Source: Acidobacteriota bacterium
GTDB taxonomy: Bacteria > Acidobacteriota > Terriglobia > 2-12-FULL-54-10
Direction: 5' to 3'
DNA: 38,645 nt
Assembly: GCA_022567475.1 (NCBI GenBank)
Contig: JADFGZ010000004.1
Span: 1 to 38,645 of the forward strand
In this document: positions 1-38,645 of the stretch, one piece after another
How the letters are laid out: every line of letters begins with the position of its first letter
How positions within the stretch are numbered: position 1 is the first letter of the stretch
The notes under the pieces: generated by a model
The model's database searches: none
What the model was told of the DNA's origin: nothing
The model's input: the letters and a program-made list of their open reading frames with translations, nothing else
Position numbers and translations under genes: made by a program

Positions 1-763
1 AGTTCAGCGACGAAATACGGCGGCAGTTGTATGAGTGGATCGATGAGCGGCCGGATCTGACCTTGCGCCAGTTGCCGTCGCGGCTGCACGGCGAATTGGG
101 GTTGAAGGCCAGTATCGGACGGCTGTGGAGCGTGTTGCGCGAGATGGGGCTGCGCTTAAAAAAAAGTCGGTCTACGCCGCCGAGCAGGATGCCGCCGCCG
201 TCGCACGGCGGCGTGCGCTGTGGCGTGAGCAGGTGAGCAGGATCGACCCGGATCGGTTGATTTTCCTGGACGAAAGCGGCATCGCCACGGACATGACCCG
301 CCGCCGCGGACGAGCTCTTGGGGGCCGGCGCGTGCGCCAAGGCGTGCCTGCGGGGCCTTGGCGAACCCTCAGCATCTTGGGGGCGATTCGGCGGTCCGGA
401 TGGGTGGCCGCGATGAGCATCGAGGCAGCGACCGACGGCGAGATCTTCCTCGCTTATCTGGAGCGGGTGTTGGGTCCGCAACTCCAACCCGGCGATGTCG
501 TGGTGATGGACAATCTGGCGGCGCACAAGGTCGCCGGGGTGCGCCAGCAGATCGAATCACGTGGCGCCGAGTTGCTCTATTTGCCGCCCTACTCACCCGA
601 GTTCAACCCCATCGAGCAGTGCTGGGCCCAGATCAAGCAACATCCGCGGGCCGCCCAAGCCCGCACGCTTTCCGCCCTCGAACAAGGCCTCACCGATGCC
701 CTCGCCGCCGTGGCTCCGCACAACGTTCAAGCTTGCTTCCGCCACTGCGGCTATGGACTATGA
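1..763 (+). mobile_element. IS630-family transposase, 5' end outside window, joined by a -1 frameshift
   Basis: DDE transposase that would cut and paste an IS630-type element. The first frame (open from the window edge to a stop at 234-236) encodes a helix-turn-helix part with the motif [15 protein letters not shown]. The second frame (in use from about 158 to the stop at 761-763) encodes the catalytic domain. Its acidic residues are visible: Asp in FLDESG, Asp in VVMDN, and Glu in the [12 protein letters not shown] segment. The frames meet at an eight-A run (158-165), and moving back one base there restores a continuous IS630-like product. Programmed slippage at A runs is known in this family, so the element may be functional rather than broken. 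The left inverted repeat is off-window, so I could not define the element ends. Nothing recognisable follows in 764-919. Confidence 0.85.
156..166 (+). other. slippery A8 run, probable frameshift site of the IS630 transposase
   Basis: TTA is followed by eight A and then G, where the reading frame of the transposase must move back by one base. It contains A-AAA-AAG, the usual -1 slippery heptamer. Either ribosomal frameshifting or transcriptional slippage would work. A plain inactivating indel cannot be excluded from one copy. Confidence 0.6.
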
Positions 764-919
764 CAGCTTTGAATTTGCTATAAAATCCCTAAGTCGACAG
801 TATTGGGTCTTAACCCCCTGCCTGCCCGCTAGCCATCTGTCCATCTGGCGCAGACGCCGCGGCAATCTGGCTTGAGACACTTTAACGTAATGGCTTGATG
901 TGAAATCAACCATGCCCGT

Positions 920-2110
920 TCAATGGATGGTTTCGCCGAGGACGAGCCGCTTGTCGTAGCCGGTCATTTCGAGATACCCTCGTCCTTGGACGGGCTTCCC
1001 GTTCCTGGTGCCTTGGACCTGAATGCTTCCCTCCCAGTAGTTCAAACCAGTGCTTTCCCTCGTCACCAGTTCTTGGTCGTGCAGCTCTGTGCGAAGTTCC
1101 ACGTCGAGGCCCAATCGAGGAACAAGAACACGCCATCGGATGGGATAGTCGCCGCCTGTATGGGGGCTTTTCCAATATTCGAGCGGTACCATCTGATAGT
1201 CTTCCTCCTCCAATTGTACGGTTCGGCCGTCGCGGGCCACAAAGCTTCCCGCCGAGTGCGGATCGCGCCCGCCTCCTCGTCGGCGCAACTGGTAGATCAT
1301 CCACTCCGTGCCGTCCTCCATCTGCAGGCTCGCCCAATCCCACCCCACTTGATTGGGTTGTAATTGATTGGTGGCGAATTCATGGTCCATCCAAGACAAA
1401 CCCGTCACGGGATAGGACTCGCCCCCGATTTCCAGGTAACCCGATGTTTCCAAGCGCGTCAGGGAATAGTAGTGGGAGGCATTGCCCTCTCCCGCTGCTT
1501 TCTGGCTGACACCGTTCTGACCTTGAATAACAGGCGGCTTCAACGAGCGCATCTCGAAGCTGATTCGGTTGTCTCCTTCCACAGCCTCCAACTTCCAGCC
1601 TTGTTCCGTGAACTCTGCGACCCAATCCCCGTTCCAAATCCGTTCTTTGTCCTGGCTGGCTCCGGCCAGCTCGATGCCCGCGCGGTTGAGCCGTTGTGCA
1701 TAGAAGAATTTTTTCTGACCCAGGTCGCTGATGGCAAAGTGAGCCAGGTAAAGGTCGTCCACGCGCCAGCGGGAAGGGTTGGGGTAAGGATTGTCCACCC
1801 CCACGCGAAAGAAGGTTAACTCGTAGCCGAAGCGGTGGCCGCTTTCTGCGGCCAGATTGCCGGTGAAGTACCACCACTCCACTTTGTAGCAGGGATGGGA
1901 AAAGTGGTCGCGCGGAAATTCAAAGCGATATCCGGGAAGCGCCCGACAGTAGCGGCGGCTGTTCTGCTCGCCGCGAGCATTCTCTTCTTCCGGGGTTGCA
2001 CTTCGACCAAGAGAAGGATTCCCGAGAGTGGTTGCCGTCGCCAGAATGGCCAGGGCGGTCCATTGGGAAAATTTCATTTGCCAGCAGGACAGCTTCATTC
2101 GCCGTATCAT
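920..2110 (-). CDS. AttH/CrtC-type lipocalin-like exported protein
   Basis: 396-residue protein of the lipocalin-like AttH/carotenoid 1,2-hydratase-like fold family. It has an N-terminal membrane or signal segment (WTALAILATATTLG). Family-typical motifs include EWWYFTGNL near the start of the mature protein, GLSWMDHEF in the middle and GWDWASLQM soon after. The ATG at 2110 overlaps the TGA of the upstream permease (ATGA, 4 bp), so the two are translationally coupled. An upstream extension is open but would lie inside the permease gene. AttH proteins are typically encoded with FtsX-type permeases. The substrate is unknown; binding or modification of a hydrophobic ligand moved by the transporter is inferred. 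Despite the CrtC-like fold there are no carotenoid genes nearby, so hydratase activity is not claimed. Confidence 0.85.
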   Translation of the reverse strand: MIRRMKLSCWQMKFSQWTALAILATATTLGNPSLGRSATPEEENARGEQNSRRYCRALPGYRFEFPRDHFSHPCYKVEWWYFTGNLAAESGHRFGYELTFFRVGVDNPYPNPSRWRVDDLYLAHFAISDLGQKKFFYAQRLNRAGIELAGASQDKERIWNGDWVAEFTEQGWKLEAVEGDNRISFEMRSLKPPVIQGQNGVSQKAAGEGNASHYYSLTRLETSGYLEIGGESYPVTGLSWMDHEFATNQLQPNQVGWDWASLQMEDGTEWMIYQLRRRGGGRDPHSAGSFVARDGRTVQLEEEDYQMVPLEYWKSPHTGGDYPIRWRVLVPRLGLDVELRTELHDQELVTRESTGLNYWEGSIQVQGTRNGKPVQGRGYLEMTGYDKRLVLGETIH

Positions 2111-4689
2111 TCGATCGTGACCACCTCGGAAGGGATCAGGGCGGCGGCCACGCGCGCCGGGTAAAGACCGGAAGCGATCGTCACCAGCCAGATTGCCGCG
2201 CCGGAGAGGGCCAGAAAACCCGCCGGATAAACGAACTGAATGGTCCATCCAAACGATTGTTTGTTGATCGTGAAGATCAGGATCAGCGATAAAAGCAGGC
2301 CCATCAGCCAGCCGGTCAAGTTGCCGAGCAAGCCGACCAGGGCGGCCTCGGTGAGGATTATTTTTTTCAATTGCCTGGAGGTGGCGCCCAGCATGCGGAG
2401 GATCCCCAGTTCCCGGCGTCGTTCCAGGGTCAAGGCCAGCAGGGCATTGGCAATGCCCAGCGCCGCCACTAAGATGGCGATCGCTTCCAGAGCATATGTA
2501 ATGGAAAACGTCCGGTCAAAGACGCGGAGCACGGCTTGCTGCAAATCGGCGTTCGGTGTGATGAGAAATTGGTACCCTTGCTCCCCCAATGCATTCCATA
2601 AGCCTGCGCGCACTTGTTCACTGTCGGCGCCCGGCTCCAGGTAGATGGCCAGCGCGGTGGCCGTGTCGTCGTGAAACAATCGACGGTAGATTTCACGTTC
2701 GATAATTACGGTTCCCCGGTCGTTGGCGTAGTCGTAGTAGATTCCAGCCACTTGAAACGAGGCTTTGCCGGAGGGAGTGTCGATTGCAATCTCCTGCCCG
2801 CGCCGAATGCGGTTGTGGTGGGCGAACGGTTCCGAGACGATGGCCAGCCGGGCGGGGTCGCCGGAGAGCACCTCTCGCGGAGAGCGTCCGTCCACGAACA
2901 GGAGATTTCCATAGCGAATCAGGGTCTCCCACTGGCCGGAGCCGAGCAGGGCCGCGTTGCCTTGATAGACGATCTCAACGCCCCGGAACGCATCCACCGC
3001 TTGCACACCAGGGCTGGAGCGAACCATGGCGATCGCCTCGGCCGGGATGGTCGCGTCGGTGCCGTTGCCGCGCTGCGCGGCGGGTTTCAGGAAAAGATCG
3101 GCCCGCAACGTCTGGTCTGCCCAAACGGTCACCGTTTGCCGAAAACTGCCCACCATGATCGCGACGCTGGCCATCATGGCAACGGCAGTGGCCAGGGACA
3201 TGGTGAGAATCGAGATCCGTAACGGCGAAGCGGCCAGTCCGCGCGCCGCCAGTTGGCCTTCTACGCCTGCGAGTGCGCGTACGGGCCGGTCTGCGGCACG
3301 GGTGAAGATCGCCAGCAGCAGCGGCATAAAGAAAGAAAAGGCCACAATGACCAGCAGCGTTGCCAGGTATCCGAACAACGGCAAACCGCCCACAGACGGC
3401 AGCAGGGCGGCGAGAAAAGCTCCCGCGAGGGCCATGCCGCCTCCAGCGGCGTAGCGCCGCGTTGCAAGCTGGCGATGTTGTTCATGGGCTCCCCGTTGCA
3501 GGGCTTCAGCGGGCAGGATGCCGGTGGCTTCCATAGCCGGCAGCAGCGCAGAGAAAAAAGCCGTCAGCAGTCCAATCGCCATAGCTCCAGCCGCCAACCC
3601 CAGGGTTAAATGGATCGGGGAGGGAGGAGCCGCCAGATACAGAGTATTGACGGTTCCAGAAACCGCCCGGAGAGCCAGCCCGGCAAGGGCTCTCCCCAAC
3701 CCAATTCCCACCAACGCTCCTACCGAACCCAGCAAGAGCGCCTCACTCAAGAAAAGACGGAGCACCTCGCCGCGCGTGGCTCCGAGGGAACGCAGTGTGC
3801 CGATTTCGGCGCGGCGGCGAATGACCGAGATGGCAATCGTGTTGTAGATGAGGAAGGCTCCGACGACCAGCGAAATGTAGCTGAGGGCTGTCAGATTCCA
3901 TCGGAACGCGCGCAACATCTTGCCGGCTTGCTCCGCGCGGGTTTCCGGCCTCTCCACTCTCAAGCCGGGAGGCAGTCCGGCGGCTAGTTTGTTTTGGTAG
4001 GCAGGCAATTGTTCCGGCGGGACGATTAAATCCAGGCGGTCCAGTTTTCCCAGGCGCCCGAAAACAAGCTGAGCCGCAGCGATGTCCATGATCGCGATAC
4101 TGCCCGCGAGCGTCTTGCCGGGACCTTCCAGAGCCAGGATTCCGCGCACCGTGTAGGAGTCTTCCCGGTCGTTCACTAGCAAGCGAATCGTTGAGCCCGG
4201 ACTCAATCCGTTGCGCCGGGCGAAATTTTGGCTTACTACCAGCGAATGGGGATCAGACAGCAGCAACAGGAAATCTCGCTGCGAGAGGTTTGTTCCTGCG
4301 AGAGTGATGTCGCGAAAGGGGCTGTCTTGCACGATGTCAATTCCCAAAACCCGCAGGACTTCCCGCGTGGAAGCCACCACCGCGGTGGATTCCATCACCG
4401 GAGAAATCTTCACCTCCGTTCCCAGCATCTCCGCCACTCGCGGCAAAAGCTGTTCATCGATTCCGTTCGGAGCCAGAATGGAAAGATTGGTCCGCCCGGA
4501 GATCTCCGTTAGCGAAGTTTCAAAGGAGCCGATAGAGCTGCGGTTGGCGAGATGGACGGCGAGTATGACGCCCACACCCAAGCCCACGGCCAGGATGCTG
4601 AGCGCTGTGCGCAGCCGGTCCCCAGCCCGTCCCATTCCCCACAGGGGACGAACGATAAAACTCCAGAAAAAAGATAAGGGAAGAGCCAT
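2107..4689 (-). CDS. FtsX-type ABC transporter permease with two FtsX domains
   Basis: 860-residue membrane protein made of two homologous halves, each a periplasmic MacB-like domain followed by a three-helix FtsX core. The first transmembrane segment contains LSILAVGLGVGVILAV. The cores carry the characteristic coupling-helix motifs RRRAEIGTLRSLGATRGEV and RRRELGILRMLGATSRQL. The ATG at 4689 is chosen because the protein then starts MALPLSFFW with GGGA about 8 nt upstream; a GTG at 4704 is an alternative. Such permeases extrude or extract lipids, lipoproteins or hydrophobic molecules with a separate LolD/MacB-like ATPase. No ATPase gene lies upstream (the next gene is citrate synthase), so the ATPase must be encoded elsewhere. 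It is coupled to the AttH-like gene downstream. Confidence 0.88.
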   Translation of the reverse strand: MALPLSFFWSFIVRPLWGMGRAGDRLRTALSILAVGLGVGVILAVHLANRSSIGSFETSLTEISGRTNLSILAPNGIDEQLLPRVAEMLGTEVKISPVMESTAVVASTREVLRVLGIDIVQDSPFRDITLAGTNLSQRDFLLLLSDPHSLVVSQNFARRNGLSPGSTIRLLVNDREDSYTVRGILALEGPGKTLAGSIAIMDIAAAQLVFGRLGKLDRLDLIVPPEQLPAYQNKLAAGLPPGLRVERPETRAEQAGKMLRAFRWNLTALSYISLVVGAFLIYNTIAISVIRRRAEIGTLRSLGATRGEVLRLFLSEALLLGSVGALVGIGLGRALAGLALRAVSGTVNTLYLAAPPSPIHLTLGLAAGAMAIGLLTAFFSALLPAMEATGILPAEALQRGAHEQHRQLATRRYAAGGGMALAGAFLAALLPSVGGLPLFGYLATLLVIVAFSFFMPLLLAIFTRAADRPVRALAGVEGQLAARGLAASPLRISILTMSLATAVAMMASVAIMVGSFRQTVTVWADQTLRADLFLKPAAQRGNGTDATIPAEAIAMVRSSPGVQAVDAFRGVEIVYQGNAALLGSGQWETLIRYGNLLFVDGRSPREVLSGDPARLAIVSEPFAHHNRIRRGQEIAIDTPSGKASFQVAGIYYDYANDRGTVIIEREIYRRLFHDDTATALAIYLEPGADSEQVRAGLWNALGEQGYQFLITPNADLQQAVLRVFDRTFSITYALEAIAILVAALGIANALLALTLERRRELGILRMLGATSRQLKKIILTEAALVGLLGNLTGWLMGLLLSLILIFTINKQSFGWTIQFVYPAGFLALSGAAIWLVTIASGLYPARVAAALIPSEVVTIE

Positions 4690-4923
4690 AGAGCATCCCG
4701 GCACACGCGGTACGCTTTCATGGTATCACGGGTGTCGCAGTGGCTTGGTTGTCTGGAGATTCCTAGCGAGGCAGGGGCAGGGGAGGGAAGATGGAGAGGT
4801 TTTTCCACGACCAAATACGCACTGACACCGGTAAAAGGCAAGGGCGAGCGCCGCAGCGCAGTGGGACAGGTTTAGGGGGCCTCATTGTGGTCCAAAACCG
4901 AAGGCAGAAGCGTCGGATTAGCG

Positions 4924-6225
4924 TTAGCCGCGCTTATCAATAGGCGTGTAGTCTCGGATAGTCTCCCCTGTATAGATTTGGCGTGGCCGACCGATTTTGG
5001 TATTGGGCGACTCCGTCATCTCCTTCCAGTGAGCAATCCATCCGGGCAGCCTTCCCAGGGCGAACATCACCGTATACATGTTCAAGGGAATTCCGAGCGC
5101 TTTGTAGATGATGCCGCTGTAGAAATCCACATTGGGGTAGAGCTTGCGCTCGATAAAATATTCATCCTTCAAAGCGTGCTCTTCCAGTTTCTTGGCAATT
5201 TCCAGCAGCGGGTCGTGAATTCCTATCTTGTGGAGCACTTTGTCGCAGGCCCGTTTGATGATCTTCGCCCTCGGGTCGAAGTTTTTGTAAACCCGATGCC
5301 CAAAACCCATGAGCCGGAAGGAAGATTTTTTGTCTTTGGCCATGGCGATATATTTGTCGGTGTCTCCCCCGTTCTCGTGGATCGTCTGCAGCATGTTCAT
5401 GACTTCCTGGTTCGCTCCGCCGTGCAGGGGGCCCCACAGCGCCAGGATACCCGCAGAAATGGAGGCGAACAGATTCGCCTGACTGCTGCCAACCAACCGC
5501 ACCGTGGAGGTGCTGCAGTTTTGCTCATGGTCGGCGTGCAGGATCAACAAGAGGTTGAGCACATGGTCCAGATCTTCATCCAGAATGTATTCCTCGGCGG
5601 GCACAGCAAACAGCATGTGGAGAAGGTTGGAACAGTAGCTCAAGGAATTGAGGGGGTAGATGAAGGGTTGCCCCATCGATTTCTTATAGGAAAACGCTGC
5701 AATCGTAGGCATTTTTGCCAGAAGCCGCCCGATGGTCAAGTCCATCTGCTCTTTGTTTTGAGGCTCGAGCACTTGCGGGTAGTAGCTGGACAGAGAACAG
5801 ATCATGGAGGAGAGCATTCCCATGGGGTGCGCCGTGCTGGGGTAGCCGTCGAAGAAGCGCTTCATGTCCTCATGGATCATGGAGTGGCGGGTCAGCAGGG
5901 TGGAGAATTTTGCCATCTCATCTCGAGTGGGAAGGTTCCCGTAAATCAATAAATAGGCCGTCTCGATAAAATTAGATTTCTCAGCAAGCTGTTCAATGGG
6001 AATTCCTCGATACCGCAGAATTCCCTTTTCTCCGTCGAGAAATGTAATCGCGCTGGTACAGGAGCCCGTGTTCATGAAGCCGTGGTCGATGGTGACATAG
6101 GAAGTTTCTTTGCGAAGTTGAGAGATGTCGATGGCGCTTTCGTTTTCCGTTCCCGTAATGACAGGCAGTTCAACGGACTTATCGCCAATTTTGAGCGAAG
6201 CTGTTGCTGTGGTTGTCGCTTCCAT
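4924..6225 (-). CDS. gltA: citrate synthase (type II)
   Basis: Condenses acetyl-CoA and oxaloacetate to citrate at the entry of the TCA cycle, in the cytoplasm. It is 433 residues, the usual length for the hexameric, NADH-regulated GltA type. The catalytic residues are all visible: His268 in WGPLHGGANQ, His310 in GFGHRVYKN and Asp367 in PNVDFYSG. The HADHEQNCSTSTVR segment and a complete N-terminal domain (SYVTIDHGFMNTGSC) are also present. The start at 6225 gives the expected N-terminus; the Shine-Dalgarno is weak. It is monocistronic, with 234 bp to the next gene downstream on the same strand and a 422-bp divergent spacer upstream. This is a core gene and gives the local chromosomal background. 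Confidence 0.97.
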   Translation of the reverse strand: MEATTTATASLKIGDKSVELPVITGTENESAIDISQLRKETSYVTIDHGFMNTGSCTSAITFLDGEKGILRYRGIPIEQLAEKSNFIETAYLLIYGNLPTRDEMAKFSTLLTRHSMIHEDMKRFFDGYPSTAHPMGMLSSMICSLSSYYPQVLEPQNKEQMDLTIGRLLAKMPTIAAFSYKKSMGQPFIYPLNSLSYCSNLLHMLFAVPAEEYILDEDLDHVLNLLLILHADHEQNCSTSTVRLVGSSQANLFASISAGILALWGPLHGGANQEVMNMLQTIHENGGDTDKYIAMAKDKKSSFRLMGFGHRVYKNFDPRAKIIKRACDKVLHKIGIHDPLLEIAKKLEEHALKDEYFIERKLYPNVDFYSGIIYKALGIPLNMYTVMFALGRLPGWIAHWKEMTESPNTKIGRPRQIYTGETIRDYTPIDKRG

Positions 6226-6647
6226 TGAGAGTATCCGATCTCCCCGAGGGGGGGCAATTGAAAGACTATGGGGTATCCTAGGAGCGCGGGAAATTGTTTA
6301 GGTTCCTGTGAAAGCTCCCGATTTACCCCAGTTTCCGGTGTGGAATGTCCTCCGGCTCATTCGGATTCGGTATAGTGAAAATCCCCACCCACATCCTAAT
6401 GCGCCTTGGCAAAAAAGTAAAGATTCTGTGAACACCCAGCAGGTGGGTGCCTGGCTCAGGAATGCGGGTAAAACGAAGGTCTTCCCTCCCTCTTCTGGCT
6501 GGGCTGCAAAGGGCTGGAAGACGGGCTTGAGTATGTAATATGCCCGGATGTAAATTACTTGGGAGCGAAAGGTGGAATCGAGGAAACTTTTTTGCTCTTT
6601 CCGCACTCAAAGTACGGGAAGGGAAAGGGAAAAGGGGAAAAGCGAAG
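6226..6647 (+). other. divergent intergenic spacer between citrate synthase and TPR gene
   Basis: 422 bp that must carry promoters for both neighbours. A TATAGT hexamer (6371-6376) is the best -10 match on the plus strand, but no convincing -35 is spaced correctly. A GAAAGCTC...TTTCCGG arrangement near 6311-6339 faintly resembles the ATTCCGG element found elsewhere in this window, but the spacing is wrong. No gene is seen here. Confidence 0.4.
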
Positions 6648-7538
6648 ATGAATAAAAAGCTCATCCGGAAGGCAACCTGCTGGTCAGTCCTCAATTCCTG
6701 CCTGCTGTATCTTCTGCCAGCCCTCGCTTTTGCTGCTCCGGCCGATTTGGAGCGTGTCCGGGAGTTGTATCAGCAGACTGAGTATGAGCAGGCGTTGCGC
6801 CTGCTTGAGGCAAGCCGGGAGAAAGGGCCGGAGGCATACGAGCTGACCGGCAAGGCGCAGTACATGCTGGAAAATTACAAAAAGGCGACCGATGCGTTTG
6901 AAAAGGCGGTTGCCGCCGACCCCACGAACGCCAGCTATGTCAACTGGCTGGGGAAAGCGTTTGGGCGGCGGGCGGAGACGTCGTTTTTCCTGAGAGCCCC
7001 ATCGTACGCCACTACGGCGCGGAAGCATTTTGAGCGGGCCGTTGCGCTGGACTCGCAGAATCTGGAGGCCCTCAGCGACCTTTTCGAGTATTACCTGCAG
7101 GCGCCGGGATTCCTCGGAGGAGGACGGGATAAAGCCTCTGAGCTTTCCGAACGAGTCCGGGAGTTGGACCCTGTAAAATACCATCACATGCAGGCCAGAC
7201 TCGCCGAAAAGCGGAAAGACTTCGCGGTTGCGGAACAGGAGTTGCGGCAAGCGGCGGAACTGGCTCCTGCCGAGGAGGGCCGCCTGTTGGACCTGGCCAA
7301 ATTTCTTTCCGGGCAGGGCAGGCACCGGGAGAGCGACGAGATTTTCGAGCATGCAGAGCAGCTCGCCCCCGACAGTCCTAAAATCAAATTCGAAAGGGCA
7401 AAAACGTATGTTCGGGCTAACCGCAATTTGGATGTGGCCCGCAAGCTCCTGGAGCAATATTTAATCTCGCCTTTGACGCCGGATGACCCGCCGCGGTCCG
7501 AGGCCCAGCAACTGCTCAATAAGGCAAGAAAGGGCTGA
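6648..7538 (+). CDS. exported tetratricopeptide-repeat protein
   Basis: 296 residues. The N-terminus (MNKKLIRKATCW... LLYLLPALAFAAP) is a classical Sec signal peptide ending in Ala-Phe-Ala-Ala. The rest is TPR-like helical repeats: helix pairs such as ELTGKAQYMLENYKKATDAF followed by a segment with AAADP-like turns. The start at 6648 is set by AGGGG about 10 nt upstream and by the signal peptide; the open frame extends 36 codons further upstream without signal-peptide character. TPR proteins act as protein-protein scaffolds, here in the periplasm or cell envelope. The partner is unknown and no neighbour suggests one. Confidence 0.8.
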   Translation: MNKKLIRKATCWSVLNSCLLYLLPALAFAAPADLERVRELYQQTEYEQALRLLEASREKGPEAYELTGKAQYMLENYKKATDAFEKAVAADPTNASYVNWLGKAFGRRAETSFFLRAPSYATTARKHFERAVALDSQNLEALSDLFEYYLQAPGFLGGGRDKASELSERVRELDPVKYHHMQARLAEKRKDFAVAEQELRQAAELAPAEEGRLLDLAKFLSGQGRHRESDEIFEHAEQLAPDSPKIKFERAKTYVRANRNLDVARKLLEQYLISPLTPDDPPRSEAQQLLNKARKG

Positions 7539-7560
7539 TTTGCGGTCTCCTGGCGCAAAT
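7538..7560 (+). terminator. stem-loop right after the TPR gene
   Basis: ATTTGCG and CGCAAAT form a 7-bp stem with a 9-nt loop, beginning on the last base of the stop codon. Only a short T stretch follows, so a terminator role is plausible but not strong. Confidence 0.4.
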
Positions 7561-7679
7561 TTCCAGATTCGGTTGTTACTTCCCCGTGTTTTTTCTCTTA
7601 TGAAAATCAGGCTTGGCATTGTTCCTGTTCCGGCACTTTGCTACAATGCGCCATCGATTAACCGCCCAAGATGACACTG

Positions 7680-7767
7680 GCTGGAGTGGCGGAATTGGCA
7701 GACGCACCAGACTCAAAATCTGGCGCCCCTTGCGGGCATGGGGGTTCGACTCCCCCCTCCAGCACCA
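7680..7767 (+). tRNA. tRNA-Leu (anticodon CAA)
   Basis: 88 nt with a genomically encoded CCA. The acceptor stem GCTGGAG pairs with CTCCAGC. The D arm reads GGCGGAATTGGCAGACGC. The anticodon stem CCAGA/TCTGG holds loop CTCAAAA, so the anticodon is CAA and reads UUG. A long class II variable arm (GCCC...GGGC) is present. The T arm is GGGGG-TTCGACT-CCCCC. Everything fits a leucine tRNA. Its 3' end faces an integrase remnant, and tRNA 3' ends are standard integration sites. No second copy of the tRNA 3' end was seen in this window. Confidence 0.97.
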
Positions 7768-7874
7768 TATAATTTATTGTATTTTCAATCAGTTAACTAG
7801 ATTTGATTGGCCGTGTACCGTAGATGTACCAAATTGTTGAGATTGCCCGCGGTGCTTTTCTCGCCCTGGTAGTT

Positions 7875-7985
7875 TCACATCAGGTCAAAAATTCTGTTCT
7901 GGCGGACTTTAGACCACTTACCGTAATGCTTTCTCACGATGGAAGGAGAAATCCCGAGCACGTCTGCAACCTCCTGTTCCGTAGC
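7875..7985 (-). pseudogene. 3' remnant of a tyrosine recombinase/integrase
   Basis: Reading the minus strand, the last 37 codons before the TGA at 7875-7877 give TEQEVADVLGISPSIVRKHY followed by GKWSKVRQNRIFDLM. This is the C-terminus of a phage-type tyrosine integrase: the LGxSxxxVxKHYxxW box contains the nucleophilic tyrosine, followed by the usual RQxRI tail. The integrase-like reading stops upstream of about 7986, where the frame becomes unrelated sequence, and no start exists, so only the tail survives. It lies 107 bp beyond the 3' end of tRNA-Leu, the position expected for an integrase of an element inserted in that tRNA. The identification rests on motif recognition only. Confidence 0.7.
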
Positions 7986-8055
7986 TCTCCGGTGCCGGGG
8001 GCTTATAGCCCTCTCCCGCCAATGAAACCAGTTCCACAGTCCCAGAAGGCGAACA

Positions 8056-9282
8056 TCATGACCGAAACCGAGGCACCTGTAGTTTTCCCTTCACCAATTC
8101 TTCATACAATGCATCATATTCATGAGAGTTCAAGGGCAAATCTACGGTTTTTTTCCGCATCGCCGATAGATACATCGCATTGATCAATTCAATAGCGGAG
8201 CGGGCACTTTTGCCGGTGACCAGGGGCTCCCCTCCAAAAGAAATCGCATCGATAAAACTGTTCATGATCACCGCAAATCCATTTACAGGTTTGGCGTTTG
8301 ACTGCCATTTGTGGGGCCGCTTCACTGCCCCAAGTCGTCGTAGAATCCTTGCAGCAATTTTTTCCTGTACCTGGTCTTGCTTCAACCCATAGGATCTCCA
8401 CGAAATAGCAGGTTGATCAACAATACCCTTGAGTTCGGTAACCATCTCGGTTAACGGGCCCTCGTACGTTCCCACCAAGATCTCCTCATCTTGATCATAG
8501 GTCAGGCTTTCCACCTCCGGCATGACAATAATTCCCTTATCCCCTTGAATCTGTCGGATGCTATAACCTCTTGGATGAGTTATCGTGAATTGAAGAGAGC
8601 CCATAGCTCCACTTTCAAAAAGGACGTTGGCACAGACAATATCTTCGATTTCTGCCTCATGGAGATGATTTCCAACCATGGCCGACACTTGGACAGGTTT
8701 TCCCATCAACCAACAAATGAGGTCCACATCATGGCTGGTCTGGTTCATCAGAACACCCCCACCAGCATATTGAAAAGTCCTTCGCCATATATCGCGGTGG
8801 TAGTAACTCTCCGGACGAAACTCCCCCCACATCCAAAGTACTCGCAATGTCGCCCCAATCGTGCCGGAATCAATCAACCGCTTGACAATCTGAGAAGACC
8901 GGTGGGTTCGATATTGATGGCCCACAGCAATTTTCAAATTGTTCTTCTGTGCTACGGCCAGCATGGCATCCGCTTCAGATACTCGAATAGCGAAGGGTTT
9001 CTCCATGAACACATGGACCCCGGCTTTTAGGAAATCCAATCCGATCGGATAATGGAGGTGATGAGGAACGGCAATAGATACCGCATCGACGATGCCTGCA
9101 TCTAGCAAATGGCGATAGCCGGTAAACGCACCAATCCCCAACTCACCGGCGACCTGAACGACCTCAGTTTCATCAACGTCAACGAGGGCCACCAGATCGA
9201 TTTGTTCATTGGCTTGAGCGGCCTGGATATGGGCTCGGCCGATGCCCTTTATTCCAATCACACCGTAGCGAACTTTTTCCAT
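8056..9282 (-). CDS. Gfo/Idh/MocA-family NAD(P)-dependent oxidoreductase
   Basis: 408 residues. The N-terminal Rossmann fold begins YGVIGIKGIGRAH (glycine-rich dinucleotide loop). The family signature EKPFA follows at about residue 94. The C-terminal substrate domain carries GGGVLMNQTSHDVDL, with the His/Asp characteristic of inositol, glucose or glucose-fructose oxidoreductase relatives. These enzymes oxidise sugar or cyclitol hydroxyls with NAD(P). Substrate specificity cannot be read. The ATG at 9282 is chosen over a GTG at 9288 because AAAGGGG lies 5 nt upstream. The gene looks AT-richer than its neighbours and sits between the integrase remnant and the PqqD operon, on the opposite strand from the operon, consistent with acquired DNA. 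Confidence 0.9.
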   Translation of the reverse strand: MEKVRYGVIGIKGIGRAHIQAAQANEQIDLVALVDVDETEVVQVAGELGIGAFTGYRHLLDAGIVDAVSIAVPHHLHYPIGLDFLKAGVHVFMEKPFAIRVSEADAMLAVAQKNNLKIAVGHQYRTHRSSQIVKRLIDSGTIGATLRVLWMWGEFRPESYYHRDIWRRTFQYAGGGVLMNQTSHDVDLICWLMGKPVQVSAMVGNHLHEAEIEDIVCANVLFESGAMGSLQFTITHPRGYSIRQIQGDKGIIVMPEVESLTYDQDEEILVGTYEGPLTEMVTELKGIVDQPAISWRSYGLKQDQVQEKIAARILRRLGAVKRPHKWQSNAKPVNGFAVIMNSFIDAISFGGEPLVTGKSARSAIELINAMYLSAMRKKTVDLPLNSHEYDALYEELVKGKLQVPRFRS

Positions 9283-9654
9283 AGACACCCCTTTGACCTG
9301 CCCCCGGTTGTTGGTCCACTTTCCATGTTAGTCCATACGCCGTTTGAGGGATCAATTCCTATTTTTGCCAAAAAGTAACAAATATTTTCTCCTTTTCCCT
9401 GAAATCCTGCTCTGCGCAAATGTTTCGGCAACCAAGGATCAGGAATATCTCCTTTTGTTGCAGAGCATTAGCCGATTTTACAGAGAATCGGAAATCGGCC
9501 CACAAAGTGCTTTTTACTCATTGGTTCAGTGCGTCGGAACCAAAAAAAGTCCACGACTATTTATTGTAAGTCATGGCGATTATACCAATTCAGTTGCGCC
9601 TTCTGCCTTAGGAGTTACGGTTACGGTGGATGCGGATGCTTGGTCACCATTGCA
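9283..9654 (+). other. AT-rich divergent spacer upstream of the PqqD operon
   Basis: 372 bp that should hold the operon promoter. An inverted repeat CCGATT-N8-AATCGG lies at 9472-9491, followed by another AATCGG. No convincing -35/-10 pair was found. The only open frames are a 49-codon ORF at 9420-9569 without a ribosome site and a TTG-initiated frame whose TGA (9656-9658) overlaps the ATG of the PqqD gene. Neither is a supported gene. A peptide precursor could be hidden here but cannot be shown. Confidence 0.4.
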
Positions 9655-10137
9655 ATGATTAACCGGCAATTCATTATCAACGCTCCGTCGGTAGTGTCCG
9701 AGATCATCGACGGGGAAGTTGTCATCATGAATTTGAAATCGGGCAATTATCACAGCAGCCTAGGAATAGGCGCGGTTGTGTGGGCGTGGATCGAAGAGCG
9801 GAAATCGGTCCGCGAAATCGAGAGGCTCACTTCCCTCCGCTACGATGCCTCTGCAGAGGAAATCACGGTCACGTTAAAGGCGTACTTCGACCGCTTGGTT
9901 GACGAGGACCTCGTGCGCGAGGTTGCCGTTGAAGATCCGGATCGCGCAAACGCACAGGACTATAACGCGTATACTCCTCCGACCAAAGAGCGCTATGAGA
10001 CCCCCGAACTCTGCACTTACACGGATATGCAGGATCTCCTGCTACTCGATCCAATCCACGATGTCGGCGACGCAGGTTGGCCCAAGCCAAGGGACGATAA
10101 GTCCGCCGAACCCTCGCGAGCCGCGAAGGAAGGTTGA
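9655..10137 (+). CDS. PqqD-like RiPP recognition element protein with lasso-leader-like C-terminal tail
   Basis: 160 residues. Residues 1-90 are a PqqD domain (winged-helix RiPP recognition element). It has the family pattern of a beta hairpin with GEVVIMNLKSGNYH, then GIGAVVWAWIEE, and the final helix FDRLVDEDLVREV. In RiPP systems such domains bind the leader peptide and present it to modifying enzymes. The 70-residue tail is the unusual part: Y114-x2-P117-x-L119, then TDMQD, LLLLDPIHDV (128-137) and GWP (141-143). The Y-x2-P-x-L spacing is that of lasso-peptide leaders, which are recognised by B1 (PqqD-like) proteins. The ATG at 9655 is the only start that keeps the domain whole; its Shine-Dalgarno is poor. 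First gene of the operon, 36 nt before a glycosyltransferase. The tail function (self-encoded substrate, docking mimic or kinase target) is inference. Confidence 0.85.
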   Translation: MINRQFIINAPSVVSEIIDGEVVIMNLKSGNYHSSLGIGAVVWAWIEERKSVREIERLTSLRYDASAEEITVTLKAYFDRLVDEDLVREVAVEDPDRANAQDYNAYTPPTKERYETPELCTYTDMQDLLLLDPIHDVGDAGWPKPRDDKSAEPSRAAKEG

Positions 10138-10173
10138 CGGGGGGAGCGCGAACCGGTCGCCGGGACGAAATCC

Positions 10174-10914
10174 GTGGCACAAGTCGCTTACAACCTGGAA
10201 CTGCCCGCTGGCGCAAAGGATCTTTCCGTCAGCGTGATCCTGATTGTGCGAAACGGCGAGCCGTTCATCGCCGAGGCGCTCGGTAGCGTCTTCCGCTCGG
10301 AGACGAAGCCCGCCGAGGTGCTTGTCATCGACGACGGATCGACAGACCGCACGGTAGAGATCGCCGGCGGATTTCCGCGGACTCGGGTCGTGGCCCATCG
10401 CGCGACCGGTACCGCCAACGCTCGCAACCAGGGCATCGAAATGGCGCGGGGCGATCTCATCGCGTTCATCTCTCATGACGACATTTGGGAAGCCGGCAAA
10501 CTCGATTGCCAGGTTGGATTCATGCGGCTGAACCCGGAGGTCGGGTATACGGTAACGATGGTCCGGCATTTTCTTGACGGGGGCGCGAGAATTCCCGATG
10601 GATTTCGTGCCGAGCTGCTGGAAAAGCCGGTTCCAGGCATGATCATGGAGGCGCTTGTCGCGCGGAAGCAGGTCTTCCGGCAGGTCGGCCTCTTCGACTC
10701 GAGTTATTCGGTGAGCGAAGATACGGATTGGTTCGCGCGCGCCAGGGATGCTAAGGTGCCCATGGCGGTTCTTCCGCGCGTACTCGTGAGCAAGCGGGTG
10801 CACGGGACGAACGCCTCGCTCACAACGCCATCAATCAACGCTCAATTGCTGCGCGCCATGCGTGGGTCGATCCGGCGCAAACGGCAAGGCAAGGAGGCGC
10901 CACTTGCCGGATAA
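10174..10914 (+). CDS. GT2-family glycosyltransferase with altered DxD motif
   Basis: 246 residues, a single GT-A domain without membrane segments. It starts with the GT2 opening VSVILIVRNGEPFIAEAL and has VIDDGSTDRTV. The metal-binding position reads SHDD instead of the DADD/DVDD of its two relatives in this operon, so the first Asp of DxD is Ser. The acceptor-side acid motif SEDTDWF, with the catalytic-base Asp, is intact, as is the downstream GLFD. GT2 enzymes move sugars from nucleotide sugars to an acceptor in the cytoplasm. Here the acceptor is inferred to be the operon's peptide or a glycan intermediate. It starts at GTG 10174 with GGGA about 9 nt upstream, and its stop overlaps the next gene by 11 nt. 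Confidence 0.85.
   Translation: MAQVAYNLELPAGAKDLSVSVILIVRNGEPFIAEALGSVFRSETKPAEVLVIDDGSTDRTVEIAGGFPRTRVVAHRATGTANARNQGIEMARGDLIAFISHDDIWEAGKLDCQVGFMRLNPEVGYTVTMVRHFLDGGARIPDGFRAELLEKPVPGMIMEALVARKQVFRQVGLFDSSYSVSEDTDWFARARDAKVPMAVLPRVLVSKRVHGTNASLTTPSINAQLLRAMRGSIRRKRQGKEAPLAG
10891..10897 (+). promoter_or_regulatory. Shine-Dalgarno AAGGAGG fixing a TTG start
   Basis: A near-perfect AAGGAGG lies inside the end of the upstream glycosyltransferase gene, 6 nt before TTG 10904. It makes TTG the likely start of the next glycosyltransferase instead of the GTG at 10862. Confidence 0.75.
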
Positions 10915-11653
10915 CGGTGCCCCGCCGCTGATTAGCGTCATCATTCCATGCTACAACACAGAAGCGTATCTCGCCGAGGCGATCGAAAGCGCGATTGCTC
11001 AGGATGTCGGCGCGCTGGAGATTATCGTCGTTGACGATGGATCGACGGACGGAAGCTCCCGCGTGGCGCGGCGGTTCGGTCCGCCGGTGCGCTATGTAAG
11101 CAAAGCGAACGCCGGTATCAGCTCGGCGCGAAATCGTGGCGTCGAGCTTTCTGCGGGCAGATACCTTACCTTCCTCGATGCGGACGATCTGTGGCCGGAA
11201 GGAAGCCTCCGCCTGCGGATGGAATACATGCGGTCGCATCCGAACACCGTATGCGTATTTGGCGCTCTAGAGGAGTTTGTCAGTCCCGACCTGGATCAAG
11301 ACGAAAAATCCCGCCTCGGTAGGACGCATGCCGCCATGCCCGCACGCTTCGCGGGGTCTATGCTGATCGAGCGCACTGCATTCCTTCGCGTCGGCCTCTT
11401 CCATGAGGGGCTCAAGGTGGGTGAGATGCTCGATTGGGTCGCGCGAGCAGAGCAAGCCGGTGTTGTAATGTGCCTGCTCGAGGCCATCGTGCTACGCCGG
11501 CGCATCCATGGCAACAATACCGTCACGCGGGAGAAGGCGCGGCGAAACGACTATCTTCGCGCGCTGAAAATGTCGCTCGTTCGCAGGCGCGCCGCGGCCG
11601 CAGCGGACACCTCGAACGCCCCGTGCGGCGCGGGCAACATGACGGAGGGGTGA
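10904..11653 (+). CDS. GT2-family glycosyltransferase with altered catalytic-base motif
   Basis: 249 residues if translation starts at TTG 10904 (AAGGAGG 6 nt upstream). It has a GT-A fold: ISVIIPCYNTEAYLAEAI, VVDDGSTDGS, and an intact metal site FLDADDLW. The position that reads SED or GED in the other two enzymes reads GEMLDW, so the usual catalytic-base Asp is Met. The rest of the block (GLF...DW.ARAEQAG, then a RRRIHGNN segment) aligns with its paralogues, which shows that the three GT2 domains of this operon are duplicates of one ancestor. The gene overlaps its predecessor by 11 nt and the next start lies at its stop codon, so translation is coupled. Donor and acceptor sugars are unknown. 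Confidence 0.82.
   Translation: MPDNGAPPLISVIIPCYNTEAYLAEAIESAIAQDVGALEIIVVDDGSTDGSSRVARRFGPPVRYVSKANAGISSARNRGVELSAGRYLTFLDADDLWPEGSLRLRMEYMRSHPNTVCVFGALEEFVSPDLDQDEKSRLGRTHAAMPARFAGSMLIERTAFLRVGLFHEGLKVGEMLDWVARAEQAGVVMCLLEAIVLRRRIHGNNTVTREKARRNDYLRALKMSLVRRRAAAAADTSNAPCGAGNMTEG
11644..11648 (+). promoter_or_regulatory. Shine-Dalgarno GGAGG deciding between GTG 11650 and TTG 11656
   Basis: GGAGG is 1 nt from the GTG at 11650 (too close) but 7 nt from the TTG at 11656, so TTG is preferred. Together with TTG 10904 this gives two consecutive TTG starts with strong ribosome sites in one operon. Confidence 0.55.
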
Positions 11654-11655
11654 AC

Positions 11656-12933
11656 TTGATTGGCCGGATTGCAAACCAGGACTTCTCGCTCTTCGGCTTG
11701 TGGCCGTCGCACGAGCAAGACATCATGCTGCGGGCGGCTATTCTGAACGGCGAGCCTGCCCTCGCCGCCTTTCACGAATGGCTCGGCCTCATCGATCTTG
11801 ATCAGGATTTCGATCCCGCGACGTTTCGTCTCCTGCCGCTTCTTTACGGCAATCTCCGAAAGCTGGGTGTCACGCACCCGATCATGGGCCGGCTCAAGGG
11901 CGTCTATCGGCTTACGTGGTATAAGAACCACAAACTGTTCGACAGCATGCGACCAGTATTGGCGGCGCTGGTCCATGCCGGCATTCGCACGATGCTGCTC
12001 AAAGGCGCGCCGCTTGTCCTCAAGCACTACTCCAATCATGCCCTGCGGCCGATGACCGACATTGACGTGCTCGTGCCCGCCGCTTACGCGCCCCGGGCCA
12101 TCGACGTGCTGAAGAGTCTCGGCTGGCGGCCTTTTGACGATCCCTCGCCGGACGCCTTTAAGTATCGCCATGCCCTGATGCTCTCGAGCGCGGACAATCG
12201 CGAGATCGACATCCATTGGCATTGTCCCATCGAGTTTGCCGGATCCGGAAATGACGATTTCCTTTGGTCTTCCGCCCGCCCGCTCGATTTCAACGGGGTC
12301 GCGACACTCGCGCCGGACCCGACGCGCCACCTTATCGTGACGATCCTTCACGGATTGCGTTGGAACTCGGAGCCGCCTATTCGCTGGATTCCTGATGCAA
12401 TGATTCTCCTGCGGACCTCAGGCGGCGATATCGCCTGGGATGAGTTCGTCGGTTTCGCGAGGGATCAGCAGTTGACCTGCCGCTTGCATCTAGGCCTCTC
12501 GTACCTTCAGAATCGCTTCGATGTTCCCATTCCGGAGGGTGTCCTCGCGGAACTGCAAAGGGTCCGCACGTCCGTGATAGAAAGGATCGAAAACACGGTC
12601 GTCCTTCGGGATATTCGACCGCTCTATTTGCGACCAGCCGGCAATCTGTGGATCATTTTTTCGAATTATTGCCGGTACGCGCGGGGGGCAGGACCGGTGG
12701 AGTTCCTGGTCGGCTTTTCGCACTATCTCCGGTTCCGCATGCAACTGCGCGGGCGCCTGGAGATACCCCGCGTAATCGCGCGTGGTCTCTGGAAGCGGCT
12801 TCTGGCTTTCATTGGCATATGGCAAGCGGGCCAAACGGGAAGACGGACTGAAGAAGACAGGACAAATTCTTCGAAGCAAACGGGGATTCGACGGCTGTTT
12901 GGGCGGCCCATTTTCTTAACAAGGTCAAGGTAG
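11656..12933 (+). CDS. nucleotidyltransferase-family protein (NTP_transf_5/PF14907 type)
   Basis: 425 residues from TTG 11656. The family core is clear: LLKGAPLVLKHY at about 114-125, then RPMTDIDVLVP, giving Asp135 and Asp137 as the metal-binding pair. DIHWHC supplies the third acidic residue (Asp185). The C-terminal third is helical. Proteins of this family recur in lasso-peptide clusters beside HprK-like kinases. In the pseudomycoidin system the homologue (PsmN) adds hexoses to a phosphorylated C-terminal serine. An equivalent role on a phosphorylated peptide fits the kinase encoded downstream, but that is inference. The start overlaps or abuts the previous stop, and the ABC exporter gene follows 7 nt after its own stop. 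Confidence 0.85.
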   Translation: MIGRIANQDFSLFGLWPSHEQDIMLRAAILNGEPALAAFHEWLGLIDLDQDFDPATFRLLPLLYGNLRKLGVTHPIMGRLKGVYRLTWYKNHKLFDSMRPVLAALVHAGIRTMLLKGAPLVLKHYSNHALRPMTDIDVLVPAAYAPRAIDVLKSLGWRPFDDPSPDAFKYRHALMLSSADNREIDIHWHCPIEFAGSGNDDFLWSSARPLDFNGVATLAPDPTRHLIVTILHGLRWNSEPPIRWIPDAMILLRTSGGDIAWDEFVGFARDQQLTCRLHLGLSYLQNRFDVPIPEGVLAELQRVRTSVIERIENTVVLRDIRPLYLRPAGNLWIIFSNYCRYARGAGPVEFLVGFSHYLRFRMQLRGRLEIPRVIARGLWKRLLAFIGIWQAGQTGRRTEEDRTNSSKQTGIRRLFGRPIFLTRSR

Positions 12934-12940
12934 CCATCGC

Positions 12941-14701
12941 ATGACCTACCATCGGCGAACATTCATGGCTAGGATCGAGGCGGCAATACGCCGACGGGTC
13001 GGCCTAACAGATGCCGCCGCGTGGCGGATGTTCGGGGGATATTATCGCCCGCATGCCCGCTCCCTGTTTTTCTATGCCCTCGTTTCATCCGGCCAATCGC
13101 TGACAATCCTGCCGGTTCTGTTTCTCATTCGATATGCCTTCGATGTTGCAATCCCGCAGGGCGATGTCCGCCTCCTGGTCTATTTCGGCGTGGGCATCGT
13201 GATGATCCGGGTGCTCAATGGCGTCATCGTGCTCGCGAGGCGCTCCTACATCGTGCGGATCATCAATGGGGCCATCAGGGATCTGCGGCACGACCTGATT
13301 TCACGGCTCTACGTCCTGTCGCGAGACTTTCACGCGCGGTCCGATCCGGCGCGGGTCCACACGTGGATCGTGCAGGAGACCGGACGCGCCGACAACCTGA
13401 GCAATAAGCTGTTCTCGGCAATGTTGCCTGCGGCGCTTTTGAGCCTGGTGCTTTTCATCTACCTGTGCGTTTTAAGCTGGACCATGGTTCTCCTGATGAT
13501 TGTGGTCGCACCGGCGGTCTGGATCACGATGGGGATCACCGGCAGCCATGTGCAGCGGCACGTGAAGGTGTTTCAGCACTCCTTCGAGACGTTCAGCAGG
13601 GGCGTTTTTTTCGTCCTGCGTCATATTGATCTCACGTTCATTCAGGCTTTCGAACACGAAGAAACGCGCCGGCAAGCACAGCATCTGGAAGATCTCAGCA
13701 GGACTGGCAAAAATATGTCTTTAAGTTTTGCCGTGCATAACGAGGTGCAGCGGAACATCGTAGGGCTGGCCGGCATCCTGGTTCTGGTCTTCGGCGGCGC
13801 CCAGGTGGCGATCGGGCAGATATCGATCGGCGAGTTTCTGACCTTTTATTTGGCGGCCTCCCTGCTCAACGGATCGGTCAATACAGTGATTGGAAGCATT
13901 CCGGATGTCGTCGCCGGCAACGAATCCCTGTCGAAGTTGCGCAGACTGATGGAAGACGGTCCGGTTCAACCTTATTCCGGCTCCAAGCAAATCGCTTTCA
14001 CCGGCCGCATCATGTTGAGCAAGGTTTCCTTTGATTACGGCGGCGATGATCCCGTGCTCGTAAAAATCGACCTGGAGATCCCTCCAGGTGCGCGGATTGC
14101 CATCGTAGGATCGAATGGAGTCGGGAAGAGCACGATCTTCAATCTCATCCTCGGCTTCTACCGGCCGACATCCGGTCAGGTCCTCGCCGACAATGTTTCC
14201 TACGACGGAATCGATATGCGTTTGCTCCGGCGCGAGATCGGAGTCGTCAGGCAGCGCGCGACATTTTTTGCCGGGACCGTGCTCGAAAACATCACCTACG
14301 GCTGGCCCGATGCATGCCTTGACGAGGTCGTGACGGCATCCAGGCTCGCGGGAGCTCATGATTTCATAACCGCGCTAGAGGACGGATACAACACGCAGAT
14401 TGGGGAGAGTGGAATTCTGCTTTCGGGAGGCGAGTGTCAGCGGATCGCGATTGCTCGGGCGCTTCTCGGCAAGCCGAAACTCCTCATACTGGATGAGCCG
14501 ACGAACCACCTCGACGCCGATTCGGTCGAGGCACTGATGCAGACGTTGCTCATGCTCGATTACCGTCCGGGAATCGTTTTGATCAGCCACGACATGCGCG
14601 TCGTAGGCTTTGCGGAGCAGATCTTCCGACTGGAGGAGGGCGTCCTCGTGCGCGTTACGAGGGCGAAGGCCGAGGACCTAGTTGCCGCCGTCGGCGCCTA
14701 A
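12941..14701 (+). CDS. ABC exporter, fused membrane and ATPase domains
   Basis: 586 residues, a half-transporter that would act as a homodimer in the inner membrane. An N-terminal six-helix exporter domain (about 40-330) contains hydrophobic stretches such as LLSLVLFIYLCVLSW. The ATPase domain has Walker A GSNGVGKST (390-398), signature LSGGECQ (494-500), Walker B LLILDEP (514-520) and the switch His in LISHD (His550). There is no N-terminal C39 peptidase, so it does not cut a leader itself. This layout matches the D-type exporters of lasso-peptide clusters. Export of the operon's modified product is inferred. ATG 12941 has AAGG 10 nt upstream and follows the previous stop by 7 nt. Confidence 0.92.
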   Translation: MTYHRRTFMARIEAAIRRRVGLTDAAAWRMFGGYYRPHARSLFFYALVSSGQSLTILPVLFLIRYAFDVAIPQGDVRLLVYFGVGIVMIRVLNGVIVLARRSYIVRIINGAIRDLRHDLISRLYVLSRDFHARSDPARVHTWIVQETGRADNLSNKLFSAMLPAALLSLVLFIYLCVLSWTMVLLMIVVAPAVWITMGITGSHVQRHVKVFQHSFETFSRGVFFVLRHIDLTFIQAFEHEETRRQAQHLEDLSRTGKNMSLSFAVHNEVQRNIVGLAGILVLVFGGAQVAIGQISIGEFLTFYLAASLLNGSVNTVIGSIPDVVAGNESLSKLRRLMEDGPVQPYSGSKQIAFTGRIMLSKVSFDYGGDDPVLVKIDLEIPPGARIAIVGSNGVGKSTIFNLILGFYRPTSGQVLADNVSYDGIDMRLLRREIGVVRQRATFFAGTVLENITYGWPDACLDEVVTASRLAGAHDFITALEDGYNTQIGESGILLSGGECQRIAIARALLGKPKLLILDEPTNHLDADSVEALMQTLLMLDYRPGIVLISHDMRVVGFAEQIFRLEEGVLVRVTRAKAEDLVAAVGA

Positions 14702-14730
14702 GTGGCAACAACCGATTTTGGAGTTACTCG

Positions 14731-16539
14731 ATGGATTTTCCCAAAAGGTCTGAAATCGAACAGGAAGCCTTCTTCGACCATGTCTATGAAAAGACGTTGG
14801 AGGCCCAATGTGCCCGCGGCGCCATTGAACATTTCTTCGACGTCGCGGGAACGAAGGTTCGACTCCGCTTCGCGGGCGATCGCCTCGTGCGGGAGCTTGT
14901 GCCCGCTCTCGAACACCTGAGGGCCGCCCCGAGCGCGCAGGCGGACGTCACATTCAACATATGGGACAGCGAGACGACCGGCGTCGAGATGCCGCCGCCG
15001 CCTTGCGACCGCACGCATTTTACGGATCGAGGCGACTTCTGGGGATTTAAAAGCGAACGTTTTCGGACAGCGTTCCATTGGTTCGATTACTCGGTCAATT
15101 TGATGGACCGCCATTCGAAGACGGCGGTCTACTGGGTTCAGACCGGCAATACTCTGCCTTATTGGACAAAGGCGTCACCCCTGCGGACCCTATTCCACTG
15201 GTGGATGGAAATGAACGGTCGCCAATTGCTGCACGCGGCCGCGGTTGGCAACCGGAATGGAGCTGTACTCATTACCGGACCGGGTGGGATCGGGAAATCG
15301 ACGACGGCGCTCGCAGCCCTCACTCACGGGATGAATTACGTCGCCGACGATTATCTAATTGTCGGCCTCGATCCCGAACCTAAAGCCTACAGCCTTTACA
15401 GCACCGCGAAGCTCAACTCCGATCAGGTGGGCACGTTTCCACAGTTGGCTCCGCTGATCTCCAATGGCGACTTCCACGGCGAGGAGAAGGCCATGATGTG
15501 TCTTTTTCCGCATTTCACGCCGCAGATTTCACCTGCCCTGCCGCTCCGCGCGATCCTTACGCCGCGCATTACCGGAGGAAGCGAGACCACGTTAGCGCCC
15601 GCCGACCGGGAAACACTTTACCGCGCGGCCTCTTTCACCACCATGTCGCAGCTGCCGAGTGTCGGCCGCCACACGCTCGACTTCATTGGTAGGCTCACGG
15701 AATGCCTGCCGGGGTTCGATCTCGCACTGGGCTCCGATCTTGCGGGAGTCGTACGGGAGATAGACCGCTTGCTTGCGCTGCTGGAGGCAGACGTAGGCGC
15801 GTCCTTTATTAGCTCTGCGAGCCGTACCTCAGCGGCCGGTGCAGCTCCGCTCGTGAGCGTGATCGTTCCCGTCTACAACGGGGCCGCGTTTCTACGGGAC
15901 GCGATCGAGAGCATTCTCGGTCAAGGCTATCCGTCAATTGAGATCATAGTGGTGGACGATGGATCAACGGACGACATTGACGGCGCGGTTGCATCGCTCT
16001 CTGCAAATATACGCTTCTTCCAACAGAACAACTCCGGCGTTGCCGCCGCCCGAAACCGGGGAATCCGAGACGCATTAGGAGAATTCATCGCTTTTCTCGA
16101 CGTGGACGACCTCTGGCCGGAGAACAACCTGAAAGTGTTGGTTGACGTCTTGCGCGAACAGACCCACATCGACGTCGTTCACGGCCACGGGCAGCTCATG
16201 GAGCTTGATGCCACGACTGGTGAATACGAGTATGTCGGCAATCCCCGCGAGTCTTTTCCGTTCTCTATCGGAGCCGCGCTGTTCCGGCGCAGTGTCTTTG
16301 AAACCGTGGGCCTATTCGACACGAAACTACGGTTCGGGGAGGACACTGACTGGTTCACTCGTGCCCAAGAAATCGGAGTCGTCCTTAAAAGGCTCTCGCA
16401 AGTGACCTTATTGGTCCGCCGCCATGAGCAGAACATGACGCGTGGTAAGTCTCTGATCGAGCTCAACACACTACAGGTCTTTAAAAAGGCGCTCGACCGC
16501 AAACGGCAACGGGATGGCAGGAGTTTGGTGCGGTCTTAG
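14731..16539 (+). CDS. HprK-like serine kinase fused to a GT2 glycosyltransferase
   Basis: 602 residues, two domains. The N-terminal part (1 to about 360) is an HPr-kinase-like protein of the type found in lasso-peptide clusters. It has the lead-in LLHAAAVG, P-loop GPGGIGKST (183-191) and, after it, MNYVADDYLIVGL with the conserved DD pair. It lacks the dedicated N-terminal domain of true HprK and there is no HPr gene nearby. The C-terminal part (about 372-602) is a GT2 domain beginning LVSVIVPVYNGAAFL, with VVDDGSTDD, an intact metal site FLDVDDLW and an intact GEDTDWF. A single polypeptide could thus phosphorylate and glycosylate one substrate. Known relatives (PadeK, PsmK) phosphorylate the C-terminal Ser of a lasso peptide. 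ATG 14731 has GGAG 7 nt upstream. There is no stop or frameshift between domains, so the fusion is real in this sequence. Confidence 0.88.
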   Translation: MDFPKRSEIEQEAFFDHVYEKTLEAQCARGAIEHFFDVAGTKVRLRFAGDRLVRELVPALEHLRAAPSAQADVTFNIWDSETTGVEMPPPPCDRTHFTDRGDFWGFKSERFRTAFHWFDYSVNLMDRHSKTAVYWVQTGNTLPYWTKASPLRTLFHWWMEMNGRQLLHAAAVGNRNGAVLITGPGGIGKSTTALAALTHGMNYVADDYLIVGLDPEPKAYSLYSTAKLNSDQVGTFPQLAPLISNGDFHGEEKAMMCLFPHFTPQISPALPLRAILTPRITGGSETTLAPADRETLYRAASFTTMSQLPSVGRHTLDFIGRLTECLPGFDLALGSDLAGVVREIDRLLALLEADVGASFISSASRTSAAGAAPLVSVIVPVYNGAAFLRDAIESILGQGYPSIEIIVVDDGSTDDIDGAVASLSANIRFFQQNNSGVAAARNRGIRDALGEFIAFLDVDDLWPENNLKVLVDVLREQTHIDVVHGHGQLMELDATTGEYEYVGNPRESFPFSIGAALFRRSVFETVGLFDTKLRFGEDTDWFTRAQEIGVVLKRLSQVTLLVRRHEQNMTRGKSLIELNTLQVFKKALDRKRQRDGRSLVRS

Positions 16540-16557
16540 CGGCAGCTTAATTTCGGT

Positions 16558-16593
16558 GAGTCGGATGAGTCGGATGAGTCGGATGATACGGAT
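16558..16593 (+). repeat. 9-bp tandem repeat at the start of the SDR gene
   Basis: Three perfect GAGTCGGAT units and a fourth (GATACGGAT) lie in tandem, then decay further. Being a multiple of three, the repeat keeps frame. Each unit offers another in-frame ATG (16565, 16574, 16583, 16592, then 16595 and 16604). Confidence 0.8.
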
Positions 16594-17497
16594 GATGCGA
16601 CGAATGATCACGTGGGCGGCCTCTTTTCTTCGGAGCCCCCTTACCAGAGCAGCAGCACCCCCCGCCCGTCTACGCACGTTGCTCGTCACGGGCGCAGCCG
16701 GCCATGTCGCAAGTTGCCTGCGTCCGGGGCTGCGCGAGATGTTCCCGCGCCTGCGGCTCGTCGATATTCGCCCGGTCGCGAATCTCGCGCCGGTGGAAGA
16801 GTTCATGCGCGCCGACCTGTCCGCACCCGGGGTTGCGGAGCGAGCTGTGGCGGGAGTCGATGCCATCGTTCATCTTGCAGCTGTAGCGAAGGAGGCGCCC
16901 TTCGAGATGCTCCACGACGCCAACATCATAGCCACCTATAATCTGTTCGAGGCCGCTCGCCGGCAAGGTGTCCGACGAATCGTTTTTACGAGCACGATGC
17001 ATGTCATGGGGTTCTACCGGCGTGATGAGCCGTTCGACGAGCAGAGCCCACTCAGACCGGACAGCCGCTATGCAGTCAGCAAGGCATTTGGTGAAGCGCT
17101 CGCGCGCCTCTACGCTGACAAGCACGGCCTCCGTGTAGTGTGTCTTCGGATTGGTCACCTGATGCCCACGGAGGACGAAGCGGAGCCTGGCAATTGGGCC
17201 AGTCCCGAAGATCTGCTGTCACTGGTGCGCATCGGTCTCGAACATCCCGACCTTCGCTTCGAGGTTTTTCATGTGATAGCGAACTACGAGGGCGCACCCG
17301 TCCGCATGTCGAGCGCGACCCGTTATGGATTCGTGCCGCGCAGGGCGACCGAGACCTTCGCAAGGACTCTTGCCAGAGCCCGCTCGGCTTGGCCATCGGA
17401 TTCGGTTGCCCAAATGAGTCAAGGCGCAACCTTCGCCTCCGCGGAATATTCCGGTGCTCCGCACGAATCGCCGGTGGATCTGAAAACGAACTCTTGA
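16565..17497 (+). CDS. uronate-dehydrogenase-like extended SDR (NAD-dependent epimerase/dehydratase family)
   Basis: About 310 residues. The Rossmann start is TLLVTGAAGHVASCLRPGL, with the last Gly of TGxxGxxG replaced by Ala. Further motifs are IVHLAAV, NIIATYNLFEAAR, IVFTSTMHVMGFY and the catalytic YAVSK. The PFEM...NII..YNLFEAAR and RYAVSKAFGEALARLYADKHG-type blocks resemble bacterial uronate dehydrogenase (Udh), which oxidises glucuronate or galacturonate to the aldarate lactone. A sugar-modifying role beside three glycosyltransferase domains is plausible. The start is uncertain: ATG 16514 overlaps the previous gene, and six in-frame ATGs lie in a 9-bp tandem repeat. I chose the first ATG after the previous stop. 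The C-terminal 50 residues do not match the family well. Confidence 0.75.
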   Translation: MSRMSRMIRMMRRMITWAASFLRSPLTRAAAPPARLRTLLVTGAAGHVASCLRPGLREMFPRLRLVDIRPVANLAPVEEFMRADLSAPGVAERAVAGVDAIVHLAAVAKEAPFEMLHDANIIATYNLFEAARRQGVRRIVFTSTMHVMGFYRRDEPFDEQSPLRPDSRYAVSKAFGEALARLYADKHGLRVVCLRIGHLMPTEDEAEPGNWASPEDLLSLVRIGLEHPDLRFEVFHVIANYEGAPVRMSSATRYGFVPRRATETFARTLARARSAWPSDSVAQMSQGATFASAEYSGAPHESPVDLKTNS

Positions 17498-17634
17498 TGT
17501 GGCGTGAGGCTTTCTTGCATTTTGGCGTTTTCACGACTCGGATTGTACGGTTCCGGGCTGGTGAAGTAGAGTCGGGCGCTGCGGGAGCGCTATCGGCCAA
17601 GAAATTGTCCGCCGGAAACTCATCCAGACGATGA
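17497..17634 (+). CDS. candidate 45-codon small peptide at the operon end
   Basis: The ATG overlaps the TGA of the SDR gene by one base (TGATG) and the ORF ends 7 nt before a strong hairpin, exactly where a last, translationally coupled gene would sit. It encodes MWREAFLHFGVFTTRIVRF followed by an Ala/Gly/Ser-rich half ending SAGNSSRR. There is no Shine-Dalgarno and no recognised family. It lacks the Y-x2-P-x-L lasso leader motif, so it is not a classical precursor. Several serines in the C-terminal half could be kinase or glycosylation targets. It may equally be chance. Confidence 0.3.
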   Translation: MWREAFLHFGVFTTRIVRFRAGEVESGAAGALSAKKLSAGNSSRR

Positions 17635-17641
17635 GCGGGGG

Positions 17642-17659
17642 AGCCGACTTCGGTCGGCT
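17642..17659 (+). terminator. UUCG-tetraloop hairpin ending the PqqD operon
   Basis: AGCCGAC-TTCG-GTCGGCT: a perfect 7-bp GC-rich stem closed by the very stable UUCG loop, followed by TTTCC. It is 145 nt after the SDR stop and 7 nt after the small ORF. The T tract is short, so efficiency is uncertain. Confidence 0.65.
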
Positions 17660-17995
17660 TTCCACGAATCAACAGCTTCTCACCGGATCGATAGATCTCC
17701 GGAATGCTTGAAAAAACTCATGCTCCCTCCGGCAATCAATGCATCAGTTTTTGCGGCCTGTTCGAACTCCTCCGTGGGCCGATAGCACAGCCCCAATGGC
17801 GATAGTTTGCTATTCGGAGATAGTGATCACCCTCCCTGAAACGCAGAGGAGACAATTCCCAGATTACTCCTCAAAAGTCGCCTGCTGTTCAGTAATGGTT
17901 CTCTGGCCTCAGGGGCCGACTACCGGACGTACAGGCCGCCCCTATCCATATATTGCTGTCGCTGGTGTTCGCTCTTCTTTTTGATTCCGTGAAGT
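17660..17995. other. spacer after the operon hairpin
   Basis: 336 bp separating the operon from the next, oppositely oriented gene. It contains one copy of a short dispersed repeat (17859-17899). Minus-strand frames around 17660-17770 are open and could be decayed coding sequence, but I recognise nothing. Confidence 0.4.
17859..17899 (+). repeat. dispersed repeat D, copy 1
   Basis: 41 bp starting CCAGATTACTCCTCA and ending AGTAATGGT. It differs from 32968-33009 at about six positions, and the similarity continues upstream (GCAGAG, GAGGA..CAA.TCC). A weaker copy lies at 20304-20337. All three are in the same orientation and outside genes. Confidence 0.65.
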
Positions 17996-19105
17996 TCATC
18001 GGCGCAAGAGATCGGAGTAGGTGCGAACCTTCTCGGCTGAGAAGTTCGCGAGCAATTCGTCGAGATCCTGCACGATCGACGCGCTATAGTAGCCGGGCAC
18101 CGACACGGACCGCGCGAACCGGCCGAAGATCGACCGGATAATCACGCTTCGATCGGTATGCGGGAAGCGGTTCAGGTTTTCCATATACCGCCCGAAGTTG
18201 CCGTTGCGGAACAGATAATTCTCCACGTTCGATACGTAGAATGCCGACAGGCGCTCATCGTGCTCCGTCATCCAGCGCCCAATCGCAGCCAAGGCGTGCG
18301 TCCCGCCGAAATCGCCCACAACCGGAATTACGCCGTCGCGTCGCTGCAGGGAGCGGACAAACTGGAAGTCGTCTTCTGACGCGAGGTAGCTCAACTGGCG
18401 ACCCTCCTGGTCGGTCTCGGTCAGCAGTTCGCGATAGGTTGGGTTGTAGCTTTGCGGTGGCCTCCCGAAAGACTGAAACCGCAGCGACAGTCCCGAGTCG
18501 ACAAAAGCCGCATGGAACTGTTCGATGGTGGCATGCTCCTCGACCGATATCGGGATGCCGAATCGCTGGATGGCGTCATGGAGCCGCCGGTCGAGCGCGA
18601 GCGTGGCCGACGGCCTTGTGCTATCAATGTAGGCGACGATCCGGTCGATGCCGGCATCGCGCCAGCTCTCGACACCGTCGGGAACGGGCCTGCCGGTCAG
18701 CAGGCTCAAGTATTCCATGCGGTTTCGCGCCGTCGCGAACAGAGCCTTGAACAGCAGGTGCAGCAGCAAGTTGTCGCGCCGGGTGTCGACGATGAACGCG
18801 ACTGTGGGGCGGATGTGGGCGATGTAGGAAAAGTTCTGATCGGGGCCCACCCCGATGTAGACCCCGCCTGTGATACCCCGCTGCTCGAGATGCGGCATGA
18901 CGTGCAGGTACGATTTTTCGTTTGATATGAGATTGTCGGTGTCGAAATATCCGCTCGGCTCGGAGAGTTTCTCGACGAGCTGCACGAACGGCAACGGCGC
19001 CGGAGTCGGCTGGATTTGGAGCCGAACGGCCGACACTGCCGCTGCGGCGACGACACAAATGGTGAAGGCGACGAGGCGCGTCCGGCGGTGGATTCGGGAG
19101 ATCAT
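17996..19105 (-). CDS. exported protein of unknown function (resembles the LIC_10091 family)
   Basis: 369 residues with an N-terminal signal or membrane segment (LVAFTICVVAAAAVSAV after an Arg-rich start). Conserved-looking blocks include SEPSGYFDTDNLISNE, GGVYIGVGPDQNF, AFIVDTRRDNLLLHLLF, and near the C-terminus GDFGGTHALAAIG and AFYVSNVENYLF. I associate this pattern with LIC_10091-like proteins (probably a Rossmann-like fold) from memory, not from a search. No catalytic function is claimed. The ATG at 19105 gives the signal peptide; only GAG precedes it. Monocistronic, divergent from the next gene. Confidence 0.7.
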   Translation of the reverse strand: MISRIHRRTRLVAFTICVVAAAAVSAVRLQIQPTPAPLPFVQLVEKLSEPSGYFDTDNLISNEKSYLHVMPHLEQRGITGGVYIGVGPDQNFSYIAHIRPTVAFIVDTRRDNLLLHLLFKALFATARNRMEYLSLLTGRPVPDGVESWRDAGIDRIVAYIDSTRPSATLALDRRLHDAIQRFGIPISVEEHATIEQFHAAFVDSGLSLRFQSFGRPPQSYNPTYRELLTETDQEGRQLSYLASEDDFQFVRSLQRRDGVIPVVGDFGGTHALAAIGRWMTEHDERLSAFYVSNVENYLFRNGNFGRYMENLNRFPHTDRSVIIRSIFGRFARSVSVPGYYSASIVQDLDELLANFSAEKVRTYSDLLRR

Positions 19106-19466
19106 CTCAACGTCATGGCGATCAGCCCCATTATAGGTGATTATGGGTGGTTCCGCCTGACGACGAGCTATGCCGGTTCCTGAATCAACTCAAGGCCACG
19201 CACCGCCAGCCACGCACCGTCAAGTGATGAGGGGCGGGCGCCGATCCATGCCGCCAGTTTCCGAGATGGCGACCACACTAAGACGACGCGGGAGTTGGCA
19301 GCCAGACCGGAAAAAACTGCGGGTTAGGTGACCGTATTCGTTGGCGTCATAGGAAGGGAACCAGTTCGGCGAGGTCCGCGACCCTGTTTCTCAGGTAGAA
19401 CGGATGTGAAGTTATGATATCCTAAGCCGGAAATTTCTTAGTTAGAGACCAGAGGAGGAATCCACG
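19106..19466 (+). promoter_or_regulatory. divergent spacer with a probable promoter for the 19467 gene
   Basis: 361 bp. TATGAT at 19413-19418 is a good -10, giving a leader of about 40 nt that contains the strong Shine-Dalgarno AGAGGAGG; the -35 is not convincing. CCACGCACCG occurs twice 14 bp apart near 19196-19220. No gene is seen. Confidence 0.35.
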
Positions 19467-20099
19467 ATGAAACGCTATGTTTCCGTTGCGGCGTTCGCGC
19501 TGCTCGCCGTCGTATCGCTTGTCGCTCAGGCACCAGAGGGGTGGAGGTTGCGCGTTGATCGCAGCACGAGCGCGTCGGACCCCGACGCTGCGGGCGACAT
19601 CAAGTTCGTCACGATGGGCACGGGCTTCCATGCGACCAACCCCCAGGCGGCCGTCTACTGGAACCCGGCCAATACGGCCACCGGGAATTACTCGCTCAAA
19701 GGAACATTCACTCTGGTGAAGCCGAGCGACCATACAAACTACTACGGCCTCGTGTTCGGTGGGAGCGATCTCGAAGGTTCGGGGCAGAGCTACCTCTATT
19801 TCATGGTGGCGCAGAATGGGACCTGGCTCATCAAACGCCGAGACGGTGATGCCTCAGCGCCAACCGTGACGGAGAAAACGGCCAGCGACACCGTGAAGAC
19901 GCCCGACGCGAGTGGCAAGTCTACCAACGCGCTCGAAGTGCGCGTCATGGACGACAAGATCGATTACGTCGTCAACGGCACGGTCGTACACACGACGCCA
20001 AAGACCGGGCTGACGGCGAAGACCGACGGCATCTATGGCATCCGGATTAATCACCACCTGGAGGTTCATGTGGATGGGTTCGCGCTCTCGGAGCAGTAG
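19467..20099 (+). CDS. exported DUF1080-like (concanavalin-fold) protein
   Basis: 210 residues. The signal peptide is MKRYVSVAAFALLAVVSLVA followed by QAPEGW. The mature part is beta-rich, with GLVFGGSDLEGSGQSYLYFMV in the middle and GIRINHHLEVHVDGFAL at the end. This is the pattern of small lectin/laminin-G-like domains (DUF1080 or 3-keto-disaccharide-hydrolase relatives) that recognise or cleave sugars. No catalytic residues can be assigned. AGAGGAGG precedes the ATG at good spacing. Alone in its transcription unit. Confidence 0.7.
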   Translation: MKRYVSVAAFALLAVVSLVAQAPEGWRLRVDRSTSASDPDAAGDIKFVTMGTGFHATNPQAAVYWNPANTATGNYSLKGTFTLVKPSDHTNYYGLVFGGSDLEGSGQSYLYFMVAQNGTWLIKRRDGDASAPTVTEKTASDTVKTPDASGKSTNALEVRVMDDKIDYVVNGTVVHTTPKTGLTAKTDGIYGIRINHHLEVHVDGFALSEQ

Positions 20100-20196
20100 C
20101 CCGCTCGCCACGCGATTGCACCGCGACTCAAGGGCTTGCGGCCGTGGCCCGTTAACGACCTGGAGGATCACCGCCAAGAGCCGGTATTCCCACCAC

Positions 20197-20222
20197 CAAC
20201 GGCGGTGGCGCAACCACCGTTG
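20197..20222. terminator. stem-loop between convergent genes
   Basis: CAACGGCGGT pairs with ACCACCGTTG (one mismatch in 10 bp, 6-nt loop), about 100 bp after the 20099 stop and before the convergent amidohydrolase stop. There is no T tract, so a bidirectional block or processed end is only suggested. Confidence 0.4.
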
Positions 20223-20303
20223 AACTCGTCTAGCAAATAATCGGGGATCGCCGCCGAAGCAGGTCTCTAAAACTTGCAGGATTTACCTCAGATTTGGCAG
20301 AGC

Positions 20304-20337
20304 GCTCCTCCCTTGTCGCCTACTGTTTCAGGAATGG
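20304..20337 (+). repeat. dispersed repeat D, degenerate copy
   Basis: Contains CTCCTC, then GTCGCCTACTGTTTCAGGAA, which matches GTCGCCTGCTGTTCAGTAA of the 17859 copy with one insertion and two changes. Located 27 bp downstream of the stop of the amidohydrolase gene. Confidence 0.45.
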
Positions 20338-20363
20338 GCAGAGCGCCGGATCGCCGGACTACA

Positions 20364-22127
20364 TCACCGAACCAGCGAATAAGCCTTCTTACCCCCAACA
20401 AATGTCAGCACCACGTTCAGCTCCGAAATTTCCGGCTCCGGCACTGTCATGTAATCGCCGTCCAGGATGACGAGATCGGCTAGTTTCCCCGGTTCCAGGC
20501 TGCCCAGCCTGTCTTGTTCTCCGACAAAGGCTGCCGCCCAAATCGTCTTCATTCGCAGGGCATCCTCGCGGGATATTTTCTGATTCCGGCCCCATACCCT
20601 GGTGGAACCGTCGACACAGCGGCAAACCGCTTTTCCGATGGTCCACAGCGGCTTTCCGGCGATTGCATCTCCTGTGTCGGCTTCCAGGGTCGGATAGATC
20701 CCCGCGTCGAGATACGTTTTGATCGGCAGCATTCTGTTCATAGATTCGGTGCCAAAGACCCTTTGGTGCGCCTCCGAGCCGCGCACCTGGTCGCCGAAGA
20801 TGTCCTTCAGGAGATTGCTGGGAGTGATTCCCAGGCGCGCCATGCGGGCAATGTCGCTGGGATCGACTTCCACCATGTGGTCTAAGGTGTAGCGTTGGTT
20901 GCTACTTTTCGTGACCGGAGTCCGCTGCGCTTCCTCAATGAGGTCCAGCATATGGCGAACTGCGATGTCGCCGAGAACGTGGCTGTTCGGAGCGCTCCAG
21001 CCGTAGCGGAACGTTTCCAGCAGCCGCTCGCGCAGTTGGTTCCAGCGGTTCATGATCGCCGCGTATTCCGTCGCTTCTTCCGGAGTGCCGGCAATGTTCC
21101 CTTCGATGCGGGTGGACCAGTGCCCGAAGGCGTCGGCGCGGCCCGGCAAGGCAGTGCCGCCGCCGGCTCCGGAAATTCGCAACCAGTCGTCTCCGATGTC
21201 GCTCACGTTGCCCGTGTGGGGGATATCCAGAGGGCCGGGGAAGCCGACGCGCCAGCGCAAGGTCAGATCGCCCGCCAGCCAGATTTCCCGAATGGCGTTA
21301 AACTCTCCGGGAGTGATCCGTGTGATGATCGTTGTCAGGCCCCAACCGTTCACCATCTTCATCCCCTGCTTGTGCCAGGGGAGGATCTGCTCCTCGGGAA
21401 GGTTCCACATCAAGTAATCCCCCAGAAGCTGGTTGGCCCTTCCTTGGGGGATGACGCCCCCTTGGGCGGGCAGGCCAGCGGTGTCGGACGGGATGCCAGC
21501 CAAATCCAGCGCTTTTGTGTTGGCGGCCATTGGACCGCTATTGGTCATTCCGACGAAAACCACCGGGTTCTGGGGAGAAGCGGCGTCCAGTTGCTGCATG
21601 GTCATCTGGGGGAGGATGCGATCGCGGATATACACCGAAATACGGACGAGTTCGCCGGGACGGTGTGCTTCTACGGCTCTGCTTACGTCCCGCAGAGCCA
21701 TTTCTACGTCGTCCCAATAAAGTCCCAACCACTGAATCTCTCCCTCCCACTGGATTCCTTTCTCTTTCAGCAACATATGCGCAATGGCGTACCCCCCGAA
21801 GTGATAGTGGGTATCGATCATCCCGGGGATGGCGGTTTTTCCCTGCAGATCCACCTTCTCGGTGTCCGGCCCAGCCATCTTCAGAAGTCTGTCGCTGTTG
21901 CCCACTGCCAGGATACGCTCTCCGCGTATCGCGAGGGCCTCTGCTATGGAAAACTGATCGTCAACTGTCAGTATATTTCCGTTATATAGGATGGTCTCGG
22001 GGTAGGCGAGGACCTCTGGCGGTATGTCCTGAGACTTGGCAGGCCCGGCAAAAGTAAGCAAAAATAAGGCAGAAACCGTAGCTAAGAGCGGGCTTAGTGT
22101 GCGTAATTTTCCTGGTATGCTTTTCAT
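20364..22127 (-). CDS. exported amidohydrolase, YtcJ-like (Amidohydro_3)
   Basis: 587 residues. The signal peptide LSPLLATVSALFLLTFAGPA ends before KSQD. The metal-dependent hydrolase core has the beta-sandwich lead ETILYNGNILTVDD, metal-binding His107-x-His109 in PGMIDTHYHF, and the closing sandwich motif GSLEPGKLADLVILDGD. Family members hydrolyse C-N bonds of amides, ureas or cyclic amides with one or two metals. The substrate is unknown; the location is periplasmic or extracellular. ATG 22127 has GGAGG 5 nt upstream. It lies 165 bp downstream of an exported amidase on the same strand, so the pair may act on successive amide bonds. A paralogue lies at 30687-32654. Confidence 0.9.
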   Translation of the reverse strand: MKSIPGKLRTLSPLLATVSALFLLTFAGPAKSQDIPPEVLAYPETILYNGNILTVDDQFSIAEALAIRGERILAVGNSDRLLKMAGPDTEKVDLQGKTAIPGMIDTHYHFGGYAIAHMLLKEKGIQWEGEIQWLGLYWDDVEMALRDVSRAVEAHRPGELVRISVYIRDRILPQMTMQQLDAASPQNPVVFVGMTNSGPMAANTKALDLAGIPSDTAGLPAQGGVIPQGRANQLLGDYLMWNLPEEQILPWHKQGMKMVNGWGLTTIITRITPGEFNAIREIWLAGDLTLRWRVGFPGPLDIPHTGNVSDIGDDWLRISGAGGGTALPGRADAFGHWSTRIEGNIAGTPEEATEYAAIMNRWNQLRERLLETFRYGWSAPNSHVLGDIAVRHMLDLIEEAQRTPVTKSSNQRYTLDHMVEVDPSDIARMARLGITPSNLLKDIFGDQVRGSEAHQRVFGTESMNRMLPIKTYLDAGIYPTLEADTGDAIAGKPLWTIGKAVCRCVDGSTRVWGRNQKISREDALRMKTIWAAAFVGEQDRLGSLEPGKLADLVILDGDYMTVPEPEISELNVVLTFVGGKKAYSLVR

Positions 22128-22252
22128 AGGGCCTCCATTCCTTAACTTGAAATTCCTAAGGGGACTTCCTACCGTTTACCTTCCCCATTTCCAATGTCCT
22201 CCAGTAACACGCTGAAAATCTGGTACGAGCTGAGACGGGCGCCTGGGCCCGC

Positions 22253-22272
22253 TCTGCCGCAACGACGGCAGA
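22253..22272. other. perfect stem-loop between amidase and amidohydrolase genes
   Basis: TCTGCCG-CAACGA-CGGCAGA, 20 nt past the amidase stop. No T tract follows on either strand, so I call it a structure, not a terminator. The adjacent 22219-22245 segment (TACGAGCTGAGACGGGCGCC...) matches the upstream arm of dispersed repeat A at 28697. Confidence 0.5.
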
Positions 22273-22292
22273 AAGCTTGCATTCTCGAAGGC

Positions 22293-23903
22293 CTACGGCT
22301 CACCTGGCAGGGGGGGAGTCGTAGCGGGCGGCTTTCGATGCCGCGTCCCTTGCTCGTAGGCATAGCCGAGCCGGAACAGCGTCCCTTCGGCGAATGGTCT
22401 GGCCATAAACTCAATCCCGACGGGCAGGCCGTCTGTGGTAAACCCCGCCGGCACCGTCATGGCTGGGAATCCGAGGACGGGGCTCAGACGCCGGTTGTTG
22501 CCCACATTAGATACACCCTGCGGATCCGGGTTGGTTAGGACGTCTGGGGCGATCACGGCTGGCTGGTGATCATATGTCGCATACACCATCGCGTCCAGTT
22601 GATTGTCCGCCATCAATTTCAGCACTATTTGCCTAGTCTCCTCTTTGACCAGAAGCACTTGCAGGTACCCCAGTTCATCCGTTGATCTTCCCACGTTGTT
22701 CATGAGCTGACTGGCCCGTCGCGGCACAACCTTCCCCGTCAGGAGGATTTCCTGCAGCGTTTTTACGGGAGCAGTGGGGTGATTTGCCAGGTAACTGTTA
22801 ATGGCTTGCTCGGTCTCGAAGACATTGTCCTGATGCACCTTGCGTATGCGATCTTTCAGTTCGGGGATCGTTACGGGATCGACTAGGTCCGCTCCCAGCG
22901 CCTTCAGGTCCACGATCGCCCTATCCATGACCTCCTTAACCTTTTTGTAGTCGTCGGAATCGGGATCGGTATTGGAATCCATGGGCTCCCGGATGACTCC
23001 GATGCGTGCGCCCTTTAGTCCGTCCTTGCGGAGGAACGTCGTGTACGAGGCGGGCACCTGTCCGATCGCGTAAATAGTCACCGGATCGTTGGGGTCATAG
23101 CCGGCGATCACATCGAGTAAGATGGCCGCGTCCTTTACCGTGCGCGTAATCGGCCCCAAGGTGTCCGTGGTCGGCCTCGCGGGCATCATCCCAAACCGGC
23201 TCACCAAGGGGACCGTCGGCCGCAAACCAACCAGGCTGGCGACGGCTGCAGGCCCCCGGATTGACCCGCCCGTATCCTCGCCGATGCCGATTGTCGCAAA
23301 GTTTGCCGCAATGCCAGAACCCGTTCCTGCCGAGGAACTGCTGGGGTTACGCGCTGGATCATAGGCGTTCCGGACAACCCCGAAAGCAGAGCCGATGAAA
23401 CTGGCAGCGAATTCGCCCATGGTCGTTTTCCCGAGAATGACAGCTCCCGCCTTCTTGAGCTTGGTCACGATGGTGGCATCTCTCTGCGGAACGAAATCCT
23501 GGAACACCGCCGACCCGTAGGTGGTCGGCATGTCGCTCGTCTCGACCTGGTCCTTCACGAGGACGGGGATGCAATGGAGGAGCCCCGCCGGTCCTGAGGA
23601 ACGGAATGCCGCATCCAGCCGCTCCGCTTCCTGCAACGCACGCGGGTTGAGATTTTGCACGGCGTTCAGGCTGGGCCCGGCCTGGTCGTAGGCCTCGATG
23701 CGTTTCAGATACAGCTCCACCAGTCTGCGGCACGTGATTTGACCGGAGTGGAAAGCTGCTTGGATGTCATCTATCGTTGCTTCCAGAAGGCTGAAAGCCG
23801 CTGGGCTTGCTGAGGCGCCCGGCGATTGAACAGCCGCGCTGCCGACGGTGGCAGCCAGGAACAGGGTCACTGCGACTTTCGCTATCAGGCGGCGGTCAAG
23901 CAT
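22293..23903 (-). CDS. exported amidase (amidase-signature family)
   Basis: 536 residues. It has a signal peptide (VAVTLFLAATVGSAAV). The Ser-cisSer-Lys triad is visible: Lys117 in CIPVLVKDQ, the cis-Ser near 190-191 in NPSSSSAGTGSG, and the nucleophile Ser214 in EDTGGSIRGPAA. The enzyme hydrolyses carboxamides to acid and ammonia or amine. The substrate cannot be inferred. ATG 23903 has AAGGAGG 8 nt upstream; the GGAG is followed by CTCC across a 4-nt loop, so it can form a small hairpin over the ribosome site. It precedes the exported amidohydrolase. Confidence 0.92.
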   Translation of the reverse strand: MLDRRLIAKVAVTLFLAATVGSAAVQSPGASASPAAFSLLEATIDDIQAAFHSGQITCRRLVELYLKRIEAYDQAGPSLNAVQNLNPRALQEAERLDAAFRSSGPAGLLHCIPVLVKDQVETSDMPTTYGSAVFQDFVPQRDATIVTKLKKAGAVILGKTTMGEFAASFIGSAFGVVRNAYDPARNPSSSSAGTGSGIAANFATIGIGEDTGGSIRGPAAVASLVGLRPTVPLVSRFGMMPARPTTDTLGPITRTVKDAAILLDVIAGYDPNDPVTIYAIGQVPASYTTFLRKDGLKGARIGVIREPMDSNTDPDSDDYKKVKEVMDRAIVDLKALGADLVDPVTIPELKDRIRKVHQDNVFETEQAINSYLANHPTAPVKTLQEILLTGKVVPRRASQLMNNVGRSTDELGYLQVLLVKEETRQIVLKLMADNQLDAMVYATYDHQPAVIAPDVLTNPDPQGVSNVGNNRRLSPVLGFPAMTVPAGFTTDGLPVGIEFMARPFAEGTLFRLGYAYEQGTRHRKPPATTPPLPGEP

Positions 23904-24097
23904 GGGAGGTTCCTCCTTATCTCTTACACTGATCGGACAGTTCCATTTTCATCTTTCGTCTCCAGATTCTACACCGGTCGTCCTGTTGCCGCATACTCAG
24001 AAAGCCAGGGGCTGTTTTGCGCTCTCCCATATCTCTTATTTCTCGCACCGCGCCTCAGTCGCCGTTCCGAGTTGCCCCGGCAGGAAATTTCATTCGC

Positions 24098-24440
24098 TCA
24101 CCGCTTTTCTACGATGAGGACAATGCGGCCATTACTGTATTCCGCCAACCACACCGCGCCTGCCGGATCCACCGCCATTTTCCGCACATGAGAATCCAGC
24201 CCGGGAAGAGGATATTCGGTGAATTAGCCGGTAGCCGGATCAAAGCGGCCTACCTGATTGGCGGTAAACTCACTGAACCAGACTCTGCCCCGAGGATCGA
24301 CAACGATATCGTACGGGCCGGTGTCGGGTGTCGGGATAGTCCACTCGGTGATTTTTCCCGTGTCGTGGGATCATCGCGCAATTTTGCCGACATTGTATTC
24401 CGTGAACCATACATGATCCTCCCGGTCCAGGTTGAGACGT
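24098..24440 (-). pseudogene. broken Vgb-like (virginiamycin B lyase type) beta-propeller
   Basis: The minus strand encodes tandem propeller blades: HVWFTEYNVGKIAR, GKITEWTIPTPDTGPYDIVV, GRVWFSEFTANQVGRFDPAT, then AGAVWLAEYSNGRIV and a stop at 24098-24100. The frame is interrupted by a TGA near 24374 with a local shift and by a TAA at 24224-24226, and no start exists. These VWFxE...GRFDPxTG repeats are typical of streptogramin-lyase-like and related NHL propellers. At its 5' end it is spliced directly onto an oppositely oriented SBBP fragment, so this is genomic debris. Confidence 0.7.
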
Positions 24441-24449
24441 CGCGGACCG

Positions 24450-24722
24450 GAATGAGGAGTCGGGGTGGCAGCACCGACGCCTTCGTGACGAAGCTGAACG
24501 CCACCGGCTCCGCCCCCTGGTCTATTCCACCTACCTCGGCGGCAGTGGCGTGGACAGAGGCAACGGCATCGAAGTGGACGCCGCTGGTAATGCTTACGTA
24601 ACGGGCTTGGCTAGTTCGACTGTCTTTCCCGGCACGATAGGGAGTCCCATCCAGCCCGCTAATGGCGGCAGCTTCGACGCGTTCGTGACGAAGTTCAATG
24701 CCACCGGCTCCGCCCTTGACAC
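24450..24722 (+). pseudogene. broken SBBP-type beta-propeller repeat fragment
   Basis: The plus strand encodes DAFVTKLNATGSA, then after two extra C bases (near 24518) LVYSTYLGGSGVDRGNGIEV, DAAGNAYVTG, and a second DAFVTKFNATGSAL. These are the D-A-F-V-T-K-x-N and STYLGGS...D..GNAYVTG motifs of SBBP (PF06739) propellers found in large surface proteins. The expected next STYLGG is replaced at about 24720 by dispersed repeat A, so the fragment ends at a repeat junction. Confidence 0.7.
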
Positions 24723-24752
24723 TTACACGAGGAGAGAGGGGAAAGCAATTGG
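24723..24752 (+). repeat. dispersed repeat A, copy at an SBBP breakpoint
   Basis: CTTACACGAGGAGAGAGGGG then AAAGCAATTGG, almost identical to the cores at 32881 and 35766. The join to the propeller fragment is abrupt, which indicates insertion or recombination at the repeat. The following 209 bp to 24961 hold nothing recognisable. Confidence 0.7.
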
Positions 24753-24961
24753 TTCAGGCAGGCCCTAGAGGTGACGGCCGTTAATTGTCCTAGAGGTCAG
24801 CCGACAGGTGAGAAGGGGGACTTGGACTCTCGGGGCACACAATCAAATTCAAGTGATTGTGAAGGTGTGCTCAAGTCGGCGTGGTGTGAATGGAGCTTGG
24901 TCGCATAGATGTCGGATTTCGGGGTCAATAGAGCCAATCACCCCTGGCTCGGTCAGGTCAC

Positions 24962-25708
24962 TCACACTGCTAAGAAAGGCTCTGCCACCAAAAGCAGGCG
25001 GTAGGGCCATCGCCGCTTGATCATGCAATTGCGCAATCCAGCACGGCTCGCAGTTTGCAATAATTCTTCCTTGCGGAACGCCTGTTCAAACGAGACGAGA
25101 CCGTCAATGCGGCTCATGGCACAGGTTGTAAAGAAAGGATTGAACAAGCGGAAGAAATAGTAGGGAACAGGGTGTCTTTCCAAGTCACTGACGATTATGG
25201 CTCGGCGTGCCCACCGGCTCATCATCCGCAAAAGTTCGACGGCTTGATCCTCAGAAAGGTGATGCAAAAAATGAGAACAAGTAACAAAATCAAAGGATCG
25301 ATCTGGCACAGGCGCGTGAAATGCGTCGGCGGAGAAAGGGTGCAACTTGGGATATGCCGCGAGTTCATCCCGAAACAGTGCGAGATATCTGTGCCAGTAC
25401 TCCAACGCAAAGACTTCCGCTTCGAGCCCCTGCTGTTGTGCCCATTTCAGGATAGCAAATGGCAGGTCGCAGGAACCGCTGGCAATATCTAGGACGCTGA
25501 ACCGGGTAAGTTTATGGCAGCTAACTTGCCCCTCCAAAACTTCCAGCAAAAGTTTTTGACTTCCAAAGATCCTGTTGATGCGACGGATGTCTAACAAATT
25601 CCGTCGCACCTCCTCATCGGGCATATTCCCGGCATCGATCAGTTCCGGGCGCAAAACTCGCGAAGAGAAATCAGGCACTTTGAGGTGTAGGATCGAAGCC
25701 AGTCGCAT
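24962..25708 (-). CDS. class I SAM-dependent methyltransferase, partner of type III PKS
   Basis: 248 residues. SAM motif I is VLDIASGSCDLPF at about 74-86, the acidic motif II lies in EVFALEYW, and FDFVTCSHFLHHLSE is the motif after strand 4. It starts 12 bp after the polyketide synthase stop, with AAGGAG overlapping that stop codon (TAAGGAG), so the two genes form an operon. In bacterial type III PKS operons such enzymes often O-methylate the alkylpyrone or alkylresorcinol product. That is the likely role, not proven. Confidence 0.88.
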   Translation of the reverse strand: MRLASILHLKVPDFSSRVLRPELIDAGNMPDEEVRRNLLDIRRINRIFGSQKLLLEVLEGQVSCHKLTRFSVLDIASGSCDLPFAILKWAQQQGLEAEVFALEYWHRYLALFRDELAAYPKLHPFSADAFHAPVPDRSFDFVTCSHFLHHLSEDQAVELLRMMSRWARRAIIVSDLERHPVPYYFFRLFNPFFTTCAMSRIDGLVSFEQAFRKEELLQTASRAGLRNCMIKRRWPYRLLLVAEPFLAV

Positions 25709-25720
25709 CTCTGCTGCTCC

Positions 25721-26755
25721 TTACCACTCTAGCAAGGCTACCTCAGCCGCAAAGCCAGGGCCCAGGGCTAACAGAATCCCCCGATCGCCCACGCGAGCGG
25801 AACCCGTTTCCAGGACATCGTGGAGCACAAATAGAACTGTGGGAGACGACATATTCCCGTAGTTCCGCAGGATTCGACGGGAAACGGCCAGATCGGCTTC
25901 GCTGAGTCTAAGCGCATCCTGAACGCGGTCAATCACCTTTCGACCGCCCGGATGGATCAACCAGTAACGGATATCTTTACGGCTGAGCCCTTGGGGGCAT
26001 AGCAACTCGTCGAGCACACGGTCAATGAGGGGAGGAGCTAGGTCAGGGATAGTAGGGGAGAGGATGATGCGGAGGCGTCCGTCTCGTTGTTCAAAACCTA
26101 CAGAATTCTGGCAGCTTGTGTCCAGCCATGAAGCGAAGCGGACGATGCGTGGGCCGGTATCCCCCCGACAAGTCAACAAGCAGGCAGCAGCACCGTCAGA
26201 GCAGATGGCATTGCCTACCAACGTCTCCAGTGTATCGTCAATGTAATATGCAGCGGAGCAAATCTCTACCGCCACCACCAGCACTCTGTGATCCGGATAG
26301 GCCAGGGCATGGTCATATGCGCGCTGCAGCGTCGGAAGGGCTCCGGCACATCCCAGACCCAATAAAGCCCCTCGTTGCACGCTTCGCGGTAGCTGCATTT
26401 CCTTAACCAGGATCGTGGCGAGGTCCGGGCAGAGATAACCTGTGCAGGAGCAAACAAGGATGCAATCGATCTCTTCAACGCCCAAGCCCGCCTTTGCTAG
26501 GCAGCGCTGCGCCGCCTGCCGGGCAATGAGCACCGCGCCTTCTTTATAACGGCGGTGCAATTCGTCCGGGCTCTCGTTTGCCGTCCCATTGATGGGATCC
26601 ATGTAAAGGTAACGATAGTCAATGTCGCAGTTGAAAAAGATCTCGCGCGCAATCGGACGGGTATAGCCTGTTATCCGCAACACCTCTTGCTGAGTAAAGC
26701 GCTGCGGTGGAACGGCCGTCGCCACCGATACGATGCGCGGCTCTGGTTTCTTCAT
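25721..26755 (-). CDS. type III polyketide synthase (chalcone/stilbene synthase-like)
   Basis: 344 residues. It belongs to the thiolase-fold family that extends an acyl-CoA starter with malonyl-CoA and cyclises it to pyrones, resorcinols or similar phenolics. The triad is visible: Cys136 in LLGLGCAGALP, His268 in YWLIHPGGRKV, Asn301 in NYGNMSSPTV. Other typical stretches are CILVCSCTGYLCPDL and the C-terminal LALGPGFAAE. The initial MKKPEPRIVSVATAVPP is a normal bacterial N-terminus; AAGG lies about 8 nt before the ATG. A methyltransferase gene follows 12 bp downstream. No oxidoreductase or prenyltransferase partner is adjacent. A 76-bp promoter-like repeat (26819-26894) lies upstream. Confidence 0.95.
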   Translation of the reverse strand: MKKPEPRIVSVATAVPPQRFTQQEVLRITGYTRPIAREIFFNCDIDYRYLYMDPINGTANESPDELHRRYKEGAVLIARQAAQRCLAKAGLGVEEIDCILVCSCTGYLCPDLATILVKEMQLPRSVQRGALLGLGCAGALPTLQRAYDHALAYPDHRVLVVAVEICSAAYYIDDTLETLVGNAICSDGAAACLLTCRGDTGPRIVRFASWLDTSCQNSVGFEQRDGRLRIILSPTIPDLAPPLIDRVLDELLCPQGLSRKDIRYWLIHPGGRKVIDRVQDALRLSEADLAVSRRILRNYGNMSSPTVLFVLHDVLETGSARVGDRGILLALGPGFAAEVALLEW

Positions 26756-26818
26756 CTCCAGACCTTGTCTTTGCAGCCCAAAGGGTCAGCGCCTTCAGTC
26801 ACCATTTGAGTAAATTGT

Positions 26819-26894
26819 CCGGAATATCCGATGTTATGCTTTTCCGTCTCACAGAATCGTACGCCCTCCGCCCTGTCACTCCAATCTCAGATCG
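26819..26894 (-). promoter_or_regulatory. promoter-like repeat C upstream of the type III PKS
   Basis: On the minus strand: CGATCTG, -35-like TTGGAG, 17 nt, -10-like TACGAT, 8 nt, then a 29-nt block with GGAA...GATATTCCGG. It aligns over its full length with 32706-32780 (minus) and 37863-37936 (plus). It ends 63 bp before the PKS start codon. Confidence 0.6.
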
Positions 26895-26982
26895 TGTTCA
26901 GTCGGCCTGCCGACTTTGAGACTCAACCATTGTTCCCTGTGGGCACATGGAGGCGTGGGTATGTTGATCTCTTAAACTCGAT

Positions 26983-27138
26983 TCATCTGCGAAGGATCAC
27001 AACAAATGAAACGGTTGCTGGACCATAGGATGTCATGCAAACTGGTTCCCATCCATCCTGCGCTAACCGATTCAGTTCTTTCTGTAGGTTGTCCAGTGCG
27101 AATTGAATTATTCTGTATTCTGGTTTCTTCTTTGCCAT
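26983..27138 (-). CDS. small DUF4177-like protein
   Basis: 51 residues from ATG 27138: MAKKKPEYRIIQFAL, then LQKELNRLAQDGWEPVCM and a final beta strand FVVILRR. The Y-to-I strand, an LN.LA..GWE.V helix-strand and a closing strand are the pattern of DUF4177 proteins (short alpha/beta proteins of unknown function). No clear ribosome site is visible. An upstream extension to 27219 is open but adds no family-like sequence. Confidence 0.6.
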   Translation of the reverse strand: MAKKKPEYRIIQFALDNLQKELNRLAQDGWEPVCMTSYGPATVSFVVILRR

Positions 27139-27365
27139 AGCGATTCTATTTTGTGGCGCGGGGCTCCAGGGCCTGCCTGACCGCCCCCGATGGAATAAGT
27201 GCCCGGTGTGAAGCATCACACTAGAGATGGCCTTCCCGTCTTGCTTCTATTCTGTCGGCACCCGCTGCTTCAGCTCTTCAAAACCAGATCAGCACGACGT
27301 GGATTTGCAGTGCTGCCGAATCCGGCGCACCTTTCTGCTGGAAAGCCCGTTTTCTCTGGGTTCCG

Positions 27366-28088
27366 TCATTGCTCTGTCCAAGGAGTCAACTCCAAACGTT
27401 CTTCGCATTCCACGTGTTCCCAAACCTCCCAATCCGATCTCAACTGGAAGACTTTCTGTCCCGACCAGGGTTTCGTATACGCCTTCGGGTCGTCGATCGT
27501 GACGTCAATCACCAAGGTGTTCTGGTCCACACGCCGGAAGTGCTCCACAACGTGCAGAGCGTCGGTATTCGGATGGCCTACATTATCGAGCCAGGTTTTG
27601 TCGTTTCGGCCGATCGTGTCCACGACCAGCGTGTCTCCATCGTAGTGACCAATCGAGTGCCCCATCCAGGTAGGGAACAAATCCTCGGGCCCGGGGTGTT
27701 TTCGCCCGTCCATGTGGATTTGGCGCACCCAGTGGTCTTGCTCGAAGAGTATGAGCACCCGGCCGGGATTTTGAACGATCTCGAAAGGCCGGCGTGACAG
27801 AAATATACGTGGAACACCGTACGGAAAACAGCTCTCGATTGGGTCCAGTTCCCGTCCTGACAAAGCCTTGAATTTCTCCTCTGCCCAAGGCTGCATCGGA
27901 GGCTCTACTTTCATGTCAAACGTATCGCTCAGCTCGCGCACCACCCACACTCCAGACAGGTCCGGCGTGGGTGTCGCGCTCTGTGCCTTTGCCGCTCCCG
28001 GCTGCTGAGCAGTCTGAGCAAGCAGCAGGGGAGAGAAGGCGAGCGCGATTCCCCCAAGGGCGACAAAACTAATCCAGCGGTCTTTCAT
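27366..28088 (-). CDS. exported hypothetical protein (PDLSGVW family)
   Basis: 240 residues. The signal peptide is ISFVALGGIALAFSPLLLA followed by QTAQ. The mature start is TPDLSGVWVVRE, a motif common at the N-terminus of small exported beta-proteins in Acidobacteriota-like genomes. Other blocks are FPYGVPRIFL, ILFEQDHWVRQIHMDGRKHP and GHYDGDTLVVDTIGRNDKTW. The function is unknown to me. ATG 28088 has AGGAGG 8 nt upstream. It lies 160 bp downstream of a DUF6152 gene on the same strand and may share its role or transcript. No antisense gene is supported. Confidence 0.8.
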   Translation of the reverse strand: MKDRWISFVALGGIALAFSPLLLAQTAQQPGAAKAQSATPTPDLSGVWVVRELSDTFDMKVEPPMQPWAEEKFKALSGRELDPIESCFPYGVPRIFLSRRPFEIVQNPGRVLILFEQDHWVRQIHMDGRKHPGPEDLFPTWMGHSIGHYDGDTLVVDTIGRNDKTWLDNVGHPNTDALHVVEHFRRVDQNTLVIDVTIDDPKAYTKPWSGQKVFQLRSDWEVWEHVECEERLELTPWTEQ

Positions 28089-28247
28089 TGGAAACTCCTC
28101 CTGACTCCGATTCCGGACTTCGACTCAGAGGTTTCCTTAAGCTGTTCACCCAAAGGCTCCGAGAACAGTCCGTCGGACCTCTCGTTGCTGAAATCCTTGC
28201 TGAAACCGGCTCATCGGCGGGCGCGATCACACGCTCCTGATCGCTTC

Positions 28248-28634
28248 TCACCGAAGCCGTCTGGCGGGGATTTCCGTTCCGTTCGCCAACACGGCCTTAA
28301 AAAGACGCATCTCATTGGAGCCGTCTTTGGAGCGATGACCTGTTGCAGTGAACGGGTCTCCCAGCTTCAGGGTTACCTTGTTCCACCCTAACCTACGCAT
28401 CGTATTTATGGCGCTTAATTCCGCATACCATTCTTGGACGTTTCCGTTTTCGTCCTTCACATTGAAATACAGTCTCCCATGGGGATTGATCAGGTCGAAC
28501 CTCGTCACTGTTCCCTCCACGGTGGTCAAGCGGTCTCTTTCGTAATCCACATCCCCGTGGTGTGCGAACACCGACCCTGAAACCATGAGAAGACACACAA
28601 CCACGGCCAAAACAGCGAATGGCTCCCTATGCAT
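28248..28634 (-). CDS. exported DUF6152 protein
   Basis: 128 residues. The signal peptide is FAVLAVVVCLLMVSGSVFA followed by HHGDVDYE. The mature part has the DUF6152 pattern: VEGTVTRFDLINPHGRLYF, WYAELSAINTMRRLGW, and KLGDPFTATGHRSKDGS before the end. It is a small beta-barrel-like secreted or periplasmic protein of unknown function. ATG 28634 is fixed by GGAGG 7 nt upstream and by the signal peptide; the longer open frame (to 28799) is non-coding. A dispersed repeat with promoter-like spacing lies about 140 bp upstream. Confidence 0.88.
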   Translation of the reverse strand: MHREPFAVLAVVVCLLMVSGSVFAHHGDVDYERDRLTTVEGTVTRFDLINPHGRLYFNVKDENGNVQEWYAELSAINTMRRLGWNKVTLKLGDPFTATGHRSKDGSNEMRLFKAVLANGTEIPARRLR

Positions 28635-28696
28635 TCTGATACCTCCAAACAATCGGCGGATTCGGCGCGGCCACCCGCACCTAACGGGCTGAGGAC

Positions 28697-28801
28697 CTCG
28701 TACGAGCCAAGACGGGCACCTGGGGATATGGGCATGGATAACCCCGCCAATTATTGAAATTAATGGGGAAAGATTACACGAGAGAAGAAAGTAAAGCAAT
28801 G
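28697..28801 (+). repeat. dispersed repeat A with upstream arm
   Basis: Upstream arm CGTACGAGCCAAGACGGGC (also near 22219 and, diverged, at 35681), then CCCCGCC and the core AGATTACACGAGAGAAGAAA with AAGCAATG. Read on the minus strand it is TTGCTT-N17-TAATCT followed 22 nt later by GGCGGGG, upstream of the DUF6152 gene. Confidence 0.6.
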
Positions 28802-28862
28802 GGGGCGGGACGGAGGCTTCTAGCTTAGAAGTCCGCCTTCCGAAAAGTAGGTGTGTTGACCG

Positions 28863-29474
28863 TCAGGCTTGCGGGGTCTCATCGCTCTGGGCGGCGTCCA
28901 AACCTACAGGCACGGTGCCTCTCAGACCCAGCCCGTCGGCTTGTTCTTGCATGGCATGCACGCAGAAATCGATGTGTTCCTCTAGGTTAACGCCAAGCTC
29001 CTGAGCGCCCTGGATGATGTCTGCACGATTGACTGAGCGGGCAAAGGCCTTGTCCTTCATCTTCTTTTTCACAGACCTGGTATCCACCTCGAAGATGCTC
29101 CGGTTCGGCTTAACCAATGCGACGGCAGTCATGAAGCCCGCCAGTTCATCACAAGCAAAAAGCGTTTTCTCAAGCAACGACTCCCGCACTACCCCACTGT
29201 ATGAGGCGTGGGACAAGATGGCCCGCCGGATCTCCTCGCTAACCCCGTGTTCTGCCAGGATTGGCTCGCCCTTCAGAGGATGATCAGGGATCCGGGGATG
29301 AATTTCCCAGTCGAAATCATGCAGTAATGCCGTTATTGCCCACTTGGTTTCGTCTTCACCGAACTTCTTGGCGTAGGCCACCACGCAAGCCTCCACGGCC
29401 AGGGCATGCTTCCGAAGCCCTTCCGATCTCGTGAATTTACAAACAATCTCCCCGGCTTGTTGTCGGTCAATCAT
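28863..29474 (-). CDS. HD-domain phosphohydrolase
   Basis: 203 residues. The HD metal site reads His23 (RKHALAV), His52-Asp53 (LLHDFDWEIHP), a further His in ILSHASYSG and Asp in ACDELAGF. Such proteins hydrolyse phosphate esters of nucleotides or other small molecules; the substrate is unknown. The ATG at 29474 is not preceded by a clear Shine-Dalgarno. Divergent from the DUF1028 gene, with a perfect stem-loop (29502-29522) in the spacer. Confidence 0.85.
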   Translation of the reverse strand: MIDRQQAGEIVCKFTRSEGLRKHALAVEACVVAYAKKFGEDETKWAITALLHDFDWEIHPRIPDHPLKGEPILAEHGVSEEIRRAILSHASYSGVVRESLLEKTLFACDELAGFMTAVALVKPNRSIFEVDTRSVKKKMKDKAFARSVNRADIIQGAQELGVNLEEHIDFCVHAMQEQADGLGLRGTVPVGLDAAQSDETPQA

Positions 29475-29501
29475 GATCCAATCACAGTATACCCCTCCTC
29501 A

Positions 29502-29522
29502 CGGCAGACCCGTCGTCTGCCG
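29502..29522. other. perfect 8-bp inverted repeat in a divergent promoter region
   Basis: CGGCAGAC-CCGTC-GTCTGCCG, 28 bp from the HD-gene start and about 65 bp before the -10 of the DUF1028 gene. It could be an operator or RNA hairpin; nothing else decides. Confidence 0.45.
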
Positions 29523-29576
29523 ACCAGAGGCAGTTCTTATGAGGTATGCATGATTAGAGATCCGGCTGCAGCGAAA

Positions 29577-29626
29577 GCAGTTGGATGTATAATCCTCTCT
29601 GCCAGGAGTCCAAAAAGGAATTCCGG
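29577..29626 (+). promoter_or_regulatory. promoter-like element B upstream of the DUF1028 gene
   Basis: TATAAT at 29588-29593 (preceded by TTGGATG), 8 nt, then CCAGGAGTCCAAAAAGGAAT ending TTCCGG at 29621-29626, 24 nt before the ATG. Same geometry as 35927-35966 and 38039-38078. The -35 is poor. Confidence 0.65.
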
Positions 29627-29650
29627 CTATAGATGTTGGGAGGTACACCC

Positions 29651-30625
29651 ATGATCCTGAAGACTCATTTCCCTGCAACTCTACTCTTGCTCCTGGTCGG
29701 AGGCGTTCCCCTGGCGGCTCAGGATTACGATCCTGACCTGCTCGGCACTTATTCGATCATCGCCCGCGATGCCACCACCAGGGAACTCGGAATCGGGGTG
29801 CAATCGAAGGCCTTTGCGGTCGGCAATCGCGTTGTGGACGCCAAAGGAGGAGTGGGGATCATTGTCCACCAAGCGGTCTCGAACCCCATGTATGGCGTGT
29901 TAGGGCTGGAATTACTGCAAGCGGGTATGACACCCCAGAAGACGTTGAGCTTTCTGGTGCAGGCCGACAACGGTGGCCTGCGGCGTCAGGTGGCGATTTT
30001 GGACATCGAGGGGCGCTCGGCAGCCTGGAGCGGACAGGACTGCACGGACTGGAAGGGTCATCACTGCACCACAGAGTACTGTGCTCAGGGCAATACGCTC
30101 GACGGGCCGCAGGTCCTGGAGGCGATCATTGAGAGTATGGAGTCTTCAACCGGGCCGCTGGCCGAAAGGCTCCTGGCGGCGCTCGAAGCCGCGCAGGCAG
30201 CCGGTGGAGACTGGCGGGGAATGCAGTCAGCGGCCATCCTGATCGTCAAGCCCCTGGCCGGCGCGGCTGGCTTTAGCGACCGGGCCGTCGACATCCGGGT
30301 TGACGATGACCGCCAGCCGCTGACAGAGCTCCGCCGCTTGCTGGATCTTGTCCGCTCCGGGGAAATGATCCGGCAAGTGAACAGTAAGCTGATCGCAGGC
30401 GATCTCGAGGGCGCTTTGGAGTTGGCTCTGGCGGCGCGCGATCGGTCTCGCGAAAACGACAACGCCTGGGTGGCGCTCGCGAACGTTTATGTGAAGATGG
30501 ATCGCAATCAGGAGGCCGGGGAGGCGTTCGGTCGGGCCATCGAACTCAACCCGGCGAACCGGGTGCGCCTGCGCCGCGACTCCAGATACGAAGCCCTCCG
30601 CCAAAGATTGAACATGGCCGATTAG
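29651..30625 (+). CDS. exported DUF1028 protein with C-terminal TPR-like region
   Basis: 324 residues from ATG 29651, fixed by GGGAGG 7 nt upstream. The signal peptide is FPATLLLLLVGGVPLAA followed by QDYDPD. Residues to about 215 are DUF1028, an Ntn-hydrolase-like family: YSIIARDATTRELGIGVQS, GVGIIVHQAVSNPMYG, GDWRGMQSAAILIV. The rest is helical with TPR-like AWVALANVYVKMDRNQEAG, so this is the DUF1028-plus-TPR version. Activity is unproven for the family; an N-terminal nucleophile exposed after signal cleavage is only a possibility. Monocistronic, convergent with the amidohydrolase. Confidence 0.88.
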   Translation: MILKTHFPATLLLLLVGGVPLAAQDYDPDLLGTYSIIARDATTRELGIGVQSKAFAVGNRVVDAKGGVGIIVHQAVSNPMYGVLGLELLQAGMTPQKTLSFLVQADNGGLRRQVAILDIEGRSAAWSGQDCTDWKGHHCTTEYCAQGNTLDGPQVLEAIIESMESSTGPLAERLLAALEAAQAAGGDWRGMQSAAILIVKPLAGAAGFSDRAVDIRVDDDRQPLTELRRLLDLVRSGEMIRQVNSKLIAGDLEGALELALAARDRSRENDNAWVALANVYVKMDRNQEAGEAFGRAIELNPANRVRLRRDSRYEALRQRLNMAD

Positions 30626-30686
30626 CGCAGCGGGTGCCACAGGGCGTCATGATCCTACTCCTGGACTTCTGAAATTCTGGCCTGAT

Positions 30687-32654
30687 CTACTGCGACGCCC
30701 TGGCCCTGCGGGCTTCCTCGGGGGTCCCTCGCTTCCACCATGTCGGATTCTCACGGAACCCCACCTGGGGCAGCCCCTGAGCAGAAGCGAATTCAGGCTG
30801 CGTATAGGTGATCTTGCCGCCCATCACCGTCAGCAGCGAGTCGGTCATGGCTATTTCATCCTCCGGCACCGTCAGGTAATCCTGACTCAGCACGGCGAAA
30901 TCGGCATATTTTTTGGGCTCAATGCTCCCCATCAGTTTTTCGCGCAGCACGTATTCCGAACTCCAGCGCGTCAGCATGTACAGTGCCTCGCGGCGGCTGA
31001 CGCGCTGTTGCGGTCCCCACACCTTGCCGATAACGTCCTTCCGGGTTACCGCTACTTCCAAGGAAAGGAAAGGATGGAAGCCGTGCTGGTCCTGATGAAT
31101 GGTCGTCCGCAAGCCGTTGTCGAGCAGCGTCCGCAAGGGCACCACTGCATCTCCGGCCTCCGCCTCGCCAAAGAGTTCCTGATAGGCTCCGACGTCTCCC
31201 CGCTGCCCGGCATAGACGTACTTCGGTCCGCAAGCGAAAATGATGCCAAGCTTTTTGGCCCGCCGGGCATGCTCCCGGGTGATGTACCGGCAGTGGTCGA
31301 TGCCCCATCGCCGCTCGACGATGTCGGGATATTCCTGGCTGAGTTCTTCGACCATATCCAAATACAAATCGACCGCACGGTCTCCGGCGGTGTGCATTGC
31401 CGTGGTACGGAACCCATACTTGGCCGCCGCCCGGAAGGCTTCTTGGAAGTTGTAGTTCGGGTCTTCCAGTGTGCAGATCCCGTTCGGGCCTTGGAACTGA
31501 AAGCGCCACACAGGAAAGTTGAAGGACTCGCGGGGATAGGGTTTACTGACGCAGGCGCCAGCGGAGGCGGGTGCGCCGTCAATCGCCCATCCGGCTGCCA
31601 TCCCGACGAGCCAAAGTGTTTCGTCTCCCGCGCCCCACATGTTGTCGCCCTTCCCGCCTTGCAGGCCGACCAGGCGGCTGAAAGTTGCCTCCACGTTCGG
31701 ATTGAGACTGACGATCTCGGAAGTATAGGCCATCCGGATCGGCATCCTTCCCCGTATGTTCAGCCAGGAGTATGCAGCCAGGTGCCTTGGATTCAGCCTG
31801 GTCGAGACCGTGGTCACGCCCTGGGCGGCTGATTCTTCCATCTCCATTTCGTGGTAAGGAGCAATCTCCTCCGGAGGAACTTGCGGGTAAAAGTCGTATT
31901 GCAGCGCCTCGATGGCCAGACCTTTCAACCGTCCGGTGGGAACGCCCTGGCCGTCACGGCGTACGCCTGCTACGCTGGGATACCGCTCCAGCAGCAGATC
32001 CAGGGCTTTCGTGTTGACCAGACCTTCCTGGGTCCACTCCAGGAACATGGGGTTATTGGGAGCTACCTGATCCAGATCGAACCGGGTTACCGCGCCATTC
32101 TGCAGCTCCACTACGATATCCCCCCCTACGACAGCCGATGGCCCGCTCCCCGGTTCATTCTGTGAGCTGGTATACCCGCCCCGAGGCGAAGTAATGATCC
32201 ACTCCCCGGGCTTCTTTGACAGGGCAAGGGTACGGATTTGTGCCAGAAAGTCGGCCTTGTTGGTCCAGGTGATGCGAGGGTCCGTGGTCCTGCCGGAATG
32301 GTCAATTCGGGTGCCTTCAGGGAAGAAATGTTCGCCGTAAGCATAAATGTGGTAATGCGTATCGATCAGGCCCGGCACGACCGTCCTGCCGCCCAGATCA
32401 ATTTTCCGTGTGCTCGGCCCGGCGTACTCCAAGACCTCATCATTGTTCCCCACGGCCACAAATTTCCCGTCGTAGATGGCGGCTGCCTGGGCAATCGAGA
32501 AATCGTTCGGGTCCGGGCTGTCCGCCGTCAGGATTTTGCCGTTGAAAATCACCATCTCCGCTTCCAATCCGGCAGCACGAGCCCAATGGCCGGTTAGCAA
32601 AAGGACGAATCCAAGAAAAAACATGGAAATAACCTGCTTGTTTGATTTACGCAT
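30687..32654 (-). CDS. second exported amidohydrolase, YtcJ-like (Amidohydro_3)
   Basis: 655 residues. The signal peptide is MFFLGFVLLLTGHWARA. The lead strand is EMVIFNGKILTADSPDPND, the metal motif is His100-x-His102 in PGLIDTHYHIY, further metal-region segments are TAMHTAGDRAVDLYLD and WGIDHCRYI, and the closing motif is SIEPKKYADFAVLSQDYLTV. It is distantly paralogous to 20364-22127 but clearly longer. Metal-dependent hydrolysis of an amide-like bond outside the cytoplasm is expected; the substrate is unknown. ATG 32654 is preferred: it begins the signal peptide, and GGAGG and AGGGA lie upstream. Upstream on the same strand are promoter-like repeat C and, further out, repeats A and D. Confidence 0.9.
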   Translation of the reverse strand: MRKSNKQVISMFFLGFVLLLTGHWARAAGLEAEMVIFNGKILTADSPDPNDFSIAQAAAIYDGKFVAVGNNDEVLEYAGPSTRKIDLGGRTVVPGLIDTHYHIYAYGEHFFPEGTRIDHSGRTTDPRITWTNKADFLAQIRTLALSKKPGEWIITSPRGGYTSSQNEPGSGPSAVVGGDIVVELQNGAVTRFDLDQVAPNNPMFLEWTQEGLVNTKALDLLLERYPSVAGVRRDGQGVPTGRLKGLAIEALQYDFYPQVPPEEIAPYHEMEMEESAAQGVTTVSTRLNPRHLAAYSWLNIRGRMPIRMAYTSEIVSLNPNVEATFSRLVGLQGGKGDNMWGAGDETLWLVGMAAGWAIDGAPASAGACVSKPYPRESFNFPVWRFQFQGPNGICTLEDPNYNFQEAFRAAAKYGFRTTAMHTAGDRAVDLYLDMVEELSQEYPDIVERRWGIDHCRYITREHARRAKKLGIIFACGPKYVYAGQRGDVGAYQELFGEAEAGDAVVPLRTLLDNGLRTTIHQDQHGFHPFLSLEVAVTRKDVIGKVWGPQQRVSRREALYMLTRWSSEYVLREKLMGSIEPKKYADFAVLSQDYLTVPEDEIAMTDSLLTVMGGKITYTQPEFASAQGLPQVGFRENPTWWKRGTPEEARRARASQ

Positions 32655-32705
32655 GATCCCTATTTCCTCCCTCATTAAGATGCCTCAGTGTGCTGTATAC
32701 CTTAC

Positions 32706-32780
32706 CCGGAATATCAATTTTGAGCTTCCTATCACCCAAAAACCTATGCCTCCTGCCCTGTCGTGTCAAGCGCAGATCGC
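32706..32780 (-). promoter_or_regulatory. promoter-like repeat C upstream of the second amidohydrolase
   Basis: Minus strand: GCGATCTGCGC, -35 TTGACA (32769-32764), 17 nt, -10-like TAGGTT (32746-32741), 9 nt, then AGGAAGCTCAAAATTGATAT ending TTCCGG, 51 bp before the ATG. It is highly similar over its whole length to 37863-37936. Confidence 0.7.
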
Positions 32781-32826
32781 CCGGGCTACTTTGGTGTAGT
32801 ATGGCGGTTCAAAAGAAAGATTTATA

Positions 32827-32910
32827 CCCTGGGAAACCGCCATATTGTCGCCCCCGCTTGGATGGAAATATCAGCGAGAGATTACACGAGGAGAGAGGGG
32901 AAAGCAATTG
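32827..32910 (+). repeat. dispersed repeat A
   Basis: Arm CCCTGGGAAACCGCCAT (shared with 35711) and core AGATTACACGAGGAGAGAGG then GGAAAGCAATTGTTGG. On the minus strand: TTGCTT-N17-TAATCT, then after 21 nt a GCGGGG block. Confidence 0.75.
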
Positions 32911-32967
32911 TTGGACGGGGTTTCCTGGGTCTACAGCCGAATGCAGAGTGTGGTTGAGGAGGCAAGT

Positions 32968-33009
32968 CCAGATTACTCCTCAGTAGTTGCTTACTGTTTA
33001 GTAATGGTC
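32968..33009 (+). repeat. dispersed repeat D, copy with inverted repeat
   Basis: CCAGATTACTCCTCA...GTAATGGT, matching 17859-17899. Inside it TTACTGTTTAGTAA (32991-33004) is an inverted repeat with 5-bp arms, which could be an operator half-site pair. Confidence 0.6.
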
Positions 33010-33265
33010 AAAACGCCAAATCGGTAAACACTACCGCGTTACTCAGGGGTAATCCTCGAGGACACCTTCTTGCATTGAGATATTGAGCAGGCCGAGGGTA
33101 CTTCTACGCATAGGGCGTCAAGTAGGCCGGTAATGGAGTGAGGTCTTTGCGCGATTTGACAAGCCTCAGAACAACCGGAAACTCACCCTGAAGTCGGTAC
33201 AAGAAGAGCCGGTCAGGTCAATTTGTTGGTATTTTGGACTCAGGCTGCGATGCGTTTGGGCACAG

Positions 33266-35557
33266 TTAATAATCGAACGAGTAGGTGAACTTGGCCAGGA
33301 GCGTGCGATCGTTGTGTCGCCTCGCTGGATCCGTGGTAAATGGGTCATCGCCGGTGCGTCCCTCGTTATAGATCAGGAAGAAGTCATCCCCCGGTCGGAA
33401 GATGTAATTGAGCCGAAAGTTGAAACCCCAGAAGTTGTCCGCGCTGTTGTACTGGATGGTGGTGCTCGTCAGCCACTGGTTGTTCAGGTTAAAGTTGATG
33501 CGAGTGTTGATTACATGATCCGTGAAGCCACATTTGTTCTGGGTTTTATCCACACACACGGTTCCGGGAAAAGTAGCCTTATTGATTTGGTACCTGATTT
33601 GCGCCGAGAACTGGTCCGTGAGCCGGAGGCGTGGGCTAAAGCTAAAATTGTGCAAAGTCCCGCTTCCCCAATACCCCATATGGTGGGCGTAATTGATGAT
33701 TCGACCGGAGACCCTTTTAGAAGGGTTGGGAGCGTATCGAAATCCATTCCTCCACCAACTGTGGCACCCCGGGGGAATCTCCACCACCCCCTCTCGCAAC
33801 GCAAATGGTTCTTCCAGGCACTCAAAATGGGTGTGGGGGATATACCCGAAATAGCTTCCGTCCTGAAAGAACATCTCGAATCCGCTATGATTCCGCCGAG
33901 TCACTAATTCATTCTGCTGATTCATGGTGTAGTCGTTGCGGAATCGGAAGACAAGCTGCCGGATAATTCGGCCGTCAATGCGTGGCTTCAGCGCGAGTTG
34001 GGACGAGAAAAACCGCACATCTGTTCGGGGAACAAACCCCAGGTCGTCTCGAAACTTTGGATCCACTACGCGCCAGCTTGTTTCCAGATTCAGCGTGTCG
34101 CTATCCCACCGAATGGATCCCGCCGTGACCCAGTCATCGCCGCTATCTCCGGCTGGGCGCGGAAAACTGGACTTCCCGAGAAACCCCCCAACAGAAAAAT
34201 ATCTGAAGAAGACAAAATTAGCGTCTGCCCCGTATACCCGGTTGTAATCATCGATCCCGCTTTGTTCCCGGTTAAGGAAAAATGCCCCGACAGAGGACCG
34301 GCCCAGCACATCCCGTTTAATCCGAGCGACAGAGTAGTTGCTGGCTCGAATGTTCTCCGGTTCAAAACGTTCTGTCTGGACGTTGAGCAGTCCGAGTGTG
34401 AATCCCTGGAGTCTTCCTGTGAGGCGCCCTCCGGCAACGATCGGAACTGGAAGACGCCGGGGCGAAAGGCCGATGCGGCGGCTGTGAAAAAGCTTCATCG
34501 CTGCTGAGCCGCGGTTTTCTCCTTCGGAAATTCCAAACTCGAACACCCCAGCCCCTTCCTGGAAAAACTCCCTTCTCTCGGAAAAAAAGAGTGGAAACCG
34601 GTCCAAATTGACCCTTTGGTTGTCTACATCGGTCTGGGCGAAGTCTGTGTTAGCGGTAAAATCGGCTGTCAGGCTGGGTGTAATAAGCCACTTCAAATCT
34701 TCCACTCCAACGGCAGAAGCGTTGCAATAGTTGTTTGCTGCGTCCGCATCCCTGCACAACTGGCTTTGCAGTCGATTGCTTGTGTGGGAGAACCCACCGA
34801 GGATGTAAGGCTTTACGCGTAATCGTAAGCCCGATTCGATCCCTTCGATTCCAGTCAGATGTCCAGACTGGGAAGCGCTCTCAAGCTGGAATCCCCGGCG
34901 AAAGTTGTTCCATGAGGAAGATTCGTTCTTTCGCCGAATCACCCGCTCCAAGTCCAATCCCCAAACGTGCTCGTTTTCCTCCGTCATGCGCAAACTCTTA
35001 AAGGGGATGGCAAATTCGGCCGACCAGCCCTGCCCGTGAACTCGGGCCGCCACATCCCATCGTTCATCCCAGTTGGCATTGACCGTCCTGCCTTCATCGG
35101 TCACAATCGCGTCATATTGGGTTCCCAACGGGTTGGTGCGAAAAACATAGGTGTTGCGGTGGTCGTGGAAGGTGTCGAGAACTATGGTTATGGTATCGTC
35201 GTTTCCCAGCGAAGAGTCGCGCTGCCGGTCGTTTGCTAGGATCCCTGCCGGGCTGGAGTCGTAACTACGAATCCCAACATACAAAGTCGTAGAAGTGTAG
35301 AGGATACGAAAATCTGTTTTCTCTGTGGAGGGTTGTCCCTCCTGCGGGTCCCTTTGAACGAATCCTAAAGCGACAGAAGCCGCTTGCCACGCTTCCTCAT
35401 TTAGGTTTCCATCCACCGTCGGTGGTGTTTCGGTTCTTACAGCCCGGATCATTTTCCTGCCGTGTGTGCTCTCGCGCCCGTCAATCTGCGCAAAACCTGA
35501 TAACGTAATTCCAAAAATTGAAAACACACACAGGACATATACTTTCGCTTGCGTCAC
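33266..35557 (-). CDS. CBM9/DUF5916 outer-membrane beta-barrel protein
   Basis: 763 residues. The signal peptide is VYVLCVFSIFGITLSGFA followed by QIDG. An N-terminal CBM9-like domain (PPTVDGNLNEEAWQAA, TTLYVGIRSYDSSP, TNPLGTQYDAIVTDEG) precedes the long DUF5916 part, which alternates amphipathic strands (for example SSVGAFFLNREQSG, LLAKFTYSFDY) and ends in an aromatic residue as outer-membrane barrels do. A surface role in binding or uptake of a carbohydrate or other ligand is expected; the ligand is unknown. The GTG at 35557 has AGGGGGA 5 nt upstream and begins the signal peptide; a GTG at 35596 has no ribosome site. Repeat A with promoter-like spacing lies about 200 bp upstream. Confidence 0.88.
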   Translation of the reverse strand: MTQAKVYVLCVFSIFGITLSGFAQIDGRESTHGRKMIRAVRTETPPTVDGNLNEEAWQAASVALGFVQRDPQEGQPSTEKTDFRILYTSTTLYVGIRSYDSSPAGILANDRQRDSSLGNDDTITIVLDTFHDHRNTYVFRTNPLGTQYDAIVTDEGRTVNANWDERWDVAARVHGQGWSAEFAIPFKSLRMTEENEHVWGLDLERVIRRKNESSSWNNFRRGFQLESASQSGHLTGIEGIESGLRLRVKPYILGGFSHTSNRLQSQLCRDADAANNYCNASAVGVEDLKWLITPSLTADFTANTDFAQTDVDNQRVNLDRFPLFFSERREFFQEGAGVFEFGISEGENRGSAAMKLFHSRRIGLSPRRLPVPIVAGGRLTGRLQGFTLGLLNVQTERFEPENIRASNYSVARIKRDVLGRSSVGAFFLNREQSGIDDYNRVYGADANFVFFRYFSVGGFLGKSSFPRPAGDSGDDWVTAGSIRWDSDTLNLETSWRVVDPKFRDDLGFVPRTDVRFFSSQLALKPRIDGRIIRQLVFRFRNDYTMNQQNELVTRRNHSGFEMFFQDGSYFGYIPHTHFECLEEPFALREGVVEIPPGCHSWWRNGFRYAPNPSKRVSGRIINYAHHMGYWGSGTLHNFSFSPRLRLTDQFSAQIRYQINKATFPGTVCVDKTQNKCGFTDHVINTRINFNLNNQWLTSTTIQYNSADNFWGFNFRLNYIFRPGDDFFLIYNEGRTGDDPFTTDPARRHNDRTLLAKFTYSFDY

Positions 35558-35680
35558 GCTATTCCCCCTGCCTCCAATGTAATCTCCTCTCCTCACCCAT
35601 TACCCGGTATCAGCGACGAGCAGGTGCGGCGATTGTCCCTGGCGCGACACACCTCTCCCATACCACCGGCACCGAGCGGT

Positions 35681-35794
35681 GCAAGGACCTCGTAAGCGCC
35701 AATTTGCGTCCCCTGGGAAACCGCCATTCTGATATCCCCGCCAGATTAAATAGATTTGTGAGAGATTACACGAGGGGAGAGGGGAAAGCAATTG
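35681..35794 (+). repeat. dispersed repeat A, longest copy
   Basis: Arm AAGGACCTCGTAAGCGCC (compare 28690), CCCCTGGGAAACCGCCAT (compare 32827), GATATCCCCGCC, and core AGATTACACGAGGGGAGAGG then GGAAAGCAATTGTTGG. Minus strand: TTGCTT-N17-TAATCT-N20-GGCGGGG, reading towards the beta-barrel gene. Confidence 0.75.
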
Positions 35795-35901
35795 TTGGAG
35801 GGGGTAAGCTGTACGGCAGCAGGTGGCGGAATTTCTCAGCGCCGGTGAATGGTTCCTACTCCGGGAAGTTCAAGCGGCGGAGGAGGAGTGAATATGCTCG
35901 G

Positions 35902-35966
35902 CGGGATCGACTGGGGCAAACGGGTGTATACTCCCAACTGCCGGAGAATCAAAAAACTAATTCCGG
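35902..35966 (+). promoter_or_regulatory. promoter-like element B upstream of the alpha/beta hydrolase
   Basis: GATCG, then AAACGGGTG directly before TATACT (35927-35932), 8 nt, CCGGAGAATCAAAAAACTAA, TTCCGG (35961-35966). 64 nt before the ATG at 36031. Nearly identical to 38039-38078 from the -10 onward. Confidence 0.7.
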
Positions 35967-36030
35967 TTGTAAGCTAAGTGGCCAGATAGTCCTGAAGGCA
36001 ATCATTTCGAAGGAGGCTACCGTTACAGTT

Positions 36031-37476
36031 ATGCGAAATCTTCTTTTGACCAAAGAGCTTCGTTTGTTGGGATTGTGGACGGCTTTCTTGTTTGTCGTGC
36101 CGGGCATCCTCGTAGCAGAATGGAATCCACCTTCCATTGTCCCCCGTGAAGAGATCATCCGGACTTCTCAGGCTGTGCTCAGTATGCCGGATATCCCGCT
36201 GAAGGAATGGGAGGACATTATACGTATTCGAGCCCTGGAAATGGATTGGGATGTCGGTGGAATGGTCTTCGAGCCGGAAGACTCGTCCAAAATACCCGTC
36301 GGTCCAGATGGTAAGAAGGTCGGTATCTTCATGATTCACGGCGGCGGGGGCGATCATCGCGGACTCATCCCGCGTGCCCGGCTGGTGGCCAGCAAGTTCG
36401 GCATCAAGGTTGTTACGATGACCTATCCCGGCCAGCTTTATCTCTTGGATCCCAGCAGAAACTGGCCAGGCAGCACGATCCACCCGGATGGGTCGGTGCG
36501 GACCCCGATTTGGACCAAAGATACGTTGATAACCAGGGATCAGTATGAGGTCGTTGAAGACAAATCATTCCCCAAATACGGGACAATGATCCTGGCCTGT
36601 GCCAAAGAAAGCACAGAGTTCTACGACCGAATGTCCAGTTGGCCGGTGGCCTTTGAAGAGACCGGCAAAACTCTCATGGCCAAACATCTGCCGGCCGCCG
36701 AATATTCGATCTATATTAGTGGGCACTCCACAGGCGGACCATTTTCCTTCATGTTTACCCAACGCGTGCCAAACATCGTCGGTGTGGTGGGGATGGAGAA
36801 TACTCCCTTTGGTTACATCATGCGCGTTCAGATGCGGAATGACGGAGATCCCACCGGAAGGACTATCGGAGATTTGCCGTTTCAGTGTCTGAACATTCGA
36901 ACCTGGCGGGATAGGGCTCGTTATGCGGGGTTGGAAGCGTACATGAACGAAGGCCCCGAGGCTCTCTTGCACTTACCTGTACTGATGGAAAATATTCTTG
37001 ACGGCTTCGAACAGGGGCAGCCCTCTCCGAGCATAAAGGCCCAAACTCCGGTCCACTTTGGTAGCACTCATCAGTTGGCTCAGGCCGCACGGGCTGCGGC
37101 CAAGCGGTTAAAGCTCAGTGCGGAGGAAACTCAGAAGCTGATCGATAAATACGTTTTCTATTCCCGAGAACTCTGGGGTAACGGTGTGAAACCGGTGCCC
37201 CCGATCATTTTTGGGATTGCGCTGGCCAGCGGCGATCACACGCCCGAAAGATATAAGGCGGTGACTTTGCCGATGTATGCGGCCATGGATCCTCCACCCA
37301 AGGTCAGTCTAGTCGAATTCAAGGCCGGCACGCATGGCTATTCTAGTCCCGAGCCCGATTTGCCCATGGGAGTTTTGCCAGCCGTGGCAAAACTCTGGTA
37401 TGACGCCATCATGAACGGCTATTACTTGGACTATGCCCTCACCTGGAGGGAAGTCTCCGGTCAATGGGAGCCTTAA
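36031..37476 (+). CDS. exported or membrane-anchored alpha/beta hydrolase
   Basis: 481 residues. An N-terminal hydrophobic segment (LLGLWTAFLFVVPGILVA) acts as signal or anchor. The alpha/beta-hydrolase features are an oxyanion-side loop GIFMIHGGGGDHRG (about 98-111), a nucleophile elbow SGHSTGG with Ser233, and a C-terminal GTHGYSSPEPD that probably holds the catalytic His. It would cleave an ester or amide outside the cytoplasm; the substrate is unknown. ATG 36031 is the only reasonable start; AAGGAGG lies 14 nt upstream, longer than usual. The open frame runs 171 codons further upstream but crosses dispersed repeats and is not protein-like. Convergence with other secreted hydrolases in the window is notable. 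Confidence 0.85.
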   Translation: MRNLLLTKELRLLGLWTAFLFVVPGILVAEWNPPSIVPREEIIRTSQAVLSMPDIPLKEWEDIIRIRALEMDWDVGGMVFEPEDSSKIPVGPDGKKVGIFMIHGGGGDHRGLIPRARLVASKFGIKVVTMTYPGQLYLLDPSRNWPGSTIHPDGSVRTPIWTKDTLITRDQYEVVEDKSFPKYGTMILACAKESTEFYDRMSSWPVAFEETGKTLMAKHLPAAEYSIYISGHSTGGPFSFMFTQRVPNIVGVVGMENTPFGYIMRVQMRNDGDPTGRTIGDLPFQCLNIRTWRDRARYAGLEAYMNEGPEALLHLPVLMENILDGFEQGQPSPSIKAQTPVHFGSTHQLAQAARAAAKRLKLSAEETQKLIDKYVFYSRELWGNGVKPVPPIIFGIALASGDHTPERYKAVTLPMYAAMDPPPKVSLVEFKAGTHGYSSPEPDLPMGVLPAVAKLWYDAIMNGYYLDYALTWREVSGQWEP

Positions 37477-37519
37477 CCGCAGCCAGTAGTGAAGCAGAAA
37501 TCCAATTGTGCCACTGGGA

Positions 37520-37714
37520 CGGTGGTGGTCGCTGCCGCAGAGGAACGGGAACTGGTCGTTGAGGAGCCTACAACAGCGGCTGGTGAAAACCGGCGGCCGT
37601 CTGATCAAGCACGCTCGCTACTACTGGCTGCTGTTGGCAGAGAGCCATCTTACGCGGCGCCTGTTTGGAAGCATGATGCGGCGAATCGAAGCGCTGCCGC
37701 TGCCGGACGGCTAG
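37520..37714 (+). pseudogene. C-terminal remnant of an IS1380-type (DDE group 1) transposase
   Basis: About 65 codons in frame to TAG 37712-37714, containing WSLRSLQQRLVKTGGRLIKH, then ARYYWLLLAE and TRRLFGSMMRRIEALPLP. This is the characteristic C-terminal helix of IS1380/group-1 DDE transposases. The catalytic part is absent: upstream sequence runs straight into the hydrolase 3' end. A degenerate repeat A lies 3 bp beyond the stop. Confidence 0.7.
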
Positions 37715-37716
37715 CG

Positions 37717-37740
37717 AAACAGGAGAGAGGGTAAAATTGG
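37717..37740 (+). repeat. degenerate repeat A core after the transposase remnant
   Basis: GAAACAGGAGAGAGGGTAAA then ATTGG matches the ACGAGGAGAGAGGGGAAAGC...ATTGG core with several changes and a small deletion. The 122 bp that follow (37741-37862) hold nothing recognised. Confidence 0.4.
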
Positions 37741-37862
37741 GTGCTCAGAAGTGGTCGGGCCGGATAAGTGTCAGCGGGGAGACAGGCTGGGCAGGCGAAA
37801 CCCGAACAGCGACTCCGAAGAACAGCCAAAATGTGCCGCACTACCACCTCAAAGAGACCAGA

Positions 37863-37936
37863 GCGATTTGTGCTTGACACATAGGGTAGCAGGCATAGGC
37901 TTTGGGTGAAGGGAAAGCTCAAAACGGATATTCCGG
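37863..37936 (+). promoter_or_regulatory. promoter-like repeat C upstream of the ankyrin gene
   Basis: GCGATTTGTGC, consensus -35 TTGACA (37874-37879), 16 nt, TAGGCT (37896-37901), 9 nt, GGGAAAGCTCAAAACGGATA, TTCCGG. This is the plus-strand counterpart of 32706-32780, with about 85% identity by eye. 213 bp before the ankyrin ATG. Confidence 0.7.
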
Positions 37937-38012
37937 CTCAGTAGTTCTGGAGTGTGGCAAATATAGAACAACCCACTTTGTTTGTTAGAGATAGGGAAGT
38001 GTTAACAACACT

Positions 38013-38078
38013 AGATCGCGGAAGCACCCAACGGGGCGTATACTTGCAACCGCCGGAAGGCCAAAAAACTAATTCCGG
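38013..38078 (+). promoter_or_regulatory. promoter-like element B upstream of the ankyrin gene
   Basis: GATCGCGG...CAACGGGGCG, TATACT (38039-38044), 8 nt, CCGGAA (38053-38058), 14 nt, TTCCGG (38073-38078): the most symmetric copy, 71 nt before the ATG. The gene therefore has two tandem copies of the shared architecture (this and 37863-37936). Confidence 0.7.
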
Positions 38079-38149
38079 TTTAAGTCTGATGGAGCGCAAT
38101 GTCGGGTAGGCGGGGTGGAAGCCGCTTATGTTTGGTCGAGGAGGCATCA

Positions 38150-38645
38150 ATGGGTAGTAGCATGAGGGTCGCGTCGACAGCCGCAGCCGTCGCCCTTTTC
38201 CTTATTCTGGCGGCCGCTCCGGTGCTTTCCCAGACCGACAGTGCCAAAGGACTCTTGCTTGGGACTATTGACGGCAATCTTTCGCAAGTCCTGCAGGCTC
38301 TGAGCGAAGGTGCGGACGTCGATAGTGAGGTTGAAGGCTTGACGGCGTTGCACCTTGCATCACAGCTAGGGCACGCGTCGATAGTAGAAGCGCTTGTCGC
38401 TGCGGACGCGGATCTTGACCGGAAGACTCCCAACGGCGCCACCCCTTTAAGACTCGCCTCCCGCAGCGGTCACGTGGCGGCAATGGAAGCGTTGCTAGTC
38501 GCAGGAGCGAATGTTGACACTCAGGACGATGAGGGTGGCACTGCGCTAATCGTGGCGTCTCAGGAAGGGCACGAACAAATCGTCCGGATCTTGCTGGACG
38601 CACGGGCAGACATTAATCTCCCCGGCTCAGACGGGTCCACACCCC
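38150..38645 (+). CDS. exported ankyrin-repeat protein, 3' end outside window
   Basis: 165 codons visible. The signal peptide is STAAAVALFLILAAAPVLS followed by QTDS. At least four ankyrin repeats follow, with the typical helix-turn pattern: GLTALHLASQLGHASIVEAL, GATPLRLASRSGHVAAMEAL, GGTALIVASQEGHEQIVRIL, and the start of another (GSDGSTP). Ankyrin repeats bind proteins; here the partner would be in the envelope or outside. ATG 38150 is fixed by GAGGAGG 5 nt upstream. No stop occurs before the window edge. Confidence 0.92.
   Translation, partial: MGSSMRVASTAAAVALFLILAAAPVLSQTDSAKGLLLGTIDGNLSQVLQALSEGADVDSEVEGLTALHLASQLGHASIVEALVAADADLDRKTPNGATPLRLASRSGHVAAMEALLVAGANVDTQDDEGGTALIVASQEGHEQIVRILLDARADINLPGSDGSTP

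Follow-up and report, generated by a model that had tools for sequence, protein, structure and literature searches.

A seven-gene operon from an Acidobacteriota genome, at positions 9655-17497 of the window (the whole 38,645-nucleotide stretch of DNA that was analysed), appears to encode a kind of peptide-modification system that is widespread and has not been described before. An earlier reading made from the sequence only had found no obvious precursor, but the PqqD/RRE protein carries a strongly conserved, precursor-like C-terminal tail (window 9988-10134), which appears to be the missing precursor. At its end this tail has a near-invariant motif, DPIH[DE]V-x(3-4)-GWP, shared by homologues from many phyla. 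The interpretation favoured here, with a probability of roughly 0.5, is a RiPP-like modification system in which recognition element and substrate peptide form a single protein; a substrate located in the RRE protein's own tail would explain the failure to find a separate precursor.

Organisation of the operon

All seven genes lie on the plus strand with short gaps or overlaps between them, and Pfam and NCBIfam bear out the families named in the sequence-only reading, the kinase half being weak in Pfam and backed by invariant residues.

9655..10137, plus strand: PqqD-family RRE protein with fused C-terminal peptide, 160 aa (PF05402, 34.7 bits against a cut-off of 23.4; Pfam)
10174..10914, plus strand: GT2 glycosyltransferase a (PF00535, 8.7e-25; Pfam)
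10862..11653, plus strand: GT2 glycosyltransferase b (PF00535, 6.3e-33; Pfam)
about 11650..12933, plus strand: N, a PF14907 (NTP_transf_5) nucleotidyltransferase-like protein (6.6e-37; start codon uncertain)
12941..14701, plus strand: MsbA-type ABC exporter (ABC_membrane and ABC_tran; Pfam, NCBIfam)
14731..16539, plus strand: K-GT2, an HprK-like kinase fused to a GT2 domain (Pfam, NCBIfam, conserved residues and structure matches)
16514..17497, plus strand: SDR of the NAD-dependent epimerase/dehydrogenase type (PF01370, 3.2e-25)

Relatives of GT2 b occur in nearly all homologous loci, and the PF14907 protein has a KG...R...DxD signature that is kept in 29 homologues. The exporter had been described as free of a C39 peptidase; Pfam indeed finds no such domain in 12941-14701, only ABC_membrane and ABC_tran. 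The top NCBIfam relative of the SDR is the NAD-dependent G6PDH Azf, which agrees with the earlier description of this gene as Udh-like. At its N-terminus the annotated SDR frame has a repetitive run of Met, Arg and Ser (SRMSRMSRMIRMMRRM, window 16514-16610), so the true start is probably downstream.

The kinase half of K-GT2 has a weak Pfam match (PF07475, 1.6e-5, below the cut-off of that family) and a match to NCBIfam HprK_rel_B at 2.1e-9. Its best solved relatives are the HPr kinase/phosphorylase structures 2qmh, 1jb1 and 1ko7, with E about 0.004. The Walker A motif, conserved His and Asp pair typical of HPr kinases are all present: H168, G-x-GKS (K189, S190) and D206-D207 are invariant across 23 kinase homologues. 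The NCBIfam HprK-related kinases A and B (TIGR04352, TIGR04355) are distant relatives of the domain, which scores about 20-39 bits against them, far below the 200-bit cut-off. A structure search with the whole K-GT2 protein had GT2 structures among the matches listed and is uninformative on the kinase half. The fusion as such has 22 relatives at 35-57% identity.

A precursor-like tail on the PqqD/RRE protein

The first gene of the operon encodes a discrete RRE followed by a linker and a tail in two parts:

9682..9924, plus strand: RRE (winged helix) domain, residues 10-90 (pLDDT 95-98; 30% mean pairwise identity in 37 homologues)
9925..9987, plus strand: variable linker, residues 91-111 (9% mean pairwise identity)
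9988..10023, plus strand: leader-like segment ERYETPELCTYT, residues 112-123 ([FYW]xxPx[LIVFM]xx[YF] motif)
10024..10083, plus strand: conserved core DMQDLLLLDPIHDVGDAGWP, residues 124-143 (conservation in 37 homologues)

The RRE is related to the leader-binding RREs of lasso and linear polyphosphorylated peptide (LPP) systems, with profile matches to TbiB1 (8e-20), PbaB1 (9x90), TfuB1 (6jx3) and LppB (9x8z). The leader-like motif, complete in 27 of 38 homologues, resembles the one found in the leaders of lasso and LPP peptides, and the tail consensus of these PqqD proteins reads [F/Y]xxPxLxKY[ST]DMQDLLLLDPIH[DE]VDxxGWP. Across the same 37 sequences, mean pairwise identity is 59% for residues 124-131, 73% for residues 132-143 and 14% after GWP. 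D132, P133, G141, W142 and P143 are found in 37/37 homologues, H135 and V137 in 36/37; this count leaves out the divergent PqqD of locus L062, a second copy in L014 and the 5'-incomplete L008. The first two have degenerate tails. The L014 cassette holds two PqqD genes (2248-2649 and 9799-10263), one with DPIHDV..GWP and the other degenerate (NVLFFSASYFIEEKGWP).

The core has no conserved hydroxyl residue: six of 38 tails contain no S/T/Y after D124, and Ser is absent there from twelve. Tail phosphorylation is accordingly doubtful, and so is the earlier expectation of a phosphopeptide recognisable by a +80 mass shift; the plain phosphopeptide reading is weakened further because the operon encodes no releasing peptidase.

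An AlphaFold model built from 28 sequences predicts that the leader-like segment is placed on the RRE with high confidence while the conserved core is left loose: pLDDT is as high for residues 111-120 (97) as for the RRE itself, and about 57-61 for residues 131-160. Short strands are modelled at residues 112-113 and 120-122, and the closest structures are the TbiB1-leader complexes 5v1v/5v1u. In solved RRE-leader complexes (PbaB1/LppB) the aromatic residue and Pro occupy one pocket region, a hydrophobic residue fills a second, and the three leader residues that follow lengthen the sheet (PMC13381572). With respect to Y114, P117 and L119, the predicted strands lie at these same leader-binding places, and we infer that the aromatic-xxPx-hydrophobic segment docks in cis on its own RRE.

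Conservation of the cassette

The PqqD-tail protein was located in 41 loci, of which 40 also carry K, 40 a GT2 gene and 37 a PF14907 gene. An ABC exporter lies within 12 kb in 23 of them, and 20 have the K-GT2 fusion. Nineteen loci were reached via K or are the window itself; among the other 22, which were reached via PqqD or the tail, 21 have K. The cassette occurs in at least eight phyla. Its components (PqqD, PF14907, in some cases the ABC exporter, K-GT2 and further GT2 genes) are kept on each contig that includes the PqqD gene, with the one exception of L023, which has neither PF14907 nor the K-GT2 fusion. In this the sequence-only reading is supported: the tailoring genes, of the paeninodin and LPP kind, form a conserved cassette with GT2 genes.

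A Gemmatimonadaceae contig (L018) has all seven genes in identical order, with the SDR in the equivalent position, and an SDR is present also in the plasmid locus L077. On the mobilizable plasmid NC_019735.1 of Crinalium epipsammum the cassette has an unfused kinase. Accessory genes vary by locus and include radical SAM/SPASM enzymes (in some loci only), sulfotransferases, a GFO/IDH oxidoreductase, an epimerase and an FkbM methyltransferase; some loci are rich in GT2, GT4 and sulfotransferase genes. Three consecutive Stf0-like sulfotransferase genes lie downstream of the cassette in L005 (13321-15520), and L021 has two similar ones. Downstream of several cassettes there are also proteins of roughly 460-480 aa without a Pfam match (L008 14279-15661, L011 13369-16202, L012 16784-18166); the one in L008 looks membrane-embedded, those in L011 do not.

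Searches for a separate precursor, cyclase or peptidase

Of 19 host genomes, 18 gave a match to a profile of the tail, as did 4/346, 6/399 and 5/297 genomes in samples from three phyla; the operon's own genome has one copy. No standalone tail was found in any of these searches. The matches fall solely inside open frames of 117-235 aa, and those that were read carry the PqqD domain. A tail-only match in G194:C61 lies in a broken frame, and the region around it, L055, gave no PqqD, kinase or motif match. A separate precursor was also sought by comparing 761 short ORFs around the cassettes all against all, and only PqqD and its antisense recurred in at least four loci.

No cyclase, leader peptidase or signal peptidase, SipW-like enzymes included, was found with Pfam among the scanned genes of the window, in agreement with the sequence-only reading, which had noted the lack of a cyclase and a leader-type peptidase in the flanks. 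The absence extends to the whole genome as far as an 83% complete MAG shows: PF13471 (B2 leader peptidase) has no match, and PF00733 (lasso cyclase) has a single weak one of 69 residues and 24 bits, on another contig. That reading would have been refuted by a cyclase belonging to the set or by homologous capsule or O-antigen loci devoid of an RRE, and both checks came out in its favour. An RRE is present in essentially every homologous locus, and in 34 genomes neither PF00733 nor PF13471 is ever adjacent to the cassette (positions compared by eye), the nearest match on the same contig being about 130 kb off; PF13471 is wholly absent from 14 of the 34. A defence-system assignment was tried with PADLOC, which gave generic ABC-ATPase matches only.

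Relationship to known peptide systems

Mycofactocin and PQQ systems combine a PqqD-type RRE with a peptide that has a nearly invariant C-terminal core, and mycofactocin also uses a GT2 enzyme, MftF, to which NCBIfam finds weak similarity in the operon. These systems have separate precursors (MftA/PqqA) and obligatory radical SAM enzymes, whereas here the precursor-like peptide is fused and radical SAM/SPASM genes accompany only some loci. With paeninodin/pseudomycoidin-type lasso peptides the operon has in common a B1-type RRE, an HprK-like K, a PF14907-type N and an ABC exporter D; unlike them, it has no cyclase C, no leader peptidase B2 and no separate precursor.

The closest published parallel is the LPP family, a cyclase-less group with HprK, NTP transferase, RRE and an MsbA-type exporter (Nat Commun 2026, PMC13381572). 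Its four-gene set of kinase, NTP transferase, RRE and exporter is found together in the window, the exporter being within 12 kb in only 23 of the 41 related loci; a discrete RRE of the same fold family, the lack of a macrolactam cyclase and the aromatic-xxPx-hydrophobic recognition motif are shared as well. LPP precursors, however, are separate proteins of 35-200 aa with a YxxPxVLxHQxIxFETxxS leader and variable C termini; a SipW-like signal peptidase cleaves them, and their Ser residues are phosphorylated by LppK, an enzyme that needs Ser (PMC13381572). The peptide described here is instead fused to the RRE, carries YETPELCTYTDMQDLL in place of that leader and has an invariant DPIH..GWP core without a conserved Ser; the window has no SipW-like peptidase, and about half of the loci have the K-GT2 fusion. 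Both for LPP and for paeninodin-type lasso clusters, defining features were tested that do not hold for this operon. The earlier claim that it differs from described clusters has to be tempered in that a cyclase-less family, LPP, had already been published in 2026 (PMC13381572). RRE surveys list fusions of RREs to enzymes, including GT2; no report of an RRE-precursor fusion was found in the passages covered or elsewhere in the open-access papers searched, nor any mention of the tail motif.

A proposed mechanism and its alternatives

The favoured reading, a substrate peptide fused to its own RRE, can be given a more specific form, which is put forward tentatively at somewhat below even odds: a self-presenting RRE, widespread and horizontally mobile, would carry, in one and the same protein, an invariant peptide that serves as substrate or primer, and on this peptide K-GT2 and the nucleotidyltransferase would build a conserved glycan or cofactor. 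The AlphaFold model and the motif suggest that (i) the aromatic-xxPx-hydrophobic segment docks in cis on the RRE domain of the same protein, much as leaders are bound in trans by lasso and LPP RREs, and (ii) this would leave the DPIH[DE]V-x(3-4)-GWP segment exposed. Judging from gene linkage, K, N and GT2 probably act on the tail: (iii) the HprK-like kinase (in many loci a fusion with GT2), together with the PF14907 nucleotidyltransferase and at least one GT2 enzyme, would modify the presented segment or build a sugar chain there, (iv) the SDR may make or oxidise a sugar, and (v) the ABC exporter, where present, would export the product. A core that hardly varies suggests that the product or carrier is itself conserved, comparable to PQQ and mycofactocin precursors, and is not a variable antibiotic.

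In the main rival reading the tail serves for docking or as a scaffold that recruits the kinase, the nucleotidyltransferase or a GT2 enzyme, and the true substrate is a glycan, a lipid-linked sugar or another protein. A docking motif for a partner protein would fit the extreme conservation of the core as well, and the division of the tail into two short sub-motifs, three or four residues apart, is like that of linear docking motifs; the lack of a conserved Ser/Thr/Tyr and of a releasing peptidase, and the multiple GT2/GT4 genes and sulfotransferases of several loci, point the same way. Against it, the leader-like motif is predicted to sit in the RRE groove in cis, where it would block the binding of a separate leader, and the loci share no other conserved peptide that might be the substrate. 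Both readings predict that the tail is essential, and they differ on whether it gets modified; on balance the tail is favoured as the substrate, docking being the less likely but still a substantial alternative.

It is improbable that the operon is part of an ordinary exopolysaccharide or capsule locus to which the PqqD and kinase genes are mere accessories. GT2 enzymes, SDRs and MsbA-type exporters are common in such loci, and the many GT2s, GT4s and sulfotransferases of some cassettes would fit plain glycan synthesis. LPP clusters, moreover, are embedded in capsule loci (PMC13381572). The PqqD-tail gene, however, is linked with K, N and GT2 in almost every one of the 41 loci, across phyla, while other polysaccharide genes vary, and Wzx/Wzy-type genes are absent among the scanned genes of the window. 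A further, very unlikely reading is that this is a canonical lasso or LPP cluster and that its cyclase, peptidase and precursor are encoded elsewhere or were lost from the incomplete MAG. It would match the kinase, N, RRE and D genes and the 83% completeness, but it is very hard to reconcile with the same arrangement in 34 genomes without an adjacent cyclase or leader peptidase, 14 of them lacking any PF13471 match, and with the failure of the short-ORF comparison to yield a standalone precursor.

With the tail as substrate, the consequences reach beyond this operon. RiPP mining seeks short, separate precursor genes, so an RRE-fused precursor escapes detection, and whole families may be miscounted as having no precursor. 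That the core is nearly invariant from phylum to phylum, also on the plasmid of a cultured cyanobacterium, points to a conserved product, and it offers a direct handle on the activities of PF14907 enzymes and HprK-like tailoring kinases.

Other genes in the window

A GFO/IDH/MocA sugar oxidoreductase gene at window 8056-9288 is divergent from the operon. It may belong to the system, since the L003 cassette contains a GFO/IDH gene, with 27% identity to the one in the window. A DDE-superfamily transposase-like gene (window 125-763) lies by the contig end. On the minus strand, a type III polyketide synthase gene (chalcone/stilbene synthase-like) is followed by a methyltransferase gene (window 24962-26755), possibly a small polyketide pair.

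Follow-up and report, generated by a model that had tools for sequence, protein, structure and literature searches.

A natural fusion of an HprK-like kinase and a GT2 glycosyltransferase beside an RRE protein in an Acidobacteriota bacterium and in further phyla

The locus and the fused gene

The window considered here, which is the whole stretch of DNA that was analysed (38,645 nucleotides, contig JADFGZ010000004.1 of assembly GCA_022567475.1), comes from an Acidobacteriota bacterium and carries, on the forward strand, genes in the order RRE protein, two GT2 glycosyltransferases, NTP_transf_5 protein, MsbA-like ABC protein and, at 14731-16539, one uninterrupted open reading frame of 602 codons in which an HprK-like kinase and a GT2 are joined (Table 1). 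The epimerase/dehydratase gene that follows is loosely linked to this cassette, with relatives in two other loci, and its true start is unclear because a short imperfect tandem repeat of GATGAGTCG-like units (read as MSRMSRMSRMIRMM; 16556-16604) sits at the start of its frame. Elsewhere in the window, a frame near the contig edge (125-763) resembles by its sequence the end of an IS630-type transposase, and a frame on the reverse strand (25721-26755) resembles a type III polyketide synthase, which together with a methyltransferase-like frame on the same strand (24962-25708) could form a separate small biosynthetic locus.

Table 1. Positions in the window of the fusion domains and motifs and of the neighbouring genes
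Feature	Position	Strand	Basis
RRE/PqqD-like protein with conserved C-terminal tail	9655..10137	+	PF05402; model
RRE tail: YETPEL (RRE-binding-type motif), then CTYTDMQDLLLLDPIHDVGDAGWP	9994..10083	+	
Extra GT2 (GTa), same family as fused GT2	10174..10914	+	Pfam; tree
Extra GT2 (GTb), same family as fused GT2	10862..11653	+	Pfam; tree
NTP_transf_5 nucleotidyltransferase-like protein	11650..12933	+	PF14907, E 9.4e-37; start probable
MsbA-like ABC exporter	12941..14701	+	Pfam
HprK-like kinase domain, residues 1-352 (about)	14731..15786	+	Profiles, invariant motif, AF2
Walker A / P-loop GPGGIGKS, residues 183-190	15277..15300	+	Sequence, alignment
Catalytic Asp pair D206-D207 (ADDY)	15346..15351	+	Sequence; aligned with Asp pair of HPr kinase 1jb1
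Inter-domain linker, residues 353-371	15787..15843	+	Variable across relatives in sequence and length; disordered
Complete GT2 glycosyltransferase domain, residues 372-602	15844..16536	+	PF00535; model matches; clade
NAD-dependent epimerase/dehydratase, possible sugar-supply gene, start uncertain	16604..17497	+	Pfam

The first-pass annotation had described a single frame holding a P-loop kinase region and a complete GT2 domain, and both the motifs and the Pfam matches bear this out. The C-terminal part belongs to glycosyltransferase family 2 by its Pfam score (Glycos_transf_2, PF00535, residues 376-482, E 1.2e-29, 103.8 bits against a cut-off of 23.3), by its GT2 fold and by its motifs DVDD (residues 457-460) and GEDTDWF (536-542), of which DVDD and GEDTDW are conserved. 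Compared with solved GT2 structures, this part of the model matches WrtF (Z 26.1) and 6p61 (Z 26.1). WrtF (9omh and others), 6p61 and the heparosan and chondroitin synthase domains share fold and motifs over the whole C-terminal domain, but none of them is listed with an attached kinase and, at 25-30% identity, their donors and acceptors are not transferable to the fused GT2.

The kinase part begins with a region of about 150 residues in which many tryptophan, aspartate and arginine residues are invariant. The His-Lys-Asp-Asp catalytic set described for lasso-peptide kinases (PMC9266682) is present in the fusion kinase, a lasso-type HprK-like set in which H168, K189, D206 and D207 are invariant in all 19 kinase rows of the alignment. 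Hpr_kinase_C (PF07475) matches residues 166-210 (E 1.6e-5, 25.0 bits, below the Pfam cut-off of 33.3), and the HPr kinase/phosphorylase model TIGR00679 gives 22.8 bits against a curated cut-off of 240. HprK_rel_A (TIGR04352) and HprK_rel_B (TIGR04355), which model a kinase without a GT2, reach 26.9 and 38.3 bits, far below their curated cut-off of 200; these two and the SynChlorMet models ScmC and ScmD (TIGR04249, TIGR04248) give weak matches to the kinase and the RRE protein. With the kinase part alone as query, HprK_rel_B matches residues 161-247 (E 8.5e-10), and it is matched by all 19 kinase rows, below its cut-off where shown. When the 19-row kinase profile was compared with solved chains, HPr kinases came first (1jb1, E 2.7e-6), the 1jb1 alignment spanning the P-loop and the Asp pair. 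Fold-search lists were filled by the GT2 domain and are thus uninformative on the kinase fold; the HprK placement comes from sequence profiles, by which the assignment appears real but remote, the characterised families being distant from this kinase in sequence (scores below curated cut-offs).

The AF2 model of the fusion, built from a 21-row alignment, has a mean pLDDT of 85.6 and consists of two ordered parts and a linker, with values mostly of 75-97 in the kinase domain and below 50 at linker residues 356-359 and 361-370. Among relatives the linker measures 11-19 residues and varies in sequence, both of its flanks being conserved in the alignment. The pTM of the fusion is 0.63, and the mutual facing of the two active sites is not fixed by this model.

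Distribution of fused and separate forms

Scanning one genome for each of 84,980 species with patterns from both domains gave 22 loci, 21 of which carry the fusion, the other (L030) being cut by a contig end; the window is 40-56% identical to these relatives over the aligned proteins. Besides the window, 27 other loci with a kinase::GT2 fusion were found in total (the fused rows of L024 and L058 are identical), in at least eight phyla beside the window's own: Nitrospirota, Myxococcota, Thermodesulfobacteriota, Bacteroidota, Balneolota, Eiseniibacteriota, Gemmatimonadota and Pseudomonadota. One fusion lies in a contig of an isolate, Rhodohalobacter sulfatireducens WB101 (L021), and later searches yielded two on longer contigs, of 2.2 Mb (G419, L086) and 3.9 Mb (G1445, L087). 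The first-pass annotation had named homologues that are always split as the mark of a sequencing or assembly error; with 21 of the 22 scan loci fused, the fusion is instead conserved and chance is excluded. The window's genome is a fragmented assembly (432 contigs, 83% complete), which would suit an erroneous joining of two genes, but the 27 other fused loci, forming one clade in many independent assemblies that include megabase contigs and an isolate, already refute this and leave it virtually impossible. The frame at 14731-16539 is confirmed as a genuine kinase::GT2 fusion on one chain.

In a Maximum Likelihood tree of 49 kinase domains (28 fused and 21 split), all fused domains lie on one side of one branch, with a support of 100/99. 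Because the fused rows form one clade with this support, a single fusion event is likely, and it is the simplest reading of the tree. The fused GT2s are likewise a distinct clade in their own tree (SH-aLRT 99). The tree does not show that the fused GT2 arose directly from the GT2 genes beside split kinases, since it forms its own clade with no firm sister among those genes.

The fusion is not the sole form of this system, as the same RRE tail commonly accompanies stand-alone kinases. With the kinase-only profile (A4), counts were obtained from samples of whole genomes, and they describe these samples, not bacteria at large. In the 297 genomes of the window's phylum there were ten stand-alone kinases (E 1e-101 to 1e-45), and only the window's genome had a fusion. 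The phylum of L021 (345 genomes) gave four fused and one split, the phylum of L017 (345 genomes) three fused and five split, with both forms in one genome, the phylum of L012 (245 genomes) two fused and three split, and the order of L029 (346 genomes) three fused and one split. Split kinases are often followed by a same-family GT2 gene (L032, L034, L036, L040, L042 and L043, and also L056, L062, L064, L068 and L073), and in L032 the stop codon of the kinase overlaps the start codon of the GT2 (GTGA). The split kinases of L080, L081 and L089 precede a GT4 (Glycos_transf_1) and not a GT2. L080 and L081, which cover L060 and L069 more widely, fall in the group that is sister to the fused clade, and the pairing of the kinase with this GT2 is not universal, a GT4 following in two of the three nearest split relatives (L080 and L081). 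The system is not defined by the fusion either: many relatives run the same cassette with a separate kinase.

The cassette and the tail of the RRE protein

Of the 18 fused loci flanked on each side by 4 kb or more, all encode an RRE protein and further GT2s, 17 encode NTP_transf_5 and 10 the ABC protein, and the window has all of these. The nine split loci all have the RRE protein and its tail, with NTP_transf_5 in six, a GT2 in eight and the ABC protein in none. The exporter, found in 10/18 fused and 0/9 split loci, is therefore not a constant part of the cassette; a peptidase domain is not among the Pfam matches of the MsbA-like protein. In the NTP_transf_5 protein the DxD...D motif is intact, with D137, D139 and D187 invariant in the alignment, and a comparison of one relative (that of L015) with solved structures gave no match. 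Further genes in some loci encode radical SAM-SPASM proteins, sulfotransferases, polysaccharide deacetylases or sugar epimerases. Proteins of about 460 amino acids adjoin several cassettes (L017:12279-13658, L020:11369-14199 and L086:13058-14455), and the members scanned have no Pfam match. A conserved small ORF or separate precursor peptide was sought in the loci and none was found, and a separate conserved precursor was rejected on this ground.

The RRE protein is a member of the RRE/PqqD family (PF05402, 34.9 bits against a cut-off of 23.4) and its model has the RRE fold, the closest solved structure being that of the lasso RRE TbiB1, determined together with its leader peptide (TMt 0.91). 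It is laid out as a PqqD fold, a variable linker and a conserved C-terminal tail with the consensus FxxPxLxKY[ST]DMQDLLLLDPIHDV..GWP or, in a fuller form, F/YxxPxLxKY[ST]DMQDLLLLDPIH[DE]V..xGWP. The first part of this tail belongs to the motif class [Y/W]xxPx[L/V/I], which is bound by discrete RREs (PMC13381572). By an automatic pattern the tail was found in 17 of the 18 fused loci, the exception being L023, and a search with the tail alone found exactly one copy in every one of 12 genomes, located at the cassette each time. L023 has two RRE/PqqD copies in one cassette (2248-2649 and 9799-10263); the copy at 2248 keeps a tail DPIHDV..GWP and the tail of the other is degenerate (FSASYFIEEKGWP).

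In the model of the RRE protein the YETPEL block reaches a pLDDT of about 97, the preceding linker lies at 66-70, and the remainder of the tail declines from 71 to 52-58. From this confidence and the strand assignment, the YxxP motif of the tail is predicted to dock in the protein's own groove. Asp, Pro and Trp make up the residues of the tail that are invariant among near members. The best Ser/Thr site is occupied in some members by Gly, Asp, Asn, His, Glu or Arg, the Tyr is replaced by Phe in others, and the alignments contain no invariant Ser, Thr or Tyr in the tail. As no hydroxyl residue is invariant, the tail is a poor Ser/Thr/Tyr acceptor family-wide; it may serve for recognition or as a scaffold, or else be an unusual substrate.

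Known systems and possible function

The architecture of the fusion, its conservation, its motifs, its cassette and its single clade, all read from the sequences, can be compared with several described pathways. In paeninodin, pseudomycoidin and LPP the kinase and the sugar-adding or NTP-transferase enzymes are separate, as the first-pass annotation held for known systems, and no account of an HprK-GT2 enzyme was found among open-licence PMC papers, in agreement with its remark that none was known to have been described. The LPP clusters of Bacillota, which encode an RRE, an HprK-like kinase, an NTP transferase, an MsbA-like transporter and an SpI peptidase and are often rich in glycosyltransferases, have been demonstrated to form a working serine-polyphosphorylating RiPP pathway, in which LppK adds several phosphates to Ser3 of LppA and deletion of LppN caused no detectable change of product, the authors suggesting that LppN may need a partner (PMC13381572). 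The core of LPP (LppK/LppB/LppN/LppD/LppS), that is a discrete RRE, an HprK-like kinase, an uncharacterised NTP transferase and an MsbA-like exporter, is held in common with our cassette and is entirely present in the window; both also have a YxxPx-type motif and often glycosyltransferase-rich loci, and LPP has no lasso cyclase. By contrast, LPP is described as restricted to Bacillota and has a stand-alone kinase, an SpI leader peptidase and separate LppA precursors (YxxPxVLxHQxIxFETxxS), whereas in the present cassette the kinase is fused to a GT2 and the tail is carried by the RRE protein. No SpI-like (SipW-type) peptidase matched TIGR02228 above the cut-off in 12 cassette genomes, with a positive B. 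subtilis control, and no separate precursor of the LppA type was found in the loci, the tail of the RRE protein being their only conserved YxxP-type tail.

Pseudomycoidin and paeninodin (PsmK/PsmN and PadeK; PMC9266682) likewise involve a His-Lys-Asp-Asp HprK-like kinase and an RRE protein, and pseudomycoidin, as our cassette, has a nucleotidyltransferase partner. PsmK phosphorylates a serine and PsmN is needed for hexoses on the phospho-Ser, a host glycosyltransferase acting after nucleotidylation not being excluded (PMC9266682). Phosphate and then hexose on one serine are a chemical precedent, by analogy with which it is a fair inference that the kinase and GT2 activities of the fusion act on one acceptor, as the first-pass annotation had predicted. 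Unlike the fusion, PsmK and PsmN are separate proteins, and lasso clusters have a B2 protease, a macrolactam cyclase and a precursor. The lasso B2-type protease PF13471 is absent from the window's genome, as far as this 83% complete assembly goes; its matches in other cassette genomes lie on another contig or more than 100 kb from the cassette, none of them at the locus, and a macrolactam cyclase (asparagine synthetase-like) is not among the 25 of 72 families listed for 50 neighbours. With no SpI, no B2 protease at the locus and no separate precursor, the cassette is not filed here as LPP or lasso; it most likely works like LPP and lasso tailoring.

We tentatively propose, at a little short of even confidence, that the fusion is a bifunctional tailoring enzyme in an RRE-dependent peptide-modification pathway related to LPP and pseudomycoidin, in which phosphorylation would be followed by sugar transfer. 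We infer its substrate, order of steps, linkage, donor sugar and export as follows: the RRE protein would present the peptide, the kinase domain would move phosphate from ATP onto it, the tethered GT2, with NTP_transf_5, would put the first sugar on or beside the phosphate, the free GT2s would lengthen the glycan, and the ABC protein would export the product. The fused GT2 would then be an obvious candidate for the partner that LppN and PsmN have been suggested to lack. Such a tailoring role is supported by the conserved cassette (RRE 18/18, NTP_transf_5 17/18) and the invariant His, Lys and two Asp, by an LPP gene set that works in Bacillota and the phosphate-then-hexose precedent of pseudomycoidin, by one fused clade in at least eight phyla with split relatives that run kinase then GT2, and by an RRE model nearest to TbiB1 with its confidently placed YETPEL segment. 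It is weakened by the lack of a conserved precursor gene and of an invariant hydroxyl in the tail, by the distance of the kinase from characterised families, by a model that does not fix how the active sites are turned towards each other and by the GT4 of L080 and L081. We regard with considerable doubt the possibility that a single-chain peptide kinase-glycosyltransferase builds a sugar-phosphate linkage on a peptide borne by the RRE protein itself, which would be a self-sufficient carrier of RRE and substrate, with no separate precursor and widespread outside Bacillota, the product staying on this carrier or leaving it.

The joint occurrence of kinase, nucleotidyltransferase and glycosyltransferase, the catalytic Asp residues retained by NTP_transf_5 and the other sugar genes near some loci would also suit a sugar-activation relay in which no peptide is phosphorylated, the kinase acting on a free sugar, NTP_transf_5 making an NDP-sugar and the fused GT2 using it. 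However, the HPr/lasso protein-kinase motif of the kinase, the RRE protein at every locus with enough flank, which sugar salvage does not need, and the LPP kinase of the same kind that acts on a peptide serine (PMC13381572) make this relay, and the channelling of sugar that the fusion would then provide, unlikely.

The tail of the RRE protein, which the first-pass annotation proposed to assay as the acceptor, could itself be the substrate, YxxPxL being an in-built leader and DMQDLLLLDPIHDV..GWP a core that is phosphorylated and then glycosylated by the fusion; its strict linkage to the cassette, once per genome, its strong conservation, the predicted docking of its YxxPxL part and the absence of any other conserved small ORF in the loci agree with this. 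Against it, the Ser/Thr position is variable and Tyr gives way to Phe, so that this acceptor is weakened, and with Asp, Pro and Trp as the invariants modification would call for an acceptor that is acidic, Trp or His, or for a non-equivalent residue, which leaves the tail a quite unlikely substrate. Very unlikely, in our estimate, is a regulatory kinase whose targets are HPr-like or polysaccharide-synthesis proteins and which controls the attached GT2 in an ordinary exopolysaccharide cluster: HPr kinases are the nearest solved structures by sequence and the loci are rich in glycosyltransferases, but the gene is linked to an RRE protein with a YxxP tail, no HPr gene was seen in the loci and the kinase of the LPP cassette modifies a peptide (PMC13381572).

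In the tailoring role that we prefer, the fusion probably helps to make a phosphorylated, sugar-decorated peptide. A natural kinase-GT2 fusion beside an RRE protein and, nearly always, an NTP transferase points to a likely partner of PsmN and LppN, and it offers a single protein for assaying phosphate transfer and sugar transfer side by side. LPP-like peptide chemistry would then extend well outside Bacillota, and the cassette would show a compact form of it, with the YxxP tail built into the RRE protein.
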